From NCBI RefSeq assembly GCF_022834715.1, contig NZ_BQKC01000001.1, positions 1,462,501-1,526,500 on the forward strand: 64,000 nucleotides of DNA, read 5' to 3'. The notes beneath the pieces are model-generated. The model was not told the DNA's origin. It saw only the letters and a program-made list of their open reading frames with translations, and made no database searches. Position 1 is the stretch's first letter. The number at the start of each line of letters is the position of its first letter. This DNA comes from Granulimonas faecalis. Its GTDB lineage: Bacteria; Actinomycetota; Coriobacteriia; Coriobacteriales; Atopobiaceae. Of this stretch, positions 1 through 64,000 are shown one piece after another. Both the position numbers and the translations under genes were made by a program.

Positions 1-1124
1 ACGGTGGTCTGCGGCCACACGCGCCTCAAGGCCGCCCGGCGCCTCGGCATGGAGACGGTGCCGGTGGTGGTGGCCGACGACCTCACGGCCGAGCAGGTGG
101 CGGCCTACAGGCTCGCCGACAACCGCACCGCGGAGCTCGCCGAGTGGGACCTCGACCTGCTGGGCCAGGAGCTCGACGGCCTGACCGACCTCGACATGGG
201 CCGCTTCGGCTTCGACGGCTTCGAGGATGCGCTCAAGACCCCCGAGGAGCAGATCGCCGACGTGGCGGAGGACGAGGTGCCTGGCCCCGACGAGGTGGAG
301 CCGAGGTGCCGCCCCGGCGAGCTCTGGCGCCTCGGGGACCACCTGCTGCTCTGCGCCGACGCGACCGACGCCGAGGCGGTGGACCGCCTGCTCGGGGGGG
401 GGGGGAGTCCGTTGACCTCCTCCTGACCGACCCGCCCTACGGCGTGGCCTACACCGGCGGCACCGTCGAGGGGCCCACCATCGAGAACGACGACATGGAA
501 GACGAAGCCTTCACCGGGTTCCTGACCGCGGCGCTCTCCTGCGCCCTCGCCCACATGCGGCCCGGGGCGTCCTTCTACCTCTGGCACGCAGACACCCGCC
601 GGGACCCGTTCACGAGGGCCCTCGACGCCTGCGGCGCCCGGGCCCGCCAGGTGCTCGTGTGGGTGAAGGGCTCCTTCGCCCTCGGCCGCCAGGACTACCG
701 GTGGCAGCACGAGCCGTGCCTCTACGGCTGGAAGGAGGGGGCCGCCCACTACTTCGACCCGAGCCGCAGCGAGTCCACCGTCATCGAGGACGTGGACCTG
801 GGGTCGCTCACCAAGGCCCAGCTGCTAGAGCGCCTGCGGGCGGTCTGCGCGGGGCCCTCCACGGTCGTCCGTTGCGAGAGGCCGCCGAGGAGCGCCGAGC
901 ACCCGACCATGAAGCCCGTGCGGCTCATCGCCTACCTCATGGCCAACAGCTCGCGCAGGGGCGACACGGTGCTCGACCCGTTCGTGGGCTCGGGGACCAC
1001 CGTCGTGGCCTGCGAGCAGATGGGCCGGGCGTGCCGCGCCATGGAGCTGGACCCGAGGTACTGCGACGTCGCCATAGGGCGCTGGGAGCGGCTCACCGGC
1101 GGCACGGCCGTCAGGGAGGGTTGA
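1..1124 (+). pseudogene. Prophage ParB-like domain/DNA methyltransferase fusion, frame broken at a G12 tract (5' end outside window)
   Basis: Two reading frames together make one protein. The first (from the window edge to the stop at 426) carries a ParB/sulfiredoxin-like motif GHTRLKAA. The second, in another frame up to 1124, has the methyltransferase motif DPPYG near 423-443, and the SAM-binding motif DPFVGSGTT near 972-1000. The order DPPY then FxGxG is that of beta-class amino-methyltransferases (N6-adenine or N4-cytosine). The frames meet exactly at a run of 12 G (394-405); 10 or 13 G would join them into one product. ParB-methyltransferase fusions are common next to phage terminase genes and may protect or mark phage DNA. 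The break may be phase variation, a real disabling mutation or a sequencing error; the flanking sequence is otherwise undecayed. Confidence 0.85.
394..405 (+). repeat. Poly-G tract (12 G) at the frame break
   Basis: Twelve consecutive G inside the methyltransferase gene. Upstream codons are in frame 1 and downstream codons in frame 3, so loss of two or gain of one G restores a continuous product. Tracts of this kind slip during replication and sequencing. Confidence 0.9.
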
Positions 1125-1129
1125 CCGGG

Positions 1130-1149
1130 AGGCCCCTGCGGGGGCCTTT
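1130..1149 (+). terminator. Short hairpin after the methyltransferase
   Basis: AGGCCCC and GGGGCCT pair around a 3-nt loop just after the stop codon, followed by only three T. It is a weak intrinsic terminator candidate between the methyltransferase and the terminase. Confidence 0.45.
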
Positions 1150-1193
1150 CCCATGGGGCGGGGAGGGCGTGACAGGGGCCGGATGATGGGCCC

Positions 1194-2828
1194 ATGGCGA
1201 CGAAGAAGAGGGACCCCAGGGACAACTTGAACCCGCCCATCCGCACCAGCGAGGAGGCCAGGCGCCTCGGCGCCAGGGGCGGCCGGCGCTCCGGCGAGGT
1301 GCGCCGCGCCCGGCGGAGCCTGCGCGACCTCGCCCTCGACATCATCGACTCCCCCGCCCCGCCCAAGCTCGCGGCCCAGGTGCGCACCATCGCCCCGGGA
1401 CTCGACGAGGTGACCACGGGGGCCGTCATGCTCGCCGGGCAGGTCAACGCGGCGGCCAACGGCAACGCCCAGGCCTTCCGCGCCGTCACCGAGCTGGCGG
1501 GCGTCGACGGAGGCGGGGACGCCGGGGAGGACCGCCCGTGGGCGGCCGACATGGCCCTGCTCATCGGGCGGGACTTCGTGGACGCCCACCGCGGCCTCGC
1601 GTCCGGCGAGGCCTGCGACCTGTGGCTGCCGGGCGGGCGCGGCTCGCTCAAGAGCTCATTCGCCTCGCTGGAGATCGCCTGCGGCCTCATGCGGGACCCC
1701 GACGCCAACGCCCTGGTCATCCAGAGCCGCCGGGTGAACCTGCGCGACGCGTCCATGGCCCAGATGCTCTGGGCCTTCGACCGCCTCGGCGTGGCCGACC
1801 TGTGGGTGCCCACGGGCTCCACCCTGCGCATCAACAACCGCGAGACCGGCCAGGCGGTCGTCTTCCGGGGATGCGACGAGCCCAAGAAGCTGAAGTCCAT
1901 CAAGCTCAGACGCGGCCACTGGCGCTACCTCTGGGTCGAGGAGGCCGACCTCCTGCGCGGCATGGCGGAGGTGCGCTCCGTCCGCCAGACGGTCAGCCGC
2001 TCCCCCGTGCCGGTGCAGCGCCTCTACACCTTCAACCCGCCGAGGACCCGCGACAGCTGGGCCAACGCCGAGGTGGCGAGGGTGCGCAGCGCCCCCGCCC
2101 CGGGGGAGGCCGTGGTCGACTCCTGCTACACCGACGCCCCGCCCGAGTGGCTCGGCGAGCAGTTCGTGGCCGACGCCGAGGCGCTCCGGGCGGCGGACCC
2201 CGAGGCCTACCGCCACGAGTACCTGGGCGAGGCCGTGGGCTACGGGGCCGAGGTCTTCCCCCGGGCCGAGGTGCGCGAGCCCACGGCCGAGGAGCTGGTC
2301 GGGGCGTCCATGCAGCTCTACGGCGTGGACTGGGGCTTCTCCCAGGACCCGTTCTGTTGGGTGCGCCTGGCCTACGACCCGAGGGCGCGGGCCCTCTACG
2401 TGCTGGACGAGGTCTCGGGACGCGGCATGTCCAACGCCGGGGCGGCCGAGGCCGTGGCGGCGAGGATGCGCCTGGCCGTGACGGCAGACGGGGCCGAGGC
2501 CCTGCCGGCCGAGCCGTTCGCCGAGGTGTGGTGCGACAGCGCCGAGCCCAAGAGCGTGGCGGACTTCCGCGAACTGGGGGTCCGGGCCCAAAGGGCGCCG
2601 AAGCAGGGGGCCAACTCCGTGCGCTCCGGCGTCCGCTGGCTCCAGCAGCGCTCGCGCATCGTCGTGAGCCCGTCCTGCCGCCTGGCGGCCGCCGAGTTCC
2701 CGGCCTACTCCTACGCCCTGGACGCCGATGGCAGGGCCACGTCGCTGCTGCCCGACGCCGGCAACCACGCCATCGACGCCGCCCGTTACGCGGTTTGCAC
2801 GCTGGTCGCCGACAGAAGGTTCGTGTAG
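1194..2828 (+). CDS. Phage terminase large subunit with small-subunit-like N-terminal extension
   Basis: ATP-driven DNA packaging motor and headful/cos nuclease of the prophage (544 aa). A Walker A-like GGRGSLKSS lies near residues 147-155, a Walker B-like YLWVEEAD near 245-252, and RNase H-fold nuclease acidic positions appear as YGVDWGF (near 377), EVWCDSAEP and NHAIDAARYA near the C-terminus. This is the PBSX/Terminase_3-6 layout. The first ~110 residues include a basic GGR-SG-RR segment resembling phage small-terminase proteins, and no separate small terminase gene precedes it here, so the two functions may be fused. The portal follows 10 nt downstream. Family call is strong; the fusion idea is inference. 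Confidence 0.9.
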   Translation: MATKKRDPRDNLNPPIRTSEEARRLGARGGRRSGEVRRARRSLRDLALDIIDSPAPPKLAAQVRTIAPGLDEVTTGAVMLAGQVNAAANGNAQAFRAVTELAGVDGGGDAGEDRPWAADMALLIGRDFVDAHRGLASGEACDLWLPGGRGSLKSSFASLEIACGLMRDPDANALVIQSRRVNLRDASMAQMLWAFDRLGVADLWVPTGSTLRINNRETGQAVVFRGCDEPKKLKSIKLRRGHWRYLWVEEADLLRGMAEVRSVRQTVSRSPVPVQRLYTFNPPRTRDSWANAEVARVRSAPAPGEAVVDSCYTDAPPEWLGEQFVADAEALRAADPEAYRHEYLGEAVGYGAEVFPRAEVREPTAEELVGASMQLYGVDWGFSQDPFCWVRLAYDPRARALYVLDEVSGRGMSNAGAAEAVAARMRLAVTADGAEALPAEPFAEVWCDSAEPKSVADFRELGVRAQRAPKQGANSVRSGVRWLQQRSRIVVSPSCRLAAAEFPAYSYALDADGRATSLLPDAGNHAIDAARYAVCTLVADRRFV

Positions 2829-2838
2829 GGAGGCCGCC

Positions 2839-4224
2839 GTGGCGAGGGTGACGAGCAAGGGCGTGGACTGCCGCAAGCCGGAGTGGGCGCTGAGGGAGCT
2901 CAGGGGCATGGGGCTGTCCCCGGACACGTCCATGGACGACATGCAGGAGCGCTGGCGCAGCTGGTGGAGCTGCGACAACCCGTTCTACACGGCGGGCTAC
3001 GATATGGGCGAGAGCCTGGAGCCCGAGGAGCGCATCAGCCTGCGCCCGGCCCAGATGGTGGCCGAGGAGTGGCCGGCCCTGATCATGACCGACGGCACCG
3101 AGCTGCGGGCCGACGACCCCGGCATGGCCGCGTGGATAGGCCGGGCCATGCCGGACTGGGTGGACGACAACGCCGACTTCGTGGCCCAGGCCTTCGCCCT
3201 GGGCTGCGGCGCGTGGACGGTGGCCGTGGACGGCCTCGGGGGCTCGCCCGCCACGTCGCTGGAGCGCCACCCGGCGTGGGCCACGGTCCCGCTGGAGGGC
3301 GAGGGCGTGGCCACCCTTGCCCGGGTGTCCGTCGGGGGGCGCCCCCTGGACCGCCTGCAGGTCCACGCCCCGGACCCGGACACCGGCCACTACCGCGTCC
3401 GGACCCGGCTGTTCACCGTGGACGGCCACCGGGAGGTGGCCAGCGACGAGGTGGCCGCCGACGTGGACACCGGGCAGCCACTGCCCACCTACGCGATCGT
3501 GCGCCCCAGCCGCTCCAACCCCTACAGCGCCTACTCCCAGGCCGGCGTGTCCTGCTTCGACAGCGCCCTGGACGCCGTGCGGGTGGTGGACGAGAGCTAC
3601 AACCAGCTCTACTGGCAGGTGCGCGTGAGCCTGCCCCGCGTCTTCGTGGACGAGGCCGCCCTGGCCCGCGACCCGGAGACCGGGACGCCCTTGGGCCGGG
3701 CCACGGTGGACCACGTCATCTTCCGGGCCGTGCGCAGCGTCGAGGGGGCGCCGGTGTCCGTGTACAACCCCGACACCCACGTGGGCGACATGGTGGCCTC
3801 CCTGGACTGCGCCCTGTCCACCCTCGGCCTCAAGGCCGGGTTCGGCCAGGACTACTTCTCCTTCGACCGGGCCAGCGGCCTCAAGACGGCCACCGAGGTG
3901 GTGAGCGACAACGCCGCCCTCATGCGCAACGTGCGCCGCCACGAGAACGCCATCGAGGCCGCCCTGACCTCCGTGGTGCGGGCCGCCTACGCCACCGAGG
4001 AGGCCCTGAACGGCCGCCCCCTGGCAGAGGTCCCCCACCCCTCCGTGACGTGGGACGACTCGGTGGTGACCGACACCGAGGCCGAGCGGGCGACGATGAA
4101 GGACGACATCGCCCGGGGCCTCTGCCCCGCCTGGCTCTACCCGGCCAGGTACTACGGCATGGACGAGGCCGAGGCCCGGGCCTTCACCGGCGACGCGGCC
4201 GCCGGCCTGCCGGACCTGGGGTAG
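2839..4224 (+). CDS. Phage portal protein
   Basis: Forms the dodecameric ring at the capsid vertex through which DNA is packaged and ejected. The frame is open further upstream (2728), but a GTG at 2839 preceded by GGGAGG, just after the terminase stop, is the better start and gives 461 aa. The N-terminal segment CDNPFYTAGYDMGESLEPEE, the later NPYSAYSQAGVS region and position between terminase and minor capsid protein fit SPP1-like portals of Gram-positive phages. The product is acidic and has no signal or membrane segment, as expected. The downstream gene starts 3 nt after its stop, so translation is probably coupled. Confidence 0.88.
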   Translation: MARVTSKGVDCRKPEWALRELRGMGLSPDTSMDDMQERWRSWWSCDNPFYTAGYDMGESLEPEERISLRPAQMVAEEWPALIMTDGTELRADDPGMAAWIGRAMPDWVDDNADFVAQAFALGCGAWTVAVDGLGGSPATSLERHPAWATVPLEGEGVATLARVSVGGRPLDRLQVHAPDPDTGHYRVRTRLFTVDGHREVASDEVAADVDTGQPLPTYAIVRPSRSNPYSAYSQAGVSCFDSALDAVRVVDESYNQLYWQVRVSLPRVFVDEAALARDPETGTPLGRATVDHVIFRAVRSVEGAPVSVYNPDTHVGDMVASLDCALSTLGLKAGFGQDYFSFDRASGLKTATEVVSDNAALMRNVRRHENAIEAALTSVVRAAYATEEALNGRPLAEVPHPSVTWDDSVVTDTEAERATMKDDIARGLCPAWLYPARYYGMDEAEARAFTGDAAAGLPDLG

Positions 4225-4227
4225 GCC

Positions 4228-5730
4228 GTGGCCAAGCCCGGGTTCTTCGAGTACGTGGCCGACCGCCTGGTGTCCGGCGCCGAGTCCGAGCTGGCGGCGC
4301 GCCTCACCTCCGAGGCCCTGCGGATGCTGGCCGAGGGCGTGGCGGAGCCGGACCGCTACGCGGTGCTGGCGAGGCTGTGCCCCCAGGCGCTGTCGGCCGT
4401 GCTGGCCGAGGCGGGACCGTCCGTGGAGCGCGAGGCGTCGGCCGCCCTGGCCGAGGCCCTGGCGGCCGAGGAGGAGGCGCTCGACGCCGAGATGGGGGCC
4501 GGGAGGCCCGGCGTGGCCGCCGAGATCTCGGCCGGGGCCAAGGCCGGGGTCGAGCAGATAATCCGACGCCAGAACGTGGCCATGGCCGACGACCTGGCGC
4601 GGCTCTGGTACCGGGTGGCCGGGAAGGCCGTGGCCCGGACGCTCCAGGGCGACTCGCGCCGCGCCGTCATGGAGGACGCCGTGAGGGCGCTCGCCGACAA
4701 GGGCCTGGAGACCGTGGACTACGCCAGCCGCCGGCGCACGTCCGTCGACGCCGCCACCCGCCGCCACATGGTCACCCAGGCCTCACAGGCGAGGGCGCGC
4801 CTGCTGGTCCAGCGCTGCGACGAGCACGGCGTGGCCCTCGTCTTCACGAGCGCCCACTACGGGGCCCGCCCGTCCCATGCCGCGTGGCAGGGGAAGGCCT
4901 ACGGGCTCCACGGCCCGGTGACGGTGGGCGGCGTCCGGTACCCCGGCCTCGCCGAGGCCACGGGCTACGGCGGCGTGGCCGGCCTCTGCGGCGCCAACTG
5001 CCGCCACACCTTCCACCCCTACTCGCCGGGCGGCACGAGGCTCCCGGACACTCGGTTCGAGGCCGAGGAGGACGCCTTCGGCCAGACCAGCGACGAGCGC
5101 TACGCCGCCCTGCAGCGCCAGCGGGAGCTGGAGCGCCGGGTGCGCAAGTACAAGCGCCGGGTGGCCATGGGCCAGGAGTCCGGCCTCGACATGGCCGCGG
5201 ACCGGGCCAGGCTCGGCCGGGCCCAGGCCGAGGTCAGGGCGTGGTGCAAGGCGAACGGGCTTCCTCGCCGCTACGACCTGGAGCGGGCCTACGGGGTCAG
5301 GGAGCAGCCGAGGGCGCTCAGGGAGACCCCCGAGCAGCGGGCCAAAAGGCAGATAGCCGAGCTCAAGGCGGCCGGTAAGGCGCATGTCCACGAGGCTGCC
5401 CAGAACAAGCACGTGCCGGGCACCAAGGAGTTCGAGGACAGGCGCCGGTCCCTGGGGGCCAAGGCGATGAAGACGGGTGCGGCGGCCTACCCGTCCCAAA
5501 GTCACCTCACCGGTACCCCCGAGGAGGTCTGCCGCATGGTCGAGCGGGCCGTGGGGACCGGGGAGCCGCTGATAGGCCGTGACGGGAGGTGGACCGGGAG
5601 GGAGCTGGTCGACATCGGCCGCGGCATCGGGTTTGTGGTGGATGTCGACGGCACCGAGACCCCCGCCGGCAGTATTACAATTCATTACAGCAAGCGCGGC
5701 GTGCACGGCGTGCCGAGGAGGGCAGAGTGA
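4228..5730 (+). CDS. Phage minor capsid protein (Phage_min_cap2-like) with C-terminal toxin-50-like domain
   Basis: 500 aa, GTG start 3 nt after the portal stop. The middle has the head-morphogenesis signature HYGARPSHAAWQGKAYG (about residues 210-226) followed by CGANCRHTFHPYSPG, typical of minor capsid proteins injected with or bound to the portal. After a charged linker, the last ~110 residues begin QNKHVPGTKEFEDRR and end with ITIHYSKRGVHGVP; this pattern matches what I recall of the polymorphic toxin type 50 domain (a predicted ribonuclease-like toxin) found on some phage capsid proteins. The next gene overlaps the stop (TGATG) and encodes a 61-aa protein that could be its immunity partner. 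Capsid role strong; toxin role by family resemblance. Confidence 0.82.
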   Translation: MAKPGFFEYVADRLVSGAESELAARLTSEALRMLAEGVAEPDRYAVLARLCPQALSAVLAEAGPSVEREASAALAEALAAEEEALDAEMGAGRPGVAAEISAGAKAGVEQIIRRQNVAMADDLARLWYRVAGKAVARTLQGDSRRAVMEDAVRALADKGLETVDYASRRRTSVDAATRRHMVTQASQARARLLVQRCDEHGVALVFTSAHYGARPSHAAWQGKAYGLHGPVTVGGVRYPGLAEATGYGGVAGLCGANCRHTFHPYSPGGTRLPDTRFEAEEDAFGQTSDERYAALQRQRELERRVRKYKRRVAMGQESGLDMAADRARLGRAQAEVRAWCKANGLPRRYDLERAYGVREQPRALRETPEQRAKRQIAELKAAGKAHVHEAAQNKHVPGTKEFEDRRRSLGAKAMKTGAAAYPSQSHLTGTPEEVCRMVERAVGTGEPLIGRDGRWTGRELVDIGRGIGFVVDVDGTETPAGSITIHYSKRGVHGVPRRAE

Positions 5731-5915
5731 TGGACATCAGGGAGGCGTGGGGGCTTGCCGGGAAGAGGCTGCGCATCACGTTCACGGACGGGCAGGTGAT
5801 CGTTGGCGGCTTCACGCCGGAATCCGACAGCTACGACTTCGCGTACCTCGTCAACGACGAGCACGCCTACGGAATACGGCTCGACGAGATAGAGAAATGG
5901 GAGGTCGTGCAATGA
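5730..5915 (+). CDS. Small LSm/SH3-like protein; possible immunity partner of the toxin-50 domain
   Basis: 61 aa, start overlapping the minor capsid stop by one base (TGATG), so tightly co-translated. The sequence has a beta-rich pattern, RLRITFTDGQVIVGGF followed by an acidic YDFAYLVND segment and ending IEKWEVVQ, reminiscent of a small Sm-like barrel. It is strongly acidic at its C-terminal half, as is common for inhibitors of basic RNase-like toxins. Placement directly after the toxin-like domain suggests immunity; nothing in the sequence proves it. Confidence 0.6.
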   Translation: MDIREAWGLAGKRLRITFTDGQVIVGGFTPESDSYDFAYLVNDEHAYGIRLDEIEKWEVVQ

Positions 5916-6247
5916 GGCCGGAGAGCAGGGACATCTACCGCATCCTCAAGGGGCTCGCCGACGGCGTGGGGGACGAGGAGTTCGACGGCAGGGCGTTCCT
6001 CTGCTCCATGGGCGACCGCATGGGCGACGCCAGGGCCGACGACATCGTGGCCATGGCCGTGGAGGAGGGGCTCGTCGCGGGCGTCGAGGTGCGCCACTTC
6101 GTGGACAGGCGCGGCCCCACGGTGGTCCCCATAGACCCGCGCATAACGCTCAAGGGCATCCAGTTCCTCGAGGAGAACTCCCTTATGAGGAGAGCGGCGC
6201 AGGCCGCCAGCGGAATCGCCGACGTGGCCGGGGCCGCCGGCCTCTAG
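5912..6247 (+). CDS. YjcQ-like winged-helix phage protein
   Basis: 111 aa; ATG at 5912 overlaps the previous stop by 4 nt (ATGA). The sequence begins MRPESRDIYRILKGLADG, then a segment with DEEFDG, a helix-rich centre ending VAMAVEEGLVAGVEV, and RITLKGIQFLEENSLMRRA, which resembles YjcQ-family proteins predicted to have a winged-helix fold. Members occur in Gram-positive prophages, often near head genes. Role unknown. Confidence 0.6.
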   Translation: MRPESRDIYRILKGLADGVGDEEFDGRAFLCSMGDRMGDARADDIVAMAVEEGLVAGVEVRHFVDRRGPTVVPIDPRITLKGIQFLEENSLMRRAAQAASGIADVAGAAGL

Positions 6248-6274
6248 CTCCGCAACCACAACCGAGCCGAACCG

Positions 6275-6296
6275 AGGGCCCCGCGAGGGGCCCCTT
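6275..6296 (+). terminator. Hairpin between early head genes and scaffold gene
   Basis: AGGGCCCC and GGGGCCCCT pair around a short GCGA loop, followed by TTCCC. GC-rich stem with a weak T tail; may separate transcription of the packaging and capsid modules. Confidence 0.5.
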
Positions 6297-6306
6297 CCCG
6301 TGCGCC

Positions 6307-6333
6307 CCGTTACCGCGCCCCGACACTGCATGG
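6307..6333 (+). promoter_or_regulatory. Phage intergenic GTTACC motif, copy 1
   Basis: CGTTACCGCGCCC followed by CACTGCATGGCGACGG lies 69 nt upstream of the scaffold start. The same layout (GTTACC, C-rich stretch, ATGG-GCG-GACG) recurs in gaps at 10013 and 17802, each before a new gene group. Candidate phage promoter or regulator site. Confidence 0.4.
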
Positions 6334-6377
6334 CGACGGCGGGGGAAGGCCCCGCCCCATCGTGGACGGGAGGGAGC

Positions 6378-6929
6378 ATGGCCGGAGACAACCCGATCGC
6401 CGCAGCCGCGGGCGAGGGCGCGAAGCCCCAGGACCCCAAGGCCGGGGAGGGCACGAGGCCCCAGGAGCCGCAGGCGCAGGGTGAGGCAGCCCAGGAGGCC
6501 GCCGCGGGCGAGGGCGCGAAACCCCAGGACCCCAAGGCGGCGGAGGCGGCCGCGAGCGACCACAAGCTGGAGGCGGACTACCGCCGCGCCCAGAAGACCG
6601 TGGCGGAGCTGCGCGCGAGGCTCGCCGAGCGCGACGGCCAGGCCAAGACCGTCGAGGAGCGGGTGGCGGCGCTCGAGCGCGAGCTCGCCGAGAGCCGCGC
6701 CGAGGCCGAGGCCGAGCGCGCCAACGCGGCGCTTGCGGCGGCCGGCTGCTTGGACCCCGAACTGGGGCGGGCGGCGCTGGCCTCCTTCGACGGAGACGTG
6801 GCCTCGCTCAAGGCGGCCAAGCCCTACCTCTTCAGGGCCCAGGCCAAGGGCACCGGGCGCCCCGTGGGCGCCGCCGGCGCCGGGCCCGCCCGCAGCATCC
6901 ACGAGGCAGTGAGCGACTACCGAAAGTAG
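6378..6929 (+). CDS. Phage capsid scaffolding protein
   Basis: 183 aa. The frame is open from 6300, but ATG at 6378 has GGGAGGGAG directly upstream, so it is chosen. The N-terminal third is low complexity and holds a 14-residue direct repeat (AAAGEGAKPQDPKA seen twice, about residues 8 and 41 onward). The centre is a predicted coiled coil (residues ~65-125, with heptads of A/L and E/R), and the C-terminus is basic. This composition and position directly before the major capsid gene are those of scaffold proteins that guide procapsid assembly and then leave. Confidence 0.8.
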   Translation: MAGDNPIAAAAGEGAKPQDPKAGEGTRPQEPQAQGEAAQEAAAGEGAKPQDPKAAEAAASDHKLEADYRRAQKTVAELRARLAERDGQAKTVEERVAALERELAESRAEAEAERANAALAAAGCLDPELGRAALASFDGDVASLKAAKPYLFRAQAKGTGRPVGAAGAGPARSIHEAVSDYRK

Positions 6930-6935
6930 GAAACC

Positions 6936-7865
6936 ATGATCACACTGGCTGAGCTGGCGAAGAACGCCGACGACAAGCTCGTGCAGGGGTTCGTGAACGA
7001 GGTGATCACCGACTCGGCACTCCTGGACTCCCTGCAGTTCGACAACTGCGTGGAGGCGGGGGGCTCGACCCTCGTCTACGGCTACAAGCGCGTCACCGGC
7101 GGCCTCACCGCCGCATTCCGCGAGCTCAACGCCGAGCCCGCGGCATCCGACCTCACCTTCGAGCGCGTGACCACCACGCTCGCCATCCTGTCCGACAAGT
7201 GGTCCATGGACCGCGTCGCCCAGGCCGCGGCCCCCGACCTCTACGAGCAGTACCTGACCGAGTCCAAGTGCGCCATCGTCCGCGCCTTCACCAAGGAGTT
7301 CATCAACGGCGCCCCCAAGGCCGCGGCAGGCAACGGCCCTGCCGTGCTCGGCTTCGAGGGCATGGCCAAGCTCCTCGCCGGCGGCGCCACCGAGAAGACC
7401 GCCGCCGCCGACATCTCCACGGTGACCCAGGCCTCCGCCCTGGCCTTCGCCGAGGACCTCGACGGCATGCTCTCCAGCCTCATGCGTCAGCCCGACCTGC
7501 TCCTGGTCTCCAGCGCCACCAAGGTCAAGATCAACGCGGTCTGCCGCGCCCTCGGCCTCGGCACCACCACCGCCGACGAGGCGGGCCACCAGGTGGCCTC
7601 CTGGAACGGCATCCGCATCGAGGAGGTGCGCGACGCCGCGGTCTGCGGCACCGACGTCTACGCCGTCTGCCTGGGCATGGACGCCGTGCACGGCGTGACC
7701 CTCAAGGGGGACTCCGCCGTGACCGTCAGCGTCCCCGACTGGTCGGCTCCCGGCGCGGTCAAGAGCGGCGACGCCGAGTTCGTGTGCGGCGTGGCCGTGA
7801 AGAACACCCGCGCCGCCGGCGTGCTGCACCAGGCGGCCGCCGCGGCCAAGGCCTCCGCGAAGTAA
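6936..7865 (+). CDS. Phage major capsid protein
   Basis: 309 aa, start 6 nt after the scaffold stop with a GGAAACC leader. It begins with a helical N-arm (MITLAELAKNADDKLVQGFV), continues with a beta-rich region including TLVYGYKRVTGG, and has the pattern of HK97-fold capsid proteins of Gram-positive siphophages. It has no signal peptide. Order scaffold-capsid-connectors supports the call. Codon use is strongly C/G-ending, as expected for a highly expressed phage gene in this host. Confidence 0.88.
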   Translation: MITLAELAKNADDKLVQGFVNEVITDSALLDSLQFDNCVEAGGSTLVYGYKRVTGGLTAAFRELNAEPAASDLTFERVTTTLAILSDKWSMDRVAQAAAPDLYEQYLTESKCAIVRAFTKEFINGAPKAAAGNGPAVLGFEGMAKLLAGGATEKTAAADISTVTQASALAFAEDLDGMLSSLMRQPDLLLVSSATKVKINAVCRALGLGTTTADEAGHQVASWNGIRIEEVRDAAVCGTDVYAVCLGMDAVHGVTLKGDSAVTVSVPDWSAPGAVKSGDAEFVCGVAVKNTRAAGVLHQAAAAAKASAK

Positions 7866-7875
7866 GGGGGAGGCC

Positions 7876-8208
7876 ATGGCGGTCCCGACCCTGACCTACG
7901 AGCGCTACGCGGAGCGCCACCTCGGCCGCCTCGACAGGGAGGCCTTCGAGGCCGCCCTGCCGGCGGCGACGGCCCGCCTCACGGGCCTCACCGGTGACGA
8001 CGTGCCCGAGCGCCACGAGCCCCGGTGGCTCGACGCCCTCGGGGTCCTGTGCGACCGGGTGGCCCAGGGCAGGGCCGCCAACGTCACGAGCGAGCGCGTG
8101 GGCGAGACCACGCTCTCCTTCGACGCGGCGGCCTCCGGGGCCTGCGACTACGACGTGGTGCGCCCCTACCTCGCCCCCACCGGCCTCCTCTGGCAGGGGG
8201 TCCGGTGA
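7876..8208 (+). CDS. Head-tail connector (adaptor) protein
   Basis: 110 aa, first of four small overlapping genes between capsid and major tail protein. It is mostly helical (LTYERYAERHLGRLDREAFEA, then ALPAATARLTGLTG), like gp6/gp15-type adaptors that dock on the portal. The next gene begins inside its stop codon. Assigned by position and composition rather than by a decisive motif. Confidence 0.7.
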   Translation: MAVPTLTYERYAERHLGRLDREAFEAALPAATARLTGLTGDDVPERHEPRWLDALGVLCDRVAQGRAANVTSERVGETTLSFDAAASGACDYDVVRPYLAPTGLLWQGVR

Positions 8209-8513
8209 GCGCCCTGCGCGGCGACGCGGCCACCTTCTGGCGCCGCTCCGGCGACGGGTGGGAGCGCCGCGTGGCCCGCGGGTGCCGGGTGGAGGGGGCC
8301 CTCTCCTCCTCCACCGCCGCCGTGGGGCCCGACGCGTCCCCGAAGCTCTCGGTCTACGTGTTCGGGGAGGCCCCCTTCGCCGAGCCCGGCGGCTACTGCA
8401 TGGCCGGCGAGCACGGCGGGGACGAGCCCCCGGCCGGGGCCCTCCGCGTCGGGGCCGTGCGCCCCTACACCCTCGGGGGCCTCCCCCACCACGTGGAGGT
8501 GGTGTGCCCGTGA
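8205..8513 (+). CDS. Minor capsid/head closure protein (Minor_capsid_1-like)
   Basis: 102 aa with a GTG start overlapping the previous stop by 4 nt (GTGA). Beta-rich, Cys- and Gly-containing (RGCRVEGALSSSTAAVG, ending LPHHVEVVCP). In siphophages of Firmicutes the second small gene after the capsid encodes the head-closure protein, and this matches in size and order. Translational coupling keeps it stoichiometric with its neighbours. Confidence 0.65.
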   Translation: MSALRGDAATFWRRSGDGWERRVARGCRVEGALSSSTAAVGPDASPKLSVYVFGEAPFAEPGGYCMAGEHGGDEPPAGALRVGAVRPYTLGGLPHHVEVVCP

Positions 8514-8875
8514 GGTGCGCGCTCAAGAGCATCGACCTGTCCCGGGCCAGGGAGCGGCCGGGCAGGGCCGCCGGGGCGGCGCTGTTCGTGACGGCGGAGA
8601 ACGTCCTGTCCGACTGCACGCCCCGGGTCCCCAAGCTGTCGGGGGCCCTCAGGGGCAGCGGGCGCACCCGGGCCGCGGGCGACCTCAGGGTCGTCGTGGA
8701 GTGGGGCACCGACGCCGACACGGCGGCCTACGCGAGGCCGCAGTACTACGGCAACTTCAACCACCCCAACCAGCCGGGGGTCCAGAGCCCGGCCCGGTGG
8801 TTCGACGAGGCGGAGAGGGAGGACGGCCGGCGCTGGGTCCAGCTGTTCGACCACGAGTTGAAGGCGAGGGTGTGA
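8510..8875 (+). CDS. Minor capsid protein (Minor_capsid_2-like)
   Basis: 121 aa; GTG at 8510 overlaps the upstream stop by 4 nt. It contains the segment PKLSGALRGSGRTRAAGDL followed by AYARPQYYGNFNHPN, typical of the neck/tail-completion proteins that share a Tyr-rich centre (Y-A-R-x-Q-Y-Y-G). It ends W-V-Q-L-F-D-H-E-L-K-A. Part of the head-tail joining set. Confidence 0.72.
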   Translation: MRCALKSIDLSRARERPGRAAGAALFVTAENVLSDCTPRVPKLSGALRGSGRTRAAGDLRVVVEWGTDADTAAYARPQYYGNFNHPNQPGVQSPARWFDEAEREDGRRWVQLFDHELKARV

Positions 8876-8876
8876 G

Positions 8877-9368
8877 ATGGCGGACGCGAAGGAGGGGGTC
8901 CTAAGGGCCCTCGGGGCGAACCCGGCGGCCCCGGCGCCTGGCGAGGAGGCGGCCCAGGCCCGCGTGGCCGAGGCCGTGACGGCGTGGGTGGCGGGCGTCC
9001 TCGGCGACGGGGTGCGCACCACCTACGGCGAGCTCTGCCCCATGGACGGGGTGGACGCGGCCGAGGTGGCGGCCACCGGGGCCGACCCTGTGGTGCGCCG
9101 GTTCGTCTCCGGAGGCGGCATCTACCGCTTCGGCTACGACGTCTTCCTGCGCACCTGCCCGCGCTCCTCAGGGGCCCGAATCGACGCGCTGGGCGTGCTC
9201 GGCCGCCTCGCCGACGCCGTGGAACACGGCGGGCTGCCGGACGCGGCGGGCGTCTCGTGGGCCGGCCATACCCTCACCCGCGCCCCCTGCCTCTACGCCG
9301 TGGACCCCCACGGCAACGAGACCTACCAGATGTCGGCCCAAGCGACCTACCTGGTGCCGAGCGACTAG
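8877..9368 (+). CDS. Tail terminator/minor capsid protein (Minor_capsid_3-like)
   Basis: 163 aa, starting 1 nt after the previous stop. The sequence YRFGYDVFLRTCPRS and the surrounding alpha/beta pattern, plus position directly before the major tail protein, fit tail-terminator proteins that cap the tail tube and set its junction to the head. The C-terminus (NETYQMSAQATYLVPS) describes a beta strand pair. Role inferred from gene order. Confidence 0.68.
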   Translation: MADAKEGVLRALGANPAAPAPGEEAAQARVAEAVTAWVAGVLGDGVRTTYGELCPMDGVDAAEVAATGADPVVRRFVSGGGIYRFGYDVFLRTCPRSSGARIDALGVLGRLADAVEHGGLPDAAGVSWAGHTLTRAPCLYAVDPHGNETYQMSAQATYLVPSD

Positions 9369-9380
9369 AAAGGCGAGACC

Positions 9381-9968
9381 ATGACCACGACGGACCGCTC
9401 CATCATCGAGAGCTACAAGGTCGGCCACTACATCAAGTTCAACGACGCCGGGACCCCGGCCTACGTCAAGTGCACCGAGGTGAACACGGCCGAGACCGAG
9501 CGCGAGGCCGCCGAGTACAGCCCCGAGTGGATCGACTACGAGGTGCAGCCCACCTACTCCACCGGCTCCAAGGACACCATCACGCTGGAGATCTCCCTTC
9601 TGGGCCCCGGCGGCATCCAGAAGGAGCTCTACCTGCGCGAGGACGACCGCAACATCCCCGTGGAGTACGTGCGAACCCTGGCCTACGACTTCGAGAAGGG
9701 CGCGCCGTGCCCCGCCAACGCCCTCACGGCCAAGCACGCCCACGGCGTGCTCAACGTCCAGCCCCTGACCACCGAGGCCTCCAGCGCCGCCGTCATCACC
9801 GCGACGCTCTCGGTGACCACCTCCTACGACCGCGGCACCTTCGACCCGGGCGCCCTGGCCTTCGCCCCGGCCGGGGGGGGCGGCGACGGCGCCGGGGGCA
9901 GCACGGGCGGCCAGCCCGGCATCGGGGACGGCGGGGGCCAGCCCGACGCGGGCGGCGACACGGAGTGA
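9381..9968 (+). CDS. Phage major tail protein (tail tube)
   Basis: 195 aa, preceded by GAAAGGCGAG. A beta-rich core (residues ~1-150) with repeated Thr/Ser strands (TYSTGSKDTITLEISLLG; SAAVITATLSVTTSYD) resembles tail-tube subunits. The last ~40 residues are a Gly/Ala/Asp-rich tail (GGGGDGAGGSTGGQPG) that looks like a flexible surface extension. It lies just before the tail-assembly chaperone pair, the standard place for this gene. Confidence 0.82.
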   Translation: MTTTDRSIIESYKVGHYIKFNDAGTPAYVKCTEVNTAETEREAAEYSPEWIDYEVQPTYSTGSKDTITLEISLLGPGGIQKELYLREDDRNIPVEYVRTLAYDFEKGAPCPANALTAKHAHGVLNVQPLTTEASSAAVITATLSVTTSYDRGTFDPGALAFAPAGGGGDGAGGSTGGQPGIGDGGGQPDAGGDTE

Positions 9969-9973
9969 CCGTC

Positions 9974-10003
9974 AGGGGCGGCGCCTTCGGGCGACCGCCC
10001 CTT
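9974..10003 (+). terminator. Hairpin after the major tail protein
   Basis: AGGGGCG-GCGC and a complementary GGCG-A-CCGCCCCT pair around CTTCG, followed by TTTCC. Imperfect GC-rich stem; plausible partial terminator that lowers expression after the abundant tail tube gene. Confidence 0.5.
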
Positions 10004-10012
10004 TCCCTCGCC

Positions 10013-10044
10013 GCGTTACCGCCCCTGCACCATGGGCGGCGACA
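10013..10044 (+). promoter_or_regulatory. Phage intergenic GTTACC motif, copy 2
   Basis: GCGTTACCGCCCC with CACCATGGGCGGCGAC 17 nt further, 54 nt before the tail chaperone start. Nearly identical in layout to the copy at 17802. Confidence 0.4.
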
Positions 10045-10068
10045 CGACGCGACGAGGGAGGAGCCCCC

Positions 10069-10476
10069 ATGACCGCACGCAAGGCAAAGGCGACGCTCGC
10101 CTACGACCTGCCCGCCACCCCGACCCTGGCGGTGACCGTCGGGGGCGAGGCCTACGAGGCCCGCCTGGGGGTGCTGGCCGGGATGCTGGACCTGCCGGGC
10201 CTCGTGGACGGCTGGCGCGCCCTGGCCGAGGCCGGCGGCGACGTGGCCGAGGTCTCGGCCCGCGTCGAGGAGCTGGACGAACGCACCCGCTCGGTGGTGG
10301 CCTCGGTCTTCGGTGAGGAGGGGGCCGGGCGCCTGGTGGGCGGGCCCCACCGCCTGGACGTGGCCCGCATGGTGGCCGTGCTGGGGGTGGTGGCCGACGT
10401 GCTGGCCTCCCCCGAGGCGGCCGCGGCCATGGAGGCAGCCATGCCCGACGTGCCCGACACCGCCGACGCCGACTAG
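10069..10476 (+). CDS. Tail assembly chaperone (first subunit)
   Basis: 135 aa, ATG after GAGGGAGGAGCCCCC. The N-terminus is a beta region (LAVTVGGEAYEARLGVL) and the rest is helical with an acidic end. Small proteins between the tail tube and the tape measure are tail-assembly chaperones. In many phages the pair is made by a programmed frameshift, but here the second gene has its own GTG start 8 nt after this stop, and I see no clear slippery site at the end of this frame. Assigned by position. Confidence 0.7.
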   Translation: MTARKAKATLAYDLPATPTLAVTVGGEAYEARLGVLAGMLDLPGLVDGWRALAEAGGDVAEVSARVEELDERTRSVVASVFGEEGAGRLVGGPHRLDVARMVAVLGVVADVLASPEAAAAMEAAMPDVPDTADAD

Positions 10477-10484
10477 GGGCGGCG

Positions 10485-11084
10485 GTGCTGCTCGTGGACG
10501 CCCTCCCCTCCACCGTGGAGGCGGGGGGCGTCTCGCTGCCGGTGTGCTGCGGCTTCCGGCGAAACGTGGCCGCCGAGCTGGTGGACCGCGACGCTCCGGG
10601 GGCGGCTTCCTCCCTGCTGTGGTGCCTCATGGCCACCCGCGGCCCCGACGGGCGCCGCTCGCTGCCCGAGGAGGTGGCGGCCGACCCGGCCCCGTGGCTG
10701 GCCGCCGCCCTGGAGTGGCACGACGCGGCCATGGGGGCCATGCCCTACGGCGACCCGCTGGCCCCCGATGCCCGGGCGGCCGACGGGCCCCGGACCTTCG
10801 ACTGGGAGGCCGACGCGGCCCTGGTGACGGCGGACTTCCAGCGCCTCTACGGCCTCGACCTCACCGACCCGGCGTGCCAGGTGCACTGGCACCGCTTCTG
10901 CGCCCTGTTGCTGGCCGCCGTGCGCACCGAGGGGTCGCTGCTGTCCGCCGCCCTGTCGGCCCGCGCCCCGCTGGGCCCCGGGGCCGACCGCCATGCCCGG
11001 GCCGAGCACCGCAGGCGGGCCGAGGCCTGGGCGTTACCGCCCACCGAGGATGAGCTGAGGAAACGGGCCATGGAGTCGTTCTAG
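10485..11084 (+). CDS. Bacteriophage Gp15-family tail assembly protein
   Basis: 199 aa, GTG start. Family hallmarks visible: acidic ...FDWEADAALVTADFQRLYGLDL (about residues 104-125) followed by CQVHWHRFCALLLAAV. Gp15 proteins of Gram-positive siphophages lie directly before the tape measure and are thought to be the second tail-assembly chaperone. The C-terminal helix (EDELRKRAMESF) is basic/acidic mixed. The tape measure starts 12 nt downstream. Confidence 0.78.
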   Translation: MLLVDALPSTVEAGGVSLPVCCGFRRNVAAELVDRDAPGAASSLLWCLMATRGPDGRRSLPEEVAADPAPWLAAALEWHDAAMGAMPYGDPLAPDARAADGPRTFDWEADAALVTADFQRLYGLDLTDPACQVHWHRFCALLLAAVRTEGSLLSAALSARAPLGPGADRHARAEHRRRAEAWALPPTEDELRKRAMESF

Positions 11085-11096
11085 GGGGTATCCGCC

Positions 11097-14000
11097 GTGG
11101 ACGGGACAATCGCCATCGAGGTGGTCGCCGACGTCTCCCGCTACATGCGGGAGCTCGACGGCCTCAGGGCCAAGAGCGACCGGGCCGTGGCCAACGTGTC
11201 CCGGGCCATGGAGAACGCCGGGTCCAAGGGCGAGGGGGCGGCCCGGCGCATGGGAGCCGCCTACGCCAAGGCCGGGCAGGCCGGGGCCGAGGGGGCCGAG
11301 AGGTGCGCCAGGGCCACGGCCCAGGCGGCCTCCTCGGCCACCGTGGACGCCGGCAGGTGGGAGTCCTTCTGCGGCCGGGTGGCCGCCTCCTACGGCGACG
11401 TGGGCAAGGGGGCGGCCTCCGGCGCGGCCGAGGCGTCGCGGGCCGCGCAGTCCATGGCCAGGGCGAACGAGGGCGTGGCCTCCTCGGCGGCCTCGGCCTC
11501 CGAGCGCGGGCGCCAGGCCTTCGGGCGCATGGCGGCCACGGCCTCGCTGCAGGCCGCGACGGTGCAGTCCCGCTTCCAGTGGGCCTTCCAGTCTCTGGCG
11601 GGCTCGGCGTCGGCCGGGGCCGGCCGGGCCGCCTCGGCGGTGCAGGGGGCCTTCTCCTCGGTCGCGGGCGCGGCCTCGTCGGCCGCGTCGCGGGTGTCCG
11701 GGGCGTTCCGGGGCGCGGCCTCGTCGGTGGCCTCTGCCTTCGGCTCCTCGAAGCTGGGCCAGGGCCTCTCGTCGCTGGCGGGCCGGGCGTCCGCCGTGGC
11801 GTCGCAGGTGGGCAGCTCCTTCAGGTTCATGGGCGGGTTCGCCACGGCCGCCTTCTCGGCCGTCGGCAGCGCCGCCGCCACGGCCTTCTCCGGCATATCG
11901 GCCCGGGCCTCCTCCCTGGCCTCGGCGGTGGGGCCCAGGCTCTCCGGGGCCTTCTCGGCCGTCGGCTCAAGGCTGCGGCCCCTGGCCGAGCAGGTGGGGA
12001 CCGCCTTCTCCGGCATGGGCGAGAAGGTGGCCGGCTTCGCCTCCAAGGCGGTGTCGGCCGTGGGCGGGGCCGCCTCGAAGATAGGCTCCGCGGCCGTGGG
12101 CGCCCTGAAGGGCGTGGGCGCGGCCGTGGGGGCGGGCCTGGCCGCCGTGGGGACGGCGGCCGTGGCCTGCGGGGCCCAGGCCCTCAACGCCTACGCCAGC
12201 TACGAACAGCTGGCCGGCGGCGTGGAGACCCTGTTCGGCGCCGGCGGGCGCTCCCTGGAGGGGTACGCGGCCTCGGTGGGAAAGTCCACCGACGAGGCGG
12301 CCGCCGACTTCCAGCGGCTCCAGGCGTCCCAGGACGCGGTCTTCGCCAACGCCGAGAACGCCTACCGCACCGCGGGCATGAGCGCCAACCAGTACATGGA
12401 GACGGTGACCGGCTTCTCGGCCTCCCTCATCTCCAGCCTCGACGGCGACACCGCGGCGGCGGCCCAGGTGGCCGACCGAGCCATCCTCGACATGGCCGAC
12501 AACGCCAACAAGATGGGCACCAACATCGGCGACATCCAGAACGCGTACCAGGGGTTCGCCAAGCAGAACTACACCATGCTCGACAACCTCAAGCTCGGCT
12601 ACGGCGGCACCCAGGAGGAGATGCAGAAGCTCATCAAGGACGCCTCCCAGATGACCGACATCCAGTCGGAGCTGGGGGTCACCGTGGACGCCAGCTCGAT
12701 GAGCTTCGCCAACTGCGTGAACGCCATCTCGGTCATGCAGAAGAAGATGGACATCACCGGCACCACGGCCAAGGAGGCCTCCGAGACCATCGAGGGCTCG
12801 GTCAACATGATGAAGGCCTCCTGGGAGAACTGGCTCGCCGCCCTGGGTCGCGACGACGTGGACATGGCCGACTACACCTCGAAGCTCATAACCTCGGTGC
12901 AGACCGTGGCGGGCAACGTCGTCCCCCGGGTCGCCGAGATCGTGACCGCGGCCTTCACCGAGATACCGGCGGCCCTGACATCGCTGTTCTCCACGCTGGG
13001 GCCGACGGTGCAGGAGTCCTTCGGGGCGCTGCTGCCGGCCATGCTGGAGGCGGCCCTGACCCTGGTGGGAGGCCTCGCCCAGGGCGTCCAGGCGGCCATG
13101 CCCGCGCTCGTCGAGGCCGTGGGGTCCCTAGTGGCACAGCTCTCCGAGAGCCTGCCGACGTTTTTGGCCAACCTCCTGCCCGGCGTGACGGCCCTGGTGG
13201 CCGGAATCGGCACCATGCTGGTGGAGAACCTGCCCCTGCTCGCGACGGCCGGCATGCAGCTCTTCACGGGCCTTCTGCAGTCGTTCTCCCAGGTGGTGCA
13301 GCTGCTCGCGCCGCAGGTGCCCGCGATGGTGCAGCAGCTGGGCGCGGCCCTGGTGGCGAACCTGCCCGCCCTCGTGCAGGCGGCGGTCGAGCTGTTCCTG
13401 GCCCTCGTCCAGGCGCTGCCCGTGGTCGTGCCCCAAGTGGCGAGCGCCCTCATAGCGGCCGTGCCGGTCCTCACCGGGGCCCTGCTGCAGAACCTGCCGG
13501 CCATCCTCCAGGCAGGGGTGCAGCTCTTCACGGGACTCGTGCAGGCGATACCGCAGATAATCCCCCAGCTGCTGTCGGCCGTGGGCGACATGCTCATGCA
13601 GGCCGGCCAGGCCATCGCGAGCACCGACTGGGGCCAGCTGGGCAGCGACCTGATACAGGGCCTCGTGAACGGCGTCACCGGGGCCATCGGCGGCCTCATG
13701 GACGGCATCGGCAGCGTCTGCGACACCCTCTGGAACGGCTTCTGCGACTTCTTCGGCATCCACTCCCCCTCCACCAGGATGGCCGGGGCCGGCGGGGACA
13801 TCGACGCAGGCCTGCAGCAGGGCATCGAGGGCGGCGCCGGCGGGGTCACCGGGGCCATGCAGGGGGTGGCCGACGGGCTCACCTCCACCGTGGAGGGGGC
13901 CACCCCCGGCATGGGGGCGGCCGCGGACGCGGTGTTCGCGACGCTGCCGGCGGCCATGGCAGGTCCCGTCTCCCAGCTCTCGGCCCAGATGGAGCCGGCC

Positions 14001-15170
14001 CTGCAGGCCATCGCGGCGGCCGTGGCGGCCAACGCCCCCATGATGACCGAGGCGGGGACGGCCATGTTCGCCGGGCTCGTGGCAGCCGTCGGGCCAGCCA
14101 TGGCGCCGCTGTCGGAGCAGGTGGCGCTGGCGCTGCAGGCGGCCGCGGCCCAGCTGCCGGCCTGCGCGCCGGCCTTCTCCGCCGCAGGGGCCCAGCTGGC
14201 CGCGTCCGTCGTGGCCGGCGTGGCCTCCGGCATGGCGGGGCTGCCCGTCGCGGTGTCGGCCGCCGTGACCGCGGCCGTGGGGGCGGCGGCCTCCGCCGCG
14301 GGGGCCATGGGGGCCGCCGGCCGGGCCATGGCGGCGCAGCTTTTGGGCGCCCTGCGCGCCGTGCAGGGGCCGGCGAGGGCCCAGATGCAGGCCTGCGCCG
14401 CCCAGGCCGTGCGGGCGGTGTCGTCCCAGGCGGGGCAGATGCAGAGCGCCGGCCGCTCCGTGGGGGTGTCCCTGGTCAACGGCCTGCGCTCGGTGCAGGC
14501 CCAGGCGGTGACGGCGGTCTCTGGCATGGTGACGGCCTGCGTGCGCGCGGTGTCCTCGGCCAACGGCCAGATGCGCTCGGCGGGCTCGGCCCTGGCCCGG
14601 GAGGCGGCCGCGGGCGTGTCGGCCGGCGCCGCCTCGGTGTCGGCCGCGGCCCAGGCCCTGGCCCGCGCGGCGGCCTCGGGCATGGGGACGCAGCAGGGCG
14701 CCGCGCGCGCCGCCGGGCGCAGGCTCTGCGACGGCATGGCGGCCGGCATATCCGACGGGCGCTCCTCGGTGGTCTCCGCCGCCGTGCGGGTGGCCCGGGA
14801 GGCCGTGGCCGCAGCCAAGCGCGAGCTGGGCGTGCACTCCCCCAGCCGTGTGTTCCGAGCCATCGGCCGCCAGGTCATGGCCGGCTGGGAGCTGGGAGAG
14901 TCCGACGGGTCGGCGTCGGTGGTGCGCACCGTGGCCGCCACGGCCCGGGCCCTGTCCGGCGCCGCCGTGCCCCCGGCCACGGGGGCCTCCGCCGTGGGGG
15001 CGGCGGGGCTGTCGGCGGCCCGCGCCGCGCAGGCCCCGTCGGCATCCGCAGCGGACCTGCGCCGGGTGCTCAAGGGCATCGACGCCGTGGCCGCCGCCGT
15101 GCGGGCGGGATCTGTCATCGAGATGGACGGCCGCGAGTTCGGCCGGGCGGTGAGGAGGTGCCAGGCATGA
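11097..15170 (+). CDS. Phage tail tape measure protein
   Basis: 1357 aa, GTG start; the longest gene of the prophage, as expected since its length sets the tail length. The N-terminus (DVSRYMRELDGLRAKSD) begins a long Ala/Ser-rich helical region (to ~residue 360) with repeated AxxAFSAVGS-type units. A PhageMin_Tail-like central domain spans ~361-600 (AYASYEQLAGGVETLFGAGG onward). Several hydrophobic helical stretches follow (600-880). Two HSPS motifs (GIHSPSTRM near 887, GVHSPSRVF near 1244) are characteristic of tape measures. The last 4 nt overlap the distal tail gene (ATGA). Confidence 0.92.
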   Translation: MDGTIAIEVVADVSRYMRELDGLRAKSDRAVANVSRAMENAGSKGEGAARRMGAAYAKAGQAGAEGAERCARATAQAASSATVDAGRWESFCGRVAASYGDVGKGAASGAAEASRAAQSMARANEGVASSAASASERGRQAFGRMAATASLQAATVQSRFQWAFQSLAGSASAGAGRAASAVQGAFSSVAGAASSAASRVSGAFRGAASSVASAFGSSKLGQGLSSLAGRASAVASQVGSSFRFMGGFATAAFSAVGSAAATAFSGISARASSLASAVGPRLSGAFSAVGSRLRPLAEQVGTAFSGMGEKVAGFASKAVSAVGGAASKIGSAAVGALKGVGAAVGAGLAAVGTAAVACGAQALNAYASYEQLAGGVETLFGAGGRSLEGYAASVGKSTDEAAADFQRLQASQDAVFANAENAYRTAGMSANQYMETVTGFSASLISSLDGDTAAAAQVADRAILDMADNANKMGTNIGDIQNAYQGFAKQNYTMLDNLKLGYGGTQEEMQKLIKDASQMTDIQSELGVTVDASSMSFANCVNAISVMQKKMDITGTTAKEASETIEGSVNMMKASWENWLAALGRDDVDMADYTSKLITSVQTVAGNVVPRVAEIVTAAFTEIPAALTSLFSTLGPTVQESFGALLPAMLEAALTLVGGLAQGVQAAMPALVEAVGSLVAQLSESLPTFLANLLPGVTALVAGIGTMLVENLPLLATAGMQLFTGLLQSFSQVVQLLAPQVPAMVQQLGAALVANLPALVQAAVELFLALVQALPVVVPQVASALIAAVPVLTGALLQNLPAILQAGVQLFTGLVQAIPQIIPQLLSAVGDMLMQAGQAIASTDWGQLGSDLIQGLVNGVTGAIGGLMDGIGSVCDTLWNGFCDFFGIHSPSTRMAGAGGDIDAGLQQGIEGGAGGVTGAMQGVADGLTSTVEGATPGMGAAADAVFATLPAAMAGPVSQLSAQMEPALQAIAAAVAANAPMMTEAGTAMFAGLVAAVGPAMAPLSEQVALALQAAAAQLPACAPAFSAAGAQLAASVVAGVASGMAGLPVAVSAAVTAAVGAAASAAGAMGAAGRAMAAQLLGALRAVQGPARAQMQACAAQAVRAVSSQAGQMQSAGRSVGVSLVNGLRSVQAQAVTAVSGMVTACVRAVSSANGQMRSAGSALAREAAAGVSAGAASVSAAAQALARAAASGMGTQQGAARAAGRRLCDGMAAGISDGRSSVVSAAVRVAREAVAAAKRELGVHSPSRVFRAIGRQVMAGWELGESDGSASVVRTVAATARALSGAAVPPATGASAVGAAGLSAARAAQAPSASAADLRRVLKGIDAVAAAVRAGSVIEMDGREFGRAVRRCQA

Positions 15171-16012
15171 GCGCTCCGGTGAGCAGGGGCCTCGTCTACC
15201 GAAACCACCTGGGCGAGGAGCTGGCCATAGGAGGGCCGGGCACGGTCCACTACGGCGAGACCGACCTCTTCGACGCGGCGGCCTACGAGTACGAGACGGC
15301 CGGCGCCCGCGTGGCGTCGCGGTCCCTGGCCGCCTCGGAGCGCGAGCTGCCCTTGGTGCTGGCGGGCAGCTCCCCTGCGGGCCGCGACCGGGCCCGGCGG
15401 GTGCTGTCGGCCGACGCCCACGCAGGCGAGCTGGGAACGCTCTCCTACGGGGACTGGTCGGTGCCTGCGGTGGTGACGGCCCAGGCCCTGTCGGCGTGGT
15501 GGTTCGACGGCGGCGTGGAGGCCGACGCGCTGACGGTCCTTCTGCCCCGGCCCCTGTGGTGCCGCGAGGTGGCCCACGAGTTCCCGCTGCTGCCGGCGGC
15601 GGCCGCCGTGCCGGGCAGCGACTACCCAAAGCCCCACCCCTACGGCTACGGGCGCGGCGGGGCTTCCCACAGCGTCTCCGTGGACACCCTGGGGCCCGCC
15701 GAGTGGCTGTGGCGGGTGTGGGGGCCGGCCGCCGACCCCTACCTCATCGAGGACGGCAACCGCCACCAGGTCATGGTCACCGTGCCGGCCGGCAGCCGCC
15801 TGGAGCTGGACACCCGGGAGCGCACCATAGCCCTGATCGACGGGCTGGGCCGGCGCACCAACGTGCTCGGCAGCCGGGTGAGGGGCGCCGCCGGCAGCGG
15901 CACCTACGCCTTCAAGCGCCTTCCCCGGGGCACGGTGGGCCTGTCAACGCCGGGCAGCTTCGCCTACGACGTGGTGGTGTACGACGAGAGGGAGGCCCCG
16001 ACGTGGACCTGA
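15167..16012 (+). CDS. Distal tail protein (Dit-like)
   Basis: 281 aa; ATG overlaps the tape measure stop by 4 nt. The N-terminus (RNHLGEELAIGGPG) and mid-region with FPLLPAAAAVPGSDYP fit siphovirus tail-component proteins whose hexamer forms the hub at the tail tip. The C-terminus (NVLGSRVRGAAGSGTYAFKR) looks like the galectin-type domain that often ends Dit proteins. Position after the tape measure and before the hub gene supports this. Confidence 0.75.
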   Translation: MSAPVSRGLVYRNHLGEELAIGGPGTVHYGETDLFDAAAYEYETAGARVASRSLAASERELPLVLAGSSPAGRDRARRVLSADAHAGELGTLSYGDWSVPAVVTAQALSAWWFDGGVEADALTVLLPRPLWCREVAHEFPLLPAAAAVPGSDYPKPHPYGYGRGGASHSVSVDTLGPAEWLWRVWGPAADPYLIEDGNRHQVMVTVPAGSRLELDTRERTIALIDGLGRRTNVLGSRVRGAAGSGTYAFKRLPRGTVGLSTPGSFAYDVVVYDEREAPTWT

Positions 16013-17799
16013 CGCGCTACGAACTGATGTGCACCGGCCCCGACGGGGCCACCGACGCCTGCCGCCTGGCCGGATGCGAGCTGGACATGGCCGTGTCCGA
16101 CGACCCCGACGACAACGACTTCACGCTCTCGTGCCCCGCCTCGGGCTTCGTGCCGGAGGTCGGCGCGGTGGTCTACGTGGAGGGCACCGAGATAGGGGGC
16201 GTCGTGGAGGGCCGCGGCGCGGACTCGGCCGCCGCGAGCGTGGACGTGGTGGGGCGCACCTGGAGCGGCCTCCTGGACGCCCGGGTGCTGAGGCCCCCCG
16301 CGGGCCAGGACTACCTGGCCTACTCCGGCGACGCGAGGGCCGTGGTGCGCCAGGTGCTGTCCGCCTGCGGGCTGGAGGGATGGTTCTGCTCCGCCCCCGG
16401 AAACTGCGGCACGGCCGTGTCCGGGCGCTTCGATCGCTACTGCACCGCGTGGTCGGGCCTGCGAAAGGAGCTGCGCCGCGCCGGCCTGCGCCTGTCGGCG
16501 TCCTGGGACGGGTCCCGCTGGGTGCTGGACGCCGTGGCCCGGCGCACCGTGGAGGTGGACGCCTCGGAGGCCCGGGTCACGAGCGACGCCGGACTCATGG
16601 CCTACAACCACCTGGTCTGCGCCGGGGAGGGCGAGCTCAAGGACCGCGTGGTGGTGGACCTCTACGCCGACGCCTCCGGGAAGGTGTCGGCGACCCAGAC
16701 CCTCAAGGGGCGCCTGGAGCGCGCCGCCCTCTACGACCGCTCCAGCTCGGGCCGCGAGGAGCTGGTCAAGGACGGCACCGAGAAGCTCCAGGAGCTGCAG
16801 GCCACCCCCACCCTGTCGGTGGACCTGTCGGGCCTGTCGCTGTCGGCCGAGGTGGGCGACATGGTGGCCGTGACCGACGACGAGGGCGGCACCGAGGTGA
16901 CGGCCGAGGTGACCCGCACCGTGGCCAAGGTCACCGACGGGGCGCTCAGGGTCTCCGTGGAGGGCGGCGACACCCGCCAGACCCGCTCCCTCACGGGGAG
17001 CTCCGAGCCGGAGACCGCGCGGGTGCTGCCGGTCCCTTCCGGCGGCACCGGCGGCTCGACGCGCCTGCAGGCCCTGGACAACCTGGCCTACCTCGGCACC
17101 AACCCCACCGAGGCCGCCACCGACACCATGGCCTTCTGGCGGGACAAGGGGACGGGCTACGCCTTCTACAGCCTCACCGGGAGGCTCCAGGGGCAACCCT
17201 CCCAGTGGGGGTTCCTCGTGTCCCGCGCCCAGGGCTCAGAGATCCACCAGGAGTTCTGGAGCCAGGCCGGAACCCTCGCCCACTACCACCGCAAGGCCAA
17301 CGCCTCCACGACCACGATGCCGGGCTGGGTCATGGCCTACGACAGGAACACCCTCACCGGCGCCTCCGGCCTCATCCACGACGCCTTCGACGGGAACCTG
17401 ACGAGCGGCACCCTGTGCTTCCCCGTCTTCACGCCCGGCTGGGCCGACGGCGGCTACATGAACGACTCCCAGCTGAGGGGCTACCTGGGGGTGGCCGCCA
17501 CCGGCTGGCACGCCGTGACCAACGGCGGCTGGACCGTCAGGTACCGCAAGTTCGGCCCCATGGTGACCGTCACGGTCACGTCCGCCAACATCGCCGCCGG
17601 CACGTGGGCCCGGTGCGGGTGGGGCCTGCCCGCCGGCCACCGGCCGCCCGCCGACATCGTGGGGGCGGCCTACGGTCCGGACGCGGCCGGCAACAACGTG
17701 TGCCGCTACACCGTGGGGGCCGACGGGCGCCTGACGGCCCACCGCTACGGCAGCGGCACCACCCACGTCCAGTGGACCGTGACCTTCATGGTCGCCTAG
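16003..17799 (+). CDS. Tail hub protein with C-terminal fibre module
   Basis: 598 aa; GTG at 16003 overlaps the previous gene by 10 nt. Residues 1 to ~340 are a Gp37/Gp44-like hub region (PEVGAVVYVEGTEIGGVVEG; VRQVLSACGLEGWF; LRKELRRAGLRLSASW) that resembles the tail-associated hub of mycobacteriophage- and Rhodococcus-type phages. After a GGTGGSTRLQAL linker (the fibre-type GGTG motif at about residue 347) the C-terminal ~240 residues are fibre-like, beta-rich and Trp/Tyr-rich, probably host-surface binding. Domain boundary is approximate. Confidence 0.72.
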   Translation: MDLTRYELMCTGPDGATDACRLAGCELDMAVSDDPDDNDFTLSCPASGFVPEVGAVVYVEGTEIGGVVEGRGADSAAASVDVVGRTWSGLLDARVLRPPAGQDYLAYSGDARAVVRQVLSACGLEGWFCSAPGNCGTAVSGRFDRYCTAWSGLRKELRRAGLRLSASWDGSRWVLDAVARRTVEVDASEARVTSDAGLMAYNHLVCAGEGELKDRVVVDLYADASGKVSATQTLKGRLERAALYDRSSSGREELVKDGTEKLQELQATPTLSVDLSGLSLSAEVGDMVAVTDDEGGTEVTAEVTRTVAKVTDGALRVSVEGGDTRQTRSLTGSSEPETARVLPVPSGGTGGSTRLQALDNLAYLGTNPTEAATDTMAFWRDKGTGYAFYSLTGRLQGQPSQWGFLVSRAQGSEIHQEFWSQAGTLAHYHRKANASTTTMPGWVMAYDRNTLTGASGLIHDAFDGNLTSGTLCFPVFTPGWADGGYMNDSQLRGYLGVAATGWHAVTNGGWTVRYRKFGPMVTVTVTSANIAAGTWARCGWGLPAGHRPPADIVGAAYGPDAAGNNVCRYTVGADGRLTAHRYGSGTTHVQWTVTFMVA

Positions 17800-17801
17800 C
17801 G

Positions 17802-17835
17802 GCGTTACCCCCGGCAGACCATGGGCGCAGACGGA
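17802..17835 (+). promoter_or_regulatory. Phage intergenic GTTACC motif, copy 3
   Basis: GCGTTACCCCCGGC then ACCATGGGCGCAGACGG, 43 nt before the 17847 start, followed directly by AAAGGAGG. Third copy of the motif also found at 6307 and 10013. Confidence 0.4.
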
Positions 17836-17846
17836 AAGGAGGCCCC

Positions 17847-18092
17847 ATGGCCATCGAGAGCGGCTACACCCTCTACATGAGCGACCGCACCCACTACGGC
17901 GAGTACCTGCGCGACGGGGACCCGCGCATCGGCAACTACCCGAGGGTCCAGCGGGTGACAGCGGACGGCGTGCTGTCCGAGTACGTGCTGGACCGCAAGA
18001 GCTACGAGGAGTACAAGCGCATGGCGGCCAAGTGGGACGCCGAGTTCAACGCCTGGATGAGCGACGCGCCGGCGGCCGGGGGCGACTCCTGA
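17847..18092 (+). CDS. Small phage tail-region protein of unknown function
   Basis: 81 aa behind a near-perfect ribosome site (AAAGGAGG, 6 nt spacing). Polar and Tyr-rich: it starts with SGYTLYMSDRTHYGEYLRDG and has the later VLDRKSYEEYKRMAAKWD helix. I do not recognise it. It sits between hub and fibre genes and its stop overlaps the fibre start (TGATG), so it may be a fibre chaperone or connector. Confidence 0.7.
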   Translation: MAIESGYTLYMSDRTHYGEYLRDGDPRIGNYPRVQRVTADGVLSEYVLDRKSYEEYKRMAAKWDAEFNAWMSDAPAAGGDS

Positions 18093-19225
18093 TGCCCGCC
18101 GTCGAGCTGGTCACCGGCTACACCGGGGAGGCCCACATCGAAAGCGCCGACGACGGGGGCGGCTACGCCTCCATCGTGGGCCCCGGCAACTACGTGAGCT
18201 CCGACGTGGGGCAGGCCCTGAGGGCCGAGATGCCCGACGCCAACACGTGCCGCGTCCACGACGGCGAGGCATGGTTCGGCGGCCGCCACGTGCGCATCCC
18301 CACCGGCTCCCACGTGGACGTGCCGGTGGAGAGCGGCACCCAGGGCCAGCAGCGCCACGACGTGGTGTGCGTCCGCTACGCGAGGGACGCGGCCACGGGC
18401 GTCGAGTCGTGCTCGCTGGTCTGCGTCAAGGGGGTCCCGGGCTCTCCCTCCGCCCCAGCGACCCTGCCGGGCTCGCCCCTCACGGGCGCCACGTCCTGCG
18501 ACATGCCCCTGTACCGCATCGACCTCAACGGCATCTCCCCCGCCGCCCCGGTCCGCCTCTTCACGCCCATGGCCTCGGCGGCGAACCGCAAGGTGTCGGC
18601 GTCCGAGATAGCGTCCGGGACGCTGCCCGTGGCCCGGGGCGGCACCGGGGCCGCGAGCGCCGACGGGGCGCTCGCCAACCTCGTCAAGGGCCGCATCATC
18701 CGCCCGCAGCACATCGAGATAGGCACGGGCGCGACCAACGGCACGGGCGGGTTCATCGACTTCCACTTCAACGGGAGCTCCGCCGACTACACCAGCCGCA
18801 TCTACGAGCCGGCCAGCGGCACCGTCGACGTCAACGGCACCCGGTTCGTCCGGGGCCAAGGGGACCTCGCCCGCGCGTCCAAGGCCTTCTCCCTGGACGG
18901 CGGGAGGCTCACCGGCAGCGTCAACTACTACATGAAGGGCGGCGTGGGGGTCCTCGACCTGTGGGCGACGCGCAAGGCCGGCGGGTCCATCTCCAACGGG
19001 AGCCGGCCCACGGGCATCGTGCTGCCGACCGCGTTCAGGCCGCCCTACACGGCCAGAAGCGGGATGCTCGCCCCCACCAACAACTACCCCGACCCCATGC
19101 CCTCGGTCTTCTTCGCCGTGGACAGCGCAGGGGCGGTCCACATCAGCTACACCGCGTCCATCGCCCCGGCGTCGGGCTACGAGTGGAACTTCGCCGGCCA
19201 GATGGTGCTGGTCCACGTCGGGTGA
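18092..19225 (+). CDS. Tail fibre/receptor-binding protein
   Basis: 377 aa, ATG overlapping the upstream stop. The first ~120 residues include VGPGNYVSSDVGQALRAEM and a GGRHVRIPTGSHVDVPV segment found at the base of siphophage fibres; then a GTLPVARGGTGAASADGAL collagen-like fibre junction (GGTGA motif around residue 187); the C-terminal ~160 residues are beta-rich with Ser/Thr/Gly/Trp (YMKGGVGVLDLWATRK). This architecture is that of a host-recognition fibre. The GGTG junction also occurs in the hub gene, suggesting exchange of fibre modules. Confidence 0.72.
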   Translation: MPAVELVTGYTGEAHIESADDGGGYASIVGPGNYVSSDVGQALRAEMPDANTCRVHDGEAWFGGRHVRIPTGSHVDVPVESGTQGQQRHDVVCVRYARDAATGVESCSLVCVKGVPGSPSAPATLPGSPLTGATSCDMPLYRIDLNGISPAAPVRLFTPMASAANRKVSASEIASGTLPVARGGTGAASADGALANLVKGRIIRPQHIEIGTGATNGTGGFIDFHFNGSSADYTSRIYEPASGTVDVNGTRFVRGQGDLARASKAFSLDGGRLTGSVNYYMKGGVGVLDLWATRKAGGSISNGSRPTGIVLPTAFRPPYTARSGMLAPTNNYPDPMPSVFFAVDSAGAVHISYTASIAPASGYEWNFAGQMVLVHVG

Positions 19226-19238
19226 GGGGGCTGTTCCC

Positions 19239-19598
19239 ATGGACCCCATGAAGCTCGCCGAGACCGTGGTGACGCTCGCCCTGGGCGGCGTGGTCACGTG
19301 GTGCGTGGCCGCCATCAACCGCATGGGGGAGGCGGGGCGCGCCTCGGAGCGCAGGGAGCTGGAGCGCGACGAGGCTCTGGAGGAGGGGCTCAAGGCCCTG
19401 CTCCGGTGCAACCTCGTGGACTCCTACGACACCTACGTGCTGGGTGACAAGCGCCTCTCCGTGGAGAGGCGCACCGAGATAGACCGCTGCTACGCCGCCT
19501 ACACCGGGCTCGGGGGCAACGGCACCGGCTCTGAGCTGTACCGCAAGATCCGCGAGGTGCCCGTGGAGACCTTCCACGGGATGACGAGGAAGGGTTGA
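19239..19598 (+). CDS. Small phage membrane-anchored protein of the lysis module
   Basis: 119 aa. An N-terminal hydrophobic helix (residues ~8-24, VVTLALGGVVTWCVAAI) is followed by a long charged coiled-coil stretch (ERRELERDEALEEGLKALL) and a Cys residue. Like XhlA-type or accessory holins, it lies just before the holin. The exact role is not shown. Confidence 0.6.
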   Translation: MDPMKLAETVVTLALGGVVTWCVAAINRMGEAGRASERRELERDEALEEGLKALLRCNLVDSYDTYVLGDKRLSVERRTEIDRCYAAYTGLGGNGTGSELYRKIREVPVETFHGMTRKG

Positions 19599-19601
19599 GG
19601 C

Positions 19602-19865
19602 ATGAAAGACATCAAGCGATGGCTGCTCGGCGCCGGGGTGCGCGCGGGCAAGACGGCGGCCCAGACGGCCATAGGCGTCATCGGGGCCGCGGCGGCCATG
19701 GGGCAGGTGGACTGGGCCCTCGTGGGCAGCGGCGCCCTGCTGGCGGCCCTGGTGAGCCTGCTCACGAGCGTGGCCGGCATCCCGGAGGTGGACGGCGGCG
19801 CGAGCCTGCCGACCATGGTGGCGGCGGGCGACATCGGCGAAAGAGACGACGGGAAGGACCTGTAA
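19602..19865 (+). CDS. Holin (r1t-like)
   Basis: 87 aa, starting 3 nt after the previous stop. Basic N-terminus (MKDIKRWLLGAGVRAGK), then two hydrophobic segments (AAQTAIGVIGAAAAMGQVDW and LVGSGALLAALVSLLTSVAG) and an acidic C-terminus. This fits two-membrane-helix holins of the r1t type that form the hole for the endolysin. The endolysin starts 1 nt after its stop. Confidence 0.78.
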   Translation: MKDIKRWLLGAGVRAGKTAAQTAIGVIGAAAAMGQVDWALVGSGALLAALVSLLTSVAGIPEVDGGASLPTMVAAGDIGERDDGKDL

Positions 19866-19866
19866 G

Positions 19867-20775
19867 ATGGCGAAGCTGTACATCATCCCCGGCCACGGGC
19901 ACGGGGACCCCGGCGCGGTCGGGGGCGGCCATAACGAGGCAGACTCCGTGAGGAACCTCGCCAGGCGGGTCAAGGAGCTGGCGGCGGACCCCTCCGACGT
20001 GGAGCTGCACGACTTCTCGCGCAACGCCTACGCCCAAGGGGACCTCAACACGCTCTCCGCGCCCAAGGGGACCATGGTGCTCGAGTTGCACATGGACGCG
20101 GCGGACGGCTCCGCGCGTGGTGCCCACGTCATCATCAAGGACGGCTTCGAGGCCGACGCCTTCGACAAGGCGCTCGCGAAGAACCTCGCGGCCATCCTCC
20201 CGGGGCGCAGCTCCATCATCGTGGGGCGCTCCGACCTCGCCAACGCCAACCGGGCGGCCAGGCGCGGCATCAACTACCGCCTGGCCGAGGTCGGCTTCAT
20301 CGACAACGTCACCGACCGGACCATCTTCAACGACCGTCTGGACGAGATCGCCCGAGCCATCCTGTCGGCGGCGGGCATCGCCGCGAAGGGCGGCGCGGTG
20401 CCGTCCACGCCCGCCACGCCCGTGCCCGCCCCGGCCATCGGAAAGCTCTCCGTCGACGGCTGGTGGGGGTGGGGCACCACCAAGGCCCTGCAGGCGCACA
20501 TCCGCTGCGTCGCGGACGGCGAGGTCTGGGGCCAGTGGTCGGGCAACCGACGGTGGCTGCCCAACTGCGCGGGAGGGTGGAAGTGGGGCGCGAACCCCAG
20601 CGGGTCCCCGGTCATCCGCGCGCTCCAGAGCCGTCTCGGCGCGACGGCCGACGGCATCGCGGGCAGGGACACCGTCCGCGCCCTCCAGCGCAGGCTCGGC
20701 GTCTACCCCGACGGCGTGTGCGGCCCCAAGACCGTCCGCGCCCTCCAGGCCGCGCTCAACGACGGCAGGCTGTAG
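19867..20775 (+). CDS. Endolysin: N-acetylmuramoyl-L-alanine amidase with cell-wall-binding repeats
   Basis: 302 aa. Residues 1-180 form an Amidase_3 domain: the zinc ligands are in PGHGHGDPGA (H), NEADS (E) and LELHMDAA (H), with the catalytic Glu in AEVGFIDN. After a Pro/Ala linker (~184-200), the C-terminal half carries peptidoglycan-binding (PG_binding_1-like) repeats: VDGWWGWGTTKALQ, LGATADGIAGRDTVRALQ and LGVYPDGVCGPKTVRALQ. It cuts the stem-peptide link of the cell wall to release phage, and follows the holin directly. Confidence 0.92.
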   Translation: MAKLYIIPGHGHGDPGAVGGGHNEADSVRNLARRVKELAADPSDVELHDFSRNAYAQGDLNTLSAPKGTMVLELHMDAADGSARGAHVIIKDGFEADAFDKALAKNLAAILPGRSSIIVGRSDLANANRAARRGINYRLAEVGFIDNVTDRTIFNDRLDEIARAILSAAGIAAKGGAVPSTPATPVPAPAIGKLSVDGWWGWGTTKALQAHIRCVADGEVWGQWSGNRRWLPNCAGGWKWGANPSGSPVIRALQSRLGATADGIAGRDTVRALQRRLGVYPDGVCGPKTVRALQAALNDGRL

Positions 20776-20808
20776 CGGGGCCCTCGTTTATACCCGGCAC
20801 AGACAAGC

Positions 20809-20841
20809 CCCCGGCCCCAGCGATGGGGTCGGGGCGTTTTT
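20809..20841 (+). terminator. Intrinsic terminator after the endolysin
   Basis: CCCCGGCCCCA pairs with TGGGGTCGGGG (one G-T wobble) around GCGA, then CG and five T. It ends late phage transcription. Confidence 0.8.
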
Positions 20842-21041
20842 CGTGCGCCGCCTCAAAGCGGTGACCCTTGCCTGAGGTGTCTCAGCCGTCGTACCGAGAC
20901 GCCCGTTTGGTTTTCAACACCGTAAAGCTGTTTATGCCTGACCGGAGACCTTGGCACAAGATGGCACAGACCACCCGGAAATGCATACAAGAAAAGAAAG
21001 CTCCCGGCACCGGGTCGGGTGCCGGGAGCTGCGCGTTCTCA
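20842..21041. other. Probable prophage right junction (attR region)
   Basis: After the endolysin terminator a less GC-rich 150-nt stretch (TTTTCAACACCGTAAAGCTG; AAGATGGCACAGACCACC) leads to the 3' side of a tRNA-Leu gene. Prophages commonly integrate at the 3' end of a tRNA, and host-like genes start beyond it. The true att core needs the left end, which is outside the window. No integrase is visible here. Confidence 0.5.
20998..21030 (-). terminator. Terminator downstream of tRNA-Leu
   Basis: AGCTCCCGGCAC and GGTGCCGGGAGCT form a near-perfect stem; on the minus strand it is followed by TTTCTTTTCTTG. It lies 12 nt past the tRNA 3' end. Confidence 0.75.
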
Positions 21042-21127
21042 TGGTGCCCGAGGTGAGACTCGAACTCACACGGGGTTGCCCCCAGGGGTTTTTGAGACCC
21101 CCGTGTCTGCCATTCCACCACTCGGGC
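21042..21127 (-). tRNA. tRNA-Leu (anticodon CAA)
   Basis: On the minus strand the acceptor arms GCCCGAG/CTCGGGC pair, followed by an encoded ACCA end. The anticodon stem GGGGT/ACCCC holds the loop CTCAAAA, giving anticodon CAA for UUG codons. A long variable arm (TGGGGGCAACCCC) and a T arm GTGAG-TTCGAGT-CTCAC complete a class II leucine tRNA. It is intact despite lying beside the prophage end. Confidence 0.93.
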
Positions 21128-21137
21128 GGGCCCAGCC

Positions 21138-21143
21138 ATTCTA
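21138..21143 (-). promoter_or_regulatory. Candidate -10 box of tRNA-Leu
   Basis: On the minus strand TAGAAT lies about 11 nt upstream of the tRNA 5' end. No clear -35 is seen. Confidence 0.45.
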
Positions 21144-21174
21144 GCAGAGACGCCGCAGGCCCACGGCCTCGCCC

Positions 21175-21855
21175 CTACCGGCTGGCCCGGCCGTTGAGGT
21201 AGGGGTTGTCCCGGAGCTCGTCGGCCATGGTCGTGGCCTCGCCGTGGCCGGGGAGCAGCACGGTCTCGGGCGGGATGAGGCCCTTGAGGCGCTCCAGGGT
21301 CTCCCCCATCACCTCGGGGTCGCCGCCCACGAGGTCGGTGCGGCCCACGGTGCCCTTGAAGACGGTGTCGCCGGTGAACGCGATGCCGTCGCCCAGGAGG
21401 ATGACGCCGCCCTCGGTGTGGCCCGGGGTCTCGATGACGGCCATGGTCACGCTGCCCACGGTCACGGTGTCGCCCTCGCGGAGCAGGCGAGAGGGCTCTG
21501 GGGCATCGTCGTCGTAGGGGATGCCCAGGCTCCCCACGCCGCCGGCGTGCATGGCGCGCTCGGCGTCGCCCGCGCCGATGGCGAAGGGCACGTCGCCGCC
21601 CAGGGCCTCGACGAGCGCGGCCACGCCGCCCACGTGGTCGCCGTGGCCATGGGTTGCCACCACGAGGTCCACGGCGACGTCGGACAGCTGCCCGGCGATC
21701 CCGGCGCCGCAGAAGCCCGGGTCCACCACCATGGCATGGCCGTCGCTCACCAGCGCGTAACAGTTGGTCTCGATGGGGCCCACGGTGAAGGCGCGGATCT
21801 CCACATGGGAGTCCTCGGGGTCCTCTATCTCTCGCTCGTCAATGGGTTCGGCCAT
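21175..21855 (-). CDS. MBL-fold metallo-hydrolase (glyoxalase II-like)
   Basis: 226 aa. The metallo-beta-lactamase zinc motif THGHGDHVGG is at residues ~68-77, with further ligands in TPGHTEGG and the later GDTVFKG and LLPGHGEAT segments. This pattern is that of the hydroxyacylglutathione-hydrolase-like group (thioester hydrolases), whose substrate cannot be named here. The start lies only 1 nt after the Rel stop, so the genes are co-transcribed (Rel first). A short acidic N-terminal tail precedes the core. Confidence 0.85.
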   Translation of the reverse strand: MAEPIDEREIEDPEDSHVEIRAFTVGPIETNCYALVSDGHAMVVDPGFCGAGIAGQLSDVAVDLVVATHGHGDHVGGVAALVEALGGDVPFAIGAGDAERAMHAGGVGSLGIPYDDDAPEPSRLLREGDTVTVGSVTMAVIETPGHTEGGVILLGDGIAFTGDTVFKGTVGRTDLVGGDPEVMGETLERLKGLIPPETVLLPGHGEATTMADELRDNPYLNGRASR

Positions 21856-21856
21856 G

Positions 21857-24202
21857 TCAGGCCCTCCTCTTCATCTGGTTGGCACCCTCGCCGGGCATGA
21901 TGCGCCGCGCGTCGTAGACGCTGGGCACCCGGCTGACGGCTGCCAGGAGGGGGTCGAGCAGGCTCGCGTCGGAGATGAGCACGAGGAAGCGCAGGCGCGC
22001 GAGGCCCGACGAGGTCACCTGGGTGGCCGCCGAGAGGATGTTTCCCCCGGCGTCGGCCAGGGCAATCGTCACGTCCTTGAGAAGGCCGATCCTGTCCGTG
22101 GCCTCCACGACGATCTCCACCTGGAACTGCGTGGCCCCGCTGGTGTCCCAAGCGACGTCGATCATGCGCTCGGGGTGCGCCATGAGGCCCTTGACGTTGG
22201 GGCAGCTCGTGCGGTGCACGGAGACACCGCGGCCGCGGGTGATGAAGCCCACGATGTCATCGCCGGCCACGGGGTTGCAGCAGTGGGCCAGGTGCACGAG
22301 GAGGTCGGGGTCGTTCTTCACCACGACGCCGCAGTTGGAACGCTTGCGCTCCTGCTGGCGGCGCGCCCGGTTGGCGCCGTGGGTGGGCAGCATGGGGCGG
22401 TCCTCGGAGAAGACCCGCTTGAACTCCTCGGCTTCCTCGGCAGCCTTCTTGGCGGCGGCGAGCTGGGCCGGCGAGCCCTCCTCGAGCACGTTCTCCACCT
22501 TGTTGGCCACCGACTTGGGCGAGAGCTTGTTGGACCCGATGGCGGCGAAGAGGTCGTCGGGCGTCGTGAACTTGAGCGTCTCGCACACCTTTGCGATGGC
22601 GCGCACGGAACGCCTCGTGGAGATGCCGTAGCCCTTCTTGCGCAGCTCGACGGCCAGCATGGAGCGGCCCGACTCGGCGTCGGTGCCCTTGTTCACCGAG
22701 GTGAAGTACTTGCGGATCTTTGCCCTCGCCGAGGGGGTGCGCACGATGTTGACCCAGTCGGCCGACGGCTTGGAGTTGTTGTTGGTGAGGATCTCAACGC
22801 GGTCGCCGGTCTGCAGGTGGTAGGTGAGCGGCACCACGGCGCCGTTGACGCGGGCGCCCACGCAGTGGTTGCCCACCTCGGTGTGCACGGCATAGGCGAA
22901 GTCCAGGGGCGTGGAGTCGCGCCTGAGGCTCATGACCTCGCCCTTGGGGGTGAAGATGAAGATCTCGTCGTCGAAGAGGTCCACCCGGAGGTCCTGGAGG
23001 TAGCGGCTCGGGTCGTCGATCTCTCCCTCCACGGCCCAGTCGAGGCTGCGGCGGATGTGGGAGATGGTGAGGTCGATGGACCGGTCGCTGGAGCTCATGG
23101 CGCCGCTGGAGTTGCCCGAGCTCTTGTAGAGCCAGTGGGCCGCGATGCCGTACTCGGCCTGCTCGTGCATCTCCTTGGTGCGGATCTGGATCTCGATGGG
23201 CCGGGCGTCGGGGCCGATGACCGTGGTGTGGAGCGAGCGGTACAGGTTGGGCTTGGGCGTGGCGATGTAGTCCTTGAAGCGCCCGGGCAGAGGGTGCCAA
23301 AGCGAATGGACCGAGCCCAGGACCGAGTAACAGTCCCCCACGGTCTCGGTGATCACCCGGAGGGCGATGAGGTCGTAGATGTCCGAGAAGTCCTTGTTCT
23401 TGCGCTGCATCTTCTGGTAGATGGACCAGAGGTGCTTGGCGCGGCCCGTGATCTGGTAGCCGGAGAGGCCCGCGCCCTTGAGCTCGTCGTCCAGCACCTT
23501 GATGGCCTCGTCGGTGGCCACGAGGCGCTGCTCGCGCGACTCCTGGACCATGCGGGCGATGCGCTGGTACTCCTCGGGCTCGAGGTAGAAGAAGGAGAGG
23601 TCCTCGAGCTCCCACTTGACGGAGCTGATGCCCAGGCGGTCGGCCAGGGGCGCGTAGACGTCCATGGTCTCGCGGGCCTTGAACTGGCGGCGGTCGGGCT
23701 TGAGGGCGGCGAGGGTCCGCATGTTGTGGAGGCGGTCGGCCAGCTTGATAATGACCACGCGGATGTCCTTGGACATGGCGAGGAACATCTTGCGCAGGTT
23801 GAGGGCCTGCTTCTCGTCGGTGGAGCCCACATCGATGTTGGTGAGCTTGGTCACGCCGTCCACGAGGTCGGCCACGGTCTGGCCGAACAGGTCCTGCAGC
23901 TGGTCCTTGGTGGCCGGCGTGTCCTCCACGGTGTCGTGAAGGAGGGCCGCGCACACGACGTCGTCGTCCATGCGCAGGTCGTGGGCCAGGATCAGGGCCA
24001 CCTCGACTGGGTGGTTGATGTAGGGCTCGCCGCTCCGGCGCTTCTGCTCGGAGTGGAAGTCGGCCGCGAAGAGGTAGGCCTCCTCGACCTTGGCCATCTG
24101 GGCCGGCGTCATGTACAGCTCGCACGTCTTTCTCAGCTGGCCGTAGTTGTCTGCGCCCACTCTCGGGGTGGCGTGGACGCCCTGGACCTCCGTGCTATCC
24201 AT
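21857..24202 (-). CDS. rel: Bifunctional (p)ppGpp synthetase/hydrolase (RelA/SpoT family)
   Basis: Makes and degrades the stringent-response alarmone (p)ppGpp. The frame is open to 24730, but ATG at 24202 with GAGGGGAGGGG upstream gives a normal 781-aa Rel. Domains: HD hydrolase (H64, then LLHDTVEDT with the HD at ~89-90), synthetase (around 240-370, with RVIT and the RSLHTTVIG loop), TGS (around 410-470, SLRRDSTPLDFAYAVH), and a C-terminal ACT domain (QFQVEIVVEATDRIGLLKD, ~705 onward). Both catalytic halves look intact, so it is likely bifunctional. The RecJ-RecQ gene lies 34 nt upstream, suggesting an operon. Confidence 0.95.
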   Translation of the reverse strand: MDSTEVQGVHATPRVGADNYGQLRKTCELYMTPAQMAKVEEAYLFAADFHSEQKRRSGEPYINHPVEVALILAHDLRMDDDVVCAALLHDTVEDTPATKDQLQDLFGQTVADLVDGVTKLTNIDVGSTDEKQALNLRKMFLAMSKDIRVVIIKLADRLHNMRTLAALKPDRRQFKARETMDVYAPLADRLGISSVKWELEDLSFFYLEPEEYQRIARMVQESREQRLVATDEAIKVLDDELKGAGLSGYQITGRAKHLWSIYQKMQRKNKDFSDIYDLIALRVITETVGDCYSVLGSVHSLWHPLPGRFKDYIATPKPNLYRSLHTTVIGPDARPIEIQIRTKEMHEQAEYGIAAHWLYKSSGNSSGAMSSSDRSIDLTISHIRRSLDWAVEGEIDDPSRYLQDLRVDLFDDEIFIFTPKGEVMSLRRDSTPLDFAYAVHTEVGNHCVGARVNGAVVPLTYHLQTGDRVEILTNNNSKPSADWVNIVRTPSARAKIRKYFTSVNKGTDAESGRSMLAVELRKKGYGISTRRSVRAIAKVCETLKFTTPDDLFAAIGSNKLSPKSVANKVENVLEEGSPAQLAAAKKAAEEAEEFKRVFSEDRPMLPTHGANRARRQQERKRSNCGVVVKNDPDLLVHLAHCCNPVAGDDIVGFITRGRGVSVHRTSCPNVKGLMAHPERMIDVAWDTSGATQFQVEIVVEATDRIGLLKDVTIALADAGGNILSAATQVTSSGLARLRFLVLISDASLLDPLLAAVSRVPSVYDARRIMPGEGANQMKRRA

Positions 24203-24236
24203 GACCTGCCCCTCCCCTCGTTTTTTACGGTTGGGT

Positions 24237-27200
24237 TCAACTATCGCACAGAACCCCGAAGGTGGGGGCGATGGGGCGATCGATGTGCTCGGCCAGGGCC
24301 TCGGCCGGGGCGTGCAGGACCCACTCGGAGAACGTGCGGAACCCCTCCCGGCTCCGCTGACCCTCGCGGTAGCGCACCGACGAGGTGAGCTCCATGTGGC
24401 CCGGGTTCTGGGCCATGGAGAGGCGCCGGCCGTCCCCGAAGCCCTCCTGGGAGCAGAAGCCGAGCTCGCTGAAGACGCCGATGCCCGAGGAGACCGCGGC
24501 CTCGGTGAGCCCGCCGCCGCCGGGGAGCGTGCGGGCGAGGTCGAGCACCTGGCCGTCGGACTCGGCCACGGTGCCGCCGCTCGGGGCGCCCAGGGTGCGC
24601 AGGGCCCGGTAGAGGGCCACCAGGGCCTCGCGGGCCGGCGCGGCCGAGGAGAGCACGGCGTCGTTGGTGGGGGCGTCCGCGGGGCCGAAGAGCGCGTGGA
24701 CCCAGGCCGGGCGCCCGTCTCGGCCGGCACGGCCGCTCATCTGGTTGAACTGCACGGTGTCGAAGGGCAGCGACCAGAGCACGACATGGCGGACGTCGGG
24801 GAGGTCGACCCCCTCGCCGAAGGCGGAGGTGGCCACCACGCAGCTCACCCGGCCGGACCGGAAGGCCCGCTCCACGGCCACGCGGCGGCCGCGGTCCAGG
24901 CCGCCGTGGTAGAAGGCCACGCGGTGGGCGAGGTCGGGCAGCCGGTGCCGCAGCTCGCGGGCGACGGCGCAGGCGGCGTCGCGGGTGTTGACGTAGACGA
25001 TGCACCGCTCCCCCGACGACGCCACGGAGGCGGCGTAGGCGCCCCGGTCGCGGAGGCCGCGGTGGTCCGCCACGGAGAGGTTGGACCGCACGGTACGGTC
25101 CACGACCACACGGTCCACGGAGAGCAGCCGGCAGACCTCCTGGGCCACGGAGTCCGACGCCGTGGCGGTGGCGGCGAGCACCTGGGGCGACTCCAGGAGG
25201 GACAGGACCTCGGGCATGTCCTGGTAGGCGGCGCGGTCGCCGCCGTGGCCCATGGCGGCGTGGTGGGCCTCGTCAACCACGACGAGGCCCACGCGGCCCG
25301 AGGCGGCGAAGCGTCTCCGGTGGATGGAGAGGAACTCGGGCGTGGTGAGCACCACGTCCACCGAGCCGTCGGCGAGGCCGGCGAAGGCGGCGTCGCGCTC
25401 GTGGGCGGGGGTCTCGCCCGTGAGGACGCGCACCCCGATGCCGAGCCCCGCGAACGCACGCTCGAGGTGGAAGGCCTGGTCGTTGACCAGGGCACGGAGC
25501 GGGAAGACGAGCACGGAGGCCCGCCCGCCGGCCACGGCCAGGCGCGCCGCGTGGAGGTGGAAGACGAGGGACTTGCCGCGGCCGGTGGCCATGACCTCGA
25601 GGACCGACTGGCCCTCGGCCAGCATGCCCAGGGCAGTGGCCTGGGCGGGCAGCAGGTCGCGGTCGCCGATGAGGGAGCGGCGCAGGGCGTCGGTGAGCCC
25701 GGGGGCGTCGAGGGCCGCCAGGCGGGCGCGCTCGGACGCGGGGTCGGGGCCGTCAGCGACGGCGTCGTCGCCGTCCGCGGCCGCACCGGGAACCGGCGCG
25801 TCGTCGGGGCACGCGGGGCCCTCGCCCCCGTCCCCGCCGTCGCCGGAGGCGCCGTCGCGGTAGAGGATGTCGCGCACCATGAGCTTGACCTTGGAGCGGC
25901 CCTGCCAGGTCTCCACCACGGCCTCGAACACGAGGTCCACGGCGCCCTCCCAGGAGAGCGCCCGCTCCACGTCCGGGGCGCGGAACATGATGGCCGCCAC
26001 GGAGTTGGCGCCGTCGCTGACGAAGAAGCGCACGTGCTCCCCCGTGGCGCCCACGGCCGCGGCGGAGCGCATGGTGACGCCCCGCACGGCGAGGAGCGGC
26101 TTCTTGTTGCCCTGGCCGAAGGGGCGCAGGAGGTCGAGGCCCTGGACCACGGGCATCGTGAGCTCGTCGAGGGTGACGACGCAGGCCACCTCCCCCACCG
26201 AGGCGAACTGCTCCGGGGGCAGGGCGGAGAGCTCCCCCGAGAGGCGGTCGCGGAACTCCGGCAGGCGGTCGGCCGGCAGGGTGACGCCCACGGCGCCCGC
26301 ATGGCCGCCGAACCGCGTGAGGAGGTCCGAGCAGCCCTCCACGGCGTGGAAGAGGTCCACGGACCCCACGGACCTGCCCGACCCGCGCGCCTCGCCGTCG
26401 GCCACCGAGAACAGCAGGCAGGGCACGTGGTAGCGGTTGACCATGCGGCTGGCCACGATGCCCTTGACGCCCTCGTGCCACCCCTCGCCGCCCAACACGA
26501 GGCAGGGCCCGCCGTCGTACTCCTCGGCCGCCCGGGCCGTCACCGAGGCCGCCATGGACGCCTCCGTGGCCCGGCGCTCGTCGTTGATGGCCTCCAGGCG
26601 GCCCGCCAGCGTGGCGGCCTCCACGGGGTCCTGGGAGACGAGCAGGTCGAACGCCACGTCGACGTCGCCCATGCGCCCGGCGGCGTTGAGGCGCGGCACG
26701 AGCGAGAACGGCAGGTCGTCGGCCTCGATGGAGGAGAGGTCGGCGCGGCTGGAGGCGGCGAGCGCCACGAGACCCGGCCGGGAGGTGCGCCGCATGGACG
26801 CGACGCCGTCGGCCACGAGGGCGCGGTTCTCGCCCACGAGCTCCATCATGTCGCTCACGGTGCCCAGGCTGGCGAGGTCGGTGTAACCGCGCCAGAGGTC
26901 GGGCCGGCCCAGGCGGCGGCCCAGCTCGCAGACGAGCTTGAGCGCCACGCCGGCGCCGGCGAGGTCGCGCGACGGGCTCTCGGGGTCGAGCTTGGGGTCG
27001 GTGACCGGCACGCCCCGGGGCACGGAGGAGCCGGGCTCATGGTGGTCGGTCACCACGACGTCGATGCCGCGGGCGACGGCGGCCGCCACCTCGTCGGCGC
27101 TCGCGATGCCGTTGTCCACGGTGACGATGAGGTCGGGCGAGCAGGCGGCCGCCACGCGCTCGAGGGCGGCGGCGGAGAGGCCGTATCCCTCCCCGAAGCG

Positions 27201-27560
27201 CCGGGGGATGAACGCGTGGACCGTCGCACCGAGGTCGCGCAGGGCCAGGGCGAGCAGGGCGGCGGAGCTCATGCCGTCGACGTCGAAGTCGCCGAAGACC
27301 GCGACGGTCTCCCCGTCGCGCACGGCCCGCTCCACGCGGTCCGCCGCCTGCGCCATGCCCGGCAGGTCGAGCGGGTCGAGCCAGTCGCGCCCGAGGGACG
27401 GTGTGAGGAGGCGCCCCACGGCGTCGAGGTCGGTGAATCCGCGGGCGGCCAGCACGCGGGCGACGAGGGCCGGGACGCCGAAGCCCTGACGTATGGCCTG
27501 CTCGACGGCGGGGTCGGGCTCGAGGACGCGCCACCGGTCGCTCCGGTCAAGCCCTGCCAT
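24237..27560 (-). CDS. recJ: RecJ single-strand exonuclease fused to a RecQ-like helicase
   Basis: 1107 aa, ATG start after GGGAGGGCGG. Residues 1 to ~570 are RecJ: DHH motifs GDFDVDGMSS (91-96 acidic core) and TDHHEP (171-174), then DHHA1 with GGHAGAVGV. After a Gly/Asp-rich linker (~575-625) a superfamily-2 helicase follows: Walker A ATGRGKS (~658), DEAHH box (~763), motif VLAATAT, and the SGRAGRDGRPAW motif VI region. The helicase resembles RecQ, without an obvious zinc-binding RQC segment. RecJ and RecQ act together in 5' end resection and stalled-fork repair, so the fusion would couple unwinding with digestion in one chain. Fused proteins of this kind occur in Coriobacteriia as far as I recall. 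Confidence 0.92.
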   Translation of the reverse strand: MAGLDRSDRWRVLEPDPAVEQAIRQGFGVPALVARVLAARGFTDLDAVGRLLTPSLGRDWLDPLDLPGMAQAADRVERAVRDGETVAVFGDFDVDGMSSAALLALALRDLGATVHAFIPRRFGEGYGLSAAALERVAAACSPDLIVTVDNGIASADEVAAAVARGIDVVVTDHHEPGSSVPRGVPVTDPKLDPESPSRDLAGAGVALKLVCELGRRLGRPDLWRGYTDLASLGTVSDMMELVGENRALVADGVASMRRTSRPGLVALAASSRADLSSIEADDLPFSLVPRLNAAGRMGDVDVAFDLLVSQDPVEAATLAGRLEAINDERRATEASMAASVTARAAEEYDGGPCLVLGGEGWHEGVKGIVASRMVNRYHVPCLLFSVADGEARGSGRSVGSVDLFHAVEGCSDLLTRFGGHAGAVGVTLPADRLPEFRDRLSGELSALPPEQFASVGEVACVVTLDELTMPVVQGLDLLRPFGQGNKKPLLAVRGVTMRSAAAVGATGEHVRFFVSDGANSVAAIMFRAPDVERALSWEGAVDLVFEAVVETWQGRSKVKLMVRDILYRDGASGDGGDGGEGPACPDDAPVPGAAADGDDAVADGPDPASERARLAALDAPGLTDALRRSLIGDRDLLPAQATALGMLAEGQSVLEVMATGRGKSLVFHLHAARLAVAGGRASVLVFPLRALVNDQAFHLERAFAGLGIGVRVLTGETPAHERDAAFAGLADGSVDVVLTTPEFLSIHRRRFAASGRVGLVVVDEAHHAAMGHGGDRAAYQDMPEVLSLLESPQVLAATATASDSVAQEVCRLLSVDRVVVDRTVRSNLSVADHRGLRDRGAYAASVASSGERCIVYVNTRDAACAVARELRHRLPDLAHRVAFYHGGLDRGRRVAVERAFRSGRVSCVVATSAFGEGVDLPDVRHVVLWSLPFDTVQFNQMSGRAGRDGRPAWVHALFGPADAPTNDAVLSSAAPAREALVALYRALRTLGAPSGGTVAESDGQVLDLARTLPGGGGLTEAAVSSGIGVFSELGFCSQEGFGDGRRLSMAQNPGHMELTSSVRYREGQRSREGFRTFSEWVLHAPAEALAEHIDRPIAPTFGVLCDS

Positions 27561-27618
27561 GGCACACCGCCCTCCCCGGGCCGCGGCCCGCCTCTCGTGG
27601 TCTTTGAGTATGCCACGA

Positions 27619-27650
27619 CGGCGGCGCCCCGCTGCGGGGGGGCGCCGCGG
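27619..27650 (-). terminator. GC-rich hairpin between tgt and recJ
   Basis: CGGCGGCGCCCC pairs with GGGGCGCCGCGG around GCTGCGGG. No strong T run follows on the minus strand, so termination would be partial; the RecJ gene may be partly read through from tgt. Confidence 0.45.
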
Positions 27651-27671
27651 CGGCCGCGAGGGGTGCGGGGC

Positions 27672-28820
27672 CTAGAAGTCGCGGCGGCCGTCGAGGCGGT
27701 CGCGGTACTCGGCCATGAAGGCGCCGTAGCGGCCGTCGAGGATGGCCTGGCGCGCACGGGCCATGAGGTCGAGGAGGTACCGCGTGTTGTGGAGCGACAG
27801 CAGGATGCCGCCGAGCATCTCCCTCTGCTTCACCAGGTGGTGGATGTAGCTGCGCGAGAAGCCGCCCGCGCAGGCGGGGCAGCCGCAATGCTCGCCGATG
27901 GGACGGGGGTCGGCGCGGTGGCAGGCGTTCTTGAGGTTGAGGCGCCCCTCGTCGGAGAAGGCCGTGCCCGTGCGAGCCGTGCGGGTGGGCAGCACGCAGT
28001 CGAACATGTCCACGCCCACGCCCACGCCCTCCACGAGGGTGGTGGGGTTGCCCACGCCCATGAGGTAGCGGGGCTTGTCGCGCGGCATGTACTCGCCGGC
28101 GAGGGGCGCCAGGGTCTCGAACATCACGTCATGACTCTCCCCCACCGAGTAACCGCCGATGCCGTAGCCCGGGAAGTCGCCGATGTCCTCGAGACGCCGG
28201 AGGCTCTTGAGGCGCAGGTCGAGGTCCATGCCGCCCTGGACGATGCCGAAGAGCGCCTGGTCGGGCCGGGTGTGGGCCCTCCAGCAGCGCTCGGCCCAGG
28301 CGCTCGAGAGGTCCACGGCCCGCTCGAGGTAGGAGCGCTCGCAGGGGTAGCCGGGGCAGACGTCCAGCTGCATGCAGATGTCGGAGCCGAGGAGCTCGGC
28401 GATGCGCATGTTCTCCTCAGGCGTCCAGGTGACGTAGGAGCCGTCGTAGTCCACGGCGCGGAAGGTCACGCCGTCGTCGGAAAGGCGCACGTGGTCGCCG
28501 TGGGAGAAGACCTGGAACCCGCCGGAGTCGGTGAGGATGGGGCCGTCCCAGCGCTCCCAGGCGTGCAGGCCGCCCATCTGGGCGACGAGCTCGGCGCCGG
28601 GGCGCATGGCCAGGTGGTACGTGTTGGCGAGGATGATCTTGGCACCGAGGTCCCGCACCATGGAGGGCATGAGGCCCTTGACGGTGGCCTTGGTGCCCAC
28701 GGGCATGAAGATGGGGGTGGGGACGTCGCCGTGGGGCGTGTGGAGCACGCCGGCCCGCGCGTGGGTGGCGGGGTCCTCGGCGACGACGTCGAAGGTGAAG
28801 GGGAAAGGCTGCTGGCTCAC
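27672..28820 (-). CDS. tgt: tRNA-guanine transglycosylase
   Basis: Exchanges guanine-34 of tRNAs with GUN anticodons for preQ1 (queuosine pathway). GTG at 28820 preceded by GGAGGACCC gives 382 aa; the frame is open further upstream without a start of better quality. The nucleophile region LTDSGGFQVF (D98), the GVGNPTTLVEGV segment and the zinc site around CGCPAC with a later H (~311-340) are all present. QueA and QueH are encoded 2-4 kb away, so the late queuosine pathway is at hand. Confidence 0.95.
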   Translation of the reverse strand: MSQQPFPFTFDVVAEDPATHARAGVLHTPHGDVPTPIFMPVGTKATVKGLMPSMVRDLGAKIILANTYHLAMRPGAELVAQMGGLHAWERWDGPILTDSGGFQVFSHGDHVRLSDDGVTFRAVDYDGSYVTWTPEENMRIAELLGSDICMQLDVCPGYPCERSYLERAVDLSSAWAERCWRAHTRPDQALFGIVQGGMDLDLRLKSLRRLEDIGDFPGYGIGGYSVGESHDVMFETLAPLAGEYMPRDKPRYLMGVGNPTTLVEGVGVGVDMFDCVLPTRTARTGTAFSDEGRLNLKNACHRADPRPIGEHCGCPACAGGFSRSYIHHLVKQREMLGGILLSLHNTRYLLDLMARARQAILDGRYGAFMAEYRDRLDGRRDF

Positions 28821-28962
28821 GGGTCCTCCAGAGTGTTCGCGGTGGGGCCAGTCTAGCAGCGGCGGCCGGTGCGGCGGGGGCGGGGAGTCAGGCCCGGCGG
28901 CAACGCCGCGCCGAGGCGGGTACAGTGGTTCACATACGGATGGAACGGCTTTGGGAGGTCCC

Positions 28963-30372
28963 ATGGCGGACAATGCCGGGCAGAACGGGCAGGCGCAGGA
29001 CGACCTGCAGGGCACGGACGCGACGGAGGACCGGGCGGACGCGGCCGAGGCGGCGGAGAGCGCCCCGGGGACGGGCGGGCAGGCCAGCGACGGCGAGACG
29101 GCCGCCGAGGACGGCGCCCCCGCGGCGGACGGCGTGGCGGAGAGTGACGCCCCCGACGACGGCCTCGAAGCGGCGCCGGCCCCCGACATCGTGGACCGCG
29201 CCCGCAAGGCCGCAGGTACCGTGGCCGACAGCGCCCGCAAGGCCGCGGGGGCGCTGGGCCAGGAGACCGTGAGCGGCTGGAGCGCCATGCGCGCCGTGAG
29301 CCAGGCCAAGCGCGCCCACGGGGAGGCCGCCGACCGCCTGGCCGAGCTCAAGGCCACCATCGAGGAGGACAGCCGCACGCTCGCCCACCGCCGCGAGGTG
29401 GAGGAGACCTACGACGAGCTCGTCGCCGGGCAGACCGCCGCCCTCGAGGCGGCCCGTCGGGCGCAGCGGGACCTCTCGGACAGGATCGCCGCCGCCGAGG
29501 CGGAGGTGGGGGCCCGGGAGGGCGACCTCGAGGAGCTCAAGGCCAAGAACGAACGCGACCTCCGTCCCTACAAGAACCTTGCGGACAGCTCTAAGTCCAC
29601 GGCCGACGACGCCGCCCGCACCCTCTCGGAGGCCAAGAAGGCCGCCAAGACGGCCGAGGGCGCCGTGCGCGACATCACGAAGAGGCGCGACTCCCGCGTG
29701 TCCACCGCCAACAAGGCCGCCGACAACGCCCGCCAGCGCCTCGCGCGCCTGCAGTCCGAGATCTCCTCCATGCAGCGCGACCCCGACGCCGACCCGAAGC
29801 AGCTCTCCTCGATGAAGGCCGAGGCCACCGCCGAGATGGCGCGCCTCTCCCGCGCCCAGGACGACGCCAAGGCCGCCCCGGGCGAGGCAGCGCCCGCCAT
29901 CGAGGCCGCCGAGGCGCACCTCGCCGACGCCCGCAGGGTCCTGGAGGAGGCCGAGAGGGAGGCCGACTCCGCCAAGAAGGAGGCCAAGAAGCGGGCCCGC
30001 GACCTCGACCGCGAGCAGGAGCGCGCCAAGGCGGCGGAGGCCGACGCCGAGGACCTGCTCATCGAGGCCCAGAAGCAGGTGCGCGCCCTCAAGCAGGACC
30101 TCGCCGCGCAGCAGGAGGCCGAGTCCCAGGCCCAGGCGACCCTCGACGAGGCCGCCGACATCGTGGCCCACCCCGAGGAGACGGACGCCCTGGCCGACCG
30201 CGTGACCGACAACAGCGCCGCCGCCGAACGCCAGGAGATCCACGTGCAGACGCTGGCCGACACCGAGCGCGACCTGCGCCAGCGCACCCTGCGCAGCCGT
30301 GTGGCCTTCATCCTCGTGGTGGTGGCCGCCGTCATCGTGCTGGCGGTGCTGTTCATGGCGTTCTCCTCGTAA
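28963..30372 (+). CDS. Coiled-coil protein with one C-terminal membrane anchor
   Basis: 469 aa; GGGAGGTCCC precedes the ATG. Residues ~1-80 are disordered, rich in D/E/A/G. From ~95 to ~430 the protein is a long charged coiled coil with heptad Ala/Leu positions and repeated KK/EE/RR clusters (AKKEAKKRARDLDREQERAK). The C-terminus is one hydrophobic helix (RVAFILVVVAAVIVLAVLFM). It is therefore likely a tail-anchored protein with its coil facing the cytoplasm. I do not recognise the family; comparable Ala-rich coiled coils occur in actinobacterial envelope proteins. Confidence 0.8.
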   Translation: MADNAGQNGQAQDDLQGTDATEDRADAAEAAESAPGTGGQASDGETAAEDGAPAADGVAESDAPDDGLEAAPAPDIVDRARKAAGTVADSARKAAGALGQETVSGWSAMRAVSQAKRAHGEAADRLAELKATIEEDSRTLAHRREVEETYDELVAGQTAALEAARRAQRDLSDRIAAAEAEVGAREGDLEELKAKNERDLRPYKNLADSSKSTADDAARTLSEAKKAAKTAEGAVRDITKRRDSRVSTANKAADNARQRLARLQSEISSMQRDPDADPKQLSSMKAEATAEMARLSRAQDDAKAAPGEAAPAIEAAEAHLADARRVLEEAEREADSAKKEAKKRARDLDREQERAKAAEADAEDLLIEAQKQVRALKQDLAAQQEAESQAQATLDEAADIVAHPEETDALADRVTDNSAAAERQEIHVQTLADTERDLRQRTLRSRVAFILVVVAAVIVLAVLFMAFSS

Positions 30373-30500
30373 GCCTCCCCCGGCGGCGCCCCGTCCCGGC
30401 TCCCGTCCCAACACCCGGACACTTTTGTCCCATTGGTCGGGCTCTCCAGTTGTCACCCTGGTCGGGCACCCGAGGTGTCGCGCGACCAGCGGGTGCCGGA

Positions 30501-30629
30501 CCATGCCGAAGGCCCCTGCGGCATGGGTTTTTCGGCTGAGGGGTGCTCGAACCCATGCCACAGGCCCCTGCGGCATGGGTCACTCAGCGTCGGCCGCCTG
30601 AAAACCATGCCGCAACCCGCTCCGGCATG
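30501..30629. repeat. Three palindromic 25-27-bp repeats with an exact 52-bp period
   Basis: Copies start at 30501, 30553 and 30605. Consensus CCATGCC-(G/A)-(A/C)-(A/C)GGCCCCTGC-GGCATGG is itself a hairpin (CCATGCC/GGCATGG); the third copy is degenerate in the loop. The first is followed by TTTTT. Spacers between copies are unrelated to each other. Confidence 0.7.
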
Positions 30630-30665
30630 TCCGGAACCCATAAGGTGGGAAACAGGCGACGTGAC

Positions 30666-30786
30666 GGACTGGCCAGGCAGCGCCGCCACAACGGATTGGC
30701 CAGGCAGCGCTGCCATGCCATATGTTCGGTGGTTTTCTCTGCGCGAGGGACCCAGAACCACCGAACATCACGATGTTCGGTGGTTT
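30666..30786. repeat. Further short repeats in the same gap
   Basis: A 22-nt unit (GACTGGCCAGGCAGCGCCGC and its relative at 30694) recurs with a 27-nt period. Next, ATGTTCGGTGGTT (30722), its reverse complement AACCACCGAACAT (30756) and another direct copy (30773) form a hairpin plus a repeat with a 51-nt period. Confidence 0.65.
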
Positions 30787-31098
30787 AGACAAGGTTTCTT
30801 ACCGAAAAGCACCGAGCATCAGGAGGTGCTCCTGAAGAGGGAGGGAGGCCGCAGAGGCGCAGGGCGGCAGGTGCGCGACCGGGCGTGACGGTTAAAGTGC
30901 CCGACCAAGGTGACGGCGAAAGTGTCCGGGTGCTGGGACAAGAAGTGGGACAAAAGTGTCCGGGTGTTGGGACAAAGACGAGCAGTAATCGCTGAGCCCC
31001 AACCCCCGACGAGCGCACCTAAGCCATCCCAGCTGTCGGGGTCACAGGCCGGTCCGACGATGCAAAACGCCGGACCCATGGGCCGAAGGCCCCGCAGC

Positions 31099-32259
31099 CT
31101 ACCTGATCAGCATCGCGTCCCCGAACGACAGCATGCGGTAACCCTCGTCGACCGCCTCGGCGTAGGCGTCCATGATCTGGTCGCGCGTGGCGAAGGCCGA
31201 GACCAGCATCATCAGCGTGGAGCGGGGCACGTGGAAGTTGGTGACCATGGCGTCCACCACGTGGAAGGTGGAGCCGGGCATGAGGAAGAGGTCGGTGGTG
31301 GCGTCGCGCCGCTCCACGAGGTCGCCCCTCCCGCACACGGCGGCGGAGTCGGGCACGTCCTCGAAGCGGCGCGCGACGACGGCGGGGTCGTCCGCCGGTG
31401 CCTCCGGGTCGAAGGCGCTCTCGAGGGAGCGCACGGACGTCGTGCCCACGGCCACCACGCGGTGCCCGGCGGCCTTGGCGGCCTTCACCCTCTCCACGAC
31501 ATCCGCCGGCACGTGGTAGCGCTCGGTGTGCATGACGTGGTCGGCGGGGTCGTCCTCCTCCACGAGGCGGAACGTGTCGATCCCCACCTCGAGCTCCACG
31601 AAGCACATCTCCACGCCCTTCGCGGCGAGGCGGTCGATGAGGGCCGGCGTGAAGTGCAGGCCCGCCGTCGGCGCGGCGGCGGAGTGCTCCTCGTCCATGG
31701 CGTAGACCGTCTGGTACTTCTCCGGGTCGCCCTCGTAGGAGGTGATGTACGGCGGCAGGGGCACGTGGCCCACGGCGTGCATGGCCTCGTCCAAGGTGCG
31801 GCCGCCTGCGGGCGAGAACCGCACGAGGCGGCCGCCCTTGGACCCCTCCACGAAGTCCATGACCTCGCCGGTGAGCACGACCTCGGCGCCCTCGGGGGCA
31901 TGGAGGCCACCGGCGCGGTACTCGATGACGGCGCCGGGCTTGAGGCGCTTGCCCGGGTTCACCAGGCACTCCCAGACGCCTCCCAGGGGGTCCACGTCCT
32001 CGCGGCGGCGGAGCAGCAGCGTCTCGGAAACGGCGCCGGTGGGCTTGCGCCCCACGAGGCGGGCCGGCAGCACACGGGTCTTGTTGGCCACGAGCAGGTC
32101 GCCCGGCTCGAGGTAGTCGACGATGTCGGTGAAGGTACGGTGCTCCACCGAGCCGTCCTCGCGGTCCAGCACGAGGAGGCGGCAGCTGTCGCGGGGCTCC
32201 GCGGGGGCCTGGGCGATGAGGGCCTCGGGCAGGTCGTAGTCGAAATCGTCGGTCTTCAT
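31099..32259 (-). CDS. queA: S-adenosylmethionine:tRNA ribosyltransferase-isomerase
   Basis: Adds the SAM-derived ribosyl group to preQ1-tRNA, giving epoxyqueuosine. The frame is open to 32532; ATG at 32259 (MKTDDFDYDLPEALIAQAPA) gives 386 aa, with the family N-terminus beginning there. Hallmarks: DLLVANKTRVLPARL, PLPPYI, AAAPTAGLHFT, GTFRPV-like IDTFRLVEEDD, and the C-terminal NFHVPRSTLMMLVSAFA. QueH follows on the same strand ~77 nt upstream and Tgt lies 3 kb away. Two small hairpins lie just past its stop (31051-31092), without a T run. Confidence 0.95.
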   Translation of the reverse strand: MKTDDFDYDLPEALIAQAPAEPRDSCRLLVLDREDGSVEHRTFTDIVDYLEPGDLLVANKTRVLPARLVGRKPTGAVSETLLLRRREDVDPLGGVWECLVNPGKRLKPGAVIEYRAGGLHAPEGAEVVLTGEVMDFVEGSKGGRLVRFSPAGGRTLDEAMHAVGHVPLPPYITSYEGDPEKYQTVYAMDEEHSAAAPTAGLHFTPALIDRLAAKGVEMCFVELEVGIDTFRLVEEDDPADHVMHTERYHVPADVVERVKAAKAAGHRVVAVGTTSVRSLESAFDPEAPADDPAVVARRFEDVPDSAAVCGRGDLVERRDATTDLFLMPGSTFHVVDAMVTNFHVPRSTLMMLVSAFATRDQIMDAYAEAVDEGYRMLSFGDAMLIR

Positions 32260-32335
32260 GGCTTGGCTCCCTGGGACGCGCGGCAAAACATGAGGGTTAT
32301 ACCACCGATGCCCGCCGGGAGCCCCGGGGGCGCCG

Positions 32336-32938
32336 TCACGCCCCGGCCCGGGCCCCCTCGCGGCGGCGCCTGCGCTCCTCGCGGGCCTCGGCGCGCCCGA
32401 GCGCGGCCTCCACGGCCGAGAAGCGGCAGCCGCAGTAGTTCTGCCGGTACATGCCCAGCTCGCGCGACCGCCGCGTGGCCTCGGGGTAGGCCGGCCGGAA
32501 GTCGCGCACCACGGGCTCGAGGCCATGGGCACGGGCGCAGGCCACGAGCACCTCGTCGCAGGTGTCGTGGAGCTGGTGGGGCGACACGGCCAGGGTGGTG
32601 GTCACCAGCGAGAAGCCCCGCTCCCGGGCGGCGCGGCACGCCTCGGCCAGGCGCAGGGCGTAGCAGGCGCGGCAGCGGGCGGCTCGGTCGAAGCCCTTGG
32701 GAGCCACGGCCCTCTCCCAGAGGGCACGGTCGTCACCGCAGGTCACGACCTCGATCCCCTCCCCCTCGGCCCACTCCCGCAGGGTCGCCAGGCGCCGGTC
32801 GTGCTCGGCCACGGGCTGGATGTTGGGGTTGGTCCAGAAGATGGTGGGCTCCATGCCCTCCTCGCGGAGCAGCCGCACGGGCTCCAGGGAGCACGGGCCA
32901 CAGCAGGCATGGACGGCCACCGGCACCGGCGCGCTCAC
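32336..32938 (-). CDS. queH: Epoxyqueuosine reductase QueH
   Basis: Final step to queuosine, the non-orthologous replacement for QueG; iron-sulfur and second-metal chemistry. GTG at 32938 gives 200 aa. Cys residues of the family are all present: HACCGPCS (C12, C13, C16), ARCRACYALRL, and NYCGCRFS near 177-182. The substrate-binding region NPNIQPVAEHDRRL is also seen. Its start overlaps the stop of the DUF3267 gene by 4 nt, so the two are translated together. The C-terminal tail is Arg/Ala-rich and variable. Confidence 0.93.
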   Translation of the reverse strand: MSAPVPVAVHACCGPCSLEPVRLLREEGMEPTIFWTNPNIQPVAEHDRRLATLREWAEGEGIEVVTCGDDRALWERAVAPKGFDRAARCRACYALRLAEACRAARERGFSLVTTTLAVSPHQLHDTCDEVLVACARAHGLEPVVRDFRPAYPEATRRSRELGMYRQNYCGCRFSAVEAALGRAEAREERRRRREGARAGA

Positions 32939-33510
32939 CGCTCCCCCTCCCCCACGGGTGCGGGGCCGGGCGCCACGAGGTCGTAGCCCTGGGCGGTGTC
33001 GCGGACGTAGGGCGCCCCCGCCGCCACGATGCGCCGCGCCATGACGAGGTCGCCCGTGCAGCCCGAGAGGTGCAGCCAGAGGCAGGTGACGCCGGCCAAC
33101 GGGACGTCGAGCAGCGCGCCGCCCGCCAGGAACGCGGCCGAGAGGAGCGCGGCCGGGGCGAGCAGCACGGCCACGAACGACCGGCGCGGCAGCACGGCGC
33201 CGTCGGCGCAGGTGTAGAGCATGCCCGGCGGCATGTAGCCGAACCGCAGCCGGAGGTCGCGGCCGCCCAACAGCTTGAACGCCGCCCCGTGGACGAGCTC
33301 GTGCACCGGCAGCGCGACCGCCGAGACCAGCACCACCGCGGCGAGCCACGGGATGCCCACCGCCTCCACGGGCGCGGCGACGGCGAGGAGCACGTCGAGG
33401 ACCAGGCCTGCGGCGGCCACGACGAGGGAGCCGCGGGCCACGGAGGCCAGCCAGGCGTCGTCTGCCGTGAGGTCGAAGGACTCGACCGTCGTCATCCCCA
33501 GGTCGCGCAC
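32935..33510 (-). CDS. DUF3267-like integral membrane protein (putative metalloprotease)
   Basis: 191 aa; GTG at 33510 preceded by GGGAGGTGCC. It has about four hydrophobic segments, and HELVHG at residues 70-75 is an HExxH zinc signature, as in DUF3267/site-2-protease-like proteins. The segments before and after it (PWLAAVVLVSAVALPV; FVAVLLAPAALLSAAFLAGG) are membrane-like. Activity is inferred only from the motif. Overlap with queH suggests co-expression but not a shared pathway. Confidence 0.75.
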   Translation of the reverse strand: MRDLGMTTVESFDLTADDAWLASVARGSLVVAAAGLVLDVLLAVAAPVEAVGIPWLAAVVLVSAVALPVHELVHGAAFKLLGGRDLRLRFGYMPPGMLYTCADGAVLPRRSFVAVLLAPAALLSAAFLAGGALLDVPLAGVTCLWLHLSGCTGDLVMARRIVAAGAPYVRDTAQGYDLVAPGPAPVGEGER

Positions 33511-33576
33511 GGCACCTCCCGATGGGCCATAATGGATGGGTTGACCACACGATACGCGACCACCGCGAGGTATGCC

Positions 33577-35631
33577 ATGCCCACTGCCAACCGCCCCTCA
33601 TTCCCTGCCCGCGCCGTGGTGACGGCCGGCATGCCCTACGGCAACAAGGGCCTGCACTTTGGCCACATCGGGGGCGTCTTCGTCCCCGCGGACTTCTTCG
33701 CCCGCTTCCTGCGCGACCGCATCGGCGCCGAGAACGTGCTGTTCGTCTCGGGCACCGACTGCTACGGCTCCCCCATCATGGAGGGCTTCCGCAAGAAGGC
33801 GGAGGACGGCTACGAGGGGACCATCACCGACTACGTCGCCGCCAACCACGAGGCCCAGAAGGCCGCGCTCGCCAGCTACGAGGTGGCCCTCGACTTCTAC
33901 GGCGGGTCGGGCCTGGCCCCGGCCAGAGACGTCCACGCCGCCATGAGCGACGCCGTCATCCGCCGCCTCCACGAGGCCGGCACCCTCAAGCTCCGCGAGA
34001 CGCTGCAGTTCTACGACGTCGAGGCCGGGCAGTTCCTCAACGGCCGTCAGGTGCAGGGCTTCTGCCCCGTGCCGGGCTGCAAGTCCGAGAAGGCCTACGC
34101 CGACGAGTGCGACCTCGGCCACCAGTTCGAGCCGGCCGACCTCGTGCGCCCCGTGAGCCAGGTCACCGGCACCGTGCCCGAGCTGCGGCCCGTGGCCAAC
34201 TGGTACTTCGACCTGCCGGGGTTCCAGGACTACCTGGAGGGCCTCGACGACGACTGGGAGACCGACGACCAGGTGCGCGACGTCGTGGTCAAGACCGTGC
34301 GCGAGTCGCTCGTGCCGCCGGCGATCTACCTCAAGTGCGACCTGCGCGGGGAGTTCGACGCCGTGGCCACGGAGCTCCCGCCCCACACGGTGCACGAGCC
34401 CCAGGGCAGGCAGCAGTCCTTCTCGGTGGAGTTCGCCGACTGGGAGGCCCGTGACCGGGCCCGTGAGGTGCTCGACGGCGCCGGCCTGCGCTTCCGCACC
34501 GGCAAGTGCCTGCTGCCGTTCCGCATTACCGGCAACATCGACTGGGGTGTGCCGGCGCCGGCCATGGACGGCGTGGACGGCCTCACGGTGTGGTGCTGGC
34601 CCGAGTCGCTCTGGGCGCCCATCTCGTTCACCGAGACCGTGCTCGGCGAGACGCCCGAGGAGCACGCCGCCAACGCCACGCTGCCCGGGGCCGTGCCCGA
34701 CACCCACGCCGGGGCCGACTGGCGCGACTGGTGGTGCGCCGACGACGCCCAGGTCTTCCAGTTCATCGGCCAGGACAACATCTACTTCTACTGTGTGGCC
34801 CAGCCGGCCATCTGGAAGGCGCTCGGGTGGGGCCTGTTCCAGGACACCCCGGTGGCCAACTACCACATCCTGTTCATGAACAAGAAGGCCTCCAGCTCCG
34901 GTGCCGTCAAGCCGCCCATGGCCGCCGAGCTGCTCGACTTCTACACGCCCGAGCAGCTGCGCTGCCACTGGCTGTCGCTGGGCCTGGGCGCCAAGGCCGT
35001 GTCGTTCGCCCCCAAGCCGTTCGACACGAGCGTCTCCCACAGGGACAAGAAGAGCGGCGAGGAGGTCCTGGTCAAGGACGACCCCCGCGTGGTGGACCCG
35101 GCCCTTAAGGAGAGCGCGTTCCTCACCAACATCTTCAACCGCCTGGCGCGCTCCTGCTTCTACGGCGCCCAGCGGCACCTGGACGGTCACCTGCCCGAGG
35201 TGGCGCCCGCCGAGGAGTGCGTGGCCGCCTGCGACGAGGCCACGCTGGCGTTCGAGGAGGCCATGCACGGGCTCGACTTCACCCGCGCCCTCTCCGTGGC
35301 CGACGCCTTCGGCCGCGAGGCCAACCGCCGCTGGGATGCCGCGTCCAAGGCGGCCAAGGACGACGAGGACGCCTATGCGGCCGCCCTCGCCGACGCCTTC
35401 CGGAGCCTGCGCACCCTGACGCTGCTCATGCACCCCGCAGCCCCCACCGGCTGCGAGAAGGTCCGCGAGCACCTGGCCATACCCGCCGACCTGCTGTTCT
35501 CCTGGGACCACGCCTTCGAGGGAGTCACGGAACTCGTGGGGGCCATGGGAGAGGCCGTGGCCGACCACAGGCTCGTGGAGCTCCCGCCGAGGACCGACTT
35601 CTTCGAGAAGCACCCGAGCCAGTACCGCTGA
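33577..35631 (+). CDS. metG: Divergent methionyl-tRNA synthetase-like protein
   Basis: Class I synthetase (684 aa). The longer frame upstream is an antisense shadow; ATG at 33577 starts the homologous sequence. HIGH-type signature is LHFGHIGG (27-34), with GTDCYGSP following at the usual place. A zinc-type knuckle FCPVPGC...ECDLGHQF lies near 162-180, and GNIDWGVPAP and FIGQDNIYF are MetRS-like. The KMSKS loop reads MNKKASSSGAV, a clear departure. The C-terminal helical region (~530 onward) fits the anticodon-binding domain. It may be the only MetRS, or a second, antibiotic-tolerant or specialised copy. A CATAAT box lies at 33529, but I cannot assign a firm -35. Confidence 0.8.
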   Translation: MPTANRPSFPARAVVTAGMPYGNKGLHFGHIGGVFVPADFFARFLRDRIGAENVLFVSGTDCYGSPIMEGFRKKAEDGYEGTITDYVAANHEAQKAALASYEVALDFYGGSGLAPARDVHAAMSDAVIRRLHEAGTLKLRETLQFYDVEAGQFLNGRQVQGFCPVPGCKSEKAYADECDLGHQFEPADLVRPVSQVTGTVPELRPVANWYFDLPGFQDYLEGLDDDWETDDQVRDVVVKTVRESLVPPAIYLKCDLRGEFDAVATELPPHTVHEPQGRQQSFSVEFADWEARDRAREVLDGAGLRFRTGKCLLPFRITGNIDWGVPAPAMDGVDGLTVWCWPESLWAPISFTETVLGETPEEHAANATLPGAVPDTHAGADWRDWWCADDAQVFQFIGQDNIYFYCVAQPAIWKALGWGLFQDTPVANYHILFMNKKASSSGAVKPPMAAELLDFYTPEQLRCHWLSLGLGAKAVSFAPKPFDTSVSHRDKKSGEEVLVKDDPRVVDPALKESAFLTNIFNRLARSCFYGAQRHLDGHLPEVAPAEECVAACDEATLAFEEAMHGLDFTRALSVADAFGREANRRWDAASKAAKDDEDAYAAALADAFRSLRTLTLLMHPAAPTGCEKVREHLAIPADLLFSWDHAFEGVTELVGAMGEAVADHRLVELPPRTDFFEKHPSQYR

Positions 35632-35693
35632 GCCGGTACCGCCCGCCCGTGCCCTACGGCGAGAGGACCCGGGCGGGCATCATCGGGTCAATC

Positions 35694-35733
35694 AAGGGCG
35701 GCCCCCGCACCTCGAGATGCGGGGGCCGCCCTT
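35694..35733. terminator. Terminator after metG
   Basis: AAGGGCGGCCCCCGCA and TGCGGGGGCCGCCCTT form a 16-bp perfect stem around CCTCGAGA. A second GC hairpin (GCCCGCCC...GGGCGGGC, 35641-35678) precedes it. Confidence 0.8.
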
Positions 35734-35772
35734 CCGTTGCCGCCCTTGCGATGCATGAGGAGGGTCTCCCCT

Positions 35773-35972
35773 TTCCCAGAAGTCGTCCCGGGAAGGGGAT
35801 CTGCCCCGTTGCCGCACCGCGTCTTCCCAGAATCCAAATCGGGAAGGCCCTTTTCCCCAGAGAGGTTCCCAAAATCCCTTTTGGGAAGGAAAAACGCCCC
35901 AGAAGGGGTTTTGGGAAGGACGACCCGATGCCACGCGGCCTTCCCGGCTTCCCAAAAGCGTTATCGGGAAGC
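35773..35972. repeat. Array of five 24-nt palindromic repeats
   Basis: Units at 35773-35796, 35824-35847, 35866-35889, 35896-35919 and 35949-35972 share TTCCCA(G/A)AA, eight variable bases, then GGGAAGG. Each unit is an imperfect hairpin (TTCCC/GGGAA). The fourth has GC for the first TT. The variable centre differs in every unit. They fill the gap (371 bp) between metG and the XRE regulator; no coding sequence is credible here. Confidence 0.75.
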
Positions 35973-36002
35973 CGCCGAGCGCGAGCGACCGCAGCGGCCG
36001 CG

Positions 36003-36470
36003 CTACCCCTGCGCCGCCTCGCCGCGCCAGCGGTCCAGGTGCGGCAGCAACGTGCCCATGAGGGAGACGGCCTCCTCCCGGGAGATACCCATGGCGTCGG
36101 CCTCGAGCTGGGCCGTGGCCTCGATGAAGTCGTCCATGGACACGTCCTTGGCCGTGAAGTCGCCGCCGTCGTAGCAGTACTTGCAGTAGTGGTCGCTCGG
36201 GCTGCCGTCGGCCTCGGTGCCGTGGAGGGACGGGTCGGGGATGGGCATGGAGCAGCACTGGCAGTAGTACTCCATGGGCATCTCGAAGAAGCGCTCCAGC
36301 GGCACGGAGAACACCGTGCAGATGAGCTTGATCATGTCGATGCCCGGGGCCGTCTCCCCGGTCTCCCAGCGAGAGACGGCCTGACGGGTCACGTAGAGCC
36401 TGCGGGCCATCTCCTCCTGGGTGAGGCCGGACTCCTTGCGGATGGTGGCGACGATGTCTTTCATGGCCAT
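36003..36470 (-). CDS. XRE-family transcriptional regulator with zinc-ribbon domain
   Basis: 155 aa. ATG at 36470, preceded by GGAGGAACCT, is preferred over an upstream start in the same frame. Residues ~1-60 are a helix-turn-helix (TQEEMARRLYVTRQAVSRWE), and residues ~80-110 carry CQCCSMPI and YCKYC, a zinc-ribbon type found in Zn_ribbon_2-like regulators. The C-terminus is helical. Ligand or target is unknown. It is convergent to metG and lies beside the palindromic array. Confidence 0.82.
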   Translation of the reverse strand: MAMKDIVATIRKESGLTQEEMARRLYVTRQAVSRWETGETAPGIDMIKLICTVFSVPLERFFEMPMEYYCQCCSMPIPDPSLHGTEADGSPSDHYCKYCYDGGDFTAKDVSMDDFIEATAQLEADAMGISREEAVSLMGTLLPHLDRWRGEAAQG

Positions 36471-36636
36471 AGGTTCCTCCCGAGGTCGTTGGTGGGTGGC
36501 CCCATGATGGGGGTGCGGAGGGGTGCCCGACAAGAAACGGGTTGTTGCGGAGGGGCCCGGTGTCCCATGGGCCGGCCTCGTTGGGCGTCACCGACGCACG
36601 AGCGCCGCCAAGACGACCCGGCACCTCGCCACAGGG

Positions 36637-36670
36637 AAAAAGGCGCGCCGGACGACGGGTCCGGCGCGCC
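36637..36670 (-). terminator. Terminator of the fucose operon
   Basis: On the minus strand GGCGCGCCGGAC and GTCCGGCGCGCC form a perfect 12-bp stem around 5 nt, followed by five T. It lies just past fucO. Confidence 0.88.
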
Positions 36671-36694
36671 CCCGACGCAGGGTGAGAGCAAGGG

Positions 36695-37855
36695 CTACAT
36701 GATCTTGCGATAGAGCCCGATGATGGTCTCGGCGTCGGCGTCGCGCGGCGTGCCGGGGAAGCAGGCGTCGGCCATGACGTCGGCGGCGAGGTCGGGGAGG
36801 TCCTCCTCGACGATGCCCTCGCACGCCGTGGGGATGCCCACGTCGGCACCGAGCTCGGCCACGGCAGCCACCACGAGGCGGTTCACCTCGTCGATGGGGA
36901 GGCTGTCGGAACCCTCGACGCCCATGGCCTCGCCGATGGCGCGGTAGCGTTCGCCGCAGGCCGGCGCGTTGTACTCGAGCCCCACCGGCAGCAGCATGGC
37001 GCAGGCGACGCCATGGGGCGTGTCGTAGCGGGCGGAGAGGGTGTGGGCCATGGAGTGGACGATGCCCAGCCCCACGTTGGAGAACCCCATGCCCGCGATG
37101 TACTGCCCCAGGGCCATGGCGGTGCGGCCGCTGCCGGGCTCGCCGCCCTCGGCCTCGGCCACCGCGTCGCGCAGGTTGCGGGAGATGATGCGGATGGCCT
37201 CGAGGTGGCACATGTCGGAGAGCTCCCAGCCCCCCTTGGTGAGGTAGCCCTCGATGGCGTGGGTGAGGGCGTCCATACCGGTGGCGGCGGTGAGCGCCGG
37301 GGGCATGCCGGCCATCATGTCGGGGTCGACCACGGCGACCTCGGGGATGTCGTTGACGTCCACGCACACGAACTTGCGTTTCCTGGCCACGTCGGTGATG
37401 ACGTAGTTGATGGTCACCTCGGCGGCGGTGCCGGCGGTGGTGGGCACGGCGACGGTGAAGGTGGCGTGGTTCTTGGTGAGGGCCACCCCCTCGAGGGAGA
37501 CGACGTCGGAGAACTCGGGGTTCTCGGCGATGACGCCGATGGCCTTGGCGGTGTCCATGGAGGAGCCGCCACCCACGGCCACGATGGCGTCGGCACCGGA
37601 GGCCTCGAAGGCGGCCACACCGGCCTGGACGTTCTCGACAGTGGGGTTGGGCTTCACATCGGAGAAGAGCTCCCAGGGGATGCCGGCTCCGTCGAGCACG
37701 TCGCACACCTTGGCGGCGATGCCGGCCTTGACCAGGCCGGGGTCGGTGCATACGAAGACCTTGGACTTCCCGCGGCGCAGCAGCTCGCCGGGGATCTCGG
37801 CCACGGCCCCAGGGCCGTGGTAGGAGACGGGGTTGAGAACGAAACGGTTGACCAT
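36695..37855 (-). CDS. fucO: Lactaldehyde reductase (iron-dependent alcohol dehydrogenase)
   Basis: Reduces L-lactaldehyde to (S)-1,2-propanediol with NADH. ATG at 37855 (MVNRFVLNPVSYHGPGA) gives 386 aa, the family size. NAD-binding VGGGSSMDTAK (~98-108) and metal ligands in TGMDALTHAIEGY, HSMAHTLSARYDTPHG are present. TAGTAAEVTINYVITD and the segment FVCVDVNDIPEVAVVDPDMM match FucO closely. It is last of the eight-gene operon, where Campylobacter has an aldehyde dehydrogenase instead. Confidence 0.9.
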   Translation of the reverse strand: MVNRFVLNPVSYHGPGAVAEIPGELLRRGKSKVFVCTDPGLVKAGIAAKVCDVLDGAGIPWELFSDVKPNPTVENVQAGVAAFEASGADAIVAVGGGSSMDTAKAIGVIAENPEFSDVVSLEGVALTKNHATFTVAVPTTAGTAAEVTINYVITDVARKRKFVCVDVNDIPEVAVVDPDMMAGMPPALTAATGMDALTHAIEGYLTKGGWELSDMCHLEAIRIISRNLRDAVAEAEGGEPGSGRTAMALGQYIAGMGFSNVGLGIVHSMAHTLSARYDTPHGVACAMLLPVGLEYNAPACGERYRAIGEAMGVEGSDSLPIDEVNRLVVAAVAELGADVGIPTACEGIVEEDLPDLAADVMADACFPGTPRDADAETIIGLYRKIM

Positions 37856-37902
37856 GGGCGGTACTTCCTTCCTTTCGGCGGGCTCGGCCCGCCTGCTGGC
37901 TT

Positions 37903-38790
37903 TTACCGGCTGACGCCGAGGATGGAGGCGATGCGCTCCATCTGGGCGTCGTCGAGCTGGACTGCGGGGTCGAAGATTCGGGTGGAGATGGGCAGCCCCT
38001 CCACGGCCACGGCCCCCTTCACGGCCGACACGAACAGGTCCGCGCACCCGTAGACCGCCATGTAGCGCGAGATCTTCTGGGAGCACGCGAACGCCTCGGC
38101 GAGGTCCCCCGCCTTGTAGGCCTTGTCCATCCTGGAGAACACCTCGGGCACGGCGTTGGTGAGGCCGCAGAGCACGCCGTTGCCGCCGGAGGAGCGGTTG
38201 GCGAGGTAGTACTCGTCGAAGCCGGAGAGGACCGAGAACTCGGGGTTCACGGCCCTGACCGCGCCGATCACCTCGCGGGTGTGGCTGATGCAGTCCACGG
38301 TGTCCTTGATGCCGCAGATGGCGGGGTGGCGGGCGGCGAGGGAAGCGACGAGGTCGGGGGTGAGGTCGGTGCCGGTGCGTGCCGGGAAGTTGTAGAGGAC
38401 CACCGGCAGGTCCTGGGCCTCGGCGATGGCCCCGAAATAGCGCTCGGCGCACTGCGGGCTCGGCCCGAAGTAGTAGGGCGACACCGCGAGCACGGCGTCG
38501 GCGCCGGAGCGCGCGGCATGGCGGGACAGCTCGAGGACGTTGGAGAAGGTGGTGTCGCCCACGCCCACGAACACCTTCATGCGCCCGGCCGCTCTCTCCA
38601 CGGCAAAGGACACGGCCCGCTTCTTGTCCTCAAGGCTCACCGAGTAGAACTCGCCTATGGACCCGAACAGGAGGACGCCGTCGATCCCGGCCTCGGCCAG
38701 GTGGTCGATGTGGCGCCCCCAGAGGTCGAGGTCGAGGTTGCCCTCGTCGTCGGTCACGGTGACCGAGGGGCAGAACACGCCGTCGAACAT
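37903..38790 (-). CDS. DapA-type aldolase, probable 2-keto-3-deoxy-L-fuconate aldolase
   Basis: 295 aa, class I aldolase fold of the dihydrodipicolinate synthase family. The G-E/S-F-Y region is FGSIGEFYSVS (42-52); the Tyr site is LYNFPARTG; the Schiff-base Lys lies in CGIKDTVDC (~165). These proteins cleave 2-keto-3-deoxy sugar acids or condense pyruvate. In this operon, between FucU and FucO, cleavage of 2-keto-3-deoxy-L-fuconate to pyruvate and L-lactaldehyde is the natural role. Substrate choice is inference. Confidence 0.85.
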   Translation of the reverse strand: MFDGVFCPSVTVTDDEGNLDLDLWGRHIDHLAEAGIDGVLLFGSIGEFYSVSLEDKKRAVSFAVERAAGRMKVFVGVGDTTFSNVLELSRHAARSGADAVLAVSPYYFGPSPQCAERYFGAIAEAQDLPVVLYNFPARTGTDLTPDLVASLAARHPAICGIKDTVDCISHTREVIGAVRAVNPEFSVLSGFDEYYLANRSSGGNGVLCGLTNAVPEVFSRMDKAYKAGDLAEAFACSQKISRYMAVYGCADLFVSAVKGAVAVEGLPISTRIFDPAVQLDDAQMERIASILGVSR

Positions 38791-38862
38791 CTAATCGCTC
38801 CTTTCATGGGCGTGCCGGGCCCCGGGGCCCGGCACGCCTCGCACATGGTTCGGTCGCCGGCC

Positions 38863-39318
38863 CTAGGCCAGCTCCTCGCTCTCGTAGACCACGCCCTTCT
38901 GCACGATCACGTTGGCGTACTGGGCGCGCTCGCCGGTTGCCACCACCACATAGGCCCGGGAGGCGGCCTCGTAGAAGGGGAACCGGTCGATGCGGCCCAC
39001 CGCCTCGGCTCCGCGCCCGTCTGCGGCGGCGACGATCCTGTCGTAGACGTCCCACACGGGCGTCTCCACCGTGTCGCCCGGGACCTTCTCCATGAGGGTG
39101 ACGGGCTTCTCGACGTACTGGTCGAGGGGCACGAGCCTCAGGACGGCCTCGAGCAGCTCGGGCACACCGTGGCCGTCGCAGCGGACCACGAGGGTGTCCC
39201 TGCCCACCGACTCGGCGGGGAAGTTGGCGTCGGCGAGGACGAGGGTGTCGCCGTGGCCCATCTCGTCCAAGGCGCGCAGCAGCTCGGGCCCGATGATGGC
39301 GGGGATTCCTTTGAGCAT
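38863..39318 (-). CDS. fucU: L-fucose mutarotase (RbsD/FucU family)
   Basis: Interconverts alpha- and beta-L-fucose. A GTG at 39324 would put the ribosome site on the start; ATG at 39318 with AAGGAG 5 nt upstream is better and gives 151 aa. Key residues: GPELLRALDEMGHGD (H-G-D) near 10-25, DANFPAES, and the later segment with RIDRFPFYEAA. The size and the Y-A-N-V-I-V-Q-K-G end are those of FucU rather than RbsD. Confidence 0.9.
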   Translation of the reverse strand: MLKGIPAIIGPELLRALDEMGHGDTLVLADANFPAESVGRDTLVVRCDGHGVPELLEAVLRLVPLDQYVEKPVTLMEKVPGDTVETPVWDVYDRIVAAADGRGAEAVGRIDRFPFYEAASRAYVVVATGERAQYANVIVQKGVVYESEELA

Positions 39319-39327
39319 GGTCACTCC

Positions 39328-40149
39328 TTAGTCCAGCGCAGCCGGGTCGATGCCGTAGCAGGCGCAGGCGTTGTCGCAGAAGAAGCGCCCGTCGTCGCCG
39401 AAGGCCTCGCGCAGGCGAGCGAAGTGCTCGGCGAAGTCGCCGTACATGGAGACGACGGGCCAGTTGGAGGCGTAGAGCAGGCGGTCGGCGCGAAAGGTCT
39501 CGCGCACGAAGCCCAGGAGCTCCCGGCAGAAGCCGGCGTCGGCCGTCGGGAACCCCGACACCTTGACGTAGAGGTTCGGCAGGTCGGCAAAGCCGGCCAT
39601 GACGTCGCGCCAGGCGTCGTCGAAGGTGTCGGGGGTCACGTTGCCGAGGTGGTTAAGCACGACGGTCTCCTCGGGCACCTGGGAGAAGGCCCGGAGGGCG
39701 TCGGGGAGCTCGGCCGTGCGGCTGCACGACTCGAAGGGCAGCCCGGCCGCGGCGAGCACCCGCAGCCCCTCGAGGAACCCTGGCTCGAGACAGCGGCGGG
39801 GAGGCTCGGAGTCGATGTGGAGGGGCTCGCGGACACCCGCCGCGAAGACCGGCAGGCGCATCCAGGGCTCCACCCGGGTGCGCAGCATCGCGGCGAGGAG
39901 CTTGGGGTCGTCGGCCATGCGGTCCCACACGAGCCGGTCCTCGAGGGCCGGGTCGTCGCCGTCGACCTCGACATAGACGCCGCCGACGAAGTCCACGCCG
40001 GGAAGCCCGGCATAGGCGGCCTCGAGGTCAGACAGGTCATAGGTGCACGTGATGGAGCCGTCGGTGCCCTCGAGCCAGGGGAGGTTCTGGCAGGAGAGGT
40101 CCCACACGTGGAAGTGGGCGTCTATAACGCGCAGTCCCTTGTCGGCCAT
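39328..40149 (-). CDS. Amidohydrolase, probable L-fuconolactonase
   Basis: 273 aa amidohydrolase of the 2-pyrone/lactone hydrolase group (COG3618 type). Starts with RVIDAHFHVWDLSCQN (HxH motif at ~13-15), then PEETVVLNHLGNV, and a late LYASNWPVV, giving His/Asp sites for lactone hydrolysis. In the pathway it would open L-fucono-1,5-lactone made by the SDR to L-fuconate. It ends 9 nt before fucU on the transcribed strand, consistent with one operon. Confidence 0.85.
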   Translation of the reverse strand: MADKGLRVIDAHFHVWDLSCQNLPWLEGTDGSITCTYDLSDLEAAYAGLPGVDFVGGVYVEVDGDDPALEDRLVWDRMADDPKLLAAMLRTRVEPWMRLPVFAAGVREPLHIDSEPPRRCLEPGFLEGLRVLAAAGLPFESCSRTAELPDALRAFSQVPEETVVLNHLGNVTPDTFDDAWRDVMAGFADLPNLYVKVSGFPTADAGFCRELLGFVRETFRADRLLYASNWPVVSMYGDFAEHFARLREAFGDDGRFFCDNACACYGIDPAALD

Positions 40150-40150
40150 C

Positions 40151-41446
40151 TCAGCTCGCCTCCAATCCGATGCGGGAGCCCCTGAAGCCGTACCAGGCCA
40201 CGAAGGCCAGGGAGGGCACGGCGATGATCATGGCGAAGGTCTGGCTGCCGGTCATGTCGATGAGGGCGCCCGCCAGGAGCGGCACGAGGGCGCCACCCAC
40301 GATGGACATGACGAGGGCCGACGAGCAGGTCTTGGCCGCGGCGCCGTTGAGCCCCCGCAGGGTGAGGGAGAACACCGTGGGGTAACCGATGGACATGAAC
40401 AGGAAGGCCAGGATGAGGGCCACCACCGACACCGGGCCAAGGCCCAGGAAGCACACGAGGAACAGCACGGCCGCGGCCCCCATGTAGACGCCGAGCATCT
40501 TGCCGGCGTCGAAGCGGGCGAGCAGGGGAACCGAGACGAAGCGGCCCACGGTGAACAGCAGCGAGAGCACCGAGAGGAGCATGGCGGCCTGGGCGGCGGT
40601 CATGCCCTGCCACTGGTCGAGGGCGATGCCGGAGAACAGCGACATGCCGATGGTCTGGACGCCCACGTAGAGGAACTCTGCGGCGACGCCGAGGGCCACG
40701 TGGGGCCGGCGCACGACCCGGGCGAAGGAGGCCTCCCTGTCGTGGACCTCGGAGCCGTCGGCCTCGTCGCCCGGGGGCACGGGCAGCTTCACGAACACGA
40801 ACACGGCGAGCAGCACCGCGAGCACGACGCCGATGACGATGTAGACGGTGCGCATGTTGGCGAGGAAGTCGACCTTGGCCGCGTCGAAGCCGGGGTTGCC
40901 CGCGGCCACGGTGACGCCGAGGATCTGGGCCAGGATGAGCGGCCCCACGATGCTTCCCACGCCGTTGAAGCCCTGGGCGAGGTTGAGACGCATGGCCTCG
41001 TGCCTCTCGTCACCGAGCTTGGTGATGTAGGGGTTGCAGTTGGCCTCGAGGCTCGAGGCGCCGGCCGCCACCACGAACATCGACACGAGGAAGAGGGCGA
41101 AGCTCGCGGCGTTGGTGGCGGGGACCGTGATGAAGGAGCCCACCACGAAGAGGGCAAGACCGAGGACGACGCCGCCCTTGTAGCCGTAGCGGCGGGCCAC
41201 CAGGGAGGCCGGCACGGCCATGATGAAGTAGGCGCCGTAGTAGGCCACCTGGAGCAGCGACGCCTCGGTGGCGGAGAGCTCGAGGTAGTTGGCCATGGGG
41301 CTGTTGAGGCCGTTCACCAGGTTCATGGTGAGGCCCCAGACGAAGAAGAGCGAGGTGACGAGGGCGATGGCCACCACAGCCTTGGAGCCGCGGCGCTCGC
41401 CGACGGCGTCCTTGGGACCGGTGGCCTTGGGGGCGGGTTCTGCCAT
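40151..41446 (-). CDS. fucP: L-fucose permease (FucP, MFS)
   Basis: Proton-linked L-fucose uptake across the cytoplasmic membrane. 431 aa with about 12 hydrophobic helices, and the FucP-specific pieces FFVWGLTMNLVNGLNSP and SSLEANCNPYI(TKLG), NLAQGFNGVGSIVGP. Conserved charged residues for proton coupling are present in this family's region around E-A-N. Neighbours encode the fucose catabolic enzymes. The lactonase start overlaps the end of this gene by no bases (1 nt gap). Confidence 0.93.
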   Translation of the reverse strand: MAEPAPKATGPKDAVGERRGSKAVVAIALVTSLFFVWGLTMNLVNGLNSPMANYLELSATEASLLQVAYYGAYFIMAVPASLVARRYGYKGGVVLGLALFVVGSFITVPATNAASFALFLVSMFVVAAGASSLEANCNPYITKLGDERHEAMRLNLAQGFNGVGSIVGPLILAQILGVTVAAGNPGFDAAKVDFLANMRTVYIVIGVVLAVLLAVFVFVKLPVPPGDEADGSEVHDREASFARVVRRPHVALGVAAEFLYVGVQTIGMSLFSGIALDQWQGMTAAQAAMLLSVLSLLFTVGRFVSVPLLARFDAGKMLGVYMGAAAVLFLVCFLGLGPVSVVALILAFLFMSIGYPTVFSLTLRGLNGAAAKTCSSALVMSIVGGALVPLLAGALIDMTGSQTFAMIIAVPSLAFVAWYGFRGSRIGLEAS

Positions 41447-41458
41447 GGGTCCCCTCCC

Positions 41459-42250
41459 CTAGTCCAGGGCGCGGTCGAGGTGGACGTAGCCGCCGTCGAC
41501 GTGGAGCCACTGGCCGGTGGTGTGGCTGGAACGGTCGGAGAGCAGGAAGACGCAGGCGTCGGCGATCTCCTCCACCGAGGTCATGCGGTGCTCCAGGGGA
41601 ATCTTGTCGGTGATCGTTCTGAGGCGGGCCTGCTGGGCCTCCTCGTCGCCGAAGGTCTTGATCCAGTTGGCGTAGAGGGGGGTCCAGGCCTCGGCCACCA
41701 CGATGGCGTTCACGCGCACGTTGTCCTTGGCGAAGGCGGCGGCCCACTCGCGGGTGAGGCCGAGGATCGCGCCCTTGGCGGCGGCATAGGCGCTCGTCTT
41801 GCCCTGGCCGGTGAGGGCGGTCTTGGAGGAGATGTTGACGATGGCGCCCTTGGACTCCTTGAGGTAGGGGCAGCACTCGTGGACGAGCTCGTAGTAGTGG
41901 GTGAGGTTGCCGTGGATCGACTCCTCGAACTCGCGCCAGGTGGTGGTCTCGACGTCCTTGTTGTCGTTCTTGCCGGCGTTGTTCACCACGCCGTCGATGT
42001 GGCCGTACTTGGCGTAGACCTCGTCGACGATGGGCTTGATGGCGTCGTCGTCGTTGAGGTCGATGAAGTAGACCTCGAACCGGTCGGTGACCTCCTTGAG
42101 CTCGGCGACGAACTCGTCCTCCACGCCGTCCTTGCGGTTGAGGACGACCGGCACCGCCCCCTCGCGGGCCAGCTGGAACACGATGCCCTTGCCAATCCCC
42201 TTGAAGCCGCCGGTGACGAAGACGACCTTGTCCTTGAGATGCAGGTCCAT
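41459..42250 (-). CDS. SDR oxidoreductase, probable L-fucose 1-dehydrogenase
   Basis: 263 aa; ATG at 42250. The Rossmann loop TGGFKGIGKG (~12-21), NNAGKNDN, and the catalytic Ser with YxxxK as SSKTALTGQGKTSAYAAAK (Y and K four apart) mark a classical SDR. In the corresponding Campylobacter jejuni locus the SDR oxidises L-fucose (FucX), and it also accepts arabinose. The product here would be the lactone used by the amidohydrolase. Substrate is inferred from context. Confidence 0.88.
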   Translation of the reverse strand: MDLHLKDKVVFVTGGFKGIGKGIVFQLAREGAVPVVLNRKDGVEDEFVAELKEVTDRFEVYFIDLNDDDAIKPIVDEVYAKYGHIDGVVNNAGKNDNKDVETTTWREFEESIHGNLTHYYELVHECCPYLKESKGAIVNISSKTALTGQGKTSAYAAAKGAILGLTREWAAAFAKDNVRVNAIVVAEAWTPLYANWIKTFGDEEAQQARLRTITDKIPLEHRMTSVEEIADACVFLLSDRSSHTTGQWLHVDGGYVHLDRALD

Positions 42251-42308
42251 GACGAAAGCTCCCTTCCTTGCCCGGCGCCGCCGGGCGTCCTTGCCGGTCC
42301 CCCGGCGT

Positions 42309-43478
42309 TTACATGTAGTTGCAGAGATGGGGCAGGGCCGTCTCGGTGTAGCCGATGGCCTCGGCGCAGGTGAGGCGCCCGCTGCAGACCTCAACGAGGT
42401 CGTCGACCATGGCGTCGCGCAGCTGCTCCATGGTCTCGGGGCCGTAGATGGTGGCCGAGGCGTCGAAGTCGGTGTTGTCGGCCATGGCGCGGGCCGTCTC
42501 GCGGTTGGCAGTGAGGCGGAAGACCGGCGCCATGGCGTTGCCCGTGGGAGTGCCCCGGCCGGTGGAGAAGACCACCAGCTGGCAGCCGCCGGCCACAAGC
42601 CCGGAGATGGAGGTCGGGTCGTTGCCGGGGGTGTCCATGATCACGAGGCCCTCGTGGGCCTTGAGCTGGTCGGCGTAGGGGTAGACCGCGTTGATGGGGC
42701 TGTGGCCCCCCTTGTGGATGCAGCCGAGCGACTTCTCCTCGAGGGTGGTGAGGCCACCCGCGATGTTGCCGGGGCTGGGGTTTCCCTGGCGCATCTCGGC
42801 GCCGAACATGTGCACGTACTCCTCGTAGTCCTTGACGATCCCGAGGATCCGGGAGGCCACCTCCGGCGTGGCGGCCCGGCGGGCCAGGATCTGCTCGGCG
42901 CCGAAGAACTCGCTCGTCTCGCAGAGCACCGAGGTGCCGCCTTGGGCGACGAGCCAGTCCGAGACCTCCCCGATGAGGGGGTTGGACCCCAGGCCGCTGG
43001 TGGTGTCGGAGCCGCCGCAGTTGGTGCCCAGGACCAGCTCCGAGATGTCGCAGGGCTCGCGCCGCTCGGAGGCGGCCCGCTCCGCCAGCCTGCCGGCGAT
43101 GCGGGTGCCCTCCTCAACGGCGCGGATGGAACCGCCCACCTGCTGGATCACGAGGGTCTCGACGGGCTTGTCGGTGCGCTCGCGGATGGCCTCTACCACG
43201 AGGTCGTTCTGGCACCCCTCGCACCCCAGGGACACGGCCAGCACCGAGCTCACGTTGGGGTTGGCGGCGAACCCGGCCATGGTGTCCATGGTGACCTGCT
43301 GGTCGGCGGGCACCTGGGAGCACCCGTTCTGGTTGTGGAACGAGACGCAGCCCTCCACGTTGCGGGCGATGCGCTCGGTGGTGTCGGAGGCGCAGATGCT
43401 CGTGGGCAGCACGAGCACGTGGTTGCGGATGCCCACCCGACCGTCGGGGCGACGGTAGCCGTCGAAGACCCTACTCAT
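42309..43478 (-). CDS. UxaA-family dehydratase, large (C-terminal) subunit
   Basis: 389 aa; ATG at 43478 preceded by GAGGAGGT. It has the altronate/galactarate dehydratase C-terminal pattern: GYRRPDGRVGIRNHVLVLP (~6-24), GCEGCQNDLV, LGTNCGGSDTTSGLGSNP (Cys-rich iron site), and TPGNDPTS. In classical UxaA the SAF domain is in the same chain; here it is a separate 100-aa gene whose stop overlaps this start. By context it probably dehydrates L-fuconate to 2-keto-3-deoxy-L-fuconate, instead of the enolase-type fuconate dehydratase. Confidence 0.85.
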   Translation of the reverse strand: MSRVFDGYRRPDGRVGIRNHVLVLPTSICASDTTERIARNVEGCVSFHNQNGCSQVPADQQVTMDTMAGFAANPNVSSVLAVSLGCEGCQNDLVVEAIRERTDKPVETLVIQQVGGSIRAVEEGTRIAGRLAERAASERREPCDISELVLGTNCGGSDTTSGLGSNPLIGEVSDWLVAQGGTSVLCETSEFFGAEQILARRAATPEVASRILGIVKDYEEYVHMFGAEMRQGNPSPGNIAGGLTTLEEKSLGCIHKGGHSPINAVYPYADQLKAHEGLVIMDTPGNDPTSISGLVAGGCQLVVFSTGRGTPTGNAMAPVFRLTANRETARAMADNTDFDASATIYGPETMEQLRDAMVDDLVEVCSGRLTCAEAIGYTETALPHLCNYM

Positions 43479-43773
43479 TGCCGACCTCCTCGGCTCGCAG
43501 TCCATCGGTGGAGACGCAGTTGTGGGTGTGGACGTGCTCACCGGCGGCGATGTCGCAGGTGGCCACCCCGATGTACTCGCCGTACTTGACCACGTTCTCG
43601 CCCTTGGGGATGGGCGTTCGGGCGACCTTGTGGTACAGGGGCACCGTCTCGACGCAGTCGAGGCGGCCGGTCTCGCCGGTGCGGGTGACGTAGCAGACCT
43701 CGGTGCCGGCTTCGAGGGGCTCTATGGCAACGACGACGTTGTCCTTCTGGTCGATGAGGACGGCGTTGCGCAT
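43471..43773 (-). CDS. UxaA-family dehydratase, small (SAF-domain) subunit
   Basis: 100 aa, first gene of the fucose operon, behind AAGGAGGTAACC. SAF-type beta pattern with YVTRTGETGRLDCVETVPLYHK and the late GVATCDIAAGEHVHTHN. Corresponds to the N-terminal third of UxaA/GarD. It overlaps the large subunit start by 8 nt, so the two are probably made in equal amounts as one enzyme. Confidence 0.82.
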   Translation of the reverse strand: MRNAVLIDQKDNVVVAIEPLEAGTEVCYVTRTGETGRLDCVETVPLYHKVARTPIPKGENVVKYGEYIGVATCDIAAGEHVHTHNCVSTDGLRAEEVGNE

Positions 43774-43808
43774 GGGTTACCTCCTTCGTGGGATCGGGGG
43801 TGGGCGGT

Positions 43809-43872
43809 GTTCGTACGACTGTTGCCGTACGCTTGTTGTTCGTATATACGAACTATGTTCGCTATTACGATT
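43809..43872. promoter_or_regulatory. Three operator-like sites between the fucose operon and its regulator
   Basis: GTTCGTATATACGAAC (43838-43853) is a perfect 16-bp palindrome. A second 16-bp site (43857-43872: GTTCGCTATTACGATT) is 3 nt away, and a partial one, GTTCGTACGACT, at 43809. Such palindromes suit IclR dimers. A TATACT box (43875-43880) lies next to them on the + strand. No firm -35 can be given. Confidence 0.6.
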
Positions 43873-44027
43873 GCTATACTAGGAAGCCGTCGAGACGCCG
43901 AAGACGCGGTTCCGCCGGCTCTGCCACGAGCGGGCGTGTTTTCTCCGCGAACGGCAGTTCAGGGCAAAAATCGGTTTATATGTATATAGACTGAATATAG
44001 GTTGGGCAGCTGAGGGCAGGAGGATCC

Positions 44028-44789
44028 ATGGCCGAGGAGACCGCCGCGGCACCGCATCGGGCCACGGCACGTGTGCTCGAGGTGCTCTCCCTCCTGGCGG
44101 CCCACGACGAGGGGCTGTCGTTCTCGGAGCTCTGCCGAGCCGTCGGCGCCCCCAAGGGGAGCCTCTTCCCCATCCTCAAGACCATGGTCGACATGCGCTT
44201 CCTCTCCCTCGACGCCGCCACGGGACGCTACCGCATGGGACCCATGACCGCCATGTGCGGGCGGGCCTTCGAGCGCGGCGACGGGACGTTCCGCCTCCTC
44301 GACGAGTGCGCCCGCGGCGTGGTGGCGGCCTGCGGGGAGACCTGCCAGGTGGGCTGCCGCGACGGGTCCCGGGTTCGCTACCTGCTGCGGGTGGACTCCC
44401 CGCAGGCCGTGCGCCTGGCGAGCGCCCCGGGGGCCACCCTGCCGCTCTACAGCACGGCCATCGGCAAGGCCCTGCTGTCCGCCATGGACGACGGGGAGGT
44501 CGACGCCCTGGTGCCGACCCCTTGGGAGCGGCTCACCGACGAGACCCTCGACTCCCCGGACCAACTCCACGCAGAGCTCGACGAGGTGAGGGCCGGCGGC
44601 TTCGCCTTCGACCGGGGGGAGACGAGCGAGGGGGTCGTCTGCATCGCCCTGCCGGTACACGAGGCGGGGAGGGTCGCCTGGGGCATCGGGGTGACCACGC
44701 CGAGCTTCCGTTTCGACGCCGCGAAGGGCCGCCTGATCGAGGATGTGCTCGCCAAGGCCCGCGACGGCCTCGAGGCCCTCCTGGCCTGA
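44028..44789 (+). CDS. IclR-family regulator of the fucose operon
   Basis: 253 aa, divergent to the operon; AGGAGGATCC precedes the ATG. N-terminal winged helix (residues ~8-70: RVLEVLSLLAAHDEGLSFSEL, CRAVGAPKGSLFPILKTM) and a C-terminal effector domain (~80-250; LPLYSTAIGKALLSAMDD, DRGETSEGVVCIALPV). IclR proteins of sugar-acid loci bind the palindromes between divergent genes and sense a pathway intermediate. Which intermediate acts here cannot be read from the sequence. Confidence 0.9.
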   Translation: MAEETAAAPHRATARVLEVLSLLAAHDEGLSFSELCRAVGAPKGSLFPILKTMVDMRFLSLDAATGRYRMGPMTAMCGRAFERGDGTFRLLDECARGVVAACGETCQVGCRDGSRVRYLLRVDSPQAVRLASAPGATLPLYSTAIGKALLSAMDDGEVDALVPTPWERLTDETLDSPDQLHAELDEVRAGGFAFDRGETSEGVVCIALPVHEAGRVAWGIGVTTPSFRFDAAKGRLIEDVLAKARDGLEALLA

Positions 44790-44879
44790 CCTTCGGCCCG
44801 CCCCGGGCCGCCCGCCGCAGCCCATGGGCGCCGTGCGGCCGCCCCTTTCAGGCCCCGCACCCTCCTATGAACAAACTTT

Positions 44880-44929
44880 GGTCCCGAACCATTCGGTACC
44901 TTGCAATATCAGTTCCAGGGGACTAGTAT
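44880..44929 (+). promoter_or_regulatory. marR-ABC promoter with overlapping palindrome
   Basis: TTGCAA (44901-44906) and TAGTAT (44924-44929) are 17 nt apart. Directly upstream lies a 21-bp imperfect palindrome GGTCCCGAACCATTCGGTAC(C) at 44880-44900, a likely MarR operator for autoregulation. Confidence 0.7.
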
Positions 44930-44973
44930 CCTTAGGCCACATCGTGAAGACCTGAGGAGGTGTCTGGAAACCC

Positions 44974-45417
44974 ATGGACAACGTCGAGGCGCACCGCATC
45001 GACTCCACCTTGCTCGACATCAAGTGCCTGGGCCACTACCTGTACTTTCATGGAAGAGGCGTCTCGGGAAAGCCCCAGATCCTCTGCGCCCTCTTCGAGA
45101 GCGGGGGCGTCAAGACCCAGCGGGAGCTCGGCGACCGCTTCGGCATCAAGGCCAGCTCCCTCTCGGAGGTCCTGGCCAAGATGGAGGCCTGCGGCTACGT
45201 GGTCAGGACCCGCGACGCCGACGACAGCCGCAAGCTCATCGTGAAGCTCACCGAGGCGGGGGCCGCCGAGGCCGAGGCCGAGATCGCGCGCCGGGACCGG
45301 TTCAGGGCATGGAGCCTCTCCTGCCTCTCCCCCACCGAGCAGGAGCAGCTGCAGGGGCTGCTCGACCGGGTGCTCGACCACTGGAAGCAGAAAGACTGGA
45401 AGGAGCTGGATGATTAA
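44974..45417 (+). CDS. MarR-family transcriptional regulator
   Basis: 147 aa; GAGGAGGTGT precedes the ATG. A winged-helix core is seen (FESGGVKTQRELGDRFGIK, ASSLSEVLAKMEACGYVVR, DADDSRKLIVKLTEAG). Its last 8 bases overlap the first ABC gene, so it heads the exporter operon. MarR proteins of this layout usually repress the exporter and release it on ligand binding. Confidence 0.88.
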   Translation: MDNVEAHRIDSTLLDIKCLGHYLYFHGRGVSGKPQILCALFESGGVKTQRELGDRFGIKASSLSEVLAKMEACGYVVRTRDADDSRKLIVKLTEAGAAEAEAEIARRDRFRAWSLSCLSPTEQEQLQGLLDRVLDHWKQKDWKELDD

Positions 45418-47188
45418 AAGACTGGCCAAGAGCCTGCGCGAGTACAAGCGGGCGGCCATAGCCACGCCCATCCTCGTCACGGGCGAGGTGGTCATCGAGG
45501 TGCTGATCCCCTTCGTGACCGCCAACCTCATCGACGCGATCAATACCGGGGCCCAGGTGACCTCCATCCTGCAGGCCGGCCTGGTGCTGCTGGTCATGGC
45601 CGTGGCCTCCCTGGCCTTTGGCACGGCGGCGGGCATCACCTGCTCCCGGGCCGCCGCGGGCTTCGCCAAGAACCTGCGCAAGGACATGTTCTACAACATC
45701 CAGACCTTCTCCTTCGCCACCATCGACCGGTTCTCCACCCCGTCGCTGGTCACCCGCATGACCACCGACGTCACCAACGTGCAGATGTCGTTCATGATGA
45801 TCGTCCGCACCGCCATCCGTGCCCCCATGATGATCGTGTTCGCCCTGGTCATGGCCTTCGTCATGGCGGGCGACATGGCGTGGGTCTACGTCTACGTCAC
45901 CATCCCGCTGGCCTTCGGCCTGTTCCTCGTGATCCGCCGCGTGCTGCCCATCTTCCGCCGCGTCTTCCGCAAGTACGACGCCCTCAACGAGTCGGTGGAG
46001 GAGAACGTCTCGGGCATGCGCGTGGTCAAGAGCTTCGTGCGCGAGGACTTCGAGATGGAGAAGTTCGGCGTGGCCGCCAAGGACGTCCAGGCCGACTTCA
46101 CCCGCGCCGAGAAGCTGCTCGCCCTCAACGGCCCGATGATGAACCTGGCCGTGGCCGTCATCTTCGTGAGCGTGATCTACTTCGCCTCCTACACCATCGT
46201 GTCCACGAGCGGCACCGTGATGAACGTCGGCCAGTTCTCGTCGCTGTTCACCTACGGCTTCATGATCCTCATGAGCCTCATGATGTTCTCCATGATCTTC
46301 GCCATGATCGCCATGTCCATGGAGAGCGCCCGCCGCATCGACGAGGTGCTCCAGGCCGAGACCACCATCCACGACCCGGCAGACCCCGTCCGCGAGGTGG
46401 CCGACGGCTCCATCGACTTCGACGGCGTCGACTTCTCCTATTCCGAAAGCAGCGAGCTCCCCGCCCTCCACGGCATCGACCTGCACATCGGGAGCGGCGA
46501 GACCATCGGCATCATCGGCGGCACCGGCTCCGCCAAGTCCACCCTCGTGCAGCTGATCCCGCGCCTCTACGACGTCACGGAGGGCACGCTCAAGGTGGGC
46601 GGCGTCGACGTGCGCGACTACGACCTCGACACCCTGCGCCACGCCGTGTCCATGGTGCTCCAGAAGAACGTGCTGTTCAGCGGCACCATCGCCGACAACC
46701 TGCGCTGGGGCAACCCCGACGCCACCATGGACCAGGTGATCGAGGCCTGCCGCCTGGCCCAGGCCGACGAGTTCGTGGAGCGCTTCCCCGACGGCTACGA
46801 CACCTACATCGAGCAGGGCGGCACCAACGTCTCCGGCGGCCAGAAGCAGCGCCTCTGCATCGCCCGGGCGCTGCTCGCCCGGCCCAAGGTCCTCATCCTC
46901 GACGACTCCACGAGCGCCGTGGACACCAAGACCGACGCCCTCATCCGCGAGGGCTTCAAGAGTTTCATCCCCGAGACCACCAAGATCATCATCGCCCAGC
47001 GCACCAGCTCGGTTAAGGACGCCGACCGCATCGTGGTCATGGACCGGGGCACCATCGCCGACGTGGGCACCCACGAGGAGCTGCTGCGCCGCTCCCCCAT
47101 CTACCGCGAGGTGTACATGTCGCAGAACAAGCAGTCCCACGACGAGAAGATCGAGGACATCGACCGAAAGGAGGCCAAGCGTGGCTAA
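45410..47188 (+). CDS. ABC exporter subunit (TM domain plus ATPase), partner A
   Basis: 592 aa. Six membrane helices in the first ~310 residues (ITCSRAAAGFAKNLRKDMFY marks the first coupling region), then the ATPase: Walker A GGTGSAKSTLV (Ala replaces the usual Gly before KST), Q-loop, signature VSGGQKQRLCIARAL, Walker B VLILDDSTS (Asp where Glu is usual) and the H-loop position reads IAQRTSS (no His). The deviations suggest the degenerate site of a heterodimeric exporter. Translation overlaps both neighbours. Confidence 0.9.
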   Translation: MIKRLAKSLREYKRAAIATPILVTGEVVIEVLIPFVTANLIDAINTGAQVTSILQAGLVLLVMAVASLAFGTAAGITCSRAAAGFAKNLRKDMFYNIQTFSFATIDRFSTPSLVTRMTTDVTNVQMSFMMIVRTAIRAPMMIVFALVMAFVMAGDMAWVYVYVTIPLAFGLFLVIRRVLPIFRRVFRKYDALNESVEENVSGMRVVKSFVREDFEMEKFGVAAKDVQADFTRAEKLLALNGPMMNLAVAVIFVSVIYFASYTIVSTSGTVMNVGQFSSLFTYGFMILMSLMMFSMIFAMIAMSMESARRIDEVLQAETTIHDPADPVREVADGSIDFDGVDFSYSESSELPALHGIDLHIGSGETIGIIGGTGSAKSTLVQLIPRLYDVTEGTLKVGGVDVRDYDLDTLRHAVSMVLQKNVLFSGTIADNLRWGNPDATMDQVIEACRLAQADEFVERFPDGYDTYIEQGGTNVSGGQKQRLCIARALLARPKVLILDDSTSAVDTKTDALIREGFKSFIPETTKIIIAQRTSSVKDADRIVVMDRGTIADVGTHEELLRRSPIYREVYMSQNKQSHDEKIEDIDRKEAKRG

Positions 47189-49091
47189 GCAGACCATGCA
47201 GGCGAAGCGCCCCGGCGTCAAACCGGCGGTCATCCTGCGCGTGTTCAAGTCGCTGTTCCGGTTCTATCCCGTGCTCATGCCCATCGTGTTCGTGTGCCTG
47301 CTCATCAACGCACTCACCAACGCGGCCCCGGCCATCTTCATGCAGCAGGCCCTGGCCGTGGTGGGGCGCTGCTGGCCAACCGGGGACTGGGAGTCCGCCG
47401 CGGGCCCCATCGGCCAGATCACCCTCTCCCTGGCCGGCATCTACCTCGTGGGCCTCGTCGCCAACTTCACCTGGAACCGCCTCATGGCCATCATCTGCCA
47501 GGGCAGCCTCGAGAAGTTCCGCGAGGAGATGTTCGACCACATGGAGACCCTGCCCATCCGCTACTTCGACACCCACGCCCACGGCGACATCATGTCGTTC
47601 TACACCAACGACATCGACGCCCTGCGCCAGATGATCTCCCAGTCGCTGCCCCAGATCACCATGACCTGCCTGGTGCTCGTCTCGGTCTTCTTCATCATGC
47701 TGTGGTACTCGCTGTGGATGACCATCGTCGTGGTGGCGGGCACCGCCCTGATGGCCCTGTCCTCCAAGGCCCTCGCCGGGCGCTCCGCCCGGTTCTTCCT
47801 GGCCCAGCAGCGCGCCATCGCCGCCGTCGAGGGCCACGTGGAGGAGATCATGAACGGCGAGCGCGTGGTGCAGGTCTTCTGCCACCAGCGCGAGTGCGAG
47901 GCCGACTTCGACCAGTACAACGAGCGCCTCTTCGACGCGAGCCGCAAGGCCAACACGTTCGCCAACATCCTCGCCCCCATCCTCATGAACATGGGCAACG
48001 TCATCTACGTGGTGGTGGCCGTGGTGGCCGGCATCCTCCTGGCCCTCGACGTGCCCAGCGTCTCCATCTCGGGGTCGGCCTTCACCATCGCCATCGCCGT
48101 GCCCTTCCTCAACATGACCAAGCAGTTCGCCGGCCAGATCGGCCAGATCTCCCAACAGGTGAACCCCGTGGTCATGGGTATGGCCGGCGCCGAGCGCGTC
48201 TTCACCCTCATCGACGAGGAGCCCGAGACCGACGACGGCTACGTCGAGCTGGTGAACGTGCGCATGGTCGACGGCAAGCTCTCCGAGGCCGGGGAGCGCA
48301 CGGGCATGTGGGCCTGGAAGCACCCCCACCACAGCGGCGAGGTCACCTACACCCCGCTGGCCGGGGACGTGCGCTTCCACGACGTGGACTTCGGCTACAC
48401 CCCCGACCACACCGTGCTCCACGACGTCTCCCTCTACGCCAAGCCGGGCCAGAAGGTGGCCTTCGTGGGCGCCACCGGTGCCGGCAAGACCACCATCACC
48501 AACCTCATCAACCGCTTCTACGACATCGCCGACGGCAAGATCCGCTACGACGGCATCAACATCAACAAGATCCGCAAGGGCGACCTGCGCCGCTCCCTGG
48601 GCATCGTGCTCCAGGACGTGAACCTGTTCACCGGCACGGTGCTCGACAACATCCGCTACGGCCGGCTCAACGCCTCCGACGAGGAGTGCTTCGACGCCGC
48701 CAAGCTGGCCGGGGCCGACGACTTCATCCGCCGCCTGCCCCAGGGCTACGACACCCTGCTCACCGACAACGGCTCCCAGCTCTCCCAGGGCCAGCGCCAG
48801 CTGATCTCCATCGCCCGCGCCGCCGTGGCGGACCCGCCCGTCATGATCCTCGACGAGGCCACGAGCTCCATCGACACCCGCACCGAGGCCATCGTACAGC
48901 GCGGCATGGACGCCCTCATGAAGGGTCGCACCACCTTCGTCATCGCCCACCGCCTCTCGACGGTGCGCAACTCCGACGTGATCATCGTGCTGGACCACGG
49001 CCGCATCATCGAGCGCGGCAGCCACGACGAGCTCATCGCCAAGAAGGGCACCTACTACCAGCTCTATACCGGCGCCTTCGAGCTGGAGTAG
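47181..49091 (+). CDS. ABC exporter subunit (TM domain plus ATPase), partner B
   Basis: 636 aa; GTG at 47181 with AAAGGAGG upstream. TM domain in residues ~1-340, and ATPase with Walker A GATGAGKTTITNL, signature LSQGQRQLISIARA, Walker B VMILDEATS with catalytic Glu, and H-loop IAHRLST. The competent site, against the defective one in partner A, fits the two-gene multidrug/peptide exporters of Gram-positive bacteria. A 55-residue stretch between the TM and ATPase domains (GERTGMWAWKHPHHS) is an unusual insertion. Confidence 0.9.
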   Translation: MAKQTMQAKRPGVKPAVILRVFKSLFRFYPVLMPIVFVCLLINALTNAAPAIFMQQALAVVGRCWPTGDWESAAGPIGQITLSLAGIYLVGLVANFTWNRLMAIICQGSLEKFREEMFDHMETLPIRYFDTHAHGDIMSFYTNDIDALRQMISQSLPQITMTCLVLVSVFFIMLWYSLWMTIVVVAGTALMALSSKALAGRSARFFLAQQRAIAAVEGHVEEIMNGERVVQVFCHQRECEADFDQYNERLFDASRKANTFANILAPILMNMGNVIYVVVAVVAGILLALDVPSVSISGSAFTIAIAVPFLNMTKQFAGQIGQISQQVNPVVMGMAGAERVFTLIDEEPETDDGYVELVNVRMVDGKLSEAGERTGMWAWKHPHHSGEVTYTPLAGDVRFHDVDFGYTPDHTVLHDVSLYAKPGQKVAFVGATGAGKTTITNLINRFYDIADGKIRYDGININKIRKGDLRRSLGIVLQDVNLFTGTVLDNIRYGRLNASDEECFDAAKLAGADDFIRRLPQGYDTLLTDNGSQLSQGQRQLISIARAAVADPPVMILDEATSSIDTRTEAIVQRGMDALMKGRTTFVIAHRLSTVRNSDVIIVLDHGRIIERGSHDELIAKKGTYYQLYTGAFELE

Positions 49092-49113
49092 GGGCGCTCC
49101 CTTCCGGTTGTCC

Positions 49114-49218
49114 GGGGAGGGGCTCATGCATCAACGGGAGTCACTTCGAGGGCCTGTGCATCTTCGGATGCACAGGCCCTCTCAGGAGGACTCCCTAACG
49201 ATGCATGAGCCCCTCCCC
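49114..49218. other. 105-nt nearly perfect hairpin, terminal structure of the ABC operon
   Basis: GGGGAGGGGCTCATGCATC (49114) pairs with GATGCATGAGCCCCTCCCC (ending 49218); inside, GGGAGTC pairs GACTCCC, and GAGGGCCTGTGCATC pairs GATGCACAGGCCCTC around a TTCG tetraloop. No T run follows. A mirror-paired stem of this length, with nested blocks, is more than an ordinary terminator. Confidence 0.75.
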
Positions 49219-49329
49219 TGCTTTGGCGAGAGCCCCTGTCGCGACGGCGCCGGTGCCGACCTCGCATTGACGCCCTTTACCACTTTTTTGTTGGAAGGCG
49301 CCGCTGCATGCGGGGGTTCGGGGGCTGAT

Positions 49330-49645
49330 GCCGTCCGGAACCGGCTGCAGGCCGCGACGGCCGCCTTGTTGAAGGGGCCGCCCGTCCGAAAGCCATGCCA
49401 GATGGAGCGGTCGCCACGTTGAAGCGACTGACCGTCCGGATGCGGTCGCGGGCCGGGGTGGCTACCGTGCTGGAGAGACGGAGCGCCCGGGAGCGGTTCC
49501 GGGCGGGGGCGGTTTCTCGGCTGAGGCCGCAACGCCGTCCTGGAGGGGCCGCAGGCGGCGTTTTCCCGCCCGGGAGCGGTTGCGGGCGAAGGTGGTTTCC
49601 CGCTTGATTGAAGTGCCCCGCCCGGAACCGGTTGCGGGCGGATGG
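49330..49645. repeat. Degenerate ~50-bp tandem repeat region
   Basis: About seven related units start at 49330, 49380, 49430, ~49482, ~49533, 49568 and 49620. Shared core: G(C/A)CCG(T/G)CCGGAANCGGTTGC followed by a GGGC block and a GTTGAAG-like end. Several contain the palindrome CCCGGAACCGGTTGCGGG or a variant. The remaining gap (49219-49743) shows no gene. Confidence 0.6.
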
Positions 49646-49743
49646 CCTGTGTCCCCACCCCGCCCCCTGAAACCCTAGACTGGTCGGGGACGCCCGGACC
49701 CGTCACACCACCGCCGCCCCGTAGAACCGCAAAGGAGGCTGCC

Positions 49744-50589
49744 ATGCTTGCCGACTTCCACGTCCACACCGAGTTCTCCGACGACTCCGTCTACCCGATG
49801 GAGCAGGTGGCCGCAGACGCCTTCCGCCTGAACCTGGACGCCCTGTGCTTTTGCGACCATGTGGACTACGGCGTGAAGCCCGATGCCGGCGAGCCCTGCG
49901 ACCGATTCGACCCCGACAACGGCAAGCCCGTCACTAACGTGGACTACGCCCGCTACTTTCCAGAGGTAGAGCGCGTACGAGCGCTCTTTGACGGGCGGCT
50001 GACGATACGGGCCGGGCTGGAGCTGGGCGTGCAGCGCCACACGGTGGCCCGGTACGAGGCCGTACTGGACCACTGGGGCGACCGCTTGGACTTTTGCCTG
50101 CTGTCCATCCATCAGGTGGAAGACAGAGAGTTCTGGAACGGCGACTACCAAAAGGGACGCGACCAAGACGCCGTCCACCGCGACTACTACGACGAGATGC
50201 TGGCCGTCATGGACGCCTTCGACGGCTATGACTCCGTCGCCCACTTGGACCTCATGCGCCGCTATGACCCCTTTGGGCCCGTGCCCTTCGAGCGGGTCCG
50301 AGACCAGGTGGCCGCCGTGCTCGAGCACGTCATCGCCCACGGGAAGGCCATCGAGCTCAACACGTCGTCCTGGCGCTACGGCCTCGACGACACCATGCCG
50401 TCCTCAGATGTTTTCAGGCTCTACCGCGACCTCGGCGGCACGCTCTTGACCCTGGGCTCCGACTCCCACCGGCCCTCGCACCTGGGCTCCTACCTGCGGG
50501 TGGGCCAGCGGATGCTCCGCGACCTGGGCTTCACGGAGTTCGTCACCTACGAGCGGCGCGTGCCCACGGCGCACCCCCTGGCCTTCTAA
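49744..50589 (+). CDS. PHP-domain phosphatase (histidinol-phosphatase-like)
   Basis: 281 aa, ATG after AAAGGAGGCTGCC; the frame is open a little further upstream without a start of better quality. Metal site DFHVHTEFSDDS (HxH, residues 4-6) and CFCDHVDYG, then LLSIHQVEDREFW, IELNTSSWR and GSDSHRPSHLG are PHP/HisK hallmarks. The absence of other his genes leaves its substrate open. It ends 4 nt into the convergent sensor kinase gene. Confidence 0.82.
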   Translation: MLADFHVHTEFSDDSVYPMEQVAADAFRLNLDALCFCDHVDYGVKPDAGEPCDRFDPDNGKPVTNVDYARYFPEVERVRALFDGRLTIRAGLELGVQRHTVARYEAVLDHWGDRLDFCLLSIHQVEDREFWNGDYQKGRDQDAVHRDYYDEMLAVMDAFDGYDSVAHLDLMRRYDPFGPVPFERVRDQVAAVLEHVIAHGKAIELNTSSWRYGLDDTMPSSDVFRLYRDLGGTLLTLGSDSHRPSHLGSYLRVGQRMLRDLGFTEFVTYERRVPTAHPLAF

Positions 50590-51809
50590 GCCCGCGCCCC
50601 CTTGGCCGGCAGCCACACCGTCACGGTGAAGGCGTTGGCGCCGTCGGCCCCCGGGCCCTGGGTGGCCCGGACGGTGCCGCCGTGGGCCCCCACGATACCG
50701 GCCGCCTGGGCGAGGCCTATGCCAAAGCCGCCGGTCTCCCGGGACCGCGCCTCGTCGGGCCGGTAGAAGCGGTCGAACACGCGCCCCAGCGCCTCCGGGT
50801 CCAGCGGCTCGGCAGGGTTGGACACCCGGAGCTCGGCGCCGCGGCGCACCCGGGCCAGGGAGAGAGTCACCTCGCCGCCGGGCAGCGCGTACTTAACGGC
50901 GTTGTCGAGCAGCACGGAGAGCAGGGTCCCCACGGCGCGGGGGTCGGCCTCCACGGACACGCCCGGCTCCACCTCGGCGCGGAGCCCGTGGCCCTCCACC
51001 GAGGCGAAGTCCGCCAGGTCGTCGGCCACCCCCGCCACGAGGGACGAGAGGTCCACGCGCTCCCGGACGGCGGCGCCCTCGTCCTCCAAGCGCGAGAGGA
51101 CCACGAGGTCGTCCACGAGGCGCGCCAGCGAGTGCGCCTGCCGCGAGGCCTTCTCGATCCAGCGGTTCTCCCCCACCTCCATCTCCAGCACGCGGAGGCT
51201 CGTCACGATGACGGTGACGGGCGTCTTGAGTTCGTGGGAGGCGTCGGTGACGAAGCGCTGCTGCCGCTGGGCCGCCTGCACGAGGGGGTCGATGGCCCGG
51301 GCCGAGAAGAGCCGCACGAACAGGTAGACGAGGAGGTCGGCCGCCGCGCCCACGGCCACCGTGGCGAGCGCCGTGGTCTCGAGCGACGCCAGGCCGCCCC
51401 GGCAGTCGAGGAAGACGGCGGTGCGGCGCTGGCCGTCCTCGGTCACGAGGCAGCGGTAGCCGTCGTACCAGCTGAAGCCCGGCGACGCCGCCGAGGCCCG
51501 GCGGGCGAAGGCAACGACGTCCGCGGCGGTGACGGTCGCGACGTGGGAGAGGTCCGTGCCCACGGCGGTGCCGTCGGGGCCCACCTCCACCACGAAGTAC
51601 CTGGCGGAGAAGGGCGTCTCGGGGTCGAGCCCCGCCGTGCCGCGCGGGATGGTGCCCCCGTTGGCAGCGATGACGGAGAGCACGTGGTCGGCGCGGGCGC
51701 ACACGCCGTAGAGGCCGGCGCCGCTGATGGCCAGGCCCACGAGCACGATGACCACGGTGGCGGCGGCCATGGCCACGGCGACGAAGCGTCGACGCAGCCG
51801 CTCAATCAC
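50586..51809 (-). CDS. Sensor histidine kinase
   Basis: 407 aa. First membrane helix ~9-32, extracytoplasmic sensor ~33-145, second helix ~146-168, HisKA with phosphorylated His in TDASHELKTPV (H192), then HATPase (LLDNAVKYALP N-box, GGFGIGLAQAAG). It overlaps the response regulator gene by 8 nt (regulator first). The extracellular domain includes Cys120 and Cys136, possibly a disulfide. Confidence 0.92.
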   Translation of the reverse strand: MIERLRRRFVAVAMAAATVVIVLVGLAISGAGLYGVCARADHVLSVIAANGGTIPRGTAGLDPETPFSARYFVVEVGPDGTAVGTDLSHVATVTAADVVAFARRASAASPGFSWYDGYRCLVTEDGQRRTAVFLDCRGGLASLETTALATVAVGAAADLLVYLFVRLFSARAIDPLVQAAQRQQRFVTDASHELKTPVTVIVTSLRVLEMEVGENRWIEKASRQAHSLARLVDDLVVLSRLEDEGAAVRERVDLSSLVAGVADDLADFASVEGHGLRAEVEPGVSVEADPRAVGTLLSVLLDNAVKYALPGGEVTLSLARVRRGAELRVSNPAEPLDPEALGRVFDRFYRPDEARSRETGGFGIGLAQAAGIVGAHGGTVRATQGPGADGANAFTVTVWLPAKGARA

Positions 51810-52482
51810 CGGCGGCCTCCCGGAGGGTGTAGCCGAGCCCCCGGATGGCCACGATGGACACCGAGGAACCCAGGGACGCCAGCTTCTTGCGCACGTTGGA
51901 GATGTGCACCCAGACGACGTTGACCTCCGCCTCGGCGTCCCAGCCCCACACGCGCTCGAGGATCTGCTCGGCGGGCGTCACCGCCCCCGGCGCCGCCATG
52001 AGCAGCTCCATCACCTGGAACTCCCGGCGCGACAGCTGCACGGAGCGGACGCCGCACGACAGCACGGAGCCGTCGAGGTCCAGCACGAGGTCGCCGAAGG
52101 ACGCGGTGCGCGGCTGCCAGGGACCGCGGCGTCGCAGCATGGCGCGCACGCGGGAGAGGAGCTCGTCGGGCGAGAACGGCTTGGGCAGGTAGTCGTCGGC
52201 ACCGGCGTCAAAGCCTTCGATGCGGTCGCGTGTGGCGCCCTTGGCCGTAAGCATCATTACCGGTGTGTCCACACCGGCGTCGCGGAGGCGCCGCAGCACC
52301 TCGATGCCGTCCATGGCCGGCATCATGACGTCGAGCACGATGCCGTCGTAGGCGCCGGAGAGCCCGTGGTCGAGGGCCGTGCGGCCGTCGCCCACCACCT
52401 CCACGGCGAAGTTGTTGCGCTCGAGGAACACGCCGAGCACCTCGGCGAGGTCGCGGTCGTCCTCTGCCACCAGCAGACGCAT
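51802..52482 (-). CDS. OmpR-family response regulator
   Basis: 226 aa; ATG at 52482. Receiver domain with D51 in GIVLDVMMPAMDGI, conserved K and D-D; C-terminal winged helix (ELLMAAPGAVTPAEQILERVWG; VHISNVRKKLASLG). It is the partner of the overlapping kinase. Two 9-bp direct repeats 68 nt upstream (52550) are a candidate self-binding site. Confidence 0.93.
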   Translation of the reverse strand: MRLLVAEDDRDLAEVLGVFLERNNFAVEVVGDGRTALDHGLSGAYDGIVLDVMMPAMDGIEVLRRLRDAGVDTPVMMLTAKGATRDRIEGFDAGADDYLPKPFSPDELLSRVRAMLRRRGPWQPRTASFGDLVLDLDGSVLSCGVRSVQLSRREFQVMELLMAAPGAVTPAEQILERVWGWDAEAEVNVVWVHISNVRKKLASLGSSVSIVAIRGLGYTLREAAGD

Positions 52483-52549
52483 GGCACCCCCCTCTTTGCA
52501 CTGCATGATGTCTTTACGCCCAATCATGGCATGGCGATTGTGCGCCATC

Positions 52550-52569
52550 GGCCTCAAGCGGGCCTCAAG
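52550..52569. promoter_or_regulatory. Two GGCCTCAAG direct repeats, 11-bp period
   Basis: GGCCTCAAG at 52550-52558 and 52561-52569, one DNA turn apart, in the 259-bp gap between the regulator and the + strand glycosyltransferase. OmpR-type regulators bind such repeats. Confidence 0.55.
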
Positions 52570-52741
52570 GATCGCGCCCGCTCCGCCGCGCGCCGGACTT
52601 CAGCGCCGCGCCGCAACGCTAGACAGGCACAGTGGACCGTCAGGTTATGGACGTTTGCGGCACGTATGCGCCAAGCCCGTGCGACCGGCCACAATGGAAC
52701 CTGTGACCTCACTGTGCCTCGACCGTCTCCTTGGAGGAGCC

Positions 52742-55700
52742 ATGCCCCGTTTCTCTATCGTCATCCCGGCCTACAACGTGGAGGCCTATCTCGAGCAGTG
52801 CCTCGACAGCCTTTTGGCCCAGACCTTCGGCGACTGGGAGGCCGTGGTGGTGGACGACGCGAGCCCCGACGGCTCCGGCGCCGTCGCCGACCGCCTCGCC
52901 GCTTCCGACCCGAGGATAACGGTTGTCCACAAGGCGGCGAACGAGGGTACGCACCTTGCCCGGCGCACCGGCATGGAGCGCTGTTGCGGCGAGTACACCG
53001 TGTTCCTTGACGGCGACGACTCCCTCAAACCCGACTGCCTTGCCCTTCTTGACGAGGCGCTCTCGGCCGACCCCGTGGACTCCATTCACTGTGGCCTTGT
53101 CGCCCAGGCAGCCGGGTCCACGTCCGACGAGGCCGCCAAAGCCTTCGAGCGCTTCAACAACGAGGGCGAAGGCACCCTTGCCCGCCAGGAGCTCCTCACC
53201 CAGGTCTTCTTTGAGAGGGGTGGCTATCGCCGGGACTGGCGCGTCACCAACCATGCCTACAAAACCGAGGCGCTCAAGCGCGCCTTTGAGGCGATGACGC
53301 CCGAACGCCTCGATCGGGCGGAGGACGCCTACGAGTACCTGGTCATCTGCTCCGTCATCGAGCAGGAGGCCACCCGCAACGACATCCTCGGCTATGTCTA
53401 CAACCTGGGCCGTGGCATCATCAACTACGACCGGCTCACGCCCGAGGCCTATGCCCGCGAGGCGGCCCAGTGCCAGGCCTGCATCGACGCGTCTGTCGAC
53501 TTCGCCCGCATGTCGGGAGACGAGGCCTTGGCGGAGGCGGCGTCCGGCGCCAAGGTGAAGCTCGCCGAGATCGTCACCAACGACTGGCAGAACCGCGTCG
53601 CCCCCGAAGACCAGGCCAAGGCGGCCGAGCTCATCGCCTCCGTGCTCGGCCCCAACGAGGTTGCCGCAAACCTCGCGCGGCTCGCACGCGACGGCGCCTA
53701 CCGTCTGTGGGATACCGACGTCTCGCTGGCTGACGACCCGTCGGTGGAGCGCACCTTCAACCTCGCCTTGGAGCTCTCCGACACGGCACACGTCGCCGAC
53801 GACGCCCGGGCACGCCTTGACGCCGCCGTCGCCGCCGCCGCCAGCCACATCGGCGATTTGCGCCGCCGCGATGCGGAGCGCGCCGAGCGGGACCTCCTGG
53901 CCGACTACGACGCCCAGAAGGTGCGCATCCTCGTCTCGGCCCACCGCGACTTCGCCCGCTTTGACGCCAAGAGCCTCCAGATGATCCAGGTGGGCTGCGC
54001 CGTCAACGGGGGCCGCCTGCCCGACATGCTCCACGACGACGAGGGCGACAACGACTCCGGGCTCAACAAGATGCTCTGCGAGATGACGGCCCAGTACTGG
54101 GCCTGGAAGCACGTGACCGACGCCGAGTACGTGGGCTTCTGCCACTACCGCCGCTACTTCAACTTCTCCGACACCCGCTACGAGGAGAACGGCTGGGGCG
54201 AGGTCATGGCCGGCACCATCGACGAGGCCGCCCAGAGGAGGTTCGGCCTCGACGACGCCTCCATCGCCCGGGCGATCGAGGGCTACGACATCGTCACCGC
54301 CCCCATGCAGGACATCCGCTCCCTCCCTGCCCCCTACACCACGCCGGCCGAGCAGTACGCCGACGCCCCCAAGCTCCACATCGACGACCTTATCCTGTGC
54401 GGCGAGGTCGTCAAGGAGCTCCACCCCGACTACGCCCAGGACGTGGACGCCTACCTCAACGGCCACACCTCGTGCTTCTGCAACATGTACATCATGCGCA
54501 CGGAGCTGTTCCGCGAGTACGCCGAGTGGGTGTTCCCCATCCTCGACCGCTGCATCGACGCCATCGACTTCTCCCACTACTCCGTGGAGGGCGTGCGCAC
54601 CCCGGGACACCTTGCCGAGCGCCTGCTCAACATCTACCTGATCCACGGAGAGCGCGTGGGCCGCGGCTGGAAGACCAAGGAGCTCCAGGTGGTGCACTTC
54701 CAGGACCCGGCACCCCGCCCGGCCCCGCGGCCCCTCCCCCTGGAGACGCCCGTACGCTCCACCATCCCGGTGGTCTTTGCCGCCGACAACAACTACGTGC
54801 CCATGGTGTCCACCACCATCGTCTCGATGCTCGAGAACGCGGACCCCGCCTACCGCTACGACGTCATCGTGCTCACGAGCGACATCTCCGGCGAGAACCG
54901 CGCCGAGATGGGCGCCGTGATGGCCCGCTACCCCCATGCCCACCTGCGCTTCCTCGACGTGGCAGACATCGTCGAGAAGTACGACCTCACCACGAGCAAC
55001 GCCCACATCTCCAACGAGACCTACTACCGCTTCCTGATCCAGGAGCTGCTCCCCTTCTACACCAAGGTGCTCTACCTCGACTCCGACCTCGTGGTCACCG
55101 GAGACGTGGCCGAGCTCTACCACACCGACGTCACCGGCAACCTACTGGCCGCCGCCCGCGACGTCGACTTCCTCGGCAACCTCAACATGCCCGACGGCAA
55201 GCGCATGGCCTATGCCGAGGACGTCCTCGGGATGCGCGACCCCTACGACTACTTCCAGGCCGGCGTGCTGCTGCTCAACACCGGGGAGATGCGGCAGTTC
55301 ATGAGCATGGAGCAGTGGCTCGAGGCCGCGTCGGACCCCACCCTCATCTACAACGACCAGGACGTGCTCAACCGCTGCTGCGAGGGGCGCGTGACCTACC
55401 TCGACAACGCCTGGAACGTGATGATCGACTGCGATGGCCGCATCGGGCGCATCTTCTCGTTTGCCCCGGCACCTGTATTCGACGCCTTCCTGCGCGCCCG
55501 CGGCAACGCCCTCGTCACCCATTACGCCGGGTTCCAGAAGCCTTGGACCATGGTGGGTTGCGACAAGGCCGAGCTCTACTGGGAGTACGCCCGCAAGACG
55601 CCGTTCTACGAGCGCCTCATCGCCCAGCTGGCCGCCGCGGTGACCCACGTCGACCTCGGTGGCAAGCGCATCTCCTGGCAACCGCCCAAGGCGATCGGCG

Positions 55701-55804
55701 AGAACAACCCCATCCGCAAGCTCGTTGACCCCATCATGCCCTACGGCACGCGCCGTCGCGAGGTCATGAAGTCCATCGGGCGCACGGTGCGCGGACTGAA
55801 CTAA
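52742..55804 (+). CDS. Three-domain glycosyltransferase (GT2, DUF4422-like, GT8-like)
   Basis: 1020 aa; TTGGAGGAGCC precedes ATG 52742 (an upstream in-frame ATG exists). Residues 1-240: GT2 fold (FSIVIPAYNVEAYLEQ; VVVDDASPDG; DxD-like FLDGDDS at ~88-95). Residues ~394-650: DUF4422-like (KVRILVSAHRDF, CHYRRYFNF). Residues ~670-960: GT8 (FAADNNYVPM; LYLDSDLVVTG at ~777; ACNA-like YNDQDVLNRCC). Separate transferases fused in one chain suggest ordered addition of sugars in a capsular or wall glycan. Membrane proteins of likely the same system lie downstream. Confidence 0.9.
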   Translation: MPRFSIVIPAYNVEAYLEQCLDSLLAQTFGDWEAVVVDDASPDGSGAVADRLAASDPRITVVHKAANEGTHLARRTGMERCCGEYTVFLDGDDSLKPDCLALLDEALSADPVDSIHCGLVAQAAGSTSDEAAKAFERFNNEGEGTLARQELLTQVFFERGGYRRDWRVTNHAYKTEALKRAFEAMTPERLDRAEDAYEYLVICSVIEQEATRNDILGYVYNLGRGIINYDRLTPEAYAREAAQCQACIDASVDFARMSGDEALAEAASGAKVKLAEIVTNDWQNRVAPEDQAKAAELIASVLGPNEVAANLARLARDGAYRLWDTDVSLADDPSVERTFNLALELSDTAHVADDARARLDAAVAAAASHIGDLRRRDAERAERDLLADYDAQKVRILVSAHRDFARFDAKSLQMIQVGCAVNGGRLPDMLHDDEGDNDSGLNKMLCEMTAQYWAWKHVTDAEYVGFCHYRRYFNFSDTRYEENGWGEVMAGTIDEAAQRRFGLDDASIARAIEGYDIVTAPMQDIRSLPAPYTTPAEQYADAPKLHIDDLILCGEVVKELHPDYAQDVDAYLNGHTSCFCNMYIMRTELFREYAEWVFPILDRCIDAIDFSHYSVEGVRTPGHLAERLLNIYLIHGERVGRGWKTKELQVVHFQDPAPRPAPRPLPLETPVRSTIPVVFAADNNYVPMVSTTIVSMLENADPAYRYDVIVLTSDISGENRAEMGAVMARYPHAHLRFLDVADIVEKYDLTTSNAHISNETYYRFLIQELLPFYTKVLYLDSDLVVTGDVAELYHTDVTGNLLAAARDVDFLGNLNMPDGKRMAYAEDVLGMRDPYDYFQAGVLLLNTGEMRQFMSMEQWLEAASDPTLIYNDQDVLNRCCEGRVTYLDNAWNVMIDCDGRIGRIFSFAPAPVFDAFLRARGNALVTHYAGFQKPWTMVGCDKAELYWEYARKTPFYERLIAQLAAAVTHVDLGGKRISWQPPKAIGENNPIRKLVDPIMPYGTRRREVMKSIGRTVRGLN

Positions 55805-55828
55805 GGCGCCCATAAAGCCAGGCACACG

Positions 55829-55862
55829 AAGGCGGGCCCCTCGGCAGAGGGGCCCGCCTTTT
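55829..55862. terminator. Bidirectional terminator
   Basis: AAGGCGGGCCCCTC and GAGGGGCCCGCCTT pair perfectly around GGCA, ending in TTTTCC on the + strand and AA on the other. It lies between the convergent glycosyltransferase and membrane gene. Confidence 0.88.
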
Positions 55863-55906
55863 CCTTGGAACGGAAGGCGTTCCGCCATCACACGGGCAGC
55901 CTCGGT

Positions 55907-57922
55907 TCAGCCGAGCGCCTCGATGCGGTAGAGGCGCATGTCGCCTTCGGAAAGCACCTCGGTAAAGCCCGGCGTGGTCGGGCCCACGGCGTCGATGCCC
56001 GCCCAGTTGTCGTGGCGGTAGGTGTGGTACATGCCGGCACCGTCGAGGTTGCCCTGATCGAGCTGCAGGACATAGTGAGCACCCGTCTCGGCCACTGCCC
56101 GCTGGACCTCCGGGTCGGCGGCATAGCGGTCGAGGTGCTCACGAAGCTCGGGGTGGGCGTCCGAGTCGCGCTTCCAGAGCACGTCGAGGTCATCGAGACC
56201 GTAGAGCAGGCAGCTCCCGTCATCTGGCACGTTGAGCACCACGGCATCTCCCACCTCGGCCTTGACCCGTGCCGCAAAGGCGCGCTCGTCCGCAGGCAGC
56301 ACGCGGTCGAGATTTTGCACCGTGGCACGGGCCACGCGGTCCTCCCAGTAGCCGAACGCGCCCACGTGGTCTCCCGCCCCGTAGACCGCGACCGCGGGCG
56401 CGAGGACCATGGCGGAGAAAAGGCCGGCCAAGGCCAGCGACGAGGCCCATCGGGCCACGCACCCAAACTCCCGACGTCCCACCAGCACAGACCACGCGCG
56501 GTCGAGGAAGACGGGCACCACGGCCATAGAGGCAACGACGACGAGCGCCCCCATGCGCAGGGGCTCGGTGTACCAGAACCCCGAGAGCAGGTGCTTGAGG
56601 AGCCCCTCCGAGGAGGCCGTGGCCACATACCCTGCGGCGAAGATGGCGTAGGGGGCGACGAGCCATCGGAAGCGCCTCTCGGCGAGGCAAACGACGAGCC
56701 CCAGGGCCACGGCCGCGCCCAGAAGCGGCTGGGCCACATCGGCCGCGGAGGGCGAGAGGAGCAGGAGGTTCGCCATGGCCTGCTCGGGCGAGGCGAAGGC
56801 GTCCCACTGGTAGTGGACGAGCGACTGCAGAAACGGCAGCTTGTAGCAGACTGCCCAGAGGACGACCGCACAGGCCGCCACCACGGCCGCCTCCCGGCGC
56901 CTTGCGGCCTGAAACAGCGAGAAGCAGGCGTAGGAGACCCCAAAGACCCCGAGGGCAAAGACAGCGCTCGTCTGCGAGAGGGCCAGCGTCACAAAGGCGA
57001 TGGCGAGGAGCACAGACAGGGTGCCGAGCCCTGTGCCGCGCCCCGCGAGAAACCGGGAGTCCGCCCGGCGCGTCCCGTCCGTCGCCGTCTCGGCACCCGT
57101 CAGGTCGTCGACGAAGGCCATGGCCACGGCAACCGCGGCGGGAAGCAGGGCCATGGAGAGCACCACGGGATACCACGTGCCACCCACGACGCACGAGACC
57201 GGGAAGGCCGCGAACATGACCGGCACCAAGCACCCCATGGCCAGGAGCCGCGGGCGACGCCCATAGAGCCGCTCGAAAAAGACCAAGGTGGAGAGGGGCA
57301 GCACCAAGCCGCACACGAAGAGGATCGACCCGTTCGTGGCCGCCACCACGTCGGTGCCTACAAGCTCCATGGCAAGGGTCGCCACCACATGCCAGGCGGC
57401 CGGGTAGAACGACGGCGCCCCCTGCAGGACAGTCCCCTCCCCCGCCGCCCGGTAGATGCCCTGGGACACCGACGACAGGTCACCCGAGGCAGCCATGGCA
57501 TGGACGAGGTTGACGTGGTAGACGCCGTCATAGCCTTGAATGAGGTCGTAGGCGCCGGCCATGGGGGCAAAGAGCACGCGCCAGGTCACGACGAGGCCGC
57601 AGGCGCCGTACAGCGCGGCGATGATCCAAGGAGCCAAGTCGCGGCCCTCTGGACGGCGAAGGGATGGCCGGGTGTCCTCCAACCCCCGTGCGCACCGCGC
57701 GGCCAGAAGCACGCCGAGCAGGGCGGCCGGCACGAAGACCATAGTCACCGGGTTTCCCGGAACCGAGAGCAAGCCGTAGACGGTACCCAAGGCCGCCAGC
57801 AGCCCGTAGGATCCCAAAGGTGCCAGCAGCAGGGTCTTGAGCCGGCAGCCGAGCAGGGGCGCCAGCGCCAGGAAGCCCAGGCCGTAGACCACCACCGCCT
57901 CGACGAGGCAGACCTTGAGCAC
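55907..57922 (-). CDS. DUF6541-like multi-pass membrane protein A
   Basis: About 671 aa with 12 or more hydrophobic helices and a soluble C-terminal domain (from ~540) ending TPGFTEVLSEGDMRLYRIE. GTG at 57922 is placed 10 nt from a GAGAGGAG site; GTG at 57931 is only 1 nt from it. Resembles the paralogue upstream (57939-60161) in layout, including DLDVLWKRDS and HYVLQLDQG blocks. Such proteins are large glycosyltransferase-C-like membrane proteins; substrate unknown. 16-nt gap to its paralogue. Confidence 0.78.
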   Translation of the reverse strand: MLKVCLVEAVVVYGLGFLALAPLLGCRLKTLLLAPLGSYGLLAALGTVYGLLSVPGNPVTMVFVPAALLGVLLAARCARGLEDTRPSLRRPEGRDLAPWIIAALYGACGLVVTWRVLFAPMAGAYDLIQGYDGVYHVNLVHAMAASGDLSSVSQGIYRAAGEGTVLQGAPSFYPAAWHVVATLAMELVGTDVVAATNGSILFVCGLVLPLSTLVFFERLYGRRPRLLAMGCLVPVMFAAFPVSCVVGGTWYPVVLSMALLPAAVAVAMAFVDDLTGAETATDGTRRADSRFLAGRGTGLGTLSVLLAIAFVTLALSQTSAVFALGVFGVSYACFSLFQAARRREAAVVAACAVVLWAVCYKLPFLQSLVHYQWDAFASPEQAMANLLLLSPSAADVAQPLLGAAVALGLVVCLAERRFRWLVAPYAIFAAGYVATASSEGLLKHLLSGFWYTEPLRMGALVVVASMAVVPVFLDRAWSVLVGRREFGCVARWASSLALAGLFSAMVLAPAVAVYGAGDHVGAFGYWEDRVARATVQNLDRVLPADERAFAARVKAEVGDAVVLNVPDDGSCLLYGLDDLDVLWKRDSDAHPELREHLDRYAADPEVQRAVAETGAHYVLQLDQGNLDGAGMYHTYRHDNWAGIDAVGPTTPGFTEVLSEGDMRLYRIEALG

Positions 57923-57938
57923 GCAGATCACGCTCCTC

Positions 57939-60161
57939 TCAGAAGACCGTTCGAGCCGGGGCCTCTCCTGCGCCGGCGGCGTCGGAGGCCCCGTCGCGAC
58001 CGGGCCCCTGGCTCTTCTCGGCGGCCTGCTCCTTGGCCACAGGCATGGGCTCAATGGCATAGAGGGCCATGTTGCCGTCGGAGAGCACCAGCTTAAAGCC
58101 CGGCGTATCGGGCGTGACAGAGGCGATGCCCACCCAGTCTTCCGGCCGGTTGCGCTCGTAGTCGGCGTAGTTGGCACCCTCGGGCCCCTTGACCGAAAGC
58201 TGCAGCACATACTTGGCGCCAGTCTCCTCCACAGCCTTCTGGACCTCGGGGCTCTCGGCATACTCGTTGAGACGGAGCCTCAAGGCCTGGCTCGTCTCAG
58301 AGTCCGGTCCTGTGAGCTCGCGCTTGTAGAACACGTTGGCGTCGTCGATGGGGTAGGCGTACATGGAGCCGTCGAGAGGGATGTTGAGGATGAGGTCGTC
58401 GTGACCGGTTATGGCGACGACCCTCCGCATGAAGCCCGCATCGTCCTTGCGATAGAACAGCGCATGATAGGGGTCGGAGACCCACTGAAGCTCCCACTCC
58501 TGCCAGGCGAACGCCCCACCGGGAAGGTCTTCGGACGGGCTGAGGTAAGGACGGCCCTCGTCCTTTGGATAGGAGCTGACGGCCAGGGCCTCGCCGTAGT
58601 TGCCAGCGGAGAAAGCGGCGCAGACAACGGCCGCAACGGCCCACGGGACCGCCTTGGGAAGCGTGCACTCGCCCCTGCGCCCCCAAGCCTTTCTAAGAAG
58701 CGCCGTCACACCGCTGAACAGCGCATAGAGGCCAAAGGCGGCCACGATGGAGGCCCATAGGCCCACAAGGGCGGCCGTCCGGTCGGGATCGGTGTAGAAG
58801 AAGCCGGCAAAGATGCGCTTGACCGTGGGCGAGCCTGCCGCGTTTCCAAGGAAGATCGCGGCAAAGACCCCATAGGCCAAGGCGATCCAACCCCGGCCCC
58901 TGTGGGTGACGCACCAGACGAGGCCCACGGCGACCATGGCGGCCAGCACAGGCTGCTCCACCGGGATGCGAAGCCCCAGAAGCACCAGCTGCACAAAGGC
59001 GTCGCCAACGGGCAAGGTCCACTCCCACAGAAAGCCGACGGCAGACGCGAACGGGGGAGATACAAGGCAGGCGAGCCAGACGCTCAAGCAAACGACAAGA
59101 ATGCCCGCCTCGGCGCCCACGAACAAGAGCACCGAGGTGAAGCGGCGCGGCAGCGTGCGCGCCCATGCCGGCACCACGCGGCCCATGAGAAAGCACGAGG
59201 CAGCCAATGCGCAGGCGATGACCGCATTGGGATGAAGGTCCACAAGGCCCGCCACAGAAACGAGGAGCAGCGCCAAAGGAGCCGCAGAGACACCCACCGC
59301 AGGCTCCTCTCCCCCGTCGTCCACGGGAAAAGCGGCCACCAAGAGGGCGCAAACAAGCGGGATGCAGCAGAACGCGACGACGTTGGGATAGTTTTGGTGG
59401 ACCACGAGCGCCCGCAGAGGGAAAGCGTAGCTGGCCCCGCAGGCGACGGAACCCAAAAGAACCGCCTTTTGATTGCCGCTGGTCACCTGCGCGAGCAGGA
59501 CGCACACCCCCAGGGGAAAGACCGCCGCCGTGAAAACCGCGTTGACGGCGTTTTGCACCACGGCGATGGCTCCCACGCCGGAGGCGAGCACCAAGGCGGC
59601 AACGTTGTGATAGGCCGACGGGTAAAACGACGCGGGGGCAGAGAAACCCGACGTTCCAGGCGGAAGCGGCGACTGGTTGGCGAGCACGTTGGAGCCGTAC
59701 ATGACGGAGCGCACGGGCGATGTGGACGCACCGTCCACCATGGCCTTGATGCTCGTGAGATGTGCGGAGTTGTCGTTGTACTGGAGGAACCAGCCGAGCC
59801 CCCCGGAGTTTCTCGCAAACAGGATGAGGAACAAGACGCTGCCCACGGCCACATAGACTGCCATGACCCACAGCGCAGGCTGCTCGATGGCAGGGTGCCA
59901 GCCCGTTTTGTGACGGACGGCCCAGGCCACGGCCGAGGCCACGGCCGCGACGCCGAGCACGCCTGCGCCAAGCGGGAGCACGCCGTCCACTGACAGCGCT
60001 CCCAGCCCAAGGCTCACGGCAAAGTACAGGAACAGGCTCGTGCCCGGGGCCACGCATATCGACGCGCGCCACCCCAGGCCAAAGGACGTGCACAGAAGAA
60101 AGCCAGGGACCACGACCGCAGCAAGAGCGAGCAAAAACGCAAGAACGAAGGATACGCCCAC
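57939..60161 (-). CDS. DUF6541-like multi-pass membrane protein B
   Basis: 740 aa, with 12 or so hydrophobic segments, then a globular C-terminal part with VFYKRELTGPDSETSQAL and KYVLQLSVKGPEG, matching A. GFSAPASFYPSAYHNVAALV is the conserved loop, as SFYPAAWHVVATLA in A. It starts with MGVSFVLAFLLALAAVVVPGF and lacks an obvious signal peptide cleavage. The Ala/Glu tail is unique to B. The pair and acyltransferase form an operon. Confidence 0.8.
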   Translation of the reverse strand: MGVSFVLAFLLALAAVVVPGFLLCTSFGLGWRASICVAPGTSLFLYFAVSLGLGALSVDGVLPLGAGVLGVAAVASAVAWAVRHKTGWHPAIEQPALWVMAVYVAVGSVLFLILFARNSGGLGWFLQYNDNSAHLTSIKAMVDGASTSPVRSVMYGSNVLANQSPLPPGTSGFSAPASFYPSAYHNVAALVLASGVGAIAVVQNAVNAVFTAAVFPLGVCVLLAQVTSGNQKAVLLGSVACGASYAFPLRALVVHQNYPNVVAFCCIPLVCALLVAAFPVDDGGEEPAVGVSAAPLALLLVSVAGLVDLHPNAVIACALAASCFLMGRVVPAWARTLPRRFTSVLLFVGAEAGILVVCLSVWLACLVSPPFASAVGFLWEWTLPVGDAFVQLVLLGLRIPVEQPVLAAMVAVGLVWCVTHRGRGWIALAYGVFAAIFLGNAAGSPTVKRIFAGFFYTDPDRTAALVGLWASIVAAFGLYALFSGVTALLRKAWGRRGECTLPKAVPWAVAAVVCAAFSAGNYGEALAVSSYPKDEGRPYLSPSEDLPGGAFAWQEWELQWVSDPYHALFYRKDDAGFMRRVVAITGHDDLILNIPLDGSMYAYPIDDANVFYKRELTGPDSETSQALRLRLNEYAESPEVQKAVEETGAKYVLQLSVKGPEGANYADYERNRPEDWVGIASVTPDTPGFKLVLSDGNMALYAIEPMPVAKEQAAEKSQGPGRDGASDAAGAGEAPARTVF

Positions 60162-60164
60162 GCC

Positions 60165-61283
60165 CTATCGCCTCCCTGCGGCAGCGAGGCGCCTCAAACC
60201 GCCCTTGAGTGTGCCCCATGCCGTGCACCAAACCACAGAGAGGGCCATCGCCACGGCGAACACCACGAGGCCACGGACCACCGTGTCCTGCAGCCACCCG
60301 TACCCAGGCCAGAAGAGCCTGTGGCCGATCCAGTTGATGACGGGCATCTGAATGAGGTAGACGCCAAGGGACGCCCCGGAAAGGGCCACGAGCACGCTCA
60401 GCCCCCGCCCTTTGAGGCGCGAGAAGCGCGGCTCCAACGCCATCGCTCCCATGAACACCGACGCCGCCTGCACCATGCACAACGGCGAGGCGATGGAGAT
60501 CCAATAGGGGTCGTAAGCACCGGGAACGGCATTGAAGCCCACGAAGCCGTTGGAGGCCGCCGACACCAGGGCCATAGCCGCGGTGGAGACGGCGTAGACG
60601 GCCGCCGAGGCCTGCCATGGCACTGGGAAACCCTCGGGCCTGTTCACATAGCGGGCCAGGTAGAAGCCGCCCACGTAGTACAAGAGCGCCACGTTGGCGA
60701 AGGCGCCCCAGCCAAAGAGCGGGTCGAGGTAGGAACGGTCGAACCCGAGGGCCGCCGCAAGGGGGAGGAGCACCGCCGACACGGCACAGCACGCCAGAAG
60801 GTATTCCAAAAGGCGCTTGCGCCCGGCGGCAAGAGAGAGCAGGGGCGTAAGAATGTACAGGTAGATAATGGTATAGAGGAACCAGTAGGTGTCGTTTACC
60901 GTATTGGACAACACCCCTTTGACAAACCCTTTGACGGAGAGGGTGGCCCCTTCCGCGCCCCAAAAGTCGCCGGGAAACAGCCCGTAGGCCAGATAGCACA
61001 CGGCGCTGCCAAAGAGCAGGGCCACGCCCACCCGGCGCACCCTCTTTACAAAGAACGTGCGCGTGTCGTACTTGGACCGGTAGTCCAAAAGGTTCATACC
61101 GCTCACGGCAAAGAACACCGGCACGGCAAAGATGAAGGCCGCCTGCAAGAAGAACGAGGCAAACCACTTGGGGTCCCCGCCCGCCCGGGGCGAGAAGACA
61201 TCCAAGGACACGTGGAGCATCACCACCGCGAACGCGGCGAGGACGTTGAGCACGTACACAAAGACAAGGCGCTTTTTAGCCAT
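60165..61283 (-). CDS. Acyltransferase-3 family membrane protein
   Basis: 372 aa, ten or so membrane helices. The family N-terminus LNVLAAFAVVMLHVSL (catalytic-type His ~24) and FAVPVFFAVSGMNLLDYRSKY (SGMNLL, R-x-Y) are present. Such enzymes add acetyl or succinyl groups to surface glycans. It is the first gene of the run into the DUF6541 pair (3 nt gap to B). Confidence 0.86.
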   Translation of the reverse strand: MAKKRLVFVYVLNVLAAFAVVMLHVSLDVFSPRAGGDPKWFASFFLQAAFIFAVPVFFAVSGMNLLDYRSKYDTRTFFVKRVRRVGVALLFGSAVCYLAYGLFPGDFWGAEGATLSVKGFVKGVLSNTVNDTYWFLYTIIYLYILTPLLSLAAGRKRLLEYLLACCAVSAVLLPLAAALGFDRSYLDPLFGWGAFANVALLYYVGGFYLARYVNRPEGFPVPWQASAAVYAVSTAAMALVSAASNGFVGFNAVPGAYDPYWISIASPLCMVQAASVFMGAMALEPRFSRLKGRGLSVLVALSGASLGVYLIQMPVINWIGHRLFWPGYGWLQDTVVRGLVVFAVAMALSVVWCTAWGTLKGGLRRLAAAGRR

Positions 61284-61353
61284 GGGTTAGCAGGCGTCCT
61301 TCCGACAGCCGTATGAACGGACGACGACACCCATCGATGTCGACAGCTAAATC

Positions 61354-63075
61354 CTATCGTTTGCGCTTGCGGTCATGCTTGAGGATGTCGTGGACCATGT
61401 AGACGGAGAGCGATATGGCCAGCACGTACCCGAGGAAGCCCAGCAGCGGCACGCCCAGGACCGTGAAGCTCGCGCCGGCGAAGTAGATGATGGAACTGCC
61501 CACGAGCAGGCCCGCGATGATGATGCCCAGGGTGAGGCGGTCCGCGATGTGCGAGAGGTCCTCGATGGGGTCCTGGGACCCGGAGAAGTCCAGGTTGAGC
61601 TTGAGCTGGCCGCGGGTGAGCATGTCGGTGACGAGCCCCGCCTGCCCCATGGCCTCGAGCGCCCCGTGGAGCGCCTTGTGGCCCTCCAGGGCGAGCGTCC
61701 GGGCCTCGTCCCTCGCCATGGCGCGCAGGTCCTGGCTGTCGCGCACGTGGTTCTCCACGATCTCGATCATGGAGACGCCGGGCAGGAACTCGTCCACCAC
61801 GCCCTCGAGGGTCACGAGCCCGCGGGCGATCATGGTCATGGCGCCCGGCAGCTCGATGGAGTAGGTGCGTGCCAGCTGGATGAGGTCCGAGAGGAACTGC
61901 CCCAGGTTGAGCTCCTCGAGGCTCATGGACCCGTAGGTGTCCACGATGGCGTCGAGCTCGGCGAGGAGCGCACCGTGGTCGATGTCGGCCCCGCTCGCGC
62001 GGTTCTCGGAGAGCTCCAGAAGCCCCTGCTTGAGCTTGGGCGAGCTGTGCTCGGCCACGGCCGTGAGCATGGAGCGCAGGATGCCGCGGTAGTAGGTGGA
62101 GAGGTGCCCGGCCATGCCCCAGTCGATGAACACGATCCTCCGGTCGGCCACCATGATGTTGCCGGGGTGCGGGTCGGCGTGGAAGAAGCCGTCGTCGAGC
62201 ACCTGCTTGGCGTAGTTCTCCACGAGCTTGGTGCCGATCTCCACGAGGTCGTAGCCCTCGGCCTCGATCTCCTTGGGCTTGGAGATGGTGGGGCCGGCCA
62301 CGTAGTCCATCACGAGCACGTGGGCCGTGCACAGGCGCATGTGGGGCGCGGGCGCCGTGACGTATCGGACCGAGGCGTTCTCGGCCCGGAACTCCTGGAG
62401 GTTGCGCGCCTCCACGAGGAAGTCGGTCTCCTCGTTGAAGCTGTCCCAGAGCTCACCCACCACGGCCTTGAGATCGAGGAACTGGTCCCCGCCCATGAAG
62501 GGCGCCACGTGGCGCACCACGGTGCGCATGATCTCGATGTCCTGGCCCATGACCTCGCGCACCCGGGGGCGCTGGACCTTCACGGCCACGTCCTCGCCAG
62601 TGCGAAGCGTGGCGCGGTGCACCTGGGCGATGGAGGCGCTTCCGAGGGGCGTCTCGTCGACGTGGGAGAAGACCTCCCCCACCGGGCGGCCGTACTCGTG
62701 CTCAAGCACCTCCACCACCGTCTGGTAGCCCATGGGCTCCACGTCGGTGCGGAGCTTCTCGAGCTCGCGGCAGAAGCTCTCGGGGAGGATCTCGGAGCGC
62801 ATGGAGAGGATCTGGCCGGCCTTCACGAAGGTGGGGCCCAGGTCCTCCAGCATGGCCACGAGCTTCTGGGGCGTGAGGCCCCGGAGGATGTCGTAGCGGC
62901 GCAGGATGGCGAAGATCTCGCGCAGGCGGCGGTGGCGCGCGCGGGCCGACAGGTCGCCGGTGCCCACCACCCGCTCGCCGAACAGGCCGATGACGACCTC
63001 CTGCGAGCCGGATGCCGAGAGGTCGGCGTCGACCTGCTCGGCATCCAATGAGATCTTCCTCGAGTCCTCCGCCAT
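61354..63075 (-). CDS. ABC1/UbiB-family atypical kinase
   Basis: 573 aa. Features: KxGQ segment FVKAGQILSMRSEIL (~85-100), GSASIAQVHRA, VAVKVQRP (Lys), catalytic HADPHPGNIM (~293) and FIDWGMAG. Two membrane segments near the C-terminus (LTLGIIIAGLLVGSSIIYFA; LLGFLGYVLAISLSVYMV). Bacterial members act on quinone or lipid metabolism; the target here is open. ATG at 63075 lies 6 nt past the phasin-like stop. Confidence 0.9.
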   Translation of the reverse strand: MAEDSRKISLDAEQVDADLSASGSQEVVIGLFGERVVGTGDLSARARHRRLREIFAILRRYDILRGLTPQKLVAMLEDLGPTFVKAGQILSMRSEILPESFCRELEKLRTDVEPMGYQTVVEVLEHEYGRPVGEVFSHVDETPLGSASIAQVHRATLRTGEDVAVKVQRPRVREVMGQDIEIMRTVVRHVAPFMGGDQFLDLKAVVGELWDSFNEETDFLVEARNLQEFRAENASVRYVTAPAPHMRLCTAHVLVMDYVAGPTISKPKEIEAEGYDLVEIGTKLVENYAKQVLDDGFFHADPHPGNIMVADRRIVFIDWGMAGHLSTYYRGILRSMLTAVAEHSSPKLKQGLLELSENRASGADIDHGALLAELDAIVDTYGSMSLEELNLGQFLSDLIQLARTYSIELPGAMTMIARGLVTLEGVVDEFLPGVSMIEIVENHVRDSQDLRAMARDEARTLALEGHKALHGALEAMGQAGLVTDMLTRGQLKLNLDFSGSQDPIEDLSHIADRLTLGIIIAGLLVGSSIIYFAGASFTVLGVPLLGFLGYVLAISLSVYMVHDILKHDRKRKR

Positions 63076-63081
63076 GGGTCC

Positions 63082-63483
63082 TTAGTCCTCGTCGACCTCG
63101 ATGGCGTCGGCCTCCACTGCCTCGGCGGCGTCGTCGGCGTCGGCCGCGGCCTCGTCGGAGGCCTCCTGGGCCTTGGCCTCGATGTCGTCGGCCATGGAGC
63201 GCACGTTGGCCACGAACTCGGCGCGCTGCTCGGGCGTCATGTTCTTGAGGTGGGTCTTGATGAGGTTCTCGGTGGTCTCGTTGACCACGCCGGCCGCCTT
63301 CTGGCTGAGCTCCTCGTTCACCACCTTGCCCTGCTGGACGGTGAGCTCGCCCTTCTTGACGAGGTCGTCGACCACCTGGCCGGCCCTCTCGCCGACGATG
63401 GCCGCTGCCCCGACGCCCGCCAGGAACACGTTGTGGGCGATGTCGCCCAGGCCCTCGATGGGGTTCTTCCGATCGTCTGCCAT
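63082..63483 (-). CDS. Phasin-like protein
   Basis: 133 aa; the frame is open further but ATG at 63483 after GAGGACC gives the family's size. Amphipathic helix DIAHNVFLAGVGAAAIVGER, then helices with conserved VDDLVKKGELTVQQGKVVNEEL, and an acidic tail (last ~25 residues, D/E/A-rich). Phasin-like proteins pair with ABC1 kinases in many actinobacteria. Whether polyhydroxyalkanoate is made here cannot be told: no synthase gene is seen. Confidence 0.78.
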   Translation of the reverse strand: MADDRKNPIEGLGDIAHNVFLAGVGAAAIVGERAGQVVDDLVKKGELTVQQGKVVNEELSQKAAGVVNETTENLIKTHLKNMTPEQRAEFVANVRSMADDIEAKAQEASDEAAADADDAAEAVEADAIEVDED

Positions 63484-63514
63484 GGTCCTCTCCTTATGCC
63501 GTCGTGAGACCTGT

Positions 63515-64000
63515 TTAAAGAAGCTTACCCGTCCCCCGCCCGAGCAAAACGTCGGATAGGGCGGCCACAGAGTCGACGACGCACTGCGCGCCGGCCTCCC
63601 AGAGCTCGTCGGCGGTCCCGGCGCCGTAGGCCACGCCCAGGGCAAGGACGCCGTTGGCGCGGGCCCCCTCCATGTCGTTTTTGCGATCGCCCACCATGAC
63701 GGCCTGATCGGGCGCAAGCCCGAGCTCGGCGAGGGCCGCGGCCACAAGCCGGGCCTTGGTCGTGGGCGTGTCGTCGGCCTTTCCCATCACAAGCCCGAAG
63801 CGGTCCAAGTAGCCGTGGGCCTCGGCCCCCGCCGAGGCGAGCGACGTCAGCTTGCAGGTGACCACCGCCGCCGTGCGCCCCTGGGCGCGAAGCGCGTCCA
63901 AAAGCCCCACGATGCCCGGGTAGGGGGCGCAGGCCTCGGGGCCCTGCTCGCGGTAGAGCTCGCGGTAGCGGGCCGTGACCCACGCGGCGTCCTCCTCGGT
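63515..64000 (-). CDS. HAD-family phosphatase (Gph-like), 5' end outside window
   Basis: The frame continues to the window's right edge: upstream of GTG 63910 it reads TARYRELYREQGPEACAPYPG, the cap region of phosphoglycolate-phosphatase-like enzymes. Then the HAD motif II/III sequence VVTCKLTSLA, and motif IV VMVGDRKNDMEGARANG. Motif I (DxDGT) is not in view. 161 codons are visible. Confidence 0.85.
   Translation of the reverse strand, partial: TEEDAAWVTARYRELYREQGPEACAPYPGIVGLLDALRAQGRTAAVVTCKLTSLASAGAEAHGYLDRFGLVMGKADDTPTTKARLVAAALAELGLAPDQAVMVGDRKNDMEGARANGVLALGVAYGAGTADELWEAGAQCVVDSVAALSDVLLGRGTGKLL

Follow-up and report, generated by a model that had tools for sequence, protein, structure and literature searches.

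Helically spaced palindrome arrays at gene 3′ ends of Granulimonas faecalis as putative protein-binding sites

REP-like repeats are usually taken as mobile DNA or RNA hairpins, BIMEs are bound by gyrase, IHF or DNA polymerase I, and the DnaA boxes of oriC are helically phased protein sites on one DNA face. According to a survey of REPs (PMC3733652), most of them carry a GTAG or CGTC tag; they are found mainly near the 3′ ends of genes, where the neighbouring genes are unidirectional or convergent, and dimers are frequent, with spacers of 20-100 bp that in some cases agree in length while their sequences differ. The arrays analyzed here have in common with REP/BIME elements, as described there, palindromes of 20-40 bp, clustering, dimers whose spacers are similarly long but unlike in sequence, and the position at 3′ ends. 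They also recall REPINs, because palindromes are paired at a set distance and two RAYT-type genes with their own repeats are present in the same genome. Unlike DnaA boxes, they are found at the gene ends of many loci and not at the origin or at promoters. Among the matches listed in the literature on palindromic or inverted repeats or REP elements in Coriobacteri-, Olsenella and Atopobiaceae no such arrays were found, and helically phased palindromes in intergenic DNA returned one oriC review. The arrays thus resemble known gene-end repeats but do not fit the described families. A first, sequence-only reading of this DNA had stated that the array matched no known type, which was right in that the marks of the described REP families are missing, and went too far given the likeness to REP/BIME elements at gene ends.

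The window, i.e., the whole stretch of 64,000 nucleotides that was analyzed, corresponds to C1:1462501-1526500 of a genome of 2.23 Mb. Five palindromic units at 35771-35972 of the window, between the 3′ ends of two genes, make up array 1. The features of this region are as follows.

33523-35631, plus strand: methionyl-tRNA synthetase gene (PF09334), its start at 33523 being an outer bound; its 3′ end lies 140 bp before array 1
35694-35733, no strand: strong hairpin with two 20-nt arms and one mismatch, between the synthetase gene and array 1
35771-35796, no strand: array 1 unit 1, CTTTCCC-AGAAGTCGTCCC-GGGAAGG
35822-35847, no strand: array 1 unit 2, TCTTCCC-AGAATCCAAATC-GGGAAGG
35864-35889, no strand: array 1 unit 3, GGTTCCC-AAAATCCCTTTT-GGGAAGG
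35894-35919, no strand: array 1 unit 4, left arm degenerate, ACGCCCC-AGAAGGGGTTTT-GGGAAGG
35947-35972, no strand: array 1 unit 5, GCTTCCC-AAAAGCGTTATC-GGGAAGC
36003-36470, minus strand: gene of an XRE regulator (HTH_3 and Zn_ribbon_2); its 3′ end lies about 31 bp after array 1

The hairpin, which the terminator scan left unscored, is perhaps the terminator of the synthetase gene. Array 1 itself is real and clearly non-random, and this genome has a larger class of such elements to which it belongs. TTCCCARAA-N8-GGGAAGG, searched with up to three mismatches, matched the window 10 times against 0.5 expected (maximum of 100 shuffles, 4); nine of these matches were the five palindromes on one or both strands and one, at 24430, was unrelated, so that the array of five palindromes described by the sequence-only reading is confirmed. 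The pattern was said to be conserved in all five units; it is exact in three of them (35773, 35824 and 35866), with one mismatch at 35949 and two at 35896. Nor is 24 nt the best unit, since a frame of 26 bp with 7-bp arms around 12 bp (CCTTCCC-RRAA-N4-...-GGGAAGG) fits better, and the eight inner bases, which had been described as different, do vary between units but are constrained, so that each half-site mostly reads R-R-A-A after the arm. The objection that the motif might be frequent by chance in the genome fails, because at up to two mismatches 10 forward and 7 reverse matches were found against 1 and 1 for the reversed control. The start-to-start spacings within array 1 are 51, 42, 30 and 53.

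Across the genome the exact pattern gave seven rows, all within array 1 and a second array; a third one is degenerate.

C1:1624556-1624717, no strand: array 2, four TTCCC units with spacings of 53, 30 and 53, with the gene of an HtrA-like protease on one side and that of a heavy-metal P-type ATPase on the other
C1:759210-759351, no strand: array 3, degenerate TTCCC-type array of four palindromes with spacings of 48, 30 and 42, enclosed by a 281-bp element (L117:4151-4431; C1:759150-759430) with inverted ends of about 25 bp (GACAAGRTACCAGGTTGTTTTGTCA)

A further unit at C1:2029562, read by eye, has a 13-bp centre. The 76 stretches obtained with CTTCCCARAA-N5-YYY-GGGAAG in the genome_contigs collection were attributed to chance, as they fell into scattered groups and none had two separate sites.

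As to what these arrays might be, the sequence-only reading had offered a repeat-based system or a protein-binding array. A CRISPR-like array would account for repeats with fixed ends and for the spacers of 25-27 bp seen in 4 of the 7 TTCCC cases. However, the centres of the repeats differ within one array, the units of array 1 are 65-78% identical to the reference unit rather than near-identical, and some spacers are just 4 or 16 bp long. Furthermore, blastn of 35640-36000 against plasmids and phages gave no match at E 1e-5, a cutoff at which very short matches escape, and no cas gene directly adjoins array 1 or array 2. The CRISPR-like half of the earlier proposal therefore found no support, and we regard it as having practically no chance of being correct; the binding-array half is favoured by near-invariant arms, independently varying half-sites and whole-turn spacings. 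A test of XRE binding had also been suggested, and array 1 could in principle be the operator array of the neighbouring XRE regulator, whose gene ends 31 bp away. Array 1 is nevertheless located beyond the 3′ end of this gene, which has no unit upstream of it, and array 2, between the HtrA-like and heavy-metal ATPase genes, is without an XRE gene as immediate neighbour, which makes an XRE operator very improbable.

Two further arm families have the same 7+12+7 plan, namely CCATGCC (28 units with at most one mismatch) and CCCGCCC (5 units), and each has an array in the window.

30501-30630, no strand: CCATGCC array, units at 30501, 30553 and 30605 (spacings 52 and 52), with convergent genes on either side
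49482-49642, no strand: CCCGCCC array, units at 49482 (degenerate), 49565 and 49617 (spacings 83 and 52)

CCATGCC-N12-GGCATGG occurs in the genome at 21 places without mismatch and at 7 with one; at up to two mismatches each strand has 75 matches, compared with 8 for the reversed control. Among the matches listed, most fit CCATGCC-RNAG-N4-CTNY-GGCATGG, and most units stand in arrays of two to four with a spacing of 52-53, sometimes 42 or 62. The families also meet at one locus, where CCCGCCC units at C1:172485 and 172537 follow a TTCCC-type unit at 172423 with spacings of 62 and 52. The form common to all of them, CC-NNN-CC-RNAR-N4-YTNY-GG-NNN-GG, was found at 17 places in the genome and at none for the reversed control. 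When neighbouring repeated palindromes were collected whose 7-bp arms match exactly and whose centres measure 0-39 bp, there were 9 pairs with a 12-bp centre, 4 with 10 bp and 1-3 each with 13, 14, 15, 26 and 28 bp, an excess at 12 bp that is partly due to selection, since the 548 kb scanned included ten loci chosen for holding units; the evenly placed 400 kb alone gave one pair with a 12-bp centre (L114) and one pair of a RAYT-linked repeat.

The comparison between units showed which parts are kept. For the CCATGCC family (23 units in arrays) the identity was 0.96 in the arms, 0.53 in the 12-bp centre and 0.34 in the spacer middle, and for the TTCCC family (n=9) 0.86, 0.54 and 0.26, respectively, the spacer-middle values referring to spacers of 26-27 bp. 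Next to the arm both sides follow the same half-site rule, with R at position 1, T rare at position 2, mostly A at position 3 and G or A at position 4. Mirrored inner bases were complementary in 78 of 168 cells against 86.7 after shuffling (28 units, p 0.97), and in a second set in 33 of 66 cells against 33.3 (11 units, p 0.58). The two inner sides thus vary independently, which is how the half-sites of a protein dimer behave; because the arms are nearly invariant, this covariation test is still compatible with a hairpin whose stem is the arms alone.

Spacer length is conserved and spacer sequence drifts. The spacings are mostly 52-53 bp and otherwise mostly 30, 42, 51, 62 or 75, i.e., near whole helical turns, and arrays 1 and 2 have the steps 30 and 53 in common though their spacer middles are only 0.26 identical. 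With 10.5 bp per turn, the 30 curated spacings gave a mean cosine of 0.84, and the 11 spacings other than 52-53.5 still gave 0.64 (p 0.0006 against random spacings of 27-80). The first phasing test had n=27, to which the three spacings of the degenerate array were then added; one of these, 48, is the off-phase exception among the curated spacings. Owing to the steps common to arrays 1 and 2 not all spacings are independent, and with the shared step dropped and the degenerate array left out the phasing p was 0.0017. These counts exclude the spacing of 83 between 49482 and 49565 (7.9 turns), where a unit is possibly missing, and one of 52 that separates the degenerate 25-nt unit at L121:1983 from the unit that follows. 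Spacings near 53 and 30 are also those of res-sites; a reading as resolvase sites was considered and is unlikely for 18 loci.

Using gene calls from a simple codon-usage method, the 18 loci (14 multi-unit, 4 single) comprise 6 convergent, 12 tandem and no divergent gaps, and all of them touch a gene 3′ end; one CCATGCC locus with one mismatch, C1:1936039, entered no context count. In the tandem loci the array is nearer to the 3′ end of the upstream gene in 11 of 12 cases, the exception being the array at 49482 of the window. In 21 stretches, 24% of the intergenic DNA between 150 and 1500 bp long lies in divergent gaps, which gives P ~0.006 for 0 of 18. This placement, downstream of genes and seldom divergent, is that of REPs, and it makes promoter operators unlikely. 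As a location control, six RAYT-linked repeats from the evenly placed stretches and the window were five tandem and one divergent, too few for a comparison. The loci seemed to cluster near the replication origin (dnaA at C1:635), but the RAYT-linked repeat also thins out at 0.83-1.30 Mb, so that this bias is not peculiar to the arrays and was dropped.

Taken with the arms, the half-sites and the spacing, this leads us to propose, with a probability of about 0.4, that the arrays are putative binding sites of a dimeric, sequence-specific protein that recognizes double-stranded DNA and works like REP/BIME elements. Each 26-bp palindrome would hold two half-sites (the arm CCTTCCC and then R-R-A-A), one for each side of a dimer, and sites about 3, 4, 5 or 6 helical turns apart would place the bound dimers on the same face of the DNA, where they could touch one another and may bind cooperatively. 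The resulting complex at gene 3′ ends or between convergent genes would probably block or insulate transcription or supercoils, as REP/BIME elements are thought to do. If arms and helical spacing are kept while the rest drifts, this would suggest selection for a protein complex at gene ends, and finding a candidate protein would directly test whether bacteria insulate neighbouring genes by phased complexes.

Two findings run counter to a protein and point instead to RNA, in which case the units would be transcribed 3′ hairpins acting as terminators or 3′-end stabilisers. When five arrays were folded as RNA, both strands were more stable than shuffles (z -3.4 to -7.6), an excess that arises because palindromes fold in this way by construction. 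Moreover, most CCATGCC sides that face a spacer have GTTTT or a similar T-rich stretch after the arm, as a terminator would explain, while most outer sides are without it. The location at gene 3′ ends, a unit at L114:13393 that looks like an ordinary terminator and stands in register with its array, and the paired arms of a related genus (g23), which are kept symmetric, are also in favour of RNA. However, an intrinsic terminator has a GC stem followed by a T run, and no T run follows the TTCCC units; the T-rich internal CCATGCC sides are found in tandem and convergent loci alike. The terminator scan returned two overlapping weak sites (0.6 expected), in both of which the spacer, and not the other half of the unit, pairs with the right arm of unit 2. 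The first inner pair on the transcribed strand of the tandem arrays (19 units) was Watson-Crick in 8 cases, G-U in 4 and A-C in 7, i.e., with no preference for G-U over A-C, and a terminator would work without helical spacing and without arms that are identical at a dozen loci. At a permissive threshold, Rfam gave 21 weak matches in 35600-36600, none of which reached the gathering score. An RNA-level function is considered unlikely, if well short of negligible.

The other explanation that has to be weighed is that the palindromes are REP-mosaic or mobile-element remnants, spread by a RAYT-type transposase or by small inverted-repeat elements and partly decayed, so that their distances would come from descent. 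The genome has three Y1 transposase genes (Pfam: Y1_Tnp), of which two were called RAYT-type from their flanks and length.

L009:5111-6103: RAYT-type Y1 transposase gene, own repeat families on both sides
L095:1468-2214: RAYT-type Y1 transposase gene, own repeat families on both sides

These genes are flanked by repeats of the GTGACAGATGGGCCAGGCACC-N-CTGTCAC type (the GTGACAG family) and of the GTGTCCGGGTG type. In 5 of the 12 CCATGCC loci examined the nearest unit stands exactly 31 bp from a GTGACAG repeat, one copy of which is degenerate, and the intervening bases are partly alike.

L120:2811-2894: CCATGCC and GTGACAG composite
L122:2071-2154: CCATGCC and GTGACAG composite
L123:2489-2572: CCATGCC and GTGACAG composite
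L126:2267-2350: CCATGCC and GTGACAG composite
30605-30688 of the window: CCATGCC and GTGACAG composite, with a degenerate GTGACAG repeat from 30662 onward, 31 bp beyond the final CCATGCC unit

This 31-bp pairing suggests a fixed composite of the kind found in BIME mosaics and, for the CCATGCC family, is the strongest evidence against an origin as protein sites alone; the link to a RAYT-associated repeat weakens the protein reading and strengthens the mobile one, which is a serious rival for that family. The enclosure of the degenerate TTCCC array within the 281-bp element with inverted ends points the same way. On the other hand, neither RAYT-type gene is flanked by TTCCC or CCATGCC units, and no RAYT-linked repeat was seen alongside arrays 1 and 2. 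Plain decay would erode arms and centres alike, whereas here the arms are 86-96% identical, the centres about 53% and the spacer middles near background. The GTAG tag was present on 0 of 80 unit sides, and CGTC on 3 of 18 TTCCC sides and on 0 of the 62 others (52 CCATGCC and 10 CCCGCCC sides). Whole units are conserved, centre included, in the 44 GTGACAG copies found at up to one mismatch, as in REPINs, while TTCCC and CCATGCC units keep the arms and the half-site rule only. By these tests the TTCCC family is outside the tagged REP and REPIN families, and it differs from REP/BIME elements in having no RAYT link, fixed arms with drifting centre and spacer, near-whole-turn spacing and few copies. 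For the arrays as a whole, a mobile or mosaic origin is a possible but somewhat doubtful explanation. Palindromic repeat families stand side by side at 30405-31000 of the window (GTGTCCGGGTG, CCATGCC, degenerate GTGACAG at 30662 and 30689, and ATGTTCGGTGGTT), and an ATGCGCGATTTCGG/CGCGCATCGG repeat forms two arrays about 3 kb apart that look alike by eye (L107:5290-5500 and L107:8200-8500).

Other genomes were then compared. None of 59 other relatives had the exact TTCCC pattern, and when up to one mismatch was allowed it was likewise absent from all 139 other genomes searched in the family, a set that contained no second genome of the same genus; the CCATGCC form was found in 0 of 99 relatives, and the shared form in 18 of 99, at one or two places each, which is the level of their reversed controls. 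The arrays are therefore restricted to one genome among those searched. In viral contigs there was no stretch with the CCATGCC form and there were two single perfect palindromes of the TTCCC form, with no second unit within roughly 350 bases around each. In genus g23 an unrelated palindrome, CTACGTGAATTCACGTAG, forms pairs with a distance of 53 or 54 bp in all loci of genomes G069 (5 of 5) and G022 (4 of 4), and none in G016, and these pairs (L179-L187) lie at orthologous places of the two species in four loci. Their outer arms change symmetrically and the copies align over about 80-118 bp at 78-87%, so that they look like one dispersed element with its pairing kept. The pitch is similar, yet the pattern favours pairing, and it would count against protein sites in our arrays if both were of the same kind.

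Returning to the phased protein-binding array as the preferred reading, a wider version would be that the lineage has a class of chromosomal nucleoprotein arrays in which a single plan (7+12+7, an arm with an R-N-A-R half-site, whole-turn spacing and gene 3′ ends) serves repeatedly with interchangeable arm cores, TTC, ATG and CGC, for each of which there may be a separate paralogous protein. The 53-bp ruler may then be older than the sequence, a related genus having the same pitch with unrelated palindromes. We consider this extension decidedly improbable as it stands.

Regular spacing, which lends weight to the protein-array reading, was also seen in this genome with a repeat not related to these units, C(A/G)CCTGAAC, for which all seven spacings (31, 32, 63 and 94) are within half a base of multiples of 31.5, i.e., three turns. 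This motif, followed by RCG and a GAGGG-like end, occurs on either strand in intergenic DNA at L098:12792-12926, L115:5361-5495 and L115:10304-10438. In addition, genome G016 carries CTCACACGAAGGYCACTTCTGCRC-like repeats at L145:4405, L147:2110 and L148:6851, which form mirrored pairs around an A+T-richer stretch of about 100-150 bp.
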